From positions 4,216,001 through 4,280,000 of the forward strand of contig BSYQ01000003.1 in NCBI GenBank assembly GCA_030272585.1: a stretch of DNA of 64,000 nt. The letters run 5' to 3'. The notes below the pieces were generated by a model that did not search any database, had not been told where the DNA came from, and saw nothing but the letters and a program-made list of their open reading frames with translations. Below, one piece after another: positions 1 to 64,000 of this stretch. Both the position numbers and the translations under genes were made by a program. Each line of letters opens with the position of its first letter. Position 1 is the first letter of the stretch. The stretch is from Bryopsis sp. KO-2023. Its lineage: Eukaryota; Chlorophyta; Ulvophyceae; Bryopsidales; Bryopsidaceae.

Positions 1-37
1 CTGTAATTGGAGTTTTCTCCCCCTGGCTCACACAGTC

Positions 38-621
38 CTAGATTCTGATTTCGTGACCCGACCGTGAAGTTCTTTGTGAAGGTTCAGCACGTCTATCAGC
101 CGCCGATTCATCCACCCAACCATGGCCTCTTTTCAGGGAGTCGCCATGATCTGCTCGAAATTCCGTGATGAACTCCGGACGATTGCTTCTACCATGGGCT
201 CGGGACCTTGCAGTCGAAAAATAAAATAAAAAATATATACATCAATATGTAAACAAATAAAACTAAATAAATAACAAAAAGAAACAAATATATACATATA
301 TATATCAGCAGTTGTTGATATCACACAACTGCTCCATTCTTTTTCATATATATAAAAAATACATGGTACATGTCTGTGGTTGGGCCTTGAGTGGAGCAAA
401 ACAGTTGGTAAAGAAAATGTGATTGATTGGTGTAACCGATGGCACATACCTTCCTTCAGAGCGTGAACGAGAAGGGGACCTCGATCGTGATGCAGACCTC
501 GATCTCGACTTTGACCTCGACCTAGAATTTGACCGCCGCCTGCAAACCCAACAGAAGCCACTTACAAGAAACTCCACAGTCCGGGTCAACTCTGATATCA
601 CACTTATCCAGTCCACTGCAG

Positions 622-652
<31 letters not shown>

Positions 653-2928
653 TTTTTGAAAAGAAAATCGGTGATGTGTCGAGACTTGATACGTACATCT
701 TCGCTTTAAAAAAAATAAGAAAAAAAAATACACACACACACATATATATATACACTTGCACAACACAAAGCTTGTTACCAGACATTTTTCTGAATGGAAA
801 AGATGCAATTTCATGGACACACCTCGAGCGACCTTGGTAGTCTGGACTCGCACGTCTGCTTCCAGCCCTACACGACATAGCTGCATTCATCCCAGACATC
901 CATAGGATCTTTTGCACAAAACGAATCCACTTCCGCTTGGAAGCCATCTCATTTTCAATTTCACCCCATCAAAAAATTCAAAATACTCTTTATATTTATT
1001 ATTTAATATAACACCCAGTATTGTGTGAAGGTCAGGGGAAAGGCGAAGTTAGTGTCCACAACAGGAATGCCAGCAATGCTTGAATTTGCTCGTTAATTTT
1101 TCGATCGATTCTTTTGTTTTCCTTTGAGTGGAGGAGGGGACCCGCAAAAACAAAAAAGCAAAGAAACACCAGCTTGATTCTGCGAGTGCCAACCTTGGAT
1201 CATGCAGCCTTCCATGGCCGTCTTTCGGCAGCGGCCCGTAAGGATCCCTCCAATCACGTTCTCGGCCAAAAGCATCCAAGCCTTGACCTGCCATTCGTTT
1301 GGCCCGCTCTGCGTACTTCTTCCGGCTTATCCGCCGCTGACTGCACATCACACAACACACACCAACTGGGGTGAATTGGGGTCCAAGGGGGGGGGTGAGG
1401 TAACATTATAACAACAAAATTCATGCATAAACTCCTTGATTTGTTTTCACCTTTAGTATTTATTTATTCATTTATATATACATTTTCTGCCTACTTTGTT
1501 GCCTTGAATCTGAGTGCTTCCGCCTCCCCCTCCAGTTTCATGGCTTTTTTCAACTTGTGGCTGAAATCTTCCACAGCGAAGTCCTCCTCCCCGAGTTTGT
1601 CGAGCACATCTCTGTCCAAAACGAGTTTTCCATCGGAGGTCGTGCACCCCGCCTCCAAATCCCTTTCACCCTCCATAACATCATCAGGATCCGACTCGCT
1701 GGAGGAACCGTCCAGCGAAAAGCCAGTGGCAGCATATGCAGCCAAACCTTGGATAACGAAAGAAACTCCAAAATCATTTTATTTTAAGAAATAAAAATAG
1801 TATTCCTATCTCTTTAGAAATACTGAGCAATTCGGGAAGAAAAAAAAAACAACGCTGTGATGATTTATGATCTCCTTCTTTGGTGCGAAATTCGATGGTT
1901 GATTTTTTATTTTATTTTCTTTTTTTTTCCACCACCTGATGATATAATGGACGCAGAAGATAATCCTGGGGTCTCATGGATTTGCTGCCCAGCCACTGCT
2001 TGAGCAGCAGCCACTTTAGCGGCTGCCCTGACCTCTATGTTTTCTCTTTCGGCTATCCGCAGTCCTTCTCGCTCGCTCACACCCAAGCTCTTCACTCGAA
2101 TCAAATCTCGATAGCTCTCGAAGCATACCAACTTCAACCACCACCCCAAAAAACACACACACAAAAATTCGACACATATCCACACATCCAGGTGAAAAAA
2201 ATTGTTTAAAAAACCTTTCAGGAATCCACCCGGATGCCCTCTGGGAAAACCCTCGCAGTGCAGAATCTTCTCTCTCTTTTTCTTTTTAGATAATAATAAG
2301 AATTGGGGGTACAGAAATCAATTCTCAATAGAAAATTAAGAAAAAAACTCCATTGGCACCTGATCGAGCTCCCCATCCTCTGGTTTCCTTTGTAGAGTCG
2401 CTGCTGTGGGCTCCCGATAAAAATCCAGCAGTGCCCTCCCGTCAAAGCGATCTATTAGATTGTCCTCCTGCCCGTTCCAGTGAATCATTCCCTCCTGCCT
2501 TTCTATCTGTTGATATTGCTCCGCGTTTCTGTGGAGTTTGCATGCATGGCCCTCGATCATCAAAAAGTTGATGGGATGTTCGGCCTATCAAAATCCGATC
2601 GCAAATATCAGGCTAGATCACCTGGCTCCATAAAAAAGATGTATATACATTTATATGAAATGTGAAAAAAAATGGAAAGTTTGTTTCTTGAAAAAGAAGA
2701 ATGCACCCACCCAACTGCAAGTAAGAGAACAAGCACTAGAAGGAGCTGTTTCGACCACCAAACCGCTGGACGAACAGCCAATCAAAGACGCGCAAAAAAA
2801 CAAACGCGTGTGTGTCGGACCTGAGCGCTGGCTAGCTCCGCCCTACGTTCGGCTCGACGTTTGTTTTCTTCAGAGAGTTCTTTGAGACGACGGGCATGCG
2901 CCCGAGCCTCGTGATAATAGTTCGCCAT
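38..2928 (-). CDS. CLASRP: CLASRP/SWAP2-like SR-rich splicing regulator (possibly 3'-partial)
   Basis: This is a homologue of the CLK4-associating serine/arginine-rich protein, a nuclear splicing regulator. Exons in transcript order are 2928-2821, 2584-2360, 2131-1936, 1747-1495, 1340-1194, 867-823, 539-450 and 206-38, and all junctions keep phase. The N-terminus shows the family signature: YYHEARAHARRL, then GHACKLH, then IHWNGQEDNLIDRFDGRALL, then ESYRDLIRV. An acidic middle (SSSESDPDD) and a basic RRISRKKYAERAKR segment follow. The 3' half is an RS domain (RSRSKSRSRSASRSRSPSRS). The ATG at 2928 is chosen because family proteins start just before the HEAR motif; an in-frame upstream start at 2973 is possible. 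A stop occurs at 38-40 (about 410 aa), but the conserved basic C-terminal coiled coil of animal and plant relatives is not seen, so the last exon may instead splice to sequence left of the window. Confidence 0.85.
622..657. repeat. TTTC tetranucleotide microsatellite in a CLASRP intron
   Basis: About eight uninterrupted copies of the tetramer lie between the RS-domain exon and the 45-nt exon of the CLASRP-like gene, followed by a T run. A short CA/TA tract lies near 731-750. Confidence 0.9.
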
Positions 2929-3539
2929 TGCAGTTCCGTAGGGCGCGACGATGGTTGCCTCAGAATCGAACAAGAGAACACAAGAAAAGTTTGGTAGGCT
3001 CGCGCCCCTCCCAGCGTCTGTGCTTTTCGCTGATTTAAGTGAACCTTCCCAATTAGCTTTGCATGTTTTCCCCCAAGGAATGCAGATGTATTGTGCAAGA
3101 CATCACGATCCACTTTCCTATGGTAACCGATCAAAAATTGTCTCATCTCCACTCTGAGAAAACGATTTTCTGTTCAATGTAATATAATTTATCAGATTTC
3201 CATGTATTGTTCTGATTCTCCATTAATCCGGCCTGGTGGAACCTTATTGCAATGTTAGGTATTGTTTGCTTTTCTGTCCCCCCATCGCACAACCTATAAT
3301 TCGCTACAGATGTTGTGTATTGACCGTGATTTCCCAACAACAGACCACCACAACTTCTGTTGGAAAAATTATGTTGATGATTGCAGCTTTGAGAACTGTC
3401 CCACCCTGCACCCCACACCGCCTCAAATAATTCTCATTCAAACATCCTTTTTGGGTTCTGTAAAACTCCCAACTTATACAAGACTCGTTTGGACTAATTC
3501 ATCCTCACCAATCACGCCACCCCCTTTTGGAATAAAATA
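2929..3539. other. Intergenic, upstream of the CLASRP-like gene
   Basis: This is the 5' flank and probable promoter of the CLASRP-like gene. I see no convincing coding exon or RNA gene on either strand. It ends at the left terminus of the transposon. Confidence 0.6.
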
Positions 3540-4133
3540 CTGTAATACGTAAATCTTTCACATTGCTTTAGGATCGCTAGTCCTATTTTTCGCCTGCCCT
3601 ATTTTCGCGCTTTGGTCCGCGCGCGAAAATAAGGTAGCGCGAAACTAAAGCAGGCGCGAAAGAAATGCATGGCGTCAAAAAGAACACTCTCAAAGTCAGA
3701 GTGTGGAAACACATTCTGTTGCTGTGTTTTGAATTCGCCCCTCGACTGGGCTGTGCCTCCGTAGTTGTGCCTAAAACTGTTCTACAGTCACGCCTCAAGA
3801 CCACCAAAGTCCATTGAGTTGCCGTCAGCGGACAGCTCGATCGAACGAACCCGAGCCATGTTTGCAACACCACCCCAAATGCCAACCAGAGATTCTAGCG
3901 CGTTTGCGGTTGAGACTGCTCTACAATCACGCCTGAAGACCACCAAACGAACAGCTCACCACACTCGCTTGCCACCACAATTTTCCTACTCTAATTTCGC
4001 GCCTGCTTTTTTTCGCCTGCTTTATTTTCGCGCCTACTTTATTTTCGCGCCTGCTTTTTTTTCGCCTACCTTATTTTCGTGCTTTGGTCCGCGCGCGAAA
4101 ATAAGGTAGCGCGAAAAGATTTGCGTATTACAG
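3540..4133. mobile_element. Non-autonomous TIR DNA transposon (MITE-like), TA target duplication
   Basis: The element is about 594 bp. The left end reads CTGTAATACGTAAATCTTT and the right end is its inverse with one mismatch, CTGTAATACGCAAATCTTT. It is flanked by TA at 3538-3539 and 4134-4135, the target duplication expected of Tc1/mariner-like elements. A roughly 40-bp GC-rich module containing CTTTGGTCCGCGCGCG occurs in the same orientation near both ends (about 3602-3645 and 4075-4115). Short TTTCGCGCCT-like subrepeats crowd the right end. A second imperfect direct repeat (about 3775-3805 and 3918-3948) lies inside. No transposase reading frame is present, so it would depend on an enzyme supplied elsewhere. 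The near-perfect ends suggest modest age. The superfamily call rests only on the TA duplication. Confidence 0.8.
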
Positions 4134-4679
4134 TATCCTCATTGTTTTCAGAGCATCATGCAAATATCTGCTCCATGGTATATACACATGACACACAATA
4201 GATATCCACGTACACTTCTATATTGATGGTAATATTCACATGCATGCATCCTTCGGGCATGACTCCTTTTAATTGGGGATGCAAATGAGACGTTTTTTGT
4301 AGAAGAGGGATATGGAAAACAAACGGGCTGAACGAGGGTTGGTGGTTGAGGAGTGAAAACCAAATTGTGCCAGAATAAAATGGGACGCGTTATGGTCCAG
4401 GTGGCATCCACCACCGAAAAACTGCTTGGGAAGCTTTTATGACCAGATCTCATGTTTCTCTGAAATATTAAATCCGCTGATGACCAAATCCAAGAAAAAG
4501 CAAAGAACGTAAAATGCACAGAAAGCAAGAGGAAAGGTAAAAAAAACAGAACAAAACAAAAGCACCGTGTCATGAATCTTTGAAAAACCATTTCAAAGAA
4601 CTCTCAAATCTCTGCAACAAATCGCTCGATAAACCCTCAGTCATTTCTCCCTCGGTTAGAAAGCGTAGAATTCCTCGAA
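4134..4679. other. Gene-free: 3' flank of SRP72
   Basis: This is the sequence downstream of the SRP72 stop codon (4680, minus strand), containing its 3' UTR. I see nothing else in it. Confidence 0.6.
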
Positions 4680-7600
4680 TCACTTCCGCCCTCTTCTCCT
4701 CCCAGCCCCACCGGGTCGATTCGGCTTGCCACCGGACGTTTTCCCTGTCGACGCCGACTCGCTGCCAGAAGCTTTGGTTCTGTCCAAAGATTCGTTCACT
4801 TTGCCAGCACCCTGGTCAATGACCCCATCACAAACAGCTCGCATCAAAATCGACTTGCAATCACCTCAAAAACTCTAAGACATTGCTCAACAGGTCTCCC
4901 CCCCCCAAAAAAAAAAAAAAACTACTGAAGGCAAATAACTGAACAAAGAGTTGATTACCTGGCTTCCCTTCATTTCCTTTTCGTCTCTCCTCCTTCTCTT
5001 TGGCTTCTTGTAGCCGGATCTTTGCCATTTTGGCAACCACCTCTCGGGATCTGGCATTGGGCCAGGGTTGGCTGGATCAAACCCCTTTGGCAGTCTGGGT
5101 TTCCTCGCCCTCTTTCTCTTGGGCTGCACGAAATCCCACACAGAGATCCATATCACCGATTTCCACGAAAACAAACCTCACTGCAGCGAATCGAACTGGG
5201 TGCATGCAGTGAAAGAACAACTCAATCCTGTTGACGAAGCGGGTATTTCCGATATCCTCAGCTTGCTTTTGAGATACACACCTTGTCGCCACCTTCACCA
5301 ACAGACCTCTTCCTCAACCCATGGTCTTTTCTGCGAACCCCCTTAATGCTTCCCTCCAAATCATCCATCTCCGATGCATCGAATTCCCTCACAGGGAGCA
5401 ATCCTGACTCCAAGGCATCGACCGCCGAAGGATCCGTAATGGCCAAAACTCGAGACAGTTTGGAGGCGATGTGCGCACTCTGGACATCATCCACCTGGCA
5501 TTCCAGAGCTTCTCTGTACAGCTTCGAGGCCCCATCGATATTGCCTTCCCTGAACATACCATGCATATATGTTTGTTGGACGACTTTTTCTGTGGGGGAT
5601 GGTGCGCAGATCTTGACTTCTCCATCCCCCCTCCCCCCTTTCTTTCACTTTATCAATATATGGACCCAATATGCATGGTTTAAATCAAATCGATGATGCC
5701 AACCTGGAAATCTCAAAAAGGATAACACAGAATGCACAACAGGAGTCTAAACCTGAGCGCTAGCCCTGCCAAGTGATCAAGACACCATCCAGCAGCTGTC
5801 GATGCGGCCTTCTTATCCGAACCACCTTCTCGTTTCCACCAGTCCAGCGAATCTTTCGCCAAAGCTTCGGAGCTCGTAAAATCTGAAACCTGAAAGCAGT
5901 CCACCAGACTAAGCAAATCTTGACAAACCATCACCAAGCATTAGCAGTGCTGGAGAAAGGGACATTCAAAGAACAGCATCCGAAACTCAGCTTTAGGACT
6001 AATCTTTCTTATTTTTTTCACCCAATTTTTTGCTTTCTGGATGTTTTTTTGTCACTCTGCAATCAACTCACACCCTTTCGAACAGCAAAGCTCGAGTTGC
6101 GATCATGGCTCCGCTGTTTTTGACGACTGGGTCCTGTATGCCAGACAGCAAGCCAACAGCTTCCTCCAAGCTTCCATTCGCAGCCAACAATTGTGCTCGC
6201 ATCAACAGAGGTCGGAGTTGACCCCCAGAAGATGCCAATTCTTGAATGACCTTTTCAGCTTCTGAAAACTACAAAAAAAAAACATTTCACACAGATTCAT
6301 GCATACTCTTTCCACAAGAACTTTCACATCCGATCCAACATGAATCTGTCCGTTCAAATTATTTTTATTGCAATGTTTCACCCACTCCCCAGCAGCAAAG
6401 CTTGGAGCTGTGTGGATATACTCAATAACAGAATTTTCTTTTTTAAAAACTGTATTTGTTTTTTTATATAATTTTTCTCAACAAATTAACCAGACATCCT
6501 TTAGGTCGATGTGCTGATATCCGTATGCAAATCCCTCCCCCCCCTGGGTTTCATTTGCAGGAGTAATCGATGCTGCTCCATTGTTGCAAGAATCGGAACC
6601 CTTACCTTTTTCTCTTTGGCCAATATTCCGGCTTTCACCATCTTAACACGTTCGTTCCCAGGGTAAGTTCTCGTGAGGGTGGTGAGGGTATCTTTCGCAA
6701 CGTCGAATTTCCCAGCCAGAAGCAACAGAAGAGCATGATTGCACATGGCGATGCATTTTTGAACAGGAGTCAAGCGTGTTACGCTCGGCTGCAAATCACA
6801 AACAAAAAATCACAAGGCAACGTTAATGTTGGTTTAAAAAAAATAATAAATCAAAGAGTGAAATTCTAGTCTTGGCAACTTCAACGATCCCTAAAGTGAC
6901 CACAGGAGCTTCTTCTTGACTTTTTTTTTTAGGAGGCTCCCGGTTGTTTCAAGAAACAAGGAACTTGCACAAAAAATAGAAAAAACAGCAAAAAAACTCA
7001 CCTCATCCAGAAGCTTCTCCACTCGCTTCAATCCCTCTTCGATCACCTTCTTCTGCGGTTGATCCGGCATCGACCGAGTTTTCTCGGAGAAAAGATTGTG
7101 TTCAGCCACGATTTTCTGCGGTTGATCGATCCCTTTGGTCTCCAGCACGGACTTGTAGCCATCCATCGCTTCCTCTTCTTTTCCCAACATGCCCTTGACA
7201 TAAGCCAACTGAGCATTCAGCGGGAAGAGCCCCAGCTCGATTTCTCCAGGGCTGCACTCTTCCTCATACAGCTCCTCTTGCCCTGTTCCCAACATATTCG
7301 ATCATATATTTGAACAGGTTTTTTTAATTATTAGAGTGTTTTTACTGGCTTATTCCACCAAGTACACTCCACACTCCAGAAAAAATGTCGACTGCAATTT
7401 CAGTTGCAGGAAAATAAAAACTAGTTTTGGGGGTTGCGAGAACCTGACAATGATCTTTGATAAGCAAATCCAGTAATTGGATAGACAAAAAAGACCACTA
7501 ACCTTCCCGCAAAGCCAACTCCAGTTGCTCTTTAGCTTCCACATAGTTTCCAGCATCCACCATGCCACAGGCTTGATTGAACGCAACTTCAAATCCATCC

Positions 7601-8934
7601 GACGACGAGATCCCAAACGGTTCCACGATTTCTGCAATCTCTGCTCCTTGGCCTCCCCACACGTACGCAGCCAAAAGGTTGGCTTTCACCCCGCCTTCTT
7701 GAACCTACAGACAAGCACTCCCGTTAAAACTTGATTTTGATGCAAAAACAAAGGAGAAGCAGAAAAACAAACTGTAAGGGGAGAATATCCTGCCTTCATG
7801 TCGCCAACCAGCTCCTTGAAAACTTTTATGGCATCTTTGTGGTTTCCCATTCGATAATGCAACTGGCCTTCCAGCTCCAGTTTTGCTTGCCTTTTGTCGG
7901 CATCGTTCACATTCTTTAATGCTTGCAAGGCCTTGTCACCCACACAACACACCATCAAATATGGAGCATTTCCAAACCAGGTCGTTTGAAACAGAGGATG
8001 AGGAGCAGAACAGAGGATGGTTTATCGAGCACAAAACAAAACCTCATCTTGATTGAATATGATCGCTCTTTTTTTTTTTTTGCCGAAGATGTCTGCTCAC
8101 CTCTTGAAGCTTTCCCACTCTGTACAAGCAATAGGCCTGAGAACCAAAACAGCAGATACAACATTGTTCAATACGTTCCGGAAAAACAACTTTTTGACAA
8201 GAAAGCATGAGGGTAATTCTCCAGAGCATGAGAATCCACGAGAAGGAAAACGAGCGAGAAAGGGAAAAAAATGCTTGTTCACCTTTTCAAATGTGAGTTT
8301 TTTCCCAAAGTTTCCTTGAAGCACCCCCAAGGCTTCCGAAAATTGAGATCCTTGGATCAATACATACACTTTGCACCGCAAAGCATCCTCATCGGCTTTT
8401 GAAAGCTCTAGGACTGCAAGTGAGGGAGCACACACAAGCTATAAATAAATGAATAGGGGCCCCACATCACTCCTCTGGATAGCAGAGGGGCTAGGCAGCA
8501 ACTGGCTGCAATGCATTTGGATGTATGATTGACATTGGGTGAACACTTCTCAATCACGTTCTAGGATGCTCTCTTCAATTTGATGCTTTTGATCTTTCAT
8601 GCAGAAATAGGCAAAAGATAAAAGCAGTTTCGAAACTGTACGACAGGTGCAGTTGAGTTCTTTTTTTCCGGATATATCGCTCCAGGGTGGGAGCCTTGCA
8701 GTGTTTCCAAAAACGCGAAGTGCTAGCATCCCAAAGAAGTTTACTGAATTTCGCTGCAACGGGCATTCGTCGAGAAATCTGACGACTGGCGAAAGTCGCC
8801 AACCGACGCAGAGGAAGGTCGACCCCGTTCTTACTTTCACCGAGCTTCTTGAGCGCCTTTTTGTTCTGGTTGTTTTTGATTTGCGCATCGAGCTTCGCAA
8901 AATGCTCCGCCACCTGGTCATCCTTCTCCGTCAT
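4680..8934 (-). CDS. SRP72: Signal recognition particle subunit SRP72
   Basis: SRP72 is the TPR-rich subunit of the signal recognition particle. It pairs with SRP68 and binds 7SL RNA during cotranslational targeting to the ER. Twelve exons: 8934-8835, 8413-8283, 8136-8101, 7931-7794, 7704-7503, 7282-7002, 6788-6606, 6268-6074, 5889-5753, 5549-5282, 5123-4959, 4811-4680. They join in phase to 655 residues, against about 670 in human. TPR-like helices include LRCKVYVLIQGSQFSEAL and AYCLYRVGKLQ. The RNA-binding C-terminus has the diagnostic LPKGFDP...PDPERWLPKW motif, then basic KKPKRRRRDEK, ending in GRRRGRK. The start follows MTEKDDQVAEHFAKLD. Intron 4 appears to use a GC donor (AAG|GCAGGA at 7793); an alternative GT donor at 7808 stays in frame but loses five residues. 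Confidence 0.95.
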
Positions 8935-10406
8935 CGCGACCGATCTCTGAACCCAACCCAAAGCCGCACAAGAAAACCTGCAAAAGTGTGATCCACTCAC
9001 TATCGCATAGATGTGGGTGTTGATCAGTCATTTTGTTTTTTGTGCGTTTGGTGCGGTTTGCCAGAAACTAGTTCTTTTCGCTGTTGCTGTTCGTCCGCTT
9101 AATCGTTTCAGATGTCGGACGGAATTAGATTGCTTTGGGGCAAGAATGATTGAGCTGGCCGCCAAAGTGGTCGGTATTCTCCACTCGCGTCTTTGGGAGT
9201 TTGTTATCGGTCTCCGATACAACAAGTTTCTTTGCCAGAGAGTACACGAGGCTTCGTTTGAAAATGACGGACGAACGGTCCGGGTTGTGCAGTTTTCCGA
9301 GACCACCGTTCCAACAAAACTTTCTGTTGCGTAGTTGATATCAGCCCACGTTTCCTTCTTTGTTTTCTTCTTGTGTAAACAGATTCTTACAATTCTTGGT
9401 CAGGCGTTTTGGTTTTGTTTAACGTTCCTTGTTTCCTTTTCTCAGTTGAGACTCGTCCCAGAAAGATCAAACGGACCTTGCGTTCGATGAAGTGAAGGAG
9501 CACCTTAAAAAACCGTTCTTGATGAAAAAACTTCTTGATCCAACCTCACGAAAAAAAGAAAGCTGGAAGTTTGGAACACAGCTCAAAGTATTGCACGAAT
9601 TGGGATTAACAGCTCAGGGTGTACCACGAAGGAGCACGGAGCCTAGAGCCGAAGGTTGCGTGAAGTACCGTCGCAACGTTCCCAACAACGACGTGATACG
9701 GAAGTCGTTTCTCGGAGAAAACCTCGAAACAAGTGGAGGAATTGGAAAACAAAACAGATTGATAAAGGCTTTAGTTTGAAAACAGGGGAAGCGGAATTAA
9801 GCCAGCAGCAAACCGACCAAACAAAGTTGATTTTGTATCAAACTGTTGGGGGATAATTTATCTCTGCCAGCCAGGATATATAAGCGGTAAACATACCAAT
9901 GTTGCATAACCAGTCTCATCTTTAAACAACAGTTGATGTTCGAAACCATAAATTCAATGAACCGCCCAAAGAAGACAACCCCAAGAACCACAATCAAGAA
10001 AGAAAAAAAAATCACCCTGCAGTTTCTTTTTCCATTAAATTTCCAAAACAAAGTCATCCACTGAGCTCATCATGACAACGGGTTCATTCATGTATAATTA
10101 TAAAAATAGAAGCCCAAGGGGGAAAAAATGAGGGAAAACGCTTGTCTCAAACGAAACAATATATATATGAATGTTTTCCCAGCACGAAAAGGACGGTTCA
10201 TCGACCTATCTTAAAAGTCAAACTGACGAAGAAAGAGTTTTCATTGAAAGTCCAGCGAAAAAGATAAAAACCAAGACGCCTAACAAACGAAACGAAAAAA
10301 CAGACGAGAAGAGAAAGAATCACCTAACGCCTCGGCAATTGCATGAGAAAAAGCCAGAAATCTGATGAAATGTTGAAAGGAGGCCCTCGGCCAAACAATA
10401 TGTGGT
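8935..10406. other. Gap between SRP72 5' end and DPE1 3' end, with unassigned plus-strand ORFs
   Basis: The first part is the upstream region of SRP72. Plus-strand open frames occur at 9147-9334 (MIELAAKVVGIL...), about 9460-9779 (AFDEVKEHLKKPFL...) and 10171-10365 (lysine-rich, with SPAKKIKTKTPNKR). Possible acceptors precede the last two (ttttctcag near 9446, ttttcccag near 10184). I could not join them in phase or recognise a family. A small plus-strand gene is possible but unproven. Confidence 0.35.
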
Positions 10407-13354
10407 TTAGTAATCCCAGCCTTTGGGCAGTCTGTTGTAGATTCTGGCCATTTTTCGCAACTCCTTGGCATCTCCGGCGAGGTTTTCCCAGATGTTGTAA
10501 TCAGTAACCCTCCAGTCCCAATTGCCCTCGGCTGTTCCGGGACTGTTCATTCGGCCAGAGTTGTCCAATCGCATCAAATCCTGATATCCACACACAACTG
10601 CATGAGCAAACCCTTGCCTACCCTCCCCCGAGAAAAAAAAAAGAAAAAAAAAGAAAAAAGGAAAAACTAAAAAGGATGTAAACAAAATAGCAACACACAT
10701 GGACACAAAGCCCGTGCTCACTGTCCCCGACAACCTTACTCATTTCTTCTTGATTTCATTTTAGTTTTTCATCTCTTTGTCTTGGAAGGAAATTGAACCG
10801 CACCTGCAACATGATCATGCACGTTTTCGAAACCGACTTCATGCTTTCACGAATGAGTGCCCACGCTATGTCATCCCCGTTCATTCGCAAGTACTCTTGC
10901 AAGAACTCCCTTTCGGATTGCTCGCAGCTGTCCTGATACCAGCCCACCGTCGTTTCATTGTCATGGGTACCTGCATGCATGCATGCAAAAACATCAAACA
11001 TCCATCCTTCACGTTTTCAACGAAATGGTGCATGCAGCCCATCCACAGTGCCGATATGGGGTGATGGGGTTTGACCTCACCAGGATACACCACAGAGTTT
11101 TCGTTGTGCATGTGCGTCAGGTGAGTGTTGTCCGGTTTCGACCCGAAAGCGAATTGAAGGACCACCATGCCAGGAGCACCGATTGCTTCCCTGAAAAAGT
11201 CGCACCATTAAAAAAAAACCATCAGCATACATCAGCCAAGGGTTTCTTATGAGCAAAACAGTGGTGGGTTATGCTTCCTTCTTCTTTTTGCAACCAGTCA
11301 GACCAGAGGGAGCCGAGCAGTGCATGACCTACTTGCCACAAAAATGCATAGATTTTCTCTTCTATGTGTATCTATATCTATATCTATATCTATATTTTAC
11401 TATTTTAATTATATTTTTTCAAAATACCTCAATACATGGACGTCCGGGGTGATGACACCAAGGTCCTCCGCAACAATTGGTACATCGCCGATCTTTTCCT
11501 TCAATTTCTCAAACAGAGCCACTCCTGGTCCCTTTTTCCAGACACCGTTGATTGCGGTTTCTTCCTCGGAATCCACAGCCCAATATCCAGCGAAACCTCG
11601 GAAGTGGTCGATTCGAGTTTCGTCGAAAAGCTCCAAAGCTCTTCCCAATCGCTGAGCCCACCAGTTGAAATCTTCCTTCTGGTGTGCCTGGGATTTGGAC
11701 AGGAAACATAGAACTTCAGACACTGAGCAACCCCATCCCTTGAGGAGGAAATGATTCTTTTCTGCCCAGAAAACTGACCCCTTGTGTCGAAACCCAATTT
11801 CCACATATTCACAGGCACTTTTTGTTGAACGAACTGCCAACCCCTCGATAAACCAAGACAGAAAAAATCGATGATTATGATCGCAGCAGGAGGAAGCAGG
11901 AGTTGCTTAAATTTAAACGAGACGGAATCTCACCTCCCAGTCATACAGTGGTGTTCCCCACAATTGGCCGGTCGCACTAAACGCGTCTGGGGGCACTCCG
12001 CTCACGAGGCTTGGCTTCCCTGTTTTGGACAACTCGAACAAACTCTGGTTCGCCCAGACATCTGCACTGTGGCCTCCCACATAAATGGGCATGTCCCCCA
12101 TGATCTTGATTCCCTTCCCATTTGCATAGGCCTGTCGAACAATTTCGTAACAGCAGTTTATGGAAAAAGCAAAATCGACAAGAAAAAAAAAACATGGAGG
12201 GTTTTGCATGGTTGGATCCATTTCGTTCGCATTTTCAAATTTTTTTGGATTTTCAATTTAGCAATTTAAATATGTCAGCTCACGTATTCCATAAACTAAT
12301 AAAAAAGAGCTGTCACTAAGAATAACATTTTGTATAAAATGGACCCCCCCCCCCCCCTCGAAAAAAAAAAAAAAAAAAAAAAAAAGACAAAAAATTTATA
12401 CACTTTTTTAAAATGAAATATTTCTTTGCCATGTTCCATGTAGAGCGAGGAATTTGCCATTAAAGCTCCATCTGTCCAATGCGCAGTGTAAAATCGTACC
12501 TTCATTGCTTTCCACTGCTTGTCGAACAGGAACTGAAGGGCGATGAACTCGTTAATCTGGTTCTGGAATTTCTCCTTGGCCTCTTTCATGGCCTGCTCCT
12601 CCCTCAACCGGATGGGCTCCGGCCAATCCCACCACACCATGCCAGCATATTCCTCGTCCCTTCTCAAGCACTCAAACAGTGCGGAGTCCTCCACCCACGG
12701 CTTTGCCTTCCGGAACTCGTTCATGCCATTCCTGAGCTCCTCGAATTCTTCATCCCCCAGCAACCTTCTGGCCGCCAAATTCAGCAGAGGCTCTTTGATT
12801 TCTGCGCATTTCTGGAAATCGGCTTTATCGCCGGGAATTGCCTCTGGGAATTCGTGATCCCGGAGCAGGTTCAGATTCTTGAGCTCCTCCAAAGAAATCA
12901 ACATCGGGTTTCCACAATTGGCATCGAGCCCGGTGTAAGGGGAATAATACATTTGATCCGGGGGGACGATGGGCAACACCTGCCAGCATTGCATTCCTGC
13001 GCTCTCCATCCAATCGAGCATCCGGTAGCACTCTTTTCCGATTTCCCCAGATCCGTAAGGCCCAGGTAACGAGGTCGGGTGGAGAATCATGCCGACTCGG
13101 CGGCCTCGGTAATTGTCCAAGAACGTTTTGTCGTATTTCTCGTCCAGGACGTCCCCGACTCCGGCTTTTGACACGGATTCCAGCATGGCTCGGCATTGCA
13201 GGGATGGGTGGCGTGGTGCTGACTGGTTGGATCCCATTTCCCTGTGGAATGGCTTGCAAAGAGGGGGGTGGTTTTTTAATTTGGGTCGGCCGTTGCAGAA
13301 AGGAGTCAGGTTGACACCCAGGGTTTCACGGGAAGCTCCACATGGAGAGAACAT
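10407..13354 (-). CDS. DPE1: 4-alpha-glucanotransferase (disproportionating enzyme, GH77), probably plastid-targeted
   Basis: This enzyme transfers maltooligosaccharide segments between alpha-1,4-glucans; in plants and algae DPE1 acts in plastid starch metabolism. Exons: 13354-12500, 12131-11934, 11687-11428, 11190-11081, 10970-10804, 10580-10407, all in phase, giving 587 residues. GH77 signatures in order: GMILHPTSLPGPYGSG, IVPPDQMYYSPY, GDMPIYVGGHSADVWAN, GVPPDAFSATGQLWG, RIDHFRGF (nucleophile Asp), VAEDLG (acid/base Glu), THDNETTVGWY (third catalytic Asp), and C-terminal MNSPGTAEGNW. About 70 residues precede the conserved core. They are basic and Ser/Pro-rich with few acids, like a transit peptide; plastid location is inference. 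The ATG at 13354 is the first in-frame one. A further 5' exon cannot be excluded, since 'aatccaaag' just upstream could be an acceptor. Confidence 0.93.
11367..11397. repeat. TATATC-type short tandem repeat in a DPE1 intron
   Basis: Several copies of a tatcta hexamer lie just downstream (in gene sense) of the third DPE1 exon. Confidence 0.8.
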
Positions 13355-14185
13355 CCTTTGGATTAAAAGAGCAGGAAAAAAAAAAGACACACTCAAAAAA
13401 ACATATCTTCAAAAAAAAAAAAAAAATCTTCGAAGGATATGCTGATGCAGCCCACAAATGCAACAAGATTTGAAAATTTTAGTGTCCTAGGTGATTTTTT
13501 AAAATTCCTGAAGGGTAGTCTGGAGTCTAACAACTTAGATAATTTAGCACACAGAAAATCCGGTTCGGGCGGTCGGCTTTCGTTTCCCAATCCGACTGCC
13601 TGCGGGGCTGAAACATCAAAACAGTTCGCGCAGACAGGTTTTATTCTGTGGAGAACGTTCCGGATGCAGGTACGACACCCTCGAAAGAAGAGCGAATCGA
13701 TGGTTTCGACACACAGAACCAGATCACAAACACAACAGAAAGTCGTCGGCGGAACCTTTTCCACAGTTTTTTTTCGCCCCCTGGCTCCTTAGGAAGGAGA
13801 GGGCGTCGAGTGAGTGGAAGGGCTCCTCGTCGAGTCGGAATCTCACCTGCTGGCGAGGGCTCCGCGATCCACGGTTCTCGCTTTCTCGCTGTCTACGAAC
13901 CGAAAGGTGGAAAAAGAGCAGTTAAAGTATCTGGAGGAATGACTGATAAGATGTGTAATTTATGGAGTGAGACTCAAAAAAATTCGAAGAAAGAGAAAAA
14001 AGCAAAAAACGAAAATAAGAGTGGGTGCTAAAATAGACCTGATAATCGCGTTTTCTTGGCTGGAGAGGGGTGTTTTTGAACTCTTTGCTTCTGCTTCCAA
14101 CGTATCGGAAAAAAAGAAGGAAAAACAGGGAAAAACGTGCAGAGCTGCGAGGAGAAAAAGCAACGATATAAAGAAACGCTTCTGA
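13355..14185. promoter_or_regulatory. Shared divergent upstream region of DPE1 (-) and COPG (+)
   Basis: An 831-bp stretch separates the two start codons. It must hold both promoters and 5' UTRs. I see no core promoter element that I would stake a position on. A minus-strand open frame (13393-13764) has no recognisable product; it could be 5' UTR or a missed first DPE1 exon. Confidence 0.5.
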
Positions 14186-17100
14186 ATGGCGTCGACCGCC
14201 CAGGATCCCCAGGCACCCCTCCGAGGACCAGAGAAAAAGGAGGAAGACCATGAAGAAGATCGTAAGCGCATGCTGAGCTCGTCACTCATTGGTTCTTGGG
14301 CAGTTCTATAGAGTTTCTGCGACCTTCGTGGGCAGGGTTCGGTTGCGAGGTCGGATCTTGAATTCTTACCATTGAAAGGGGGAAAAAAAAAGCATTCGTT
14401 CCTCGTTCGCAAGATTCTATCAATCACCTTGGGGTTTCGATATGGTGCAGTGGAGTATTCCCCTTTCTATGGAATCGAAAAGGGAGCGGTTCTTCAGGAG
14501 GCCCGATTGTTTCACAATCCTCAGATCGACGCCAGACGAGCAAGACAAGTGTGTGACCACTATTTTTCACTAATATTCACACAAAAGTTACTTTTACTCA
14601 GCCTTTTTTTTCCCACACCCCTTTTCTTGTCTATTTATCACCCCAAAAAAGCAATAACTTGCAAATATCAAGTTTTAGCACTTCAAGGGACTCCTTTTTC
14701 TTTGGAAAAAATGCAATCAATGAATGTTGGGAACCAGCCTGAATAATTGAGACTATGGAATCAAGGGTGAACTATTAATATTTTGAAGTGAGGATATGTA
14801 CTGACCCTTAAAGGTACTTTTTGGTACTTTTTGACAGATCATTACGAAGCTCCTTTACTTGCTGACTCAAGGAGAAGCATTCACCAAGGTTTGTGCGAAA
14901 TGCAGACGCTTCAATAGTGCATATGTGCAGAACAAAACAATCATCAAAATGATCAACTTCATATGTTGTACCCTCCTGTTATTTTTTTTTTCCGAATTGG
15001 TGCAAATCCCTGTCACTTTTGTTACTTAAGAAAAGAAAAAAATTGAAAAGGGGCTATTACGAATGGGATCAAGATCGAAACGTTTTACTTCAGTGAATTT
15101 TCGGAATGTAAGAGATTTGGGGGGGGGAGGCAACCCTTGTTTGTTTTTTTTGATGAGCAGAAAGAATCTTCGGAGGTGTTTTTTGCGGCCACCAAATTAT
15201 TTCAACACAAAGACACGGAGCTTCGCCGAATGGTGTACTTGTGCATCAAAGAGATTTGCCCTTCCTCGGACGAGGTCATCATCATCACCAGTTCTTTGAT
15301 CAAAGACATCAGCTCCAAGAACGACCTGTACAGGGCCAACGCCATTCGGGTGCTGTGCAAGATCATCGATGCCCAGCTGTTGGCCCAGATAGAGCGATAT
15401 CTGAAACAAGCTGTGGTCGACAAGGCACCCACTGTGGCCAGTGCTGCCCTTGTCAGTGGGATGCACTTGCTCGAGCAAAGTTCGGATATTGTGAAGAGGT
15501 GGGTGGAGGGGTCGATGTGTCATGTGCTGTTCATGTACTGGCTAAATTTCTCACCGGACTGCTGTGAGCTGCAGTATTTAATAATTGCGAAACAACAGAA
15601 AGCCATCATGGTGTTTGAACAACTCTTTTGGAGCTTTAGTCTGGCATCAAGGGGTTTAAACTCAATTGAATTGGATTTGACGCATGCTTATCAGCACAGG
15701 CGAATGTTCCAGCTCGAGAAATAAGAGTATATATATATATATATCCAGTATTCTTCTGAAATACTGGATAACTGGGGGGAAAAACCTGCTGCAAGCTTTG
15801 GGTGGTTTTGGGAAAGAGCGAAAGAAATGTGTTTGAAAAAAGCAGGAGGAGTGTCTGTGTGTGTGTGTGTAACCTTTTTCCTCCGGTGTTTTTTTTGTCA
15901 GATGGAATAATGAGGTCATCGAGGCTGCCAACAACAAGAATCAGATGGTGCAGTGTCATGCCATCGCACTCCAGCATGCGTTGAGGGCCTCCGATCGGTT
16001 GGCTGTCAGCAAACTGGTGTCAGGTCTGACCAGAGGGAATGTGAAAGGCCCTCTGTCGCCCATGTCTCAGTGTCTGCTCATCAGATACGTCTCTCAGGTG
16101 TGTACCGCCATAATGGTGATTAGTCATTGGGTAGATGTGTGCTTGAATTGTGATGCAAAAGGCTCAGGCCAACAGGGTGCTGGGGACTGACATGGAAGCA
16201 TCATGATATTCTCTTGGCGGCAACATCCTGTATTGGTTATGATCACAGGACACATGTATGATCATGTGTTTACTGAAAATTATTTGTTTTTTTCAAGGGA
16301 TCTATATTGTTGTTGTGTGTTATGTAAAGCTTGATTGTCTCTTTTTTTTGTAAATAATCCAGGTCATTGCGGACTCCACACCAGACAATCAAGGGGAACG
16401 GCCATTCTATGACTTTTTGGAGAAATGCCTGAGGCACAAATCGGAAATGGTGATATTCGAAGCTGCCAGGGCCATCACCAATCTCAGGGACTTCACTGCC
16501 AGGGAGATTGCCCCTGCGATCACTGTTTTGCAACTCTTTTTGAGTTCATCCAAGCCCGTCCTGAAGTTTTCAGCAGTCAGGATTTTGAACAAGGTAGGGC
16601 TGCTTTCCTGAATGTACTGTTTGAAATGGCGATTGAAGTTTGGAAGAAAGCATGATCATTTTCGACCCCATGTTTGTTGAAAGTGCCACTCTTGATATTT
16701 GACTAAGATTCTGGAGTGTTTTTTTTTGTGCGTCTTTTCTGGTTTGCTGATCAGGTTGCGATGACTCATCCTATGGCTGTTGCCAATTGCAATATCGACA
16801 TGGAGAGCCTGATCAGTGATCCCAACAGAAGCATTGCCACCCTGGCAATCACCACGTTGCTGAAGACTGGAAATGAGGGCAGTGTCGATCGCCTCCTCAA
16901 ACAGGTTAGCGCATCCCAGATGAATTCTACAGTGTTCGATTTTTTGGACGACATCATGCGAGTTTTGAGGTTTTTGGAAAGAAGGCACCAGCCAACAGCA
17001 AATATATAGTGGTGGTGATTGACCACCATGAATAAACTAACTAGTTTGATTGAAGACTAATAAAAGATGAAGAATATTTTTTTGGACTGTGGAGCCGTCT

Positions 17101-19494
17101 GTCCTTAGTACTGTATTGTGGTAATCACAATACATGGATGGGGATCGAAAAAGGCATGGGCTGAGAATTGCTGGTACAACTGTTCCTTCTACAGATTGGC
17201 AACTTCATGTCTGACATCGCGGACGACTTCAAGATCGTGGTGGTGGAGGCCATTCGATCCCTGTGCCTAAAATTCCCCAAGAAGCATCGATCCCTCATGA
17301 ACTTCTTGAGCAACGTTCTCAGGGAGGAAGGAGGCTTCGAGTACAAGCGGGCCATCGTCGACTCCATCCTCATCTTGATCAGGGAAATCCCGGAGGCCAA
17401 GGAAGCAGGCCTGTCACACTTGTGCGAATTCATAGAAGATTGCGAGTTCACGTATTTGTCCACGCAAATTTTGCATTTGCTGGGCATGGAGGGGCCAAAA
17501 ACTGCGGAGCCTGCCAAGTACATTCGATACATCTACAACAGGGTGGTCTTGGAGAATGCGACTGTCAGGGCAGCTGCCGTGAGCAGTCTGGCGAAATTCG
17601 GTGCCGAGGTGGAGGAAGTGAGGCCTCGAGTGATTTTGCTTCTGAAGCGTGCCCTTTTCGATAATGATGATGAGGTGGGTCAAGGTGGTTAAGCACTTTG
17701 AACCTTTCACGTATTTTCTGTGGGCATAATGATGTTTGGTTTTGTCAAATTTTCTGTTCTATGTCGATGCTTTGGCAAGGTTTGTTTCATGTTTTTTTCC
17801 TTCTTTTTTATTGGATCGATTGGTGAGCATGGAAGTATTTCTATTTGGGGGAGGATTTGCATGGACGAAACATGGTTCTGTTTCTCAGGTCCGTGATCGA
17901 GCCACGTTGTGTGTGGAGCAATTGACGGGAAGTGCTGGCGGCCCTGAAAAATTGGCACCAAGAGAGAATTTTCCCTTGAAGAACCTGGAGAAGGCTCTCG
18001 AGCAATACTTGCAAGGATCGACCGACCAACCCTTCGACTTGGTGAGTCATGCCCACCTCACTGATATTATTTTTATTTTTATTTTTTTTTGGGGGGGTAC
18101 CACCTCGTGGAGAGCACGATTTCGAGAAAGCCTGCTGTGAATTTCATTTATCGAGGGAACCCCCCCCCCCCCTTCCCACCTGTGCAGGAAAATGGTTAGC
18201 TAGCTAACTGCTGGGAATGGACCAGTGATGGAAATGATGTTATGATTCTGTGGGATTTTGTCCTGGGTGAAACAGCAACCATTTGTTTTTTGCTTGGTGT
18301 AGTCGAGTGTGGCTCCCGAGGTCGAAGAGGCACCCCCTGCTGCTGCTAAAACGCCAGCGTTCGGTGCAGGTGCCCCCAAGACGACTGGCCTGGAGGAATA
18401 TGTGGAGATGCTCAAGGTGTTGCCACAATACGAGGATCTCGGACCCCTGTTCAAATCTTGCCCTCCTGTGCAGCTCACTGAGGAGGACACCGAATACAAC
18501 ATCACGGTTGTCAAGCACTTTTTCGAGGCTCACACTGTCTTCCAGTTCAACTGCACCAACACGATCGATGAGCAAATTTTGGAGGATGTCAGAATCGTCA
18601 TGGATATGGCGGACGCGGTGAGTTGAGATGAGATTCCGACAAGAAAATACTTGAAGTATTAAGTATTATATATGATTAACTAGTATTAATTTTTTTTAGA
18701 AAATCTCTGTGAATATCCTCTGACAGCATATATATATCAGATTATTTTGATGGGTGGTGGTCGAGGAGGAAGTAGAAGCCCAACGAAATTGACGAGTTTG
18801 GGAGTGAGATTTGCTCAAAGCGTTTCTGGGAGTTGTAGCCCTGAGCATGGGGGGCAGTGTTTTTTGTTTGTTGGGAGTGGATCCATCTGATTTGTTTATG
18901 GGTTTTGCCGATCAGGAGGAGTTTGAAGAAGAAATGCAGATTTCTTTGCCCGTCATGCCATTGAATGGAGTCGCTCAAGCATACACCATATTATCGCGGC
19001 CGGAGGGAAGCTATGCGACCGGCAAGTTTGCCAACATCCTCAAGTTCACCGTCAAAGAAGTAGACCCTGGGACAGGGGAAGCCGAGGAACAAGGTTTCGA
19101 AGATGAATACGAGCTCATGGATGTCGAGGTGTCTATGTCAGACTACATCAAACTCGAATCCGTTCCGAATTTCCGGGCTGCGTGGGAGGAGATGGACCCT
19201 TCGACCGAGGTTGGTGATGATTATGGCCTCGGTGAGAGGGAAAATCTTGAAGACACAGTGGAAGCCGTGATTGGGACGTTGGGGATGCAAACATGTGAAG
19301 GCACCGACGTGGTTCCCCCCAATGCTCGATCCCACCAAGTGTTGCTGGCGGGCCGATTCCTTGGGGATGCCCTGTGCCTGGCTCGGCTAAGTTTTGGGAT
19401 CGATTCGTCGAGGAATGTTGCAATGAAAGTGGTGGCCAGGGGAGAAACCGGGGACGTGTCTGAAGCCGTGCATTTGATTATCCAAGAGGCTTAA
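14186..19494 (+). CDS. COPG: Coatomer subunit gamma (COPI coat)
   Basis: Gamma-COP is a large subunit of the COPI coat, which carries cargo from Golgi to ER. Eleven exons: 14186-14261, 14451-14548, 14838-14888, 15161-15498, 15902-16097, 16363-16593, 16755-16904, 17195-17674, 17889-18041, 18303-18617, 18916-19494. They close in phase to 888 residues (human about 874). The N-terminal adaptin-like solenoid shows [33 protein letters not shown] (written here as [16 protein letters not shown]), [29 protein letters not shown] and [13 protein letters not shown]. After a Pro/Ala linker the gamma appendage has [30 protein letters not shown] and the C-terminal [10 protein letters not shown]. The start gives [14 protein letters not shown], a short acidic leader that differs from the human N-terminus. 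Confidence 0.96.
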
Positions 19495-20890
19495 TTGATG
19501 GGGTGGGGGTGTTTCTGCTGTTTGTTGGGGGATATAGGGATCTGTCTGGGATTGTGGGGGATGAAGGGTAGTTGTACAATGGGTTGTGAGGAAGGGCGGT
19601 TGTGGTGTAAGGAATAATGGAGCTCTTTGTTTTCAGTAGGCTGCTGTGTTGGCAATGCACAATTTTGAGCAGAAAAAAGGTCCAGCACAATCTCGAGATT
19701 CACATCTGCGGGAAGATCTGTAGAAGACATTCTCCCAAACGGGAACGAATGCATGCGTCAAAACGCCAGTCCCCATCTGAGAATGGTGCACCAGTCTCTT
19801 GTCAGCTGCGGCTGGGTTTACAGGAAAAAATTCTTGGAATTCTGTAGGTGGCAGAGTGCTGTGCGAAATTCTCTGGACCACGCAAGAGAGACTCTCATTC
19901 GCATATGTGGGTGACCCCCCCCCCCCCTCCAAGAAAACGACCCACTCTCTTCTCAATGCTTCATGTGTGTTTCACACAAGAAAATACACCCACCCGTGAA
20001 GAGCTGCGCCACCGAGCGCAGATGAAACTTTACTTGCGGGTTCCTACATAAGATCGAGGTTGAACGCTTCCCAGAAATATCTCCAGAGAAGCATCCACCT
20101 CGCATCGATGCGGGATATCCTGTTAAGCGAGACACAGTTTATGGCAAACCAGGAAACACAATCTGCTTTCTATCGTCAAGTGTGGCGTGGTGCCTTGGGA
20201 CCATCTTAGACCCGAAGGCGCCTAAAACAATGCATTTCAACAAACCCACAAAGCGGATATCCGATAACGCTGAGTGCGTCTCAAGGCGCCTGGACACGGA
20301 TCTGTGGCGAACGAATACAGATCACCCTGGGTGCAGGAATCTTTGGCCGTGTGTATGATCGGCGACTTTTATCGGCTTTTCTCCCGTCAACGAACGATAC
20401 GATACGTCTTTGTTACAAACGTCAAGAGGCCGCAACCATGGTTAATCAACCAGCCACCAATTCCCCTTCGTGTTGTTTGGCTGTGAAAGGGAAACAGTCG
20501 CGTTGTTCATATGGATTGGCATCTTTCGCCTGCTGCAGACGCCAGTATTGGTGACTTCGAAATATATAAGAACAATAAACCAAGTTCTTTGACTTGGGGT
20601 GCGCACCAGTGGACTGGAGTGGGCTGCGGACAGAATGCTGTTGATCTGTGATGCTGTCCGGCAGACATGCGAGCGAACTGGGGATGCACGTGTGTCTGAC
20701 ATTCGGTTGACCTTGTGGGGTTGAAAAGAGGAGCAACCCAAACCAACTCTACCAACTTTGACGATACTGGGGGAGGGGCGCGATCCAATCGGTTTCGACG
20801 CTTTGACGGTTAACGAATGGGAGTAACCAGAGGCCAGCGAGCCTTAAAACGTTGGCTCTAAAATAGAATAAACTTAGGGGAATAGGGTAG
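19495..20890. other. Gene-free: COPG 3' flank and golgin upstream region
   Basis: This holds the COPG 3' UTR and the golgin promoter. A C run lies near 19916-19927. An AATAAA lies near 20573. I see no supported coding exon. Confidence 0.55.
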
Positions 20891-23800
20891 ATGTGCGTCG
20901 GGATGTTGGGTCACCCTGGCCGAACGGTGCCACTGGTGGCTGTGGGTGTCTTGTCCGTGGGTTGGGCAATAAGCACCGGAGTCGGAGTGCTTAGACGACG
21001 ACGAAAACTACACGTCCAGCGCCTTGAGAGCCAGGTGAGTGGTCCTTCTCCGAGAAAAGTGAAAACCCTGTCCAATGTTTCGATTTCTGGCTGTAGTTTG
21101 ACAGTCAACTGACTGACGGTTAACTCTGCACTGCGCACAGGCACGGGAGAGCTGCAGCGGGAAACGCGAGGCTGAGGCGGGGGAAGATAGCGAGGAGGAG
21201 TTGGAAATCGGCGAGGTCCAGATTTCCACCCGGGGAGGCGTCGCGCTGGGAGATGTCCAGCGAGCGAGTGCCGGACAGGAGGAGCGAAGATCCTTCGGGG
21301 TCGAAGGTATTACGACGCTTTGGTTCTCATCGTGGTGCTTCTCTTTCATTCACAGTTTGAGCGAGCGTTCAGAAACGAGAGCCTTTTCCAGCTGACGTCC
21401 TCGTGGAGCCAAGCCTTTTCGAGCATGGGCGCAGTATTGTGCTCAAGATTTCGTCTGAGTTGGGGTTTCCGTGGTGTATGTAGGTTCCTCGGACAGTTTC
21501 GGGTCCAAAAGCTTGGCCGAAACACCAAATAATGACGCCTGTTCCACGAAAGGCGTCGAACAGGAAATTGACAAGGGCCTCCAGAGAGTGCGTGCGGGTC
21601 CACAGGGCGGCGAACTCGTTCGCGGGGACCCTCAGTCGGCCATCGAGCGGGTGCAGCACAGGACGGAGGTCAAGACGAATACCTCCCCGCTCAGCACGAG
21701 AGCGTCCTGCAGCCAAGGTAACGAAAACAAGAACCCCCTTGCCATGATGCAGACGATTCGTGACGCTTTTTAAAACCGCTGGAGGTCTAGGATTTTTCGT
21801 TCGGGTGGGAAAGAGCGGCGCTTGAATTCGCGAGTTCGCTTTCGGATGACGACAACAGTGCGGAAAGGGACGGGGGCGGAGTCAATTCGATCATTGCATG
21901 CCTTGTGCGTACGGTTGCGTCGAAGCGTCCTGACATTTGAAAGAATGTCCTGTCAGCAATATGCGCTCAGCACCGTTTCTGCCGAACTGCGCATTTGGCA
22001 GACTTCCGTTTCCGTTGGCACGTTTTTTTTCTTCATGTGATGTCGGGGAGGGTTGTTTACTTGCTCTAACCGAACGGAACCGCTTGTGCATAAACTCTGT
22101 TGATTTTTTTGGGGGGCGTTGGCCGGACCGAGGACGCGTGTAAGCCTTGTAAATATGAAACACTTCATGGAAAAGACCCGGCTTCGGATGGGCGACATTC
22201 AATCGCAAGTTCAGACGGGCGTCACGAAATTTCGCGGACAACTGGCGCGTTCCGCTGGTATGGGTGCGGTCGTGGAGCGCGTCAGTAGTCGAGTGTGTTA
22301 GACGCAATGTTATTGTTCGCGTGGGCCCCAAGTCTCGAGAGAACGTATGCGGAAACTGGTGATTGGAGAATAGGGTTGTGGAGTTCAAGTTCCCGCAACT
22401 CTGGGTGTCTCCATCCTTTTTTGACGCCCGGGAATGAGGGAGACGCATTGAGAAGTCAGACCCTCATGGTGTTGTGTGGTTCCCGGTTGATACAGAGGAC
22501 GTGGGCAGCGACGGAGACACGCCTCTGGCCAGCGAGCTGGGAAGTCTCGACTCCCTGCCACCGGAGGAGGCAGTCGCCAAACTAGAGGCGCAGAACCAAG
22601 TTCTCTGGGCTAAGGTTCGAGCCAGCTCCAAAGTGCAAAAGGAGAACGTGGAGCTCTGCGCTGAACTGGATAGTGCAAGAGACGAACTGGTGCGCTGATA
22701 ACTGCGTCGTTGGTCGTTTTGCTTATCTTGCGGGGCCGAAACGCCATCTGTCGGAGTGCTGTTTTTGTCTTGAACTGGACTCTGCGCGTGTCCAGGCGAT
22801 TGCGAGGACCGACGCAGAGGACCAGATCCGGAGACTGGAAGAGAGCGGCGATGCTCTTAAAGGGAGGTTGAGAGAGCTCGCGAAAGAAGCCGAGGTACCG
22901 TGGTAGCTGTGTCAGCGAGAAAAAGAGGTTTTCAATGCTTACTCTTCCAAGATTTCTTTTAGATACTCGCCCACCAAGATTCAAGAAAATACAACACACC
23001 AGATTTAATCCCCACCTCCTATCGGTACTTTACACCATTGTTTTACACTGGACAACCAACCCAACCCATTTCCTAAAATACCCAATCTACAAATCGATAG
23101 GAAAATGCATCGAGAATTCGAACGATGTAGGAAGCAAAGTTAAAAAAATTAAGTGAAGAGTTTGCAAAATCTGCAAATCTGGATTCTTACGAAATGGCTG
23201 TTCTTTTTTTTTGCTGGATTTGTTTCCATCAGGACAACGCGGCTGTAAAAAAGGAAAATTCAGAGCTGTTGGCTGAGGTGGAAGACCTGAAGTTCCAGGT
23301 TCTCATGGCTAAGAGTAGCACATCGAGCGATAACGAACAGAAGAATTATGAAGATGTTGTGAATGAGCTGAGGAAATCAAACAAGAAACTTGTGATCCAG
23401 GTGAAGCAAGCTCAATCCAATGAAGAGCGCCTCAACAAGGAAGTCGACGAATTGAGGTGAGAGCAGAATGCCCTATACTATGCACCATATTTCTGACAGA
23501 CCGAATTTCAAAACAAAATAAAACAAGGGCTTGAAAAAATATTGTGGGTACAGTGTTTTGGTTTGGTTGGCAGTTTGTTAATGGAGCAAATCCAAACGAG
23601 AAACCCATCAAAAGCATTCAATGTGGTGGTGTTGAAAATTTTTCTTCATATATATATACACATTTTTAATTAATTTATTATTTTTTTCTTCAACGAATTC
23701 ACACCACTATTCATTTAATAGTGTTTGATTTTTTCATATATTGAAATGTTGTCAGGTCTGCCCTCAAAGAATCACAGAATAAGGCAGGTCCTTCCGGTTC

Positions 23801-26800
23801 AGACTCGGTGATCAGTGATCTCCAGTGGAAACTGGAGGAGTACAAAGCACAATCCGAGGAGTGTGAAATACTGGAATCGGAAAACATCAGGCTGAGAGCA
23901 AAGCTCGAAGACCTGGAAAAGAATGCAGAAACTCTCAAAACCCAATGCTCCAAAGCTGAGGCCTTGACAGAAAGACTCAAGCCCAAGGTGGATGACTTGG
24001 AAAACGAGATCTCCTGTCTGGAATCTCGCCTGGCCGACTTGGAGCAAGAAAACGACGGGCTGTCGAGAGCGAAAAATACACTTGCTGAGGAGCTGGCGAC
24101 TTGTCAAAGGCAGTGTACGGAGTCTGAGGAAGGCCGTTCTTACCTGACATCGGTCGTGGAAGATTTGGAAAAGCAGCTGGATGCTTGTTCCCCCGAACAA
24201 GTGGTGGAGCTGCGCAGCCTCATGCGAAGGATGGAATCGGACAACAGCAGGCTCGAGTCTGACCTGGAAATCCTATCCATGCAGCTCCGATCCAGAGAGC
24301 AAGGGGGAGGCTCGATGTCTTACGACATGAACTCCACCATCCCTGAAGCTTGCGAGGGGGTATCATACGAGGGCTCAGTTTTCAGCGAGCAACACGATTT
24401 GGGACATACTCTCCACGAGGAAAGGTCGGAGCAGCTGGTGGATCTATCGGAAGATATCATGACGGAGATGGCCAATGTTGCGAATGTGGGGGACTCCCTG
24501 AATTTGGGGATTTCGATGTCTTATGTTCAGTATGCGGGGCTGTTGGCGGCGGTGCAAAAAGCCATGAAGCAGCTGGAGGAAGCAAGGCTATCGTCTGTGA
24601 CGAGTCCGGATGCTTTCACGTTGCTGGACCAAACCCTGAGCCGATCCCTGAGCATCACACGTAAGTGAAATGATCCCAGAATGCAAACGACAATTCTATT
24701 TTTTTCAAGTAATAATTTTTTTTTATTTTTTATAGATATGTGTTATCGAATCGACTGCTTGCTAGAAAACACAGTGTATTGGAGCTGTGGTCCCTTTGTG
24801 GAAAAGCTTTTCGTCAAACAAGGTCAAAGATTGAATATTAAGAGAAAGAACATGCTGAAACGACCGGCCAATCAGACTGAAAAAAAACACCACTGTTTGT
24901 AGAAGAAAAAGCCAAAAACAAATACCGATAGGTTCAAAGTTGAAGGAAATGGAAAGGCGGGGAACTGCAAAAGTATATACCATAAAGACAAAACAGACCA
25001 AGAAATCTTAAAAAACAACCCAAGAAAATAACGTTGAGAAGATTAGTAGAGAGCAGCAGCCGCCAGGGGGCATTGTATGACACATCAAGCAAGGAAGAGG
25101 GATACCACAGTTTAATCGTTCTGCGAAATTAGGTTGTCCGCCACCAGTTCAACGCGACAATCATGTCGGACAAGGCAGCAAGTCGGAGCTGCTCCCCCAA
25201 AAAATGCCACCCAGCACCCTCTTCGTGGCCAGAACTAACCCGGCTTACGAAAGTCAACCCAACAGTCGTGTCAGCAGCCCCTCAATTATGAACTTCAATC
25301 GACCTCACAGCGCGTTGGGTGTGAGTTCATACGATTCAAGCTACTGTTCCAGAGTCGGATCCAGTAGTCTGTCTGACTCGCATCCGATCGCAAAGAGAGG
25401 TAGCTCCACGGGGCAATCATCTGTGAATGGGGAAGGTACAAAAAATAACGTAACAAGCACCCACACACACCAGACAGAAACAGAAACTGAAACAGAAACA
25501 AACACACACACATACACAAACACTCAATATCTACAGACAGATATCAATGTAGTGTGGTAGTACTCACTGGCCTTCCTGGGGTTGTGAAATCGTAAACTTG
25601 TGTGGGCTGAAACACACCGATCTGTTTCTGGAAAATGCAATGAGTTTTTCTTTGCTCTATGGATTCGCTCAGGTGGCAAAGCTCAAGCTGTGGATGGGGC
25701 AGTAGAAAAGAGGTTGAACGAAATCGACAGGATCCTCAAGGAAAAGGGGAGCGAGATTTCGTTCATGTCGGATGTCTTAACCAGACTCCGAGAGCAACTG
25801 CAAAACAGAAAAGTCTTGTCGTTGCAACAGGAAGTACAGCTGGAGTACTTGCAGCAGCAACTCGCCGCTCCAGTGAGTTGATTTCTCATACGACACCCAC
25901 CCATGCTCCCAGTCAAGATCATGCTTGAAAGGAAAATTCACCGGAAGTGTTCCACCGAGCTATTGGATTATGCTTCTGTTGTTTGAATTGGTGTGTATGT
26001 GTTTTGTTACCAGGACAAGGTGATCAAGCTGTCTTGGGAGGTCGAAGGGCTCCGGAAGAGTTTCGGAGAGTCCGAAAAGGAATTGGAGGCTCTACGTGAG
26101 CAAAGCGACCAGCAGCAACAGGAGCTCACCATCCAATGGGAGACCAAGCAGCAGGTCATTCATTCTGTCCTCCATCTTGACTGTTCCTGCAATGGGGTGT
26201 GTGTTTGTGTGATCCAGCCCTCAGCAGGAATTAGACGGTTTACACTTCAGGATAGGAAATGTCTGTTTCGTTTTGAAAAAAGAGCCTAAGATTAGGTGAT
26301 GTTTCCGATCTGTCTGCTTCCCCCTGCCCCCTCTTGTTCATCTGGAGCTAGGGAATATAGGATTCGTACAACAAAAAAAAAAAAAGCAGCACATCAAGAT
26401 AGACAGTCTTAGAGTTTTCTAGAATTTCTGTTCGGTTTTGCAGGCATTGGCAGAATCGCAGGTGCATCATCATGAGGTGTCCTCTGTTGCACAGCAGGTG
26501 GACCACCTCCAACAAGCCAATGATGAACTGGAAACAGAAAAGGCTGAGATGGAGCAAGAGCTGGCGGAATGCCGAGAGGAGCTGGAAACCTTGCGGAAAG
26601 AAATGGAGGCGATCGATCCAGGCCGGAGCGTCCGGGTGGGGGCAAATGACATGGAAGAGGAGGTGGTGTCTGGCGAGGAGGAGGAGGAGGAAGAAGATGA
26701 GGAAGATGAGGAGGAGGAGGAGGAAGAGGATAGTGTTAATCAAGCAAATGACGGGGTTGTGGTGGAGGGAGGTGTCCCCGGTAATGTAGTTCAAGAACAG

Positions 26801-29800
26801 GTGAGGCAGTGTGCCGGTTGCATTTAAATTTGAAATAAAAAAGGATGTGGAAGTGGTCGATCGTCGTTGTTGACGTTTGCTTGTTTCGTTTTTTGCTTTC
26901 AGTTGAAAGATATTTTGACCCGGCTGCAAGACGTGAATTGCTCGATGGACGGAGCAAAAGCTTGGGCGGAGCAAATCGTGCTGGAGAAAAATCAATTGAA
27001 GTCTGCAGCAGAGGTGTGATTGACATTTTTGAAGTCTGAATATGTTGGTTTTCCCTGTGTGGGGGTGGTTTATGGATTAATGGGGGTGTAATTTGCTGGG
27101 TTGTTTTTTCTAGGAGGTGGAAGAAGAAACATACGACATGTCAGACAAGGCGGAAGCCATGCTGTCGATCAGAGATGATCTTGAAGCAGAAATTCAAGGG
27201 TTACAGGCAGACGTCAGACTGTCGGAATCCATCAAAGAAAAGCTGGAGAACGCAGTCAGAAATGTGCAGGCAAGTTTCTTGTTTGCTGGCGTGTGTTTCA
27301 AAGTTCTTTATTCTCCCTCCAAGTTCCAGAAAGAAAATTAGGATTGATGCTGCTGAGAGGAATTTGGCGTTATTTGGAAGTGATTTGTTTTGTTTTATTT
27401 CGACTCGATAAACATTTTATGTCATATTTTTGTTGGAGCTTGTTGCTTTTTTTATTTCTCAAGTAGGAGAACTAAAATAAAGGATCTGCGAATATTGCAG
27501 GCAGAATTGAAGGCGACGGCTGGTTCAGCGGCTTTGGCCGAGGAACAGTATTGTGCGGACATCAGAGAATTGCAGCAAAGGCTTGCGGATTTGCAGAGCG
27601 CTGCTGACTGTGAAGTCGGCACCTTGAAGGGAACCAAAGAGTTCCTGGAAGCCGAAAACGAACGGCTGGAAAGCCATGCACTCGACCTTTCTGTTCAGCT
27701 GGAGAAAACTGAAGAGGTGAGCCAACAGATTTGCCAACAATGGATGCAGCAGAAAATTGTATAAAACACCAAGGAAGGTGTTGGAAGTCAATTTCAAGAA
27801 TAACATTCCTGACTACTTGTGTTTTGTCTTTTTCCCCCCCTTTCCTCAGAGCGTATCGGACGTCAAATCGCAGCTGAACAGCGAACAGAGGTCGCACCAG
27901 GCCACGAAACAGGAGGTGGTTTCTGTAAATCAGATACTCGCGCAAGAGAGGCGCATCGCCAAAGATTCATTGGCAAACGCGGAAAGAGAGATTGGCATTC
28001 TCAAGGGTGAGGTGGATGGTGCCTTCGAGAAGTTGGAAGCCCAGCGTGAGAATCTATCGAACGAGGTCCAAGGATGGAAAGCTAAGGTTAGAAAAAAAAA
28101 GGGGGGGAGGGAGCTGTTGATTCGTCAAGGAAAGAAGCTATTGATTATCAAGTAATTCTAATAAATCATATGATATTTTGATGTATGTATATTGTGTGAG
28201 CTCCAAGTTCCTGACAGGCCGACTGGGTGTCTGACACTTTCCTTTGCAATTCTGTTCCAGGCATCTGAGCTTGAAGCTGTACTGGACCAAAGAGAAAAAT
28301 TGAGAGAAGAAGTGAAGGACTTGTCCAAACGGCTGTCCTCGAAAGAGGTGGCCTTGGATTCAGAATGCAAAAAGTCTTCGACCCTGAGTTTGACCAGGGA
28401 TAAACTCCAGCAGGTAGGGCACATTCTCAACAAGAAGAATAAATACAAAGAGGAAAGGACAACTCAAAAGGGGTTTTCTGGAAGGAAGTCTCCAGGACAG
28501 CAACCAGTACAAATTCGCATTTCCAATCCAAATTTGAGATGTACTGCAAGTGTATTGGTACTTTTTCTTTCCTTTTAAGATGAAACATGGGCGAGGTCCT
28601 GAACGTTTGGTGAAAATATCCAAGAATGTACACATTCATTTTGAACCGATCTGAGGTGTTGCAATTGGGAATGCTGTTGTGGTGACGATATGTTGTGTTG
28701 GGCATCCCCCTTTCCCCGTTTTGGCGAATTTCCAGGAAGTCTCGTCCATACAGCTGGTGGTCCATCGACTGGAAGATAGGGTGACATCCTCAGAAGCCGA
28801 AGTTTCCCGTTTAAATGAGTTGTTGGAGTCAGAGAGGGGCAGGTACAGTGCTGCAGCTCGATCATGGGAGGAGGAACTCGACGGAATTGCAGAAATGACT
28901 GTGCCGAGAAGCTCCTGGCCCGTTTCAGTTCGAAAACTGGTGGAGTATTGGTAAGTGCAAAAACTCTTTGACCGTTTTCTCCCCATAGCTGATTGATCCC
29001 CCGTTTGTTTTGGAGAAGTCTGGGAGGGTTGTCTTGATCTTGAAATCGACCCCTTTTTGCATTTACAGCGAGCAAGCTGCAGCCGACAAGGTGGAATCCG
29101 AGCAAAGAGCTGTTCAAATTGAGCTTGAACAAGAAGTTGAAGACGCCACAGATCGACTGGAAGTCATTGAAGCCCAAGGAGAGAAAGACTTGAAAAAAAT
29201 TGAGACTGAAAAGGCTGCTATCATGCGACGAGTTACACAGTTGGAGGGTGAAATGAGGGAAAGGGAGTGCAAACTTCAGGAGAAAATCTCGCATTTGGAG
29301 GTACTGATTGTCCCAATTTTGGTAATTTTGAAAAGAAAAAGAAAGCATTTTCTTCGTTTCGAGGTGGCTTACGATGCTTTTATGGACCTATTTCCTTGTT
29401 GGAAAGAGAACTGGGCTAATGTTGTTTTTCCTCTCTGGGATATGGAATCCTTATTTATGTGTGTGTGTGTTTGTGTGTGCGTAGGAGTTATCTATGTCGG
29501 AGAAAGGTCGATTGGAATCCCAGGTGTTGGATTTGCGACAAAGACTCGAGGATGCAGAAGAATCAGCAAAAGAAATGCAAAGTGAATTGACCGCAAAAGT
29601 TGAAGAGAAGGCTGGCCAGGTAAGGGGTGTTCTTCCTGAAAAATGGGCAACGCAAATTTGGGTCGAAGCGCTCCGTTGAAAGGATGTTTTGTTCTGATTG
29701 TTGGTACCTTAAATACTTTCTCATTGCATGTATTGTGTTTGAGCCAACCTAGACTGGGTGAAATCAAATAATTGAAGCCTGAAAATGTGGTTTCCTGTTG

Positions 29801-30798
29801 TTGTTCCAGCTTGTGGCCCTGCAGGAGAAGGCTCGTTCAATGATGATGGAAAAAGACGAGGAGATCCAAAGACTCAAGGCACCCGCTCGTATTTCCCTCA
29901 GTGGGGAGAACTGCCGAACGGCCTCCATGTCGAGTGAATTGAACTTGCCGACTCCACAGCTGATGGCTATCACTGCTCGTGACCTACCAAGCTCCATCGT
30001 CCCAGCCCATTCTTTCGAGAGCAATCCAGGACATGATGCGGCTGTACCCAGCGGTTCTCCCACAAGTGTTGGGGGACCTGGGTCTGCCAATGAAGAAGCT
30101 AACAAAGAGTTGCTTGCAGAGCTCCAGGCTGAGAGGGAGCGAGTAAGTGCAGCTGTTTGTCTTCCTATAAATGACTTATGATTTTAAGCCGGGGCGATGG
30201 GGATGTACCTTGTATCGTTTTTTCGGAATAAAAGCTGGAATTCAGTGGTGGTATTTTTGCAAAGAGACACTGAAGTTTCAAATTTGGGGGGTGTCTTTGT
30301 TTTCAATGGCGGAGAGCATCAGAGACTGTTGATAAAAGCACCTTTCTGATGTCTTTTCTGTTGGAAAACGAAAACGCGACAGAATGTTGATACTTTTTTT
30401 TTTTTTTTTTTTGGGGGGGGGGGTTGGCTTTCAAGAATCGTTTGAGAAACTAATGTGAGTGCTTGTCAAATCCACCGCAGGTGTTCAAGTTCCAGCAAGA
30501 GCTCGAGGACAATGAGAGGACGCATGCTTTACGTGACAAAGCCAACAATATCTTGAAGGCTGAAATTGCAGAGCTAAGAAGGCAAAGCAGCCGGGGGAAT
30601 GTGGATGTGGCATACCTCAAAAACGTGTTGGTTTCGGCTTTCGAAAAAGGAACTTTGCCGAAAGACAGCCCCATGGTGGAGGTCCTGGCAAGATTGTTAC
30701 ACTTTGGACCAGAGGATATGGAGAAAATCAAAAAAGGGGGGCCTGGTAGTCACACTCGAACCTCGTCTTTCACTTTGTTTCAAGGATGGGGTCGATGA
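20891..30798 (+). CDS. Long coiled-coil golgin with C-terminal GRIP domain and hydrophobic N-terminus
   Basis: This is probably a trans-Golgi tethering golgin. GRIP domains are known to bind Arl1-type GTPases. Twenty-one exons: 20891-21034, 21141-21306, 21484-21717, 22496-22689, 22796-22894, 23233-23456, 23756-24660, 25148-25435, 25673-25872, 26014-26154, 26444-26800, 26903-27013, 27114-27269, 27501-27716, 27850-28086, 28261-28413, 28736-28950, 29069-29300, 29485-29619, 29810-30142, 30481-30798. They close in phase to 1685 residues. Residues about 200-1500 are heptad-rich coiled coil with a Glu/Asp tract near 26680-26735. The last exon holds the GRIP core VAYLKNVLVSAF ... EVLARLLHFGPEDMEKI. 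Residues about 13-34 (VPLVAVGVLSVGWAIS...) are hydrophobic, followed by LRRRRK, unusual for a golgin. The ATG directly follows an in-frame TAG. The 25148 acceptor is uncertain (25175 also fits phase). Intron 13 has a GC donor. Confidence 0.88.
27270..27500 (+). other. GC-AG intron in the golgin gene
   Basis: The donor reads CAG|GCAAGT, the classic GC-donor consensus, and the acceptor is ATTGCAG. Splicing here keeps phase and the coiled-coil frame (NVQ|AELKATAG). No GT donor nearby does as well. Confidence 0.85.
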
Positions 30799-33081
30799 CC
30801 AAGTTTGTTGATGAGAGAGACTCATACATGACCGTTTTCTTACCTTTTTTAAAAGAAAAATTGAAATTCTTGGACTGATGGGCAGAGGAGGGTGAGAAAA
30901 AAAAAGAATGGAAAAGAAAAAAATGTGCCCTGTGTTGTAGTGATAAATATATATATATATATATTGTGGGGGTGGGTGGGTTAGGTTTGTGACAGTTGTT
31001 ATGCGGGTTGCTTGATATTGTTAGCGTTGGCCTCCCGAGGGGACCGGGTCGGGATATCTTTTTTTTCGGAGGGAATCCAGTTTACTGTTCCTTTCTGTTT
31101 TTTTTTGTTTTTGTTCGTTGCGGTGTTTTGTTCTTTCTTCAATAAAGTATGTCCCGGATGCCCAGTGTTCGTGGAGGATGGGGAAAGGGGGGGGTGGGGC
31201 CGGGGTAACTGTATGTATGTAGGGGATGGAGGTTTGTGTTCCATATCGGTTTTAAAAGTTTCCGTTTTTGCCAGGTGTTCGTTTGCCCTTGGTGGTGGTT
31301 TTTGTCTTGTATCAAGGACTGGAATTTTCTTTGGTTTTGTTTGGTTGGTTTTCAGGTTGTTGGACTGAAGGATGTATGTACAATAAGTGTTGTGGTTGGT
31401 GCGTTGAAGGTCGCCTATCTGTGATGGGTTCCAGCATGATTCCATAAAAAGTCTCTCTTAGAACTCCAGCCTATTGCATCACTGGGTTGACTAAGAAGTT
31501 GACATAGAAAACTGTGAGCAGTCTATCTCCATTGTGGATGGTTGTTGAACTGTTGGGGATTTTTTTTCTTCTTTGTTTTGCTCTCACTCCACTTACTCGT
31601 ACTTAAAACGTAAACCCCAGATGTACAAATCCTCTTCCTGAGACGTTCTCATGGTCTGACGTTCATTAGGAAGTGTCGCCAGATGTGGATATTAGTTGAT
31701 GTCTTGTCGCTATGACCGACTATCCGAACTTGTGATTACTCGGGCCCAACACCGCCAGTTTGTCCCACAGAGTGGCGCGGCACAAAACAATCAAAATAGA
31801 AAAAACCACCCCCAAAACCTAAAATAATCCCCCAGCAACAGTTGCAAGGGAAGAAGAATCAATCACAGATGATCTCATCGATCCAAATATCATGGCATCG
31901 CCAAACATAAAACGAAGCACACCATCCAGCATTCATTTCATGTGAAATAATAAGCATCTCATTACTTCAACAAGTGTTTTCCCCAACCATTTCGAACATA
32001 TCGCTCATCCATTCAATATGTTGTGAAAAGGAAAGCCACTGTACATAAACAAAAACAGCAAGCACTTTGAGTCCTCCCCGCTCACTCTTTTCCTCTTCAA
32101 AATTAACTGACATTGCCCTTCCATCTATTCCATTCTCTTCTGTTTTTTCACAACATGTATTGTGACATCAGGAATGTGAAGATATGGCACTACAATGCAC
32201 ATTTCTTTTTAGATGCATCAAGGAGTAAAACTCTTGACTGATGCTTGTTAATTTTCAGGGAAACTCCCCAGAAGTAATGTGGAAATATTCCCATCAATGG
32301 TCTGAAGAGTTTATGCTTTTTGATTGTGAAAGGATTTCCCCAATCCCAAACAGCTCTGACATCTGAACGAGTCTTGTGAAGTTGGGAATCTTAGCAAGGG
32401 GGTAAGAGCGCCAGATTTTCTGCCCAAGATGTTCAAATATTTTCATGTTTTCAATTTTCTATTCTCAACAAGTGGCCACTGCATGGAGTGTAATCAGTAT
32501 TTTAAAAACCCGATGCAAAAATATTGATTGCAAGCAAGCAAGCATGGAGTGTTTGTCTATTCCAGCCAGATATGGTACATAGGTGAGCGTGGGCACCAGC
32601 CCGAAAATGCAGAAAACTCTTTTCCCAGCAGCCACCCCACTCTCATGGGTGGTTGGCGAGATTTTTGGACGTGACAGATTTTCTTGTTTTTGTTCAGTTT
32701 GGGGTCGAGAAGACGAGCAAGATGGTATGGGCTTCGTCCGTGGCGATGCTGTGAAAGTGCGGTCGGTGACACGACAGCATCGCTCCATGCCGTCTCCGTG
32801 CTTCGGTTCAACCGAAAGAACGCCCCAGCGGTTTGTGCTTGAAGGAAAAAGAGAAAACGACGATTCAAGTGTGTCTGCCTGTCGGGCGAGGGGGGATTGA
32901 GGTCCGACTGATGACGTAAGCAATCGAAATAAAAATTCGACGCAGTGCAATTCTCCCTCTCGGATTTTTGCTCACGGACTGCGATTTGTTGAGTTATCGA
33001 GGGATTGCGCTTTCGTTTTTTGTTTTGCGGCGGGCTTGCGCTAGATATTTCGTTCCGTTCTTTGGAGGATACTTTTTCCCG
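30799..33081. other. Golgin 3' UTR, intergenic DNA, kinase 5' UTR exon
   Basis: A poly(A) signal AATAAA at 31141-31146 probably ends the golgin transcript. A TA repeat lies at about 30947-30964. The stretch from about 31450 to 32950 shows no coding exon that I can support. A likely non-coding first exon of the downstream kinase ends at 33081, before a good donor (ccG|GTGAGTG). Confidence 0.5.
31141..31146 (+). terminator. Poly(A) signal of the golgin gene
   Basis: AATAAA about 340 bp after the golgin stop codon, followed by GT-rich sequence. Confidence 0.55.
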
Positions 33082-33777
33082 GTGAGTGAATCGAATATCA
33101 ACGCCAGTGTGGAAACTGCGGAACGTCGGGAAGGGTGAAAAATCTACATATCTGCATCTGAATTTGTTTCGACATGTGAAGGAAGTCTCTCAACAACATG
33201 AACTCCAAAGCGGCGGCAGCAAGGGTTCTTGCACTGTCCAAGCAGCTGGCCTCGTTTCAAAATCCAGTTCCTTCCCAAGGGTATTGTTATGCAAGCATCA
33301 CCACCAACCATCCTTTGTTCCACCAACTGTTTGGTTTCGCATCCTTCCCACATCATTCAAAATGCAAAATGCAATGCATTGTTCAAGTTTCCCCTTGGTT
33401 TCTTTCCTTGGCAGCTGTGTTCTTTCTCTCAAGGCCAGAGACTTTTGTTAATTCATCCTTCCATGTATTTCCATGCTTATATTTGTATGTTTTGGGAATC
33501 GGGAAGGGTGGCTGTTCAGGTTTTTTCCTTCTGTTTATATATTTTTTTGTATTTAAAAATAATAAAAAAAATCAGTCTGGGAAAGTTCAGTTCAATGTCA
33601 TTCCGTCCCCCCATATGCGTAAGAAAATACCCTCTCTTTTTATTGATTTATATTTCCTTCCCTTTCTTTTTTTCACTTTTCACTTTCTCTTCTTGTGAAA
33701 TACATCCATCATCTGGTGTTTATATGACTGACCTGTTTTTGATTTTTTTGGGGGGGCTACCAGACCTATCGACAATA

Positions 33778-35149
33778 ATGGAAACGCCGCCCCGTCAGAC
33801 TTATAGGATGGAGTTTCACCCTACCATCCCAGACTGTTACAGGGTGGATGACTCCATCGAGTACAAGGGGTCTATCGGAGTGCTGAAGGCTGCTGATTGT
33901 GACGGGGGACCTGTGGTTTTAAAAATGCCACGCTCCGACGTTCCAGCCAGGAGCATCCGTGCCATCCGAAACGAAGCCAAGGTTCTGGACGCGGTTCAGC
34001 ACCCCAACATCGTCTCCATGGTCGAGTATATCGGTGAGTCTGCCAGATTTTCTGGTGCATTGCTAAAATCCCCTGAAATGAGATAAAAATCCACGTTAAA
34101 AATCCAGTTTTCTCAAAAGCCAGCAGTAAAATCCAGCAGTTAATAAAGGGCAGTAAGGAGCAAAATAAAGTGTTAAAGGATGTTGCCTGTTTTGTGTTCA
34201 TTGAATTGCTGATTTTTTTTTTTTTCTTTGTGCAGAGGACGAGCACATTCTGGTGTTGGAGCGGTTGGGCTGCAATCTGGACGCATATCTGCTAGAGCAC
34301 GGGCAACCCTGCCTCCGGAAAGGTTTCCAAATGATGCAGCAGATCCTGGAAGGACTGAATGCCCTCCATGAAAAGGGTTTCGTCCATTGTGACCTGGCTC
34401 CAAGGAACGTGGTGCTGAAGGGGGACGAGCTGGTTTTGATCGACTTCGACATCTCGAGGAAAATTGGGGATTTTTGTGCGAAGCCGCGAGAAGACGACCC
34501 CGAGTTCCTTGAGGCGGACCCCTCCATGGACATGTTCAGGTTGGGGCTGGTGATGGTCAGGGTTTTTTTCGAGACGCTGCCGCCATCGCCATACAAGGAT
34601 TTCATCGACATGTTCTTGGTGGAGGATCCGGAACGAAGACCTACGGCGGCTGATGCACTCGAGGTATGTTTTGTTTTGTTTCTTCTTTGTTTTGTTTTTT
34701 TTCTGCATGTATGTTTTGTTTTGTTTTGTTTTTGTATTGTATTTTTTTTTTTATTGTTTTTTTTTGGGAGGGGGGGACAAACAGTGGTTTCTTGTGGTTT
34801 TTTGTTTTTTCTTTCAATGATTCAAACCATCATTCAGGGCGGGCAGGATTCAGGGAGGTGGTGGTTGTGCTGGAAACCGGTGCTGAGTTTGCTTGGGGGG
34901 GTTGGAAATAGCTTCTGTTGATTGTTTTATTCTGAATTTTTTATTTTTATTAACTTGATTTAATCAATGTTTTGATTTTGGCTGTCCTATTTTCAGGGTA
35001 CTGCAATGGCACTGGAACAGCTGATGGAGGAGGAAAAGGAGAGGATCAAAAAAAAGAGGAAATTCGATGACACCTACGATGGTTGGAGCATTGTCGACCA
35101 GCGTGCGGTACCAAGGCAAGGAAGGAAAAAAATCAGGAGGAGGGAATGA
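33778..35149 (+). CDS. Compact divergent protein kinase, DFG replaced by DFD
   Basis: This is a protein-kinase fold of minimal size. Exons 33778-34033, 34236-34663 and 34997-35149 give 278 residues. Seen: the subdomain II lysine in PVVLKMP; the helix C glutamate in IRNEAKVL; a catalytic loop HCDLAPRNVVL with Asp and Asn; then IDFDISRKIG, where DFG reads DFD; subdomain IX SMDMFRLG; and the final Arg in EDPERRPTAADAL. Not seen: a normal glycine-rich loop (only YKGSIGVL) or an APE motif, so the activation segment is very short. The C-terminus has KKKRK, a possible nuclear signal. The ATG at 33778 sits 12 nt into an exon whose acceptor (gctaccag) pairs with the 5' UTR donor at 33082. The DFD motif makes normal catalysis doubtful. 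I cannot assign a subfamily. Confidence 0.75.
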
Positions 35150-36871
35150 TTTGCTTTCCCTTTTTTTTTTTTTCAGAATTGCGAAAAGAAAAAAGAACTG
35201 CAAAGGGACGTTCGAAGGGAAAAAATTTGCTGCGAAAAAACTGCTGAAATATATATCATCTTCTTGAACTGGATTTTTTGGGAAGGGGGTTTGGAGTGTG
35301 GTGGGTCTATCTCGGATGAAACTTAATCCTTGAAAGGGCTGGAAAAGCTGATCTTGACTGGATTCAAAAAAAAAAAAAACATTACTTTTTTTTTGTTTTC
35401 GGTGGATGATACTGAGGAGGGGGGTTCCACAAGCTTTTTTTTTTCCCTTCGATCGAAACGGTTTTCCTGGTTTGAAAATGCCGTGTAGAAACATGGATTG
35501 AAGTGAAAGCTTGTCATTTCTCAAAAGGCAGAAAAAAAATATATATACTTGTTAGGCATGAGCCATTATTCTGGCTGGGAGGGGTGGGCTGAAAAAATTA
35601 ATACAGATTATGGATAGAGGTTTTTTTCCAAAAGGGAGGAAAGGGAAAAAGAGGAAATTTCTGGCGCTGTCACAGTCCTTTCCGCTGAAATTGATGTCTT
35701 ATGTTGATGGGCTGCCAGGAATAGGGGAAAAAAAACGTTTTGGTATAGGGGGAGATGATTGTCAGAAAAATTAGTATAAACTGGAAAAAAATAGAAGATG
35801 TATGAATGGGTTTTGTGGGAAGGGGACAGACTGCTTTAAAAAATCACAATTTGGTTAAAATATCACATTGTGATATATTAAGAATTTGAGATATCATGTG
35901 TTTGTATGTCGTACATTGCACTTCAAATGTGGAAATTGCTCCTGTTCTCCGGTGAGGAAGGCGGAAAACCTAAAGAAATCGATCAATTATAGGGAAACCA
36001 CAATTTTGATCTCTATTGGGTAGATTTCGCGTTGCAAAACTTATAAAGAATGTGGCAGGCAGGTTCTTTTGACTCTGGGAAAAAAAAAAAAACAGTACAA
36101 ATAACCCAGCAAGAGTAGAAAACACTGATCCTCATCAAAAAACCAACCAATCATTACACTGCTGTTGTTTCTGGAAAACCAAGTTTTCCATATCAAACGT
36201 CTTACAACAAAAAGACAACCTGAACTATCGTTCACAGCATTTCCTTCCTGACTCAATCAATCCTCACTGGGGGGTGGGTGACTGAAGCACTAGTTGACAC
36301 TCCATAGATTGGGCATCTCATTCTCTCATTGGTCTTCCATATCTTGAAAACCAGGAGGTCACTAAAAATCTGGCGAGCAAGGTGGCAAATTCAGTCCACT
36401 TTATGAACCTCAACGAACCATACATATATCTTTTGGAGCTTGTAGTGCTTCACACCCTGGGGTTCCTTTCTTTTTTGGCTTTATCAAAAAAGTCAGATAG
36501 TCCGAATTATGCTATGAGCTGTAAATCTGAACATAACTCCTCGATCCTTGGCTACGTCCGTTGAGTGAGGGATAATTTCAATCTGGCTTTTGTTGTGCTC
36601 TGAAAGCCATCTTTTTCAGGGTGCTTGAACAGTTCTACGCTTAGTAATAGAACTACAGCAGCAACAAACACTAGGCTGAGTGATTACTGTTGCCGTTGGA
36701 TCAGTTTTGTTCCCTTTTTCTTGCATTTGCATGGTTTGGATCCAGACGGAAGATCAATTTTCCGTCCACCCAGTCTTGAACGAGTTCTGATTTTCAACAT
36801 GTTTTGCTGCTCGAAACGTCACTTTGTTTTGAGTCCAGTTGAAAACAAACTTCTCACACAGCTGCCAGCGT
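35150..36871. other. Gene-free: kinase 3' flank to tRNA-Cys
   Basis: AT-rich sequence with several long A and T runs. Short open frames here show no recognisable product. I see nothing else. Confidence 0.55.
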
Positions 36872-36943
36872 GGGGATATAGCTCAGTGGTAGAGCAATCG
36901 ACTGCAGATCGATAGGCCACCAGTTCGAACCTGGTTGTCCCCT
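36872..36943 (+). tRNA. tRNA-Cys (anticodon GCA)
   Basis: A complete 72-nt cloverleaf without intron. The acceptor stem is GGGGATA paired with TGTCCCC (one T-G pair), and the discriminator base is T. The D arm is GCTC-AGTGGTA-GAGC. The anticodon stem-loop is ATCGA-CTGCAGA-TCGAT with anticodon GCA. The T arm is ACCAG-TTCGAAC-CTGGT. Internal A and B boxes are intact (TAGCTCAGTGG, GGTTCGAAC-type as AGTTCGAAC). A TTTT RNA polymerase III terminator follows directly at about 36943-36946. Confidence 0.97.
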
Positions 36944-39218
36944 TTTGCAAAAGCTTTTTTGTTGTCGACACCATTTGCACTCGATCAAACACAACCAGCG
37001 TCAACTCAACACTTTCCTACATGCCTCCCAGTCTTTCAACCAATTCCACACAGATGAGAATTCACAGTTCTGAGCGACTGGCCAGGCTCTGTTTTGTCTA
37101 AAACATAACGGAATGACATATTGGGGTTTGTCGCCTTGTGCTGATACTGGTGGGAAGATACTTTTGGTTATTTCCATTCCACAGTGAATCAATAGCACGT
37201 TTGGGAGCCAAGGGGTTCAATACAGTGCAAATGCTTGTGAGGGTGGTGAAAAGAAAGAGGGGGCAGGAGATGCATACTGAGTCAGTATTACTCATCCCCA
37301 AGCATGGGTCACAGCCATTTGCAGCACTGCTGTGAATCTTGTTTCCTATTTCCAGTTCTTAACTGTGTGCCTACCATCCATGGCCACATGCCAACAACTC
37401 ATTCACAGAACACCGCTCCCAGAAGCAGGTCCTCACATGAATTTTTTTCTTGGGAGAGATACTTCCAAACAGACGCAACACTTTCCGATTTTTGAATTGC
37501 ACTTGCTCACAGACTACAACATAGATGATTCATGGCATACACTACAAGATCGACAAGTCTCACCCATCTGAATTGGTGCCGGAGTGATGGTAGTGTCCCT
37601 CCCTTGAATACTCTTCCCCCCCTACCAGTCCCGACCCCCCCCCCCCCTCCTAATGCGGGTGTCCAGTATTTCGAAAAGCTTCGCTCATGACCGTGTACAA
37701 TTTAAATTGCAAAGGAGCAGCGCATCCCAATGCCCTCCAGGTCGGTTGTTGACTTCTTCTCTATCTTGCCCCACATCATCCCAAATTTCCATTTTCTTTT
37801 TGTTTTTTGCCTTTTCCATCCCAGAAGATCTCCCCCTCTCGACATATCCAATTGCCCCCCCCCCTCCTCTTCTCTAGCTTAAAATAAAAAAGAATATAAG
37901 TTAAGGCGTCATTCCTTTTCTCTCTCTTGTGTTCAAAACCCTTCTTCTTTGCTTCTCGTCCCCCTCACGTTTTGCCCAGCTCATACGTAAAACAAAAAAT
38001 AAGTAGCCATACGAGCGGCAAAAATCAACCAAAGAAATTGGAAAAAAAACAAAGAAATAAAAAATAGAATCACTATTTGATCTCTTTCCTCTCTCTCTTT
38101 CGACACGTATTCAGGATGCTTTTTCTTGGTCCTTTTTTTCCTAGAAAAAAAATGAATGTAATTATGTCAACAGGGGGATATAAAAGAAAAACAGTCCTAA
38201 ATATTTCCTATCACAGAGTAAAATAAGAAAACACAGAACTGAGCTGTGAAAAAAAAGGGGGGGAGAGAGAATTGAGGATGAAACCAAGCATCTTCTTTTC
38301 TCACTGTTTTTTTCCCACTCAAATTAAAAGAAACAAAAAACAAACAAGCAGCAAGAATCCCTATTATTATAATAGAGCTACCACTCCCAAATATGAATAT
38401 GCATCGACACTCCATCCGTGTTTTTGTTTTTTTTCCCCCCACATTCTGAACAGACAAGCGAGAAAAGAAAAAAAAAATCCAAACCTACTACAGATTTTTG
38501 TTTGCCTTTGTTCATTCTCCTTTACCCACACCTCTACTAAATGACTAACAAAATAACCTGAATTGATTGTGATTGACACAGTCAATGATCTCTCTTTCTT
38601 TCTCCAATAAACTGCTTTTAAAAAAGACATGACAATTCCCCCTGTGCTCGCTGAACACCCACCCACAAATAAAACAAAAAAAAGAAAAATACGAAAAAAA
38701 GAAGAGAAAACACATCTGACGAAAAAGTTGGCAGTTGCGCATTTTTCATATTATTTCTTTTTGTGTTTTTTGTTTTTTGTTCCTTACAGTTGCTTGTTTT
38801 GCTTTCCTCTATCTTCTCAGCTTTACATAGATATATATATATATGCGCGTGTGAATATGTATATATATTTGTCTTCTTCCTCTCTCTTTCTGTTCCCCCT
38901 CTTTGTTTTTTTTTCAACTTTTCCCTCCCTCTTTCTCACTCTTTTTTCACTCACCATCCCACACCACGTCTCTTTCTTTTCTTGGTAACGTTGTTTAAAA
39001 AAAAAAAAAAGATGAAAAAATCCACCCCTAGCTCAAGACAAACTTGACTCAGATTTTAACCCCACTTTTTTTTTGTTTTTTTAGAATTTTCTTTTAAAAT
39101 GAACTCTTCTCTTTCTCTCTCTCTCTCCTTTTCTTCAGGACTTGGAAATTTGATGGAAAAAAAAAAACGAACACGAAAACTGAAACGAACCAGAAATAAA
39201 AAGAAAAGACGAGAAAGA
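36944..39218. other. Gene-free, low-complexity sequence
   Basis: From about 37600 to 39200 the plus strand is pyrimidine-rich with C runs (37634-37646), TA repeats (38829-38845) and a CT tract at about 39109-39128. The right end includes the 3' flank of the PP2C gene. I see no supported gene. Confidence 0.55.
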
Positions 39219-42200
39219 TCACTGATTGGCAGATGGACCCTCCGCTGAAGGTGATTTGATTCTCGACAGATCCAATGTTGTGTATGATTTCAACACCACC
39301 ACCATGGCAGTCATGTTGTCACAGCCCTCCCCGGTGCCCTCAGTATCGTCAGCCAAGCAATGGTCGCACATGGCTTGACAGATCACTTCCGGATCCATTC
39401 CTTGTTCAAGTCGAACCTTCACAAAATCGACAGACTGCAACACCACCACCACCAAGCCATCAGTTTCCATTATCTCTCTCAAACCCATAAAAGAAAAGCA
39501 GAAACCCACACTTTTTCGCATTGCAATAGAAACTCTTGCGTATAGCGCATGGGCAATTTGTCGGTTCTAAGTGAAGCGGTGTTTAGACTCTGTTTCGATC
39601 CCGAATCGAGCATTGTTGAATTCAGCTGAATGGCTTTGTTTCAATCATGAATCGATCATTGTTGAATTTAGCTGAATGACTTTGTTTCAATCATGAATCG
39701 ATCATTGTTGAATTTAGCACCTCTTGATGGTCGAGCACATCCCATATGCCATCGCAAGCCAAAACTAGAAAGTCGTCGCCCTTCTGAAGCTTGATGTCTA
39801 CGACATCCGGCATTCCGGTCACCATTTGCTCCTCAGGGGGCAAATCCTTCGATCGCTTGTACTCCATGTCGCCCAGAGCTCGAGAGAGATTCAGACTGCC
39901 GTTGACTCGGCCATCAGTCACGAAACCCCCTGCCTGCAATTCATGGCAAAACGAAAACTCCGCCGTTCATATCCAGAATGCCTTTCCTTTCTCAGCATCC
40001 GAGAGAGTATGCCAGACATGCGATGGAAAACCTTAACACAAGAATCGACCCCAACTCACCTTTCGGATTCTCGACTCTTCGCTTGGGTCGGTTGGCTTAT
40101 GGTCGAAACTCATGGGGATAGCCTTGCCATTGCGGCTCAACACACATCTGCAAATAAATAAATAAATAAAATGATGAATCGAGGCCGGTTTTGGCAAAAA
40201 CACACGACAAAATGACTTCCCCCCCTCCCCCCCGACTTCCATCGACCCCAAACCCACCTGGAGTCTCCAGCATTGGCTACATATAAATGATTGCCTCGCA
40301 TGAGGGCCACCACGGCAGTGCATCCAGCCAACGGCCCACTGAAGTCTGCTCTCCCCATGTCCTTGTCTTCCGCATCCTTTGGAGACTCGCCCTCGCTGGC
40401 TTCTCCGGATCCCTCCCCGTTTTCGTTCGCATTGGGCCGAACGCCGGTGGCGCTGTCTTCGTTTTCAGGAAGCAGGGACTCTTGCTCTCCTCTGAGGGCC
40501 TTCTGGAAACAGGGGATGGGAAAAATTAGGGAGAGCAGACGACAGCACATCGAGGAGGGAAAACTGGACGGGTCAGAAGTGGCTTTCGTTTCGTGGCGAA
40601 CCTTAAAACCCTTTGAAAAAGAAAACCACAGGCAAGAAGAAAAAAAAAATCATCATCCCGTGGATATTTAATATATTTGTAATTCTGACCATCCTAGAAT
40701 TTTCTTTTGGATAGGGGAGTAGAAAACCTAACGTTGGGTTTTTCTTAACTTTTTTTCGGGGGCAAGGGGTTGATTATACGTAGGTTTTTGACATGGGCTC
40801 TAAATCCTAATTGGAAATTAGGATACTCACTTTGGGTGAGCCATTGGCTGCCTGCGCGCCAGAAGTTTCGGCATCCCCCTTTCGCCTTTTGTTGGTTTGG
40901 ACTACATCTGTTTCTTCATTGGTTCCTTCCACTTCTGTACCCTCAGTGGCCCCCTCCTTTAGGTAAAAAATCTCGTAACATTCATTTCTGCATTAGCTTC
41001 TTTTCGTGTGTGTGTGCGTGTGTGGGGCGAGTGTGTGTATGGGTGTGTGCGTGGGTGTGTTTTTTGGGGGGGGAGGGGGGGAGAAAGAGGGGGTTGTAAC
41101 TTTTCTGGCCTCCACTGATGAGAAAAATCGAGAAATAGCGTTGTCAATTTAACCACTAAATTGATGCAATAAATCGTCGGGACCATGGCATTCAGGCCAT
41201 TTTCAAACGCAAACACACTCACCGTTTCTGTCGCCCCTTCACCCCTATCCTCCTCATCATCGTCATCTTCTAGCACATGCTGGACTTCGATCGGAAAAGA
41301 TTGCAAATCAGAGTTAGCAACAAATCGTGACCCTCCTCCGACTCGCACACCGGACAGCGGCGACGCCAGCAGCGCTTCTCTCAAGAAATCAGGGAATTCC
41401 TCCAAGTCTGACATCCTGATCCGACACCACAAAAACAAATCCTTCAGGGTTTTTTTTTCCGATTTTCCTCAGCATCCCAACCATGTCAATCTCATTCTTG
41501 ATGAAACAGCATCGAAACCCTCATGTGGATGGATTTGAAATTGATCCCTACTCAATCTCCTCGGCATCATCTTTGTTGTCAGCCGCCAACTCTACGAGTT
41601 CTTCCTGGCTTTCCTCCAGCAGCATCAACTCATCCAGACCCAAAAATGTTCGCTTCAGAGCATTGGTCATGTCGCTTTTTTTAAACAGCTCTGACTTTTG
41701 AAGCTCTTCAGTCTGACATAGCCCACACACCATCGTCACGTTTCATGCAAGTTCGATGGAAGAATACACTGGCCTCCCAGCATGAGATTCCTTGAAACCC
41801 TCAAAAAGGGAGCATTCTTGTATCATTTTTTGTCTTCCAAGTTAAAGAGTGAATGAGTTGGGGGGGGGGGGGGGGGAAGGGGGAGATCTCTTACAAAATG
41901 CAGAGCAACGAATTTCGCCACTTCTTTCCCTCCATGGCCGTCGAAAACCCCGAAGACATTGGTGTGCTTTGGAAGGCCAACAGCAGCCACATGAGCATCT
42001 TCCTAAGATAGGGAAAAAAAAACAGAAGCGAATGTAGCAAACCGAATTGATAAAGCGCCCACGCACAAAAAAAACTCCCAAAAACGATTCAATCAGCGAT
42101 TTCATCTGTTCCGGTTCCTGTATTTGACTCGAAGCTTTGACAAATTCAGTGACCAGGAATTTAGAAAAGAACGATCATGGAGAAAAAAGACAGTGAGAAA

Positions 42201-42898
42201 AGGCACATGCAGGTGCCAGTGCATCCACATCACCAGCAACAGAAATGAAGGAATTTTCATCGACAAATCTGCCTCAAATTTCAGTCAGATTCGGTTTTTT
42301 CAAGCCATCCATTTGAAAACACAGCAGTGGTTGGGCCATGGCCAGAGCATTACCATCTCAGTTCGCCATCCTTGCATGGCAGCAACACTGTACTTTATGT
42401 CATTGCTCTCGCCACTTTCCACTTCCTTTCAAAACAGAAAAAAAAAATTGTTTTCTGATCACGTTCAGCCCAGGAGAACGAATTCTGTTCCATCTTTTTA
42501 GCCTCCGCTGATTTTCGTCGTTCGTTTCCAGGACTGGGACGGAGCAAGGTCGACTCTGACAATAGCCAGAAATAGCTAGGTTTCCGTAAAAGCGGGATTT
42601 GTTTCGATCGTTAGCCAAAGCCGAGGCTCGATCGGGGAGTTGTGGATGAAGCTGTGTTTCTTGGAGCGGGAGGTTGACGGCTAAAACCGGTTCCGTGGTG
42701 AGTTCGAAAAAGAACACGCTTTGATTTTCTCGTGCACAGGATTGCGAAGAGGGGCGCCAGGACGTTTCGTAGATTCGACACCATCACCCAGGTTCGACAA
42801 ACAGACACAAGGCGCACGACAGCTTTTTTTTTCAACTCCAAAAGCAAAAATCATCGACCGACCTTATCTTTGATCGGTTGCGTGAGATACGCCCCCAT
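39219..42898 (-). CDS. PPM1G: PPM1G-type PP2C protein phosphatase with acidic insert
   Basis: This is a metal-dependent Ser/Thr phosphatase; in animals PPM1G is nuclear and linked to splicing and histone exchange. Ten exons: 42898-42863, 42425-42354, 42002-41895, 41712-41552, 41415-41223, 40956-40831, 40502-40258, 40147-40060, 39933-39721, 39434-39219. All are in phase, 485 residues. The N-terminus [12 protein letters not shown] is typical. PP2C motifs follow in order: [26 protein letters not shown] (metal-binding Asp), [70 protein letters not shown]. As in animal PPM1G, an acidic, disordered insert (about residues 125-285, [12 protein letters not shown] and similar) splits the catalytic domain before GCTAVV. 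The 12-codon first exon is held by its match to the family N-terminus. Confidence 0.95.
39587..39718. repeat. 46-bp minisatellite (nearly three copies) at a PPM1G splice donor
   Basis: Copies at 39587-39632, 39633-39678 and 39679-39718 (last copy truncated at 40 bp). The first copy is more diverged. On the gene strand the array begins at the third intron base, right after the donor GT of the exon 39933-39721. Confidence 0.9.
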
Positions 42899-44039
42899 TT
42901 CGCGTCAGCGCGGTGCGAAGCAACGTTGTGTTTTTTTTTGCCCTCGAGTGCTCTGTTTTCTTTTTCTATTTTTCCCCCTTCGCTCAAGGCTTGGTGGAAG
43001 GAAAGAAAGCAGTTCAACCGTTTTTGGTCGGACGGTGAGAGCAAACGGGACACGAAATTTTAACGCGAGCTCCATGACCGACATGGCGGCATCGACCGAA
43101 TCACGCAGCCGTCCCGTCAGGTCCAGCGAAGCGCGGATCCGCTGTCCAGATTCTCTTCGACATCCGTCCAAATGCTTACATCTCGACGGAAATGAAAATA
43201 GGGGCTGATTTTAGGACAGATCTGTTCGCACCACACAGCATGAGCTGCAGAAAAAGCTTTATCACTTGACAGACGCGCGCGTTCCTGTATGAATGGAGTT
43301 CAAATTGATTCATCTGCTTTCCCAGATTTCGACCAGAGAGTGAGTTTTATTGGGGAAAACCAGAATGGACAAATCGAGGCTCGACATGGAAATGGAAACT
43401 TTACTCAAAACTTGAGGAGAAGCAAAAAAAAACACACCCCCCTCAAGCGCTTTTTTCCTTTTTTCGAATCAATGCCACCTCTTTTCTTCTCCCTACTTTC
43501 TCCTCTCTTATGTCTTTATGTCTCTCCTGCCCAGATGCGAACATCCCCCCCCACCCCACACTTGCTCAAACTGATCTATCTCTCGCAAAACAAAGCAAAA
43601 CAAAATAGCAATAATGCTTCTCTCTTTCAACCCCCCAAAAGAAACCAAAAAAAGAATCATTTCCACCCCCCCCCCTCCTCCTCCCCTCATCTCAGCCCTT
43701 CCTCTGCTCAGTGCCAGCTCAATTACTCCGAAATTTTCCAACTGTCACTGCTATAAATTGGTCAAGACAGAGGAGGAATCAATCTATGGATTTATCACAG
43801 AGCTTTTCCTTTTTTTTGTTGTCGAAATGAACCCCCAAAACCTCACCATCGAGACTCTAAAAACACGGGATGAGAGATTTTTTTTTTCTTTTTCCTTTAA
43901 ACCTTGCTTCAATTCTACATCACTGGATCAGCTCTGTTCGATTTTTTTTTTCAGATTCCCATTCCCTCCCTTCATCAGAATCCAGTATTGCACCAAAATT
44001 ACATAATTTTTTTTTTCCAACTTTTATAAAACACCCTCT
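42899..44039. other. Gene-free: PPM1G upstream region and RBR 3' flank
   Basis: The left part must hold the PPM1G promoter. The right part is the 3' flank of the RBR gene. C-rich runs lie near 43540-43560 and 43660-43680. No supported coding exon on either strand. Confidence 0.5.
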
Positions 44040-47000
44040 TCACGACATGGCAGTGGTGGTGCCACCCTGACCTGGGTTGAGAAAAAACAGCATGAAAAAC
44101 CAGTCTCCAGCAATAAAACGGAAAGCTGGAATACGTACACTCACCCAGGTCTTTTCTTGTTCTTTCCATTGCCCCAAAAGTCGAACAAATTTGGTCAACC
44201 AGGTGGAAAATTCAGCAGAAAAATCTCTCAAAAATGCTTTATATTTCTGCGTTCAAACCAAACCAGCAGGAACCCCCTCCAAAAAAAAGGGACCAGCAAG
44301 ATAGACGCCAGACTTTTGAGTGAAAACCAAAAAGCACTCCCTCGGAACAGCTCCTGTCACTTTGCAGCAGACCGGGTGGATGAATCGATTTCCAGCTCTT
44401 GGCAGTGCGCAATCAGACAGGAAGTGTTTTGACACTCACCCCGCCTCTGGATTATCATTTCCTCCCAAGCCTCGATGAAATTGTTCCTCTTCCGAGCATA
44501 ATATTCTGAACTGCTCGCCAGGGCACCCACGTTCACATCCTCGAATTTCGGCAGTGCAGCAGCGTCCCCACTCTCATCACTGCCATTCTCCGTAGAGACA
44601 TGGAGCACCTGAAAAGAACGAACCCCCCAAAATTAAATTAAATTAACCAAACAAACAAGCAAAAATGCTCTTCCTTTTTCCCCTGAAATAAACCCCCCCG
44701 AGAATTGAAGAGAGATGACAGATTTTTCTCAACTAATAAAAAACCGAAAAAACAGTTTTTTATTTGTTTACACCCTGTTTTTTTAATTGAAGTTTTTCCC
44801 TCCATATTTGGTTGCTGTGACTTGCTTCCCCCACCAACCTGGGCAAAAATAGTGTACAGTTCGCTGGCATTCTCGAGCTCGCCGATGTTGTACTCCACCA
44901 TGTGATTGACAGGGAGAGCAGAATTGAAAAAGCGGTCCAATCTGTATGACCAGATGGTGCGTTCGCAGGACAGCAGGACCTTGTTCAGTTGAATGTAGCA
45001 TTCCGACTGCAATTCCATTTCCCTCTTCTTCAGCTCCTGTGCTCATACAGCAAACCAAAACAAAACGTCAGAAAACAAGGGAAAATTCATTCCAACCCCA
45101 CATGTGACTTAATCCCCCCCCCCCAAAAAAAAAAGAAATCCTCAGCAAAGCCAAAAGGGAAAAAGCAGTTGGGGCTGCAACATTTGCAATTACTGGTAGG
45201 TTTCTTTTTCAAAAGCACCTCGAGAACACCCAGAGCTTTGCCGATTTTCCTTCCTTGTTCAACGACGGCTTCATAGCGTGCATAGTCTTCGTCCATACTG
45301 GCCCTCATAACCTCCTCATCGCCGCTGGATGAACTGCTGCCAGCCCCGCCAACTGCTTCCTTCTGCAACAAGATTTTCCACAACAAAAAACCATGTCTTA
45401 TTGATTCACTTGAGAGAAAAATGCTTTCTGTGTGCTTTCAACCACCATCAATGGACCCCTCTCCACAGGTCGAAAGACAGTCTCCTGTACCTGAAGCGTG
45501 CGACTGACATGGAACTTCCTCCGCCATTCTAGGTCCCTTTGCTGCCCCTGCAATCGCTGCTCCAGTTGGCCTTCTCTTTCCCTCAGTCGGGCCATTCTTT
45601 CAATGACGGCCTCTCGGCGTTCACGCAAATACGCTCCAAACTCAGCTTGCCACCTGGGGGGAGGATCCACATGGTACTCGAACTGGGTCCTCATCTCCCT
45701 TTCCCTTTGGAGCCATTCGTTGATGAAATTTTCCTTGTCTGTGTACTTTGATTTCTCCCCATGCTGATATTGAAAACAAAAAGGGCAAAAAAAGTCAGCA
45801 ATACATAGTCGTCTGTCTGGGAGGATTCGAAAAAAATAATAACAATAAAAAAGTATATGTATATGACATCTCCCTACAGATCAAACCATAATCTTCCTAC
45901 CAAAAGGATTCCACATAAACAACATTTGCTCCTCCACCTCCACTAAAAAGGGAAAAAAAAACAGCGCTGACGGCACATTTTCAATTCTCACCCTGTACAG
46001 AAACGATTGATACTGTTTTTCGGCATCATCTCTTGTGGGCATCGCCGTTCCTTCGCCAGGGCAGTGCTCCAAGTGCTGATATCCCCCTGAGCTGCTCCAG
46101 TCAGCACGGCATTTCCAGCAAAAATGGTGCCGACATCGAGGACATGTCACATGATCGCAACCCCACATCTTCTCACACAAACAGAAGCACCGGGGGCAAT
46201 CCTTGATATACCTGTTCCCACAGAAAAAGCCACCCATGTTTTCTCAAACTTCCATAACTTTTTTCAATGAAAATCATGCACTGGAAAAAATTGTGTGGCC
46301 GAGATCCCAAATGCAACATGACGACTGATTCCAGGAAGATTTGTACATGTGGAAATGCCAATAGCACGAATTTGGACATGCACCACCATCCAAGTAAACA
46401 TACCTAGCTATATAGTGTTGCTCTTCGCCGGATTCGTTCGATCCTACGTCTTGCACTGTTGTGGTGCTGTCTCCAGTGTTGGAGTTGGATTCTGGGCTCG
46501 CGGCTGGCCCCCCTGCATCCAACTCACCTGGCCTATTTCCTTGCTCATCTTTCGTGGCATTATTAGCAGGCGGAACATTATTCTTTCGAGCATCCATCTG
46601 CTGTCCTCCGAGATTCAAGCCTGCAAATAACCAACACCATATCAAAACCAACCACCTTCCAAATCAGTTTTTGAAAAAGCGGACGGGAGTGAATATACAC
46701 ATATACATACATGCACCAGCCTGTAACACGTTTCTGTGAACTGGCTGCACTCGGCCTTTTGGCCGTGCGCAAAAAAACTTTAATTCGATCAAAATGCACT
46801 CCACGGTTGCCCACCTTGCAGCCTTCCTCTCTCATGCATACAATCTTCAGATATGGATTCTGGCTGTCTGGCGACTCCCCCAGCCAAGCCCAAAACCTCG
46901 GGACCAAGCTCATCCTTTCCCTCTCCGGCATCCTCCCCTTCTGCATTCCCTGGGTCAAGATGCAGGACGATCTGGTTGCAAAACGGACTGGCATCTGTCG

Positions 47001-50000
47001 GCGATGGTCCCATTTCAGTCCCCTCAGCTCCCATCGAATCCGACCTACCGTCGATTTCCCTCTCTGACCCGTTCGAGATGTCCAAAAGCTCAGGACACTC
47101 CAAACTCAAGCCCTCACCAGAATTCATGGTGTCGCCATCCATTGTAGAGGGTCCGCACCCAGTGGTGGTGGTGGCATCGCTTTCGATTGGAATCTGTTGA
47201 ACCACCACCCCCTCCTCCTCCTCCTCCTCCTCCTCACCCATTGCAGGCTTGGCGTCATTCATTGTCGCACCACTCCCACGACTCTTCCCACCCCTCCTCT
47301 CTGAGCAAGGCGACGGCATCACTGTCAGCCCCAATCGATCACCTGCAGTTTTCCTCTGCAGCTCTAGGACGGTCGCCTCCCGAGGCAGAGAAGCTGTCCG
47401 CTGGATATTTCCAAACCGCTTGGACGGGCGCTCCATCACGTTGCGAACAGAACCCCCACAATTGGACGCACAGCCACCACTCTTGGCTCCCCGAGCAGCG
47501 ATATCTCTGCACAAGGTACCCCAGATCGGGATCTCAGGTTCGCTTGCCACCCGTTGAGCCCGGGTTGGTTCTCCTTGTTCATCATCCGAGCCAGAGAAGA
47601 GTTCGCCCATGGGAGTCTGTTTTCCATCTGTGTTGCGCTCGTTTCTGAGCAACTTCTTGGCCTTGCTGTTCGGAGAGGTAGCCCTGGACGTCCCAGGAGT
47701 TCTAAAGCTGCGTTTTCCCACCACCCGGATTGCATCCAGCGTTCCTGGATCCACGCTCTGCCTGTCGACAGTCCTATTCCCATTTCCACCATGTCGCATT
47801 CCAGGGGTACGCGCTTTCCTGCGCCATCCCCCCAGAATCGATGGCCCATCCCTGGTCGCCTCTTTTCGGGCTTCATTCGACTTTCCCCTTGCAGGGTTAC
47901 CAAACAACCCTCCCCCCAGGGTCCAACCGCTCGCCATCATCTTATCCTTTGGTGTCTCAGGGTCAGCTGGATCTTCCTGAGGTTCTTTACCCATGTTTGC
48001 ATCCCTGGCGTCAATATCGCTGGCCATCTCCACATCAGCCCCCCCAGAATTGTTCTGCTGAGTTTCATCCCCCTGCAGCTCCTCATTGAAACTGCAGTTC
48101 AGCAGGTATCCAACCGGTCCTTTCACTCTGAGCAAATCGCTGGCAGCTGCAGCCCTCATGATCCTGTGCCGAAGGCTTCCCATTATCCCAGCTCTTTTGA
48201 CATCTGCTCGTGGCTTTTCCCTACCCTCCACAGGGGTCGAGGCTTCGACTGGATCCAACCCCTTCTTTTCCTCAGCATCGGGCGAAACAGGGTCCTTTCC
48301 ATTTCCAACATCAGCTTCCCCAGCCGACGTTTTGGTAGCAGGCGTCGGCACGTCAGTTGATCGTCTTTTGACTTGACCGTGTTCTATTCGTCGAGACCTT
48401 CGACGGTTTATCCGGTGTCTATAAAAATCTAGTGCAAAATCTAGTCCTTCCCTGTGAGCTCCAGGATCAGGAACCAGCGCATGGGGTGGGGGAGCCAGCG
48501 CAAGGGGTTGAGGCTGGGTTTGTGGTTGGGGTTGGTCATCATTTGCAGGTGGGCCTTCCATCTGTTCGGCTCCGCCTGCCCCTTCTTGGCGAGGTGCAGG
48601 AGCTTGCCTGTCGCCACCTGCAGCCTCAGCTCTGGGAGCGTCCGGCCTTCTGACGTTTATGTTTGCAAGCTCTGTCCTTATTTCACGAAGCTCCCATCGT
48701 GTCGTTGCGATGTCCTGCAATAGAGTGTACCTTGTAATCGGCAGATTCGAGCACGTGCCACTACACCCTCAATCGTATTTAGTGTGTTTCCTTTAGTAGT
48801 GTTATCCCAGCAATAGTTGCAGGCCACACTAATTCACGGAAAACCAAAACATTCACAAGTAGTGTGCAGATTTCGGAACTAGTGTCGTCCACACTATTTT
48901 CTCTTTTTCTGAAATTTCTGCCGTTTACGGAAATATTGCAGGATACACAAAATACGATCAAGAGTGTACTTTTCAAAACAGTATCGAATCGGGTATTTTT
49001 GCTGTGATGGGACTTTTTTTGGTTGCTTACATTTTGCAGCTCTCTTGTGTGTTCCTCGATCCCCGCCTCCATTCTCAGCCAACAAGTGATATCTTCACAA
49101 GATGCAGGCCAGTGCTCATCAGATCCACACAGCAGGCAGAATCGATGTCCACACCCACACTAGGGATAACAAGCTTCCATGAGCCAAACGTTTGGAACAC
49201 ATATGATCTGGAAATAGGATTTGTGAGCTTGTTACGACCATAACATGGGAAAACATGAACGGCGAGTACTCTGTTTTTGTTTTTTTCCTTCTAAATTTCA
49301 AGTGGATGAGATTTCCTGCCACACGGGAAAGAAATTTATTCCTATTTCTTATTGAGATCCATGACTTCGCTTACTTCCAGCGTCAAGCAGACATTCGGGC
49401 CAAGCTTCACCGAGGAGAACCTGACGACATTCGTGCAACCCTCCTTTGTGCAATGGCGTTCGTTTCTGGCCAAGGTATTGCGCCGAACCTGAGCACCACA
49501 CCCCTCCATCTTAAAATCCCCACCCTCCTTTGACCAAAATCCTCACCAATCCACCCAAGCGAAACATATTCTTTGCAGGCTGTGCACAATAATCGAGCGA
49601 TCGGACACACTCATATCTTCAACTTGTTAAGAAACTTGTTTAACGTCCAAAGAGCATCACAAAATGGAAGACATTTTTTTTAAATCGGTAAGGAAAATCC
49701 ACATGTCCTACATGTAAAATAATGTAATGAAATATATTGTAATAGGTAAAAACCCAATGTGTTGTGAAACAACTGTATTGCTGCGGGTTGGTCGAGCACC
49801 TGTTTGTACGTTTCGTAGTATTTGGAGGACATCAGAGTGGCCACCATGTCTTCAGAAAGAAAGCCAGGGGTTTTTTCCTTGTGGGCGATGCACCACGGGC
49901 AGGTGACGCTGCCGTTGAATCGCTCCTGACTCATACCTGCCATCTAATCAATCGAAAAAAAAATCCTTTTCATTTTTTCTTCTTCTTCTTCTTTTTCTTT

Positions 50001-51010
50001 CACCATGACTGATGGAAGAAATTTAAAATTGAAGATCCATGGCAATACAGCTTCCCATGTGCAGTACAGCTCTATGGTTTATCGGAGGAAAAAAAAAGGG
50101 GAAAAGAAAATGCATGTACCTGCTCGATCTCGTTTATGACAAACATTTTGGCACAGTCCTTGTGGATGGGATGGTTGCAGAGCTCGAAAAACCTCACTCC
50201 GTCGCTGGACCCCACTGCACAGCTCTCCTGACACACAGGGCAGGTGGCATTGGGAGCAGGCTGGCTGGGCAAGCCTTGAAAGGGGCAATGCATTTCCACC
50301 ACCTTCTGATGGTCCCACCCCTCCCTCACGAGCAGTTCGTGCGCGGTGGGCTCATCGATGTCGCACACCTGAGGGAGGTGTTCAAGAAAAGAAATCGTCG
50401 TATCGCGAATTGTTTCGACACAGAGTCCCACGAGAAATACACAAAAGAAAGACAGGGGTGGAGCTGTGGAGGGTCTGGCATTTCTGGGACGAAAACGATG
50501 TGTAAAAGAGCTGTTCCACACGAAGAAAGCCCTAAGTTTCCGCAATCATCTCCAAAATTAGCACCGTTCCGAAACACAGTCCAACTCTCATAACCAAGAA
50601 CGGCAAAGACTGGGCTCTACAAGAACCAATCAAGAGAGACGAAAAACTGAGGCGTTTAGCGTGGGTGCCGAGTGTCATGTTGTCCCCAAGTCTTCTCTCC
50701 CCCCCCAATCCGAACAGGGTTTGCCGTTCTTTCCTCGACACATACCCTCCCCACTTTCTTCAAGGGACCCCCGTGTTCTGCACGCTTATCGCCAGAAGCG
50801 TTCGTTTACCTTCGCGATCGTGCACACGTCTCTCCACCGCGCTTTGTCCAGCTGGTCCGGGGCCAAAGTGTTCCCCTTCCCACGTGCGCGCATCTGTTCG
50901 ACCTCGCAATCGCTGTCCTCAAAAGGATAGGGGGCCTCGTCGCCATCCTCCATATTGCCAGGACTTCCGTCTTCCCAAACGTCCACGGCACCGGATACGT
51001 CGTCGGCCAT
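44040..51010 (-). CDS. Ariadne-type RBR E3 ubiquitin ligase with giant insert between IBR and Rcat
   Basis: RBR ligases take ubiquitin from an E2 bound to RING1 and pass it through a Rcat cysteine. Thirteen exons: 51010-50810, 50368-50120, 49943-49774, 49465-49375, 49159-49031, 48714-46815, 46620-46404, 46211-45992, 45763-45491, 45362-45219, 45036-44839, 44608-44440, 44071-44040. They close in phase to 1330 residues. RING1 is about 110-168 (CPVC ... CNHPIHKDC ... CPWC). IBR is about 208-258 (HCTKEGC ... CGCGHRFCLLCGSDEHWPASC). Rcat is about 988-1025 (KDCPRC ... MWGCDHVTCPRC ... HFCWKC), with the catalytic Cys in WGCDH. The C-terminal Ariadne region has CERTIWSYRLDRFF and ELENASELYTI. Normally about 20 residues separate IBR from Rcat; here about 730 do, mostly from one 1.9-kb exon coding disordered Pro-, Gln-, Arg- and Glu-rich sequence. 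Confidence 0.9.
48766..48966. repeat. Imperfect inverted repeat in an RBR intron, possible MITE remnant
   Basis: The left arm (about 48766-48791, AATCGTATTTAGTGTG) is an imperfect inverse of the right arm (about 48941-48966, CACAAAATACGATCA). Inner stretches with CCACACTA/TAGTGTG also pair. It lies just before the 1.9-kb exon. No coding capacity and no clear target duplication. Confidence 0.4.
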
Positions 51011-51597
51011 AGCGCGTTATCCAAAGGATTCCTCAAGTCACTGGCGTGAAGAATTACTTTTCTCTTTGCTTCCTAAAAAAAAGCTGTCACCCTGTTCTGG
51101 ACCCCGTTGTATATTTCCGTATCACTCTCGGAGGAATTCCCACGAGGTCGACGTGCAAAAGACGTCTGTACTCCCCTCCAACAGCGCTTTCTGTTTTTTT
51201 TCTCCTCTCCACAGAAAGAAAAAAAATGGGTGGACGGGTTTGTGTGAATGTGTTTCACTGCCATTCACATAACAGTCAATCCAGATGGTGAGGCCGAAAG
51301 TGTTGCACCCACAGTCGCTTCCATTTGGGCTGTTGGCATTATTGATTAGTCACACCGCTCCCCTGTCGAACCCTCCGAGCGGGCACTTTCGTCCCATCAA
51401 GCAAATCAACTCTCGTGAGTTGGTGCTGTGGGAATATGGGTTGGCTGATCTGGGGCTGGCTTTGTTTCATTTTTTTTGTTTCGTCAACACACCACATAAT
51501 GCATCCAGCATGATATTTACATCGATTGAAAGTCAAAACATGGGTACCACTGCATGTTGGCTGTTTTTTGATGTCTGTTTGTCAGACATCCGAGCCT
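51011..51597. other. RBR upstream region / RNase HII 3' flank
   Basis: The two minus-strand genes are in tandem. This 587-bp stretch holds the RNase HII 3' UTR and the RBR promoter. I see no other gene. Confidence 0.5.
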
Positions 51598-53066
51598 TCA
51601 CTGATGTTTTTCATCAGGATAGAGCAAAGACAGTGGCTTGAACGTCATTCTGTGAATTGGGCAGGGCCCGTGTTCTTCTATCGCCTTCATGTGCAGAACG
51701 GTTCCGTAGCCTTTGTGTTTTGCGAATCCATACTGAGGCCATTTCCTATCGTACTCTATCATCATCCTGTCCCTTTCCACCTGATCAAATTCAAAAATTC
51801 AAAACACACCAGGAAAAAGAAAATCCAAAGCACGAATCGTTTGGACGAATAGAAACATACAGACGGAAAGCTTGCAGTTGAAAAAAACAAGCAGGCTGTG
51901 ATCCTGAAACATTAAGCTACCCCAGCAGTCCATCAAATCGTTTGAAAACCTGAAGAAGTGTATCGTGGAGGATTTCTTGGTGGCGTTTCGTCCCTGAAAA
52001 TGAAAAGGAATGTCGGTTCTCACCTTGGCAATTATCGAAGCTGCAGCGATGGACATGCATTTCGCATCGCCTTTGACGATGGCCTCCGATGTTTTAGCGT
52101 CGAATCCATCGGGAAGTCTGTTGCCATCTACCAGGATATAATCGGGCGATTTCACCAACTTTTTCACGGCACCTTCCATGGCAGACATGGTAGCTTGAAG
52201 GATGTTGCCTTTATCGATTTCTCCAGCATCAATGACACATCTGTGCTGGAAAGAATGACAGGAATCAGACGACACTGCCATATTACCCAAAGCTTCAAGG
52301 TTCGTCCCAAGACTTTCCAATAGGACAGAATTTCATAAGCAGGGCATGGTTTCAAGTGTGTATTCTGTCACGGCAGCTCTTGTTTTGGAGATCGATCAAT
52401 GGAGGTGGGTACGGAATTCACATACGATGCATAAACGATGTTTTGGTCCCCAATGATTGCCTCGTAAATTTCCTCCCTCTTTGCCTCCGTTATCTTCTTG
52501 CTGTCATCGATACCCTGACCCATGCAACGCTTCTCTCAAGTGGTGACTTTTTGCTGATTTTTCCATAAAGAAACCGATAGGAACATCAAAATTCCCTCCA
52601 AAAAGACAGTAGTACTTCAGACAGAAACACCACCACTGGTGCCGTGATTGGTGAGTGCAATAGTCGGCATTCAGAATGTGACGGTGCGATTTCCAAAATG
52701 AAAAAAATTGCAAGATCGCACCGGGATGCTGACGTTTGGAGAGAGTATGCAAGCTGCTGCAACGACGGGGCCAGCCAAGGGGCCCCTTCCCGCTTCATCC
52801 ACTCCAGCAATCAATCGATGACCTCCAGCCCACAACCCATTCTCCACATCAAACGTCGGTCCCAGTTTGACCTTTGCTTCCTTACCCCCCTTACACTAAT
52901 TCCACACCAGTCAGCTGAAGGCTCATGGGACCTTGATTTCCTTTTTTTTTGAAATCGTTAATGCTGTTCGGCCAAAAGATCATACCTCAACAACAGTGCT
53001 GCGATTCCTCGATGGTCCAGCCGGATGTAGGCTTTTTGTTCTCTTGGCTGTCGAGGAGCCGCGCAT
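51598..53066 (-). CDS. rnhB: Bacterial-type ribonuclease HII, probably organellar
   Basis: RNase HII nicks RNA-DNA hybrids, including single ribonucleotides in duplex DNA. Exons 53066-52986, 52895-52722, 52514-52426, 52240-52024 and 51780-51598 join in phase to 247 residues. Active-site motifs: [17 protein letters not shown] (Asp-Glu), [30 protein letters not shown] (Asp), [16 protein letters not shown] then VERDRMM (Asp). The C-terminal [11 protein letters not shown]...GPCPIHR is typical of bacterial RnhB rather than of the eukaryotic RNase H2A subunit. The first exon [14 protein letters not shown]... is basic and Ser/Thr-rich, like a transit peptide, so plastid or mitochondrial action is inferred. 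Its ATG and phase-0 donor (GAG|GTATGA) are the only combination I found that enters the second exon in frame. The 52895 acceptor is less certain. Confidence 0.9.
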
Positions 53067-53961
53067 TCCTTCATTGGGGGCGGGTGCAGACTTTCATTTC
53101 ACTTCAGGTAGTGGAATATTGGCTGGAAAACTCGCCTAAATCGAGACAGCCTGATTTCTGTTTTGTACCCCATCTCTTTCGAAATCCACTTGCCTTTTTT
53201 TCCTGGTGATGACGAATCCACATCCAATGCCCTCCTGTGGAAAACACGACAGTTTTTCAAAAAAAAAATACTGGCACTTGGATATTTTCAAATTCTATTC
53301 TGATCTGACAGTACATCAACCATTTTTCATCTCCCCCCCCCCCAAAAAAAAAGAAAAGAAGCCAAGAACTAAAAGGACATAAATAAAGACTCAATAAAGC
53401 ACAAGACAAAAAAAAACCGACGGCGAAGCTCTTCAATTAACATTGTTTTAATAAAATTTGGGAGGAGGAACTCCTCACTTTGCGGCGAGTCTCGTCGAAC
53501 GTCTCGTTCCAATACTCCTCATCGCACGGTTTTAATCTAAAAATCTCGGGCTGGAATATGTGCGTCGAGCGAGTCAGATAACACGGCCTCGTTCTGCAGC
53601 CATTCAAAAGCGTCACATAAAACTTGCAGGAACTTGATGATGGGATTTTTCTCTGTCCCTTTGGCAGACATGCCCCCCTCCACGTGTTACGTAAATTCTG
53701 CGGAAACGCTCGCCATTTTCGAGTTACATTTTTCAGGAAGAAAGTGTGTTGGGCGGAGAAAGCAGCCTCCGGTGTGACTGTAAGGTATCCGTCAGAAAGG
53801 ACGCACAACATATGGCAATGACCGCAACGTTTGCGCACTAGAGGGGAGCAAGAATTCAAAGAGCAGGAAAAAAAACCCAAAAAAACGAAGTTTTCAGCAC
53901 TTGGAACGCTGTCGGGGTGTATTTTTTTGAGGGGTTTGCGTGCTTTTGTTGCAACCCAGGA
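53067..53961. promoter_or_regulatory. Divergent upstream region of RNase HII (-) and secreted protein A (+)
   Basis: The two start codons are 895 bp apart. A minus-strand ORF (see 53437-54147) occupies part of the interval. AT-rich tracts lie at about 53258-53420. Confidence 0.4.
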
Positions 53962-54147
53962 ATGACAGCTCTCTTGATTGGTTTTATCTTGTTTTCGAGT
54001 TTGAGCTTTGCTGCGGAGGGAGGTAAGAGCATCTCCACGCAGTTGCACGCAGTTGCATCTTGTGCACGTAGCGAGCGTCTGTCGTGAAATTACGTGGTTT
54101 TCGGAACTGCATGGTGCCTCATTTCGAAACTGAGAGTGTTTGCCCAA
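53437..54147 (-). CDS. Unrecognised antisense ORF, Cys/Arg-rich (hypothetical)
   Basis: An uninterrupted 236-codon frame. The second half (from about 53825) reads like protein: RCGHCHMLCVLSDGYL ... CRTRPCYLTRSTHIFQ ... CDEEYWNETFDETRRKV. A strong acceptor-like sequence (ttgctcccctctag) lies at about 53838, so only that part may be an exon. It overlaps exon 1 of the plus-strand secreted gene A. I do not recognise a family. It could be noise of a long open frame. Confidence 0.3.
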   Translation of the reverse strand: MGKHSQFRNEAPCSSENHVISRQTLATCTRCNCVQLRGDALTSLRSKAQTRKQDKTNQESCHSWVATKARKPLKKIHPDSVPSAENFVFLGFFSCSLNSCSPLVRKRCGHCHMLCVLSDGYLTVTPEAAFSAQHTFFLKNVTRKWRAFPQNLRNTWRGACLPKGQRKIPSSSSCKFYVTLLNGCRTRPCYLTRSTHIFQPEIFRLKPCDEEYWNETFDETRRKVRSSSSQILLKQC

Positions 54148-55497
54148 CCCCCCCAGCCGTCAGCATCCATCTGCACCTTGTTTGGTGCACGTTTCGTGAT
54201 GTCAGGTTGTTTCGTTGTTCGATAGAATCGTGCCCCAACGCCGTCGATCACAGCTGCGAGGGGTTTTCCGCGCTAGGGATTCTTGTGACGGGTGGAGAGT
54301 GTAGCGGTACGGCCGCCGCGAGCTGCAAGGTCTGCCGGCTGCTGAAAAAAACCACATCCACTGCACTTTCCGTAACTTTGGGGAGACGCTTTCGAGTTCA
54401 TGCGTTTGCATGCGTTTTTTTTGCTTTTACCCAGGTGGTGACGAGATCGCAGGACGAATTCCAGCGTGCTTTTGCGGATTGGTGGTCGAGTGCTGGGAGA
54501 TTCGAGAAGCGTAACGTCCAGGCTGCCGCCAGAGAAATCGCGACCGCTGTTTCCAAGGTTTGGGGTGATGTCGTCGATGAGGTTCCGTGCAGGAACAAGG
54601 GGTTTGCGTGCGGATGGGTGATCGCGAACGCGATTTCCTACTCTCTGGCGATCGCCGAGTCGATCGCTCACGCTGCCGCCGACGCCATAGGCGATGAAGC
54701 CGCGAGAATCTGTTTCGCCGACATCCGATCGCTGGCACTTGGCTTAGCAGAGGTGGCGACACAATCGCAAAAAGCAACTTGTGGGCAAGCTGGTTTGCCT
54801 TTTTTCATGTCGAACTACGCGGAAAACGCAGCTCCTGGGATTGCACGAGGTCTCCTCCGCGCGTTTTCTGGCACACGCAATGGTGAGCGAATTCGTTTCG
54901 ACGGCTTTTTTCAATTTCATTAAAATTATAATATAAATTAATTCGTTCAGGTTAAAGCAGTTCACCAATCGCCATGCTCTCGAGCATCATGCACATGATA
55001 TGCGTTCATTGAGTTGATCTCAGGGTTTTCCGGCTGCTCTATGTTACACAGCAACTCCCAGTGCTGCTTCAAACTTTGTCATGCCTCCACTGGTTGAGGT
55101 TTCACATTGATACAGTATTTTCCAGCATATCTTTCGAAGCCACTGGATGAATATGGGGGGTGAATGTACAATAACCCTTTTTCTTGGTCTGGTTTGGGAA
55201 ATCTCTTTAGAGAGCAGATGCTCCAGCGGATTTCCATCCAGCAAACAAGAAAACAAGGCAAAATTGGGCGATTTTTGTGGAGGTACAGGGGAAAGCATGC
55301 CCTGTGTAGGAGCGATGAAAGAATTGTGTTGCAGTCGAGATGTCGATCAGAAGATTTGCGATTGCATGGAGAACAGGTGTTCAAATGGACCGTGGATGAG
55401 AAGGTCCAATTTCGACGATGCCACCGGGAAAATGAGAAGCTTTTATAGTCAGAGGGGTGAAGTCTGTTTCTGTGTAGAAGAAACTAGGGGCCAATAG
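53962..55497 (+). CDS. Predicted secreted Cys-rich protein A (unknown family)
   Basis: Not recognised. Exons 53962-54022, 54277-54329, 54435-54882 and 55211-55497 join in phase (1, 0, 1) to 282 residues. Exon 1 encodes a textbook signal peptide, MTALLIGFILFSSLSFA, followed by AEG. Exon 3 encodes an Ala-rich, helical body (FQRAFADWW, AAAREIATAVSKVW, AIAESIAHAAADAIGDEA) with spaced cysteines (VPCRNKGFACGW). Exon 4 is a Cys-rich module with ten cysteines (FCGGTGESMPCVG, ELCCSRD, ICDCMENRCSNG, EVCFCVEE) ending at TAG. The mature protein would hold about 16 cysteines, fitting disulfide bonding in the secretory pathway. Exon 2 is short and is the least certain part. A read-through of exon 3 would end at 54923 without the Cys module. 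Confidence 0.6.
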
Positions 55498-56500
55498 TTT
55501 GGTGGTTTTCCTTTCTTTGAGGGGGGAAAAGAATTCAGTTGCTTGCGATGATAGGCTGCCAGGTTTCTGTCGTTTTATATTTGCTATGTCAGTTGTTGAG
55601 GAAGTCAATCAGCTCGATGGGTGAAGGTTTCGAGACAAGTCAATTGTTTGGTAGTGTATCATCTGAAAATATTGCATTGTTAGGATTAATGAATATTGCA
55701 TTTGCATTACTGTGGGTTATTTAAGGTCAGCTTTGAACCAGAATTTGAGTGGATGTAACATATTCTTGCTAGTTCTGTTTTGCAATTGGGGAGAGATGAT
55801 CAAACGACAGTTCCGATAACAATCCCAACTGATTTGTGTGCATAAAAGACACAACTCAATTCTTGCTTTCCAAGAATTCATACGCTTTCCAACCTCGTTG
55901 AAGTTTTTATGGGAACCATCGCACCACAAAATTCATGCCGCCTTTCCTCCCCAGAGTTCCAAATTTTTTATATTTTTTTTTTGGAAAACTACTTAAAGTG
56001 GAGTTGGTGGTGAGGTTTCTGTAGGCGGATAACGATTTCAGTGCTTTTCGTGGTGGATCATTGTAGAACGCATGGGAAAAATACATTGAAAAACAAAGAA
56101 ATTCCTCTTCGTGTATGCAAACTGTGAAGACCACCTGGTGGCATGGGGCCATGTCTGATCAATTGTGGGGGTGATGCATTGGAATTCCTCTCTTCAAAAA
56201 GTCGAGGCTCCAAAGTGCGATTAAATTTCACAAAAGCCACCTGAAGCTCCTCAGAGACTGGGTGAACATCAAACTGCAAGATTTAAAAAAGGAAAAACTA
56301 CGCCAGCTACATCTATTTTGTCCGTCATTTTTTTTCTTCTAAGCTTTTTTTTGGTTTTTCTCACTCTCCTCTATAATGCTAAGGAACCCCTCCAAGTAGT
56401 GCCTTGCTTTTTTTTTAAACTTCCCCCCAAACCCGAATCACCCCCCAAGCCTGGAAACATCATTGCCAAAATTTTTTTGCATGCTTTTTTCTGTTCCGCA
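55498..56500. other. Gene-free: convergent 3' flanks of secreted A (+) and SmF (-)
   Basis: The two genes converge on this 1-kb stretch. I see no further gene and no clear plus-strand poly(A) signal. Confidence 0.5.
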
Positions 56501-57719
56501 TCACATTGCCTCCTCTTCCACTCCTCGCATGTATAAAACATTGTTGCACCTTTGTGTCACCAAAAAAACAAGAAAAACAGAGTGTTATGCTTCCGATCAA
56601 AGCTGAATGAAATGACACAATCTCCGTGGAAAATCTTTCGAAGGATTTGAAAACTTACTTTTCGACAGGATTTGTCACATGATCTGATTGAGAGAAGAAA
56701 AAACTACAAAAAAAAAAGAAATGCTAGAGATTACATGGAGATCAAAAGACAGCCTCACCTGATGAGAACCTCCCCCAAATTTCCTGCAAATTCGCCATTG
56801 ATGAATTCCTCCGTGTTGGCAAGCTTCACGAGGAAAAAAAAAACATTATTAATCAAAGCAAATCCCACACACCTAACAAATCTTAGTAATTTGAGCAATC
56901 AATAGATACTTAGAAACCCCCCCCCTTCATATCTACAGGAATTAACGATAAAAAACAACAACAATTCAAAATGCTTGCGACTGTATGACTGCCTGGATAC
57001 CTCTTTTAAAAGAGCGACATTGGATCAGAATACCAACAAAACAAGGAGGATGCAATCGTGTCGAAACACAAAATGCGCTTCCCTTTGTACGCTTACCTGA
57101 AGGTTCATGTATGCATCAACTGAAACCAAATATCCTGTTACACACCACAAAATCCTGGCCTTTTATACGCAACACACCAAAATGTTCCGAATTTCAAGGC
57201 TTGAATCTATGTCTATTGAATTCAAATTTGATTCTTTGCATTCGTCATCCCATCGAAACCATAAAAAAAAACAGAATAGGGAACATCAGGAGGTGGGTTT
57301 GCACCTCCATTTGGTTCATTTTCCCAGTTTGGAAAAAAAGCATCAGGAAATTCCAGAAAAGGGAAACACCACGAGCGAAGTGAACAAATTCTGGGGACCA
57401 ATCAGGGGAAACATATGCATTACCTTTGTATTCCATTCCCCATTTTAACTTGACGATGACCGTCTTTCCAGTGAGGTCATTCAAGAAAGGTTTGGGGTTC
57501 ACAGGCACAGTCTGAATAGACAGCAAAAAAAAATGATCAAGAGATCTTTTTATATTCCTCTGCTCCTTTTGTTTTTCGCGATCTCACACAACCCTCAGAT
57601 TGACAGACGATACGAACGCAGGGGTTCGTGGAGGAGCGAAGTGACGCCAACTCTTCGTGTATACTGTTTCAGAAAGGAACCAATATGAGAATAAAAAAGA
57701 TGCACCCTACCGCGCTCAT
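56501..57719 (-). CDS. SNRPF: Small nuclear ribonucleoprotein F (SmF)
   Basis: SmF is one of the seven Sm proteins that form the ring around spliceosomal snRNAs. Exons 57719-57711 (9 nt), 57511-57424, 57134-57097, 56823-56759 and 56549-56501 join in phase to 82 residues (human 86). The sequence follows the family throughout: [39 protein letters not shown] (Sm1 motif), [31 protein letters not shown] (Sm2), ending EEEAM. The start is a 9-nt exon, ATG-AGC-GCG before a GTAGGG donor. It is the only upstream ATG found that enters the second exon in phase and gives [12 protein letters not shown]. The gene is head-to-head with secreted gene B, 357 bp apart. Confidence 0.92.
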
Positions 57720-58076
57720 GCTTGTGGCCGTTTTCCTCCGAATACCACGCCAAGGAGGAAGGGGTTGCAGACGGGATTTCAAAGGAGGTTGGAATAGAAA
57801 ATGACCTTTGAAAGTCAACGAAAACGTCGATCATCTTGTCGTGCAAGCGACCGTACGGGTGGCAAGCAGGTCGATGAGTCATTCTTGACGCTTTTCAGTG
57901 CCAAGGCCTGATGGTTCGCTGCTAGGAGCCTGTTTCCTTGCGGGACAGAAGGAAGAGGTATGACAGAGGAAGCTTTTTTCTAGAGCACAGTTCCAGCAGC
58001 TTGTGTATTGCTCGTTACGTAACATCAGTGGTTCTTGTTTTTCAGGGTCGCGGGTGCGTGGGGTGGGGCAGTAAAG
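57720..58076. promoter_or_regulatory. Short divergent promoter region between SmF (-) and secreted protein B (+)
   Basis: Only 357 bp separate the start codons, so the two genes likely share a bidirectional promoter. I see no TATA box on either strand at a convincing distance. Confidence 0.5.
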
Positions 58077-59304
58077 ATGTCGACGTCGAGTGTGTTGGGC
58101 GTGGTGGCAGTCCTTCTCTTGGTCATTCGTCCGGGAGTGTCTTTTCCACACCGGACCGGTGGGTTTTGACTTTGTGTTCCAGCCGTACTTCACACGACTT
58201 TTTTGCGTTCCCTGCAGTTATCTTTTCTGTCAGAAAATGAGAACTCGTCCTTTCTCGAGGACACGGCATGCGTCGGCGTGAATATCCGTACGTGTTCTAT
58301 TACTCCGCCAATAAGGCGACTGGTAGACGAAAGAGACGTGACCACATAACTCTACGATTCTTGAGCTCGCGACCTCACGCCCCTGGGTTAAAGTGTGGGT
58401 GCGTTGGGGTGTCTGCGTTGCAGAACTTTTACCACGTCCGGGGGCTTGAGACGCTGCCAGCGTAGTTTTAAAGCTCTTCTGTCAATCGTCATCACCCCCT
58501 GCGCTCTGTGGTCCAAGCGAGCAAAACCCGCCCAACGCGCGCGTTTTCTGCTGCTGTTGCGATCTGAAAACCCCGTTTTCTGCAGGATCGATGGGTGGTC
58601 TTCATGAGGCGTTACTAAAGGGGGAGGCCAACGACATTGCTACTGTGCTCATATCCAGTGCTGATGTCGAAAGCATCGTGGCTGCAATCAACAAAGCTCT
58701 CCCAGAAAAACCCCAACACCCGTTGGCCTCCCTGGATTTTGACATGACCAAGCTGAGCTTTCAGCAGAAAAGATTTTTCGGGGCTGTGGCGCAAGCCTCT
58801 CTGCAAACAGGTGACTTCAATAAACTTGCAGAGATCATCGTCAAATCTGGATTTGGTACTCTGAATGGCGAGGAGGTGAAGGGGACTCTGGCAGACATCC
58901 ACCTTATGATGGATATTCAGCAATCCTTGGTGAGTAGCATAATCGCTGGATATAACGAGCAACACAACATCAGCATAACAGTATGGCTCCTCCATTCAGC
59001 AAACCAACATTCTCATGCATGACTCATCCTTTCTTTCTTCCTCTTTCTTTTTTTTCTACAATACTTGTCAGTAATCCCTCCCCTCCCCTCCACTCTTTGC
59101 TACCTTTGGGGAGCTCTATCTTCGATCCATGATATTATTCCAAAATGGAGTCGTGTGAAACATTTGTGGTGTTCTGGATATCCTGTCTGGAACGCTCAGG
59201 TCGACAGACAGGGGAGGAAACTGCTGGTGCTTTGCGCTGGATGCAAAAATCCCTCTGGTTGCGATGTTTGTGCGTATGCGTCCTGCAACACGTGGTGGTG
59301 CTGA
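58077..59304 (+). CDS. Predicted secreted protein B with Cys-rich tail (unknown family)
   Basis: Not recognised. Exons 58077-58158, 58586-58929 and 59200-59304 join in phase (1, 0) to 176 residues. Exon 1 encodes a signal peptide, MSTSSVLGVVAVLLLVI, followed by RPGVSFPHRTG. Exon 2 encodes a helical, cysteine-free body (LHEALLKGEANDIATVL, ESIVAAINKALPEK, FFGAVAQASLQTGDFNKLAEI, ADIHLMMDIQQSL). Exon 3 encodes a tail with six cysteines (LCAGCKNPSGCDVC, then ASCNTWWC) and TGA. A poly(A) signal AATAAA follows at 59313-59318, nine bases after the stop. Alternative: the acceptor at about 59070 would end the protein with an immediate TAA, losing the tail. The layout mirrors secreted protein A 2.6 kb away, although the bodies do not align by eye. 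Confidence 0.6.
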
Positions 59305-60145
59305 TGACGATGAATAAATATTCGGCAAGAATGAAGTGCTTAGCAAGGTTACTGGGATGAAGTGCTGCTGGAGCAGCGTTAGTTATTTAAAATAAAAATC
59401 AATCTTTCTTTTAGTTTTTATTTGGGAAAAAATAAAGCATTTGAGGACCCATCTGTATGTATAAATGCTGCAATATTTTTTCTTCAAATCCCCTGGCGGT
59501 TTTCTGCCTCTGGATTTATTGATGTGACTTTTTGATGATGTGTGTACTGTGAGTTCCTCTTGTTTCCTTTTGGAAAAAAAAAAAGAAAACGGAAATTCTG
59601 GAGGCCATTTTGCTGCTTGATGAAGTACTGAATGCATGGGGCGACCAGAAGACAATCCACAGTGGAAAACTGAAATTATTATCCTGTCTCGCCACCCAAT
59701 TCAGCCAACTGCATCTTTCTCTGGTTTTGGTTGGGAAAGAGATGTCGAACAATGGGCCATGCAACACTAACACTCAAACACCCGTCGACGAAAATAAAAA
59801 AAGGGGAAAAGACTAGCATCCAGAGGTGCAGTTGTGAAACAGCATGCATCCATTGACCGAACGATTGATCATGCAACCAAAGGTTGTGCATGGAAAAACG
59901 TGGAGGGATCAATGTCGAACGAATTGCCCCCCCCCCCCCTCTCCCCAAAACGAAGAGAAGTCCCACGTAATGAAATGCAACCACGTTGTGCGCATCCACA
60001 TCCAGCCCCAGACCTCTCATCGAATTGCTGTCTTACTGGGAGCAGCATCATATCACAGCCCAGAGGCGGGCGTGCCTATCCATTCGAGCAGGATCCACAC
60101 ATCCCCTGGCGTAGCAGGGTGAGTGTGGATTTTCATCCCATAATC
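59305..60145. other. 3' end of secreted B and 5' flank of the rhodanese gene
   Basis: The frame of the rhodanese exon stays open upstream to 59834, giving about 104 extra residues if an upstream ATG were used. That stretch is Pro-rich with a C run (59929-59939) and looks like UTR. I see no other gene. Confidence 0.5.
59313..59318 (+). terminator. Poly(A) signal of secreted protein B
   Basis: AATAAA nine bases after the predicted stop, which supports the gene ending with the Cys-rich exon. Confidence 0.55.
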
Positions 60146-62471
60146 ATGCTCCTTCTGGGCTCAGCAAGCCAGGCTTCATTCAGGTTTCTCGCGGAAAAGA
60201 AACCTTTTGCGCGTTTCTGCTCGGCCGACAGTTCCATAAACAAACTAGCCCCAGCCAGAGGGTTTCCACAGTCATTTTCTAAACCCCGGCGCACTTCCTT
60301 AGCTTGTCTTTCCGATAGCTCTTGCGCTGCAGGTGCAACAGTAGAAAACAACCCAAGCCCCTTGTTGGATGGGTGGAAAAAGAAAGGCGATCGTTCATCA
60401 TTTCAGAGAATTGTGTGTGAATCTGAAGCATCCATCCACTCTCAACATCTTTCCCTCAATTTTCCCCCCATATCTGCAGGAGCCCTCTGGTCTGGAGTGA
60501 GCCATACATCCATGTTGCAAGTCTTACCCAGTCTCATTGTGATTGCCGGAGCAGCATTTCTGGTGCTCTGGTATGGGGTGCTCCCCAATTTGAACGATGA
60601 CCCTGATTACGAACTGGCGGAGTTGGAGGGGCGACAGCAGGTTTTCATTTCCAGCAAGGATCTGCACGATTTGATGGTCAATTCCTCCACGGGCGTCACC
60701 GTCCTGGATGCCAGAAATCGACACAATGCACTGGCTGCGAGGGTCATCCCTGGAGCCGGCGACAGCATCCCTGGTAAGATTGTTTGTTTTTTTCAATCTT
60801 CTAGTTGAGCATAGATGCTCTCGATTTTTGTTGGGAGGGCTTTTTCTTTTTTTTTCTTTTTTCTTTTTTTGCTGATCAATGTCATCACAAGAATGCAATG
60901 AAGGATTCAATTAGTCATATCCTCTTGATAACCACCCATGTTGAGTGTGTCCATGAGTAATGTTTCAGGTGCGCGTCGAGCCCCATGGGGGGATTTCACG
61001 GTGTCAGGTGGCAGAGGTGATCTGAAATCGGTGCCCGAATTAGAAACCATTTTCCGAGAACTGGGGGTGTCCAACGATGTCCCTGTCGTGGTGTATGGAT
61101 CTTGGAAGGAAGAATGGGGCGAAGAGGGCAGAATCTTTTGGCAGCTTCAATGGCTCGGCCATCAAAATGTCCGCATCCTCCATGGAGGTAGCATCGAAGT
61201 GCATGAATTCCATTCTTGATTTAAGCAATGTTGGTTTTTTGCCCTGTGAGAAAAAAAAAATATGAGAAATCAATTTGAAACTGGGCAATGGGCAAAACGC
61301 ATTCGGGAGTGGGGGGGAAGGTGAATTCATAATGTCTTGTATCACAGTATCGTCAATTGGGATGATAGTGTTGTTTCGTTGTTTTTTTTTGTTGCCCTGC
61401 TCATTGCACTTCCAAGGTATATTTGGCTGGACGGAGAGTGGTTTGAAGGGTGGATCTGGCTTCGGGGGCAAAGGTGCCTTTGAGGCGAATCCCGATCCAG
61501 ACTTGATTATCGATGCCGATGAAATCGCAAAGATGATTGACGCTGGGGGCGACAATCTGTTTTTGCTGGACTCGAGGACGGAGAGCGAGTTTGACGGCTC
61601 CCTCAAATACAATGTCCAAAGGGGAGGTCACATCCCTGGAGCCGTTTCCTTCCATTGGTAAATTCGAGTTCCTTAGCCCACCGCCGTTTGTTTCTTTTGG
61701 ACTCTCACTAGGCCTAACGTTACACCGTTCTGGGTGGTGGGGGTAGAACCTTTTTGCTTGCAGCCTTTTGGTGGGAAATCCTTTTTCTGGATTGATTTTA
61801 CGTTGTGTGTGGAATCGTAGGAAGGAGGTGTTTGTGGGCGATGGCAGTGGAAATTTGAGGGACAAAGACGAGGTCAGACAGCAGCTGACAGATTTGGGTT
61901 TGAAGGATGGAATGAAAATTGCAGCGTACTGCACTGGTAACTGGATGGTCATATATGCTCCAGCTTCAGTTCTCAATTGAGAAATTTTCCACAGAATTTT
62001 CCTTTCCATGGATGTTTCTTCATGCAGTTACATTTGTTGTTTCATCATTTGGGAAGAGTGGAAGAATCATTCAGTCTTGTCTGTGGAACGCTAAGAATCC
62101 TCTAGTTGAAATTATCCATGAATAACCTTTTCTGCGAGTTCCACCAGAAAAGAAGCAACTTTTGCAGTTGAAACTCAACCAGGCAAGGTTTGTGGCCTTG
62201 GTGATCTTCCCTGGCATTCCAGTTTTCATCCTTTCCAATGTGGAGGCACTCCAGTTTCTCTATGAAACCAAAAATGGAGCCCTGTAGCATCGTCGTTTTT
62301 CATGCAATTCTGATTTTCATGCTTTTGTTTGCAGGGGGAATCCGTTCTGGGTTCTTCTACGCGGTCTTCCAATGGCTGGGATACTCTAACATCGCCAATT
62401 ATCCTGGTTCATGGTGGGACTGGGCTTCCAGGACAGACTTACCAGTATCCACCTTCGCCGGGCATTCATAA
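60146..62471 (+). CDS. Membrane-anchored tandem rhodanese (thiosulfate sulfurtransferase-like), probably organellar
   Basis: Rhodaneses move sulfane sulfur through a cysteine persulfide. Exons 60146-60773, 60969-61187, 61417-61657, 61821-61936 and 62335-62471 join in phase to 446 residues. The chosen start (MLLLGSASQASFRF...) gives a basic, Ser-rich, acid-poor leader resembling a transit peptide. A transmembrane segment follows (SLIVIAGAAFLVLWYGVL). Domain 1 has VTVLDARNRHNA and VPVVVYGSWKEEW; its active-site loop lacks cysteine, as in the inactive N-terminal domain of two-domain rhodaneses. Domain 2 has LFLLDSRTESEFDG, GGHIPGAVSFHW, and the catalytic loop YCTGGIRSG, then VFQWLGY and YPGSWWDW. 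The loop cysteine codon and glycine flank the last intron. A poly(A) signal lies at 62954-62959. Confidence 0.88.
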
Positions 62472-63250
62472 ATGTGATTTCTTACAATAAGTCGCAGAAA
62501 AAAGGCAGGGATGGTTTTCTTTTTGGAGTTTTTTGTTTTCTCCTATTGTATTTGTGTCCTTTTCAATGAAAAGGCAGTGATGGATCCTTGGTGTAGGGGA
62601 CTTTTTTTTTTGGTTTGGTCAATGCCTTGCCAGTACCTTGGCAAGTCGATTGTATACACGCGCAATTCTCAGTAGTTTAGCAATGGTTGCAGAAAAAACT
62701 GGGGAGCATGGAGGAAGGGATGCTTTCCTTGTATAGAAACTTTGCATGTAAATCATGGATTGTTGAAACGATGAAGCTGTTAACTGGAGGATGCACTCTT
62801 CTAGCACTCTGGATTGTCCGCTGTTCGACAACTGTATTCGTTCGACTGGAATGTGTGGTGGCTTTTTTGTGTGTGTGCAATCGAGGGGGGGTGGTTCTTT
62901 GCTACCACAGAAAAAAAAATTCAGTTGGGATGTGACAAGGATTCGACAGTGTAAATAAAGAATTGCTGGACAATTTTTTTTTTATTTATTTCCAGTTCCC
63001 AGCGTAAAGCCCCCCCTTGGACCCCACCTGGGCGACATGTTGGTTGGCACCCAGTCGTCGTAGGTCCCATTTCACTCCACCCTCTTGCCGAACCAAGGAT
63101 GAATGTGCCACTGACCGAACATCAGATGTCAGATATGGGCACAGTCACCACAATCCTCGAACTTGGCCCGTACAGGATTCGTTCTGGTGCATGCGCTTTA
63201 AATAAAGCCAGAGCAAATCCACATCCCCGAATCATCTCGGACCCCCCACG
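62472..63250. other. Rhodanese 3' UTR and upstream region of the right-edge gene
   Basis: The rhodanese 3' UTR runs to the AATAAA at 62954-62959. The remaining 290 bp is the 5' flank of the next gene. I see no other feature. Confidence 0.55.
62954..62959 (+). terminator. Poly(A) signal of the rhodanese gene
   Basis: AATAAA, 483 bp after the stop codon, followed by T-rich sequence. Confidence 0.6.
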
Positions 63251-64000
63251 ATGTCCCCCCTTGTTCTGAGCGGGGGTTCCCCCGTTTCTTTCGATTTCCG
63301 ATCGCCTACGAATCCTCCCCGCCGCCTCCTCGTCCCAGTGCACAGAACCGGAAAATCTCGCGCGTGCCAACTGTCGTCCCGACGCTCAGCACCCCCGTTG
63401 AACCAGCGGGTGTCTCTTTGCCTATCGGCGACAGGCTCCGAAGAGGTCACGTTGGAAAGAGGACCCACGCCCGACGAGGTTGGCCGACGCTTTTCCTTCC
63501 TGTCTGCTTTTTGCCCTCATGGATCCAGATCTTGACGATTTCACGATCTGTGTTTACGATTGTGGATCCAATCATTGATCGAATAGCAAAATCGTTGATT
63601 ATTCAATGCATGCATTCCATCTTGGGTTTTATTTGCTTTATGTTTCTTTCCACAGGATGATGTAGATCTGGATGAACCATTTGTGGTGGGGGGAAAGGGC
63701 ATCAATTCGAAGGGAGCCGGTCGATCTTTCATCAGTCCTGGATGGCTAACTCAGCTTGGACGACTGTGGGGAGGAAAAGCAGTGAGTCGCCTTCGTTTTT
63801 TGTTTTTTTGCACGTTTTTCGGTTGTTCTTTTTTCTTTTTACACAGGCCTTGCATCAACCATTCAACGTTGTTCTTTTTTTTCTTCGATAGAAATCACTG
63901 TAACCACACGGTTTCCTATTGATTCATGAATCTTGAGTGTTTCCGAAAAAGGTGCGGATTTTTTTATTGTTATTTTCCCCTATATCCATTTTTTGAGGGT
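63251..64000 (+). CDS. 5' part of a probable plastid-targeted protein (partial, runs off window)
   Basis: Two coding exons are visible: 63251-63478 and 63656-63781, joined in phase 0. The gene continues past an intron starting at 63782. Exon 1 (MSPLVLSGGSPVSFDF...) is rich in Ser, Pro and Arg with almost no acidic residues for about 65 positions, as in chloroplast transit peptides. It then turns acidic (SEEVTLERGPTPDE). Exon 2 begins DDVDLDEPFVVGGKG and continues GRSFISPGWLTQLGRLWGGKA. I do not recognise the mature domain from 42 residues. Plastid targeting is inference from composition. The donor GCA|GTGAGT at 63782 is good. Confidence 0.6.

Follow-up and report, generated by a model that had tools for sequence, protein, structure and literature searches.

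A Bryopsis gene model for a probable Ariadne-like RBR ubiquitin ligase with a long insert, predicted to be mostly disordered, in the IBR-Rcat linker

Results

The 64,000-nucleotide window from Bryopsis sp. KO-2023 analyzed here belongs to a contig of nuclear eukaryotic DNA, as judged from the spliced genes that it contains, among them those for coatomer gamma, GH77, and PP2C. The GH77 gene (10410-13408, minus strand) encodes a 4-alpha-glucanotransferase with an N-terminal extension that is possibly a targeting peptide. A long, multi-exon gene for a coiled-coil protein (21100-30800, plus strand) includes a 0.9-kb exon at 23751-24656; its Pfam matches are to generic coiled coils. The gene of interest lies on the minus strand and comprises 12 exons, all joined by GT-AG introns that range in length from 128 to 441 nt (Table 1). 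With splicing read from the genomic sequence, the joined exons form a single frame of 1346 amino acids. The coordinates and phase that a sequence-only reading had assigned to exons 5, 6, 7, and 8 were borne out: the four are flanked by GT-AG sites and contribute in phase to this one protein. That reading had also described the exons other than 6 and 7 as ordinary in size, which agrees with lengths of 114-273 nt for the internal exons other than exon 6. The exact C-terminus is uncertain because an intron is possible near GGCGG/GTGAGT in exon 12.

Table 1 Exons of the RBR gene, in order of transcription.
Exon	Position	Strand	Content	Basis
1	50810..51010	-	ATG at 51010, acidic N-terminus, start of UBA-like region	GT donor
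2	50120..50368	-	UBA-like helices and first part of RING1 (CPVC...LCNHPIHKDC)	CUL9 UBA-like/RING1 alignment
3	49800..49943	-	Remainder of RING1 (CPWC) and RING1-IBR helix region	Exon model, CUL9 alignment, ligand pattern
4	49375..49488	-	First half of IBR (C-x4-C)	Pfam IBR, aa 202-257
5	49031..49159	-	Second half of IBR (CGCGHRFCLLCGSDEHWPASC) and start of IBR-Rcat linker	Pfam IBR; ligand spacing complete over the exon 4-5 junction
6	46815..48714	-	1900 nt, 633 residues; mostly disordered insert (predicted)	Open frame, coding composition, splice sites, fold
7	46404..46620	-	217 nt, end of insert; final codons EEQHYIAR, start of conserved linker helix beside Rcat	Alignment to ARIH2 SETANYISAHTKDCP; acceptor 46620
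8	45992..46211	-	Complete Rcat (RING2) CPRCFCLCEKMWGCDHVTCPRCRHHFCWKC, catalytic-type Cys1003	Pfam IBR_1, aa 988-1024
9	45491..45763	-	Charged, probably helical, after Rcat	Exon model
10	45219..45362	-	C-terminal region	Exon model
11	44839..45036	-	Possible Ariadne-domain helices (ELENASEL)	Weak HMM match
12	44357..44608	-	Last exon, to stop	Exon model; 3' end at about 44357

Homology searches confirmed the core of the proposed RBR ligase. Two Pfam families alone matched the whole modelled protein, both above cut-off: IBR (9.7e-8) and, covering Rcat, IBR_1 (1.1e-7). When the protein with the insert left out was compared with PDB sequences using phmmer, the best matches were ARIH2, CUL9, and ARIH1. 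The zinc-ligand patterns of RING1 (amino acids 110-168), IBR (211-257), and Rcat (990-1019) are complete, and Rcat places Cys1003 in the sequence WGCDH. RING1 aligned to that of CUL9 and precedes the IBR, and the exons that encode the three domains are in phase and bounded by good splice sites in this sequence-level gene model. By analogy with other RBRs, the protein should accept ubiquitin from an E2 bound to RING1 and load it onto Cys1003. RING1 of RBR proteins usually follows the pattern C-x-H-x2-C-x2-C; the Bryopsis sequence (50120-50368, minus strand) reads C-x-H-x2-H-x2-C, a RING-H2-like arrangement in which histidine takes the place of cysteine at one ligand.

The designation of the protein as Ariadne-type held in part. 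The alignment to CUL9, in which similarity is moderate, begins at query residue 46 and so takes in the UBA-like region as well as the RBR, but the C-terminal Ariadne domain fell below significance. ARIH chains were not matched when the C-terminal part alone was compared with the PDB, and pairwise ARIH scores of this region were often equalled by shuffled sequences. An HMM built from ARIH1 and ARIH2 gave a weak match to part of exon 11 (3.8 bits, E 0.003 for one target) with no excess over shuffles. An Ariadne domain would be expected in this part of the protein, and exon 11 possibly encodes helices of one. A long charged stretch, probably helical (RERREAVIERMARLREREGQLEQRLQGQQRDLEWRRKF; 45219-45763, minus strand), separates Rcat from the putative Ariadne helices and is possibly a second expansion.

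Exon 6 looks like real coding sequence. Its frame contains no stop in 633 codons, compared with a mean of 26.9 and a minimum of 12 in 500 composition shuffles, and its other frames contain 6-37 stops. Trinucleotide composition was exon-like (below 0, from -0.09 to -0.62) in 29 of 30 intervals; the lone neutral interval, at 48474, scored 0.08, and introns score 0.09-0.63. Third-position GC is 0.52 in exon 6 and 0.64 in the other exons pooled. We considered and rejected a repeat origin for the exon: the only repeats found were a CCT/Glu microsatellite and a weak 6-nt array, and the window contains the exon just once.

Intron 6, which separates exons 6 and 7, is of normal length (194 nt) and intron-like in composition. 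Its donor scores 9.6 and its acceptor at 46620 scores 13.1, higher than any other acceptor in the region, on a matrix made from the 11 introns of the same gene that renders these scores partly circular. Scored by leave-one-out, the donor (8.0) and acceptor (8.3) are still among the best of the gene. In silico, skipping of exon 6, exon 7, or both, or retention of intron 6, introduces a frameshift or stop before Rcat. Joining exon 5 to exon 8, exon 5 to exon 7, or exon 6 to exon 8 was rejected because every one of these forms loses Rcat; for the exon 5-to-8 form, which the sequence-only reading had named as one that would refute it, the predicted frameshift leads to a stop at amino acid 291. Given these splice sites, exons 6 and 7 are therefore needed to reach Rcat in frame. 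A strong donor (8.8) lies in frame at 47342 on the minus strand inside exon 6, and its use would drop 176 residues from the insert.

The linker had been put at about 730 residues, and 732 are counted between the last zinc-binding cysteine of IBR (Cys257) and the first of Rcat (Cys990). In the phmmer alignments, ARIH2 has a spacing of 26 residues and CUL9 one of 32, which leaves a net excess of about 700. The sequence-only reading was thus right that the usual linker is short, although its figure of roughly 20 residues was slightly low. A short IBR-Rcat linker, usual for Ariadne proteins but no formal defining feature of them, is absent here. On the IBR side, exon 5 runs past the last IBR cysteine as EDITCWLRM, which aligned to ATIRKWLTK of ARIH2. 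On the Rcat side, EEQHYIAR at the end of exon 7 leads into YIKDCPRC of exon 8, and the ARIH2 counterpart is SETANYISAHTKDCPKC. When the real end of exon 7 stood in for the linker, in place of an arbitrary N-terminal stretch of exon 6, the score against the same ARIH2 chain rose from 44.8 to 46.9 bits, and HYIARYIKDCP was matched to NYISAHTKDCP. Because EEQHYIAR/YIKDCP matches ARIH2, the residues before Rcat appear to be the conserved linker helix; their homology to SETANYISAHTKDCP therefore places the insertion within the linker, immediately before the Rcat-side helix. Judged from these alignments, the extra sequence breaks the linker in its middle. Insertion upstream of the helix would thus leave the ubiquitin-transferase module (helix plus Rcat) intact.

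An AlphaFold prediction for exon 6 alone, from a single sequence, assigned 575 of its 641 residues a pLDDT below 50 (a few residues at the end are intron-derived), a result in line with disorder but not specific to it, as single-sequence AlphaFold scores many folded proteins low too. Helices were predicted at residues 3-19, continuing the IBR-side linker, and at residues 84-113, a basic segment with pLDDT up to about 80. The aromatic content of the insert is 2.3% and its FoldIndex is negative; together with the low pLDDT, these values are consistent with an insert that is mostly disordered. An NLS-like basic stretch and a poly-Glu tract had been reported, and both are present, the former as a bipartite sequence at amino acids 383-397 (RRRSRRIEHGQVKRR) and the latter as an 8-Glu run at 773-780. 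The insert also contains two RxxSxP and twelve S/T-P sites; motifs such as these are frequent by chance in sequence of this kind and are no evidence of function. The insert had no significant match in Pfam or the PDB. Its relatives were not found in viral or prokaryotic genome contigs, nor relatives of the Rcat exon in viral contigs, collections that are not expected to contain eukaryotic genes. Literature searches yielded no described RBR with a long IBR-Rcat insert, an absence that is weak evidence.

Discussion

We favor the reading, to which we assign a probability of roughly 0.7, that this locus is one gene for an Ariadne-like RBR E3 ligase whose hinge contains about 700 extra, mostly disordered residues that likely serve as a tether or regulatory region. 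We infer that the gene is expressed in the modelled form, that its product is catalytically active, and that the insert has such a role.

The same DNA could be read as two adjacent genes, one whose UBA-like/RING1/IBR product has a disordered tail and stops at about 46790 and the other for an Rcat protein that starts from an in-frame ATG at 46597 in exon 7; neither product would by itself be a complete RBR. An in-frame stop does lie a few codons past the exon 6 donor, such that retention of intron 6 ends the protein at amino acid 920, and an ATTAAA hexamer follows that stop by about 20 nt. With two genes, however, the top-scoring acceptor of the region would have arisen by accident; intron 6 also has a well-scoring donor and the length and composition of an intron. 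RING1, IBR, and Rcat are moreover ordered on one strand, and the broken linker is completed across both parts; we consider the two-gene arrangement quite unlikely. Somewhat less unlikely is a dominant shorter isoform, in which a splice from 47342 to 46620 or a cryptic acceptor in exon 7 (such as 46600, 46597, or 46420) takes out some or all of the insert in frame and full-length exon 6 is a minor or retained-intron form. The 47342 donor is strong and keeps the Rcat frame, and exon 7 contains in-frame AGs, but no pyrimidine tract accompanies these cryptic acceptors, and they do not rank with the highest-scoring sites. Exon 6 is moreover stop-free and exon-like throughout, a state that would not persist in an ordinary intron.

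In microbial eukaryotes, disordered sequence commonly expands by neutral change, and an origin of this kind would make the insert less remarkable. It is conceivable, at a very low probability, that the protein is an RBR in form only, a pseudo-enzyme or a ligase under relaxed constraint that has been inactivated or decoupled by an insert that grew by drift. The lower third-position GC of exon 6 and the failure to find relatives of the insert in Pfam, the PDB, and viral and prokaryotic contigs would fit such drift. The linker of HHARI is sensitive to changes, as prolines or deletions lower activity (PMC5548887), so an insert this long could impair catalysis, which is a point against the reading that we favor. 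On the other side, all zinc-ligand patterns and the catalytic-type cysteine are intact, the helix just before Rcat is conserved, and the frame has been maintained over 2.1 kb.

The RBR mechanism depends on a mobile Rcat that is attached by a short linker. In HHARI free of E2, the linker between IBR and Rcat is disordered; it becomes a ubiquitin-binding helix (PMC5548887, PMC7904520). The segment beside Rcat of ARIH1 forms a helix guided by ubiquitin and moves with Rcat as the ubiquitin transferase module, shifting the catalytic cysteine by about 60 Å (PMC7904520); thus, the Bryopsis insert would sit where the part that recruits E2 meets the transferase module. The same linker helix contacts the I44 patch of donor ubiquitin in HOIL-1 and RNF216 (PMC9834252).

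For a single ligase with an expanded hinge, we propose that the front half (UBA-like, RING1, and IBR) would recruit E2~ubiquitin and the back half (helix and Rcat) would carry ubiquitin on Cys1003, with the insert acting between them as a long tether and a regulatory or docking region. Rcat could then reach much beyond the distance seen for ARIH1. The cost would be a lower local concentration, for which the insert or the C-terminal domain would compensate by docking. A self-avoiding-chain estimate puts the ends of 732 residues about 27 nm apart, with a local concentration of about 30 uM, compared with 3.7 nm and 10 mM for 26 residues; it treats the linker as a free chain and takes no account of closure through the C-terminal domain. 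Transfer in cis would still be possible, yet at a lower rate if neither the insert nor the C-terminal domain docks. The likeliest benefit of the insert seems to lie in regulation or docking. It is tempting to speculate, though we hold this only tentatively, that a short hinge was converted into a long-range tether with docking and possible nuclear-targeting or phospho-regulated motifs of its own, which would set E2 loading spatially apart from substrate ubiquitylation, perhaps in trans between molecules.

If real, the protein offers a natural experiment on the slack that the moving part of the enzyme can tolerate. A linker nearly thirty times longer than usual, expanded just before the helix that grips ubiquitin, would make it possible to ask directly whether linker length or the helix-Rcat module alone matters, and it may show how disordered regulatory sequence joins a ligase without breaking catalysis.

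Among known RBR ligases, ARIH2/TRIAD1 and ARIH1/HHARI share with the modelled Bryopsis protein the order RING1-IBR-Rcat, the zinc-ligand pattern of IBR and Rcat, the linker helix beside Rcat, and a catalytic-type cysteine in G-C-x-H. The Bryopsis protein differs from them in the C-x-H-x2-H-x2-C pattern of RING1 and in a C-terminal region where any Ariadne domain is too diverged to be recognized with significance, and its 732-residue linker contrasts with the 26 residues of ARIH2. The RBR region of CUL9 aligned from the UBA-like region through Rcat (E 1.1e-10); CUL9 has a 32-residue linker, and the cullin part of that protein is absent from the Bryopsis model, in which Pfam recognizes IBR and IBR_1 alone. 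Parkin is far lower in sequence score, and its tether spans tens of residues rather than hundreds. However, that BRcat-Rcat tether is partly disordered, and its regulatory helix binds to RING1 (PMC3940038), which makes parkin a precedent for regulation from the tether position.
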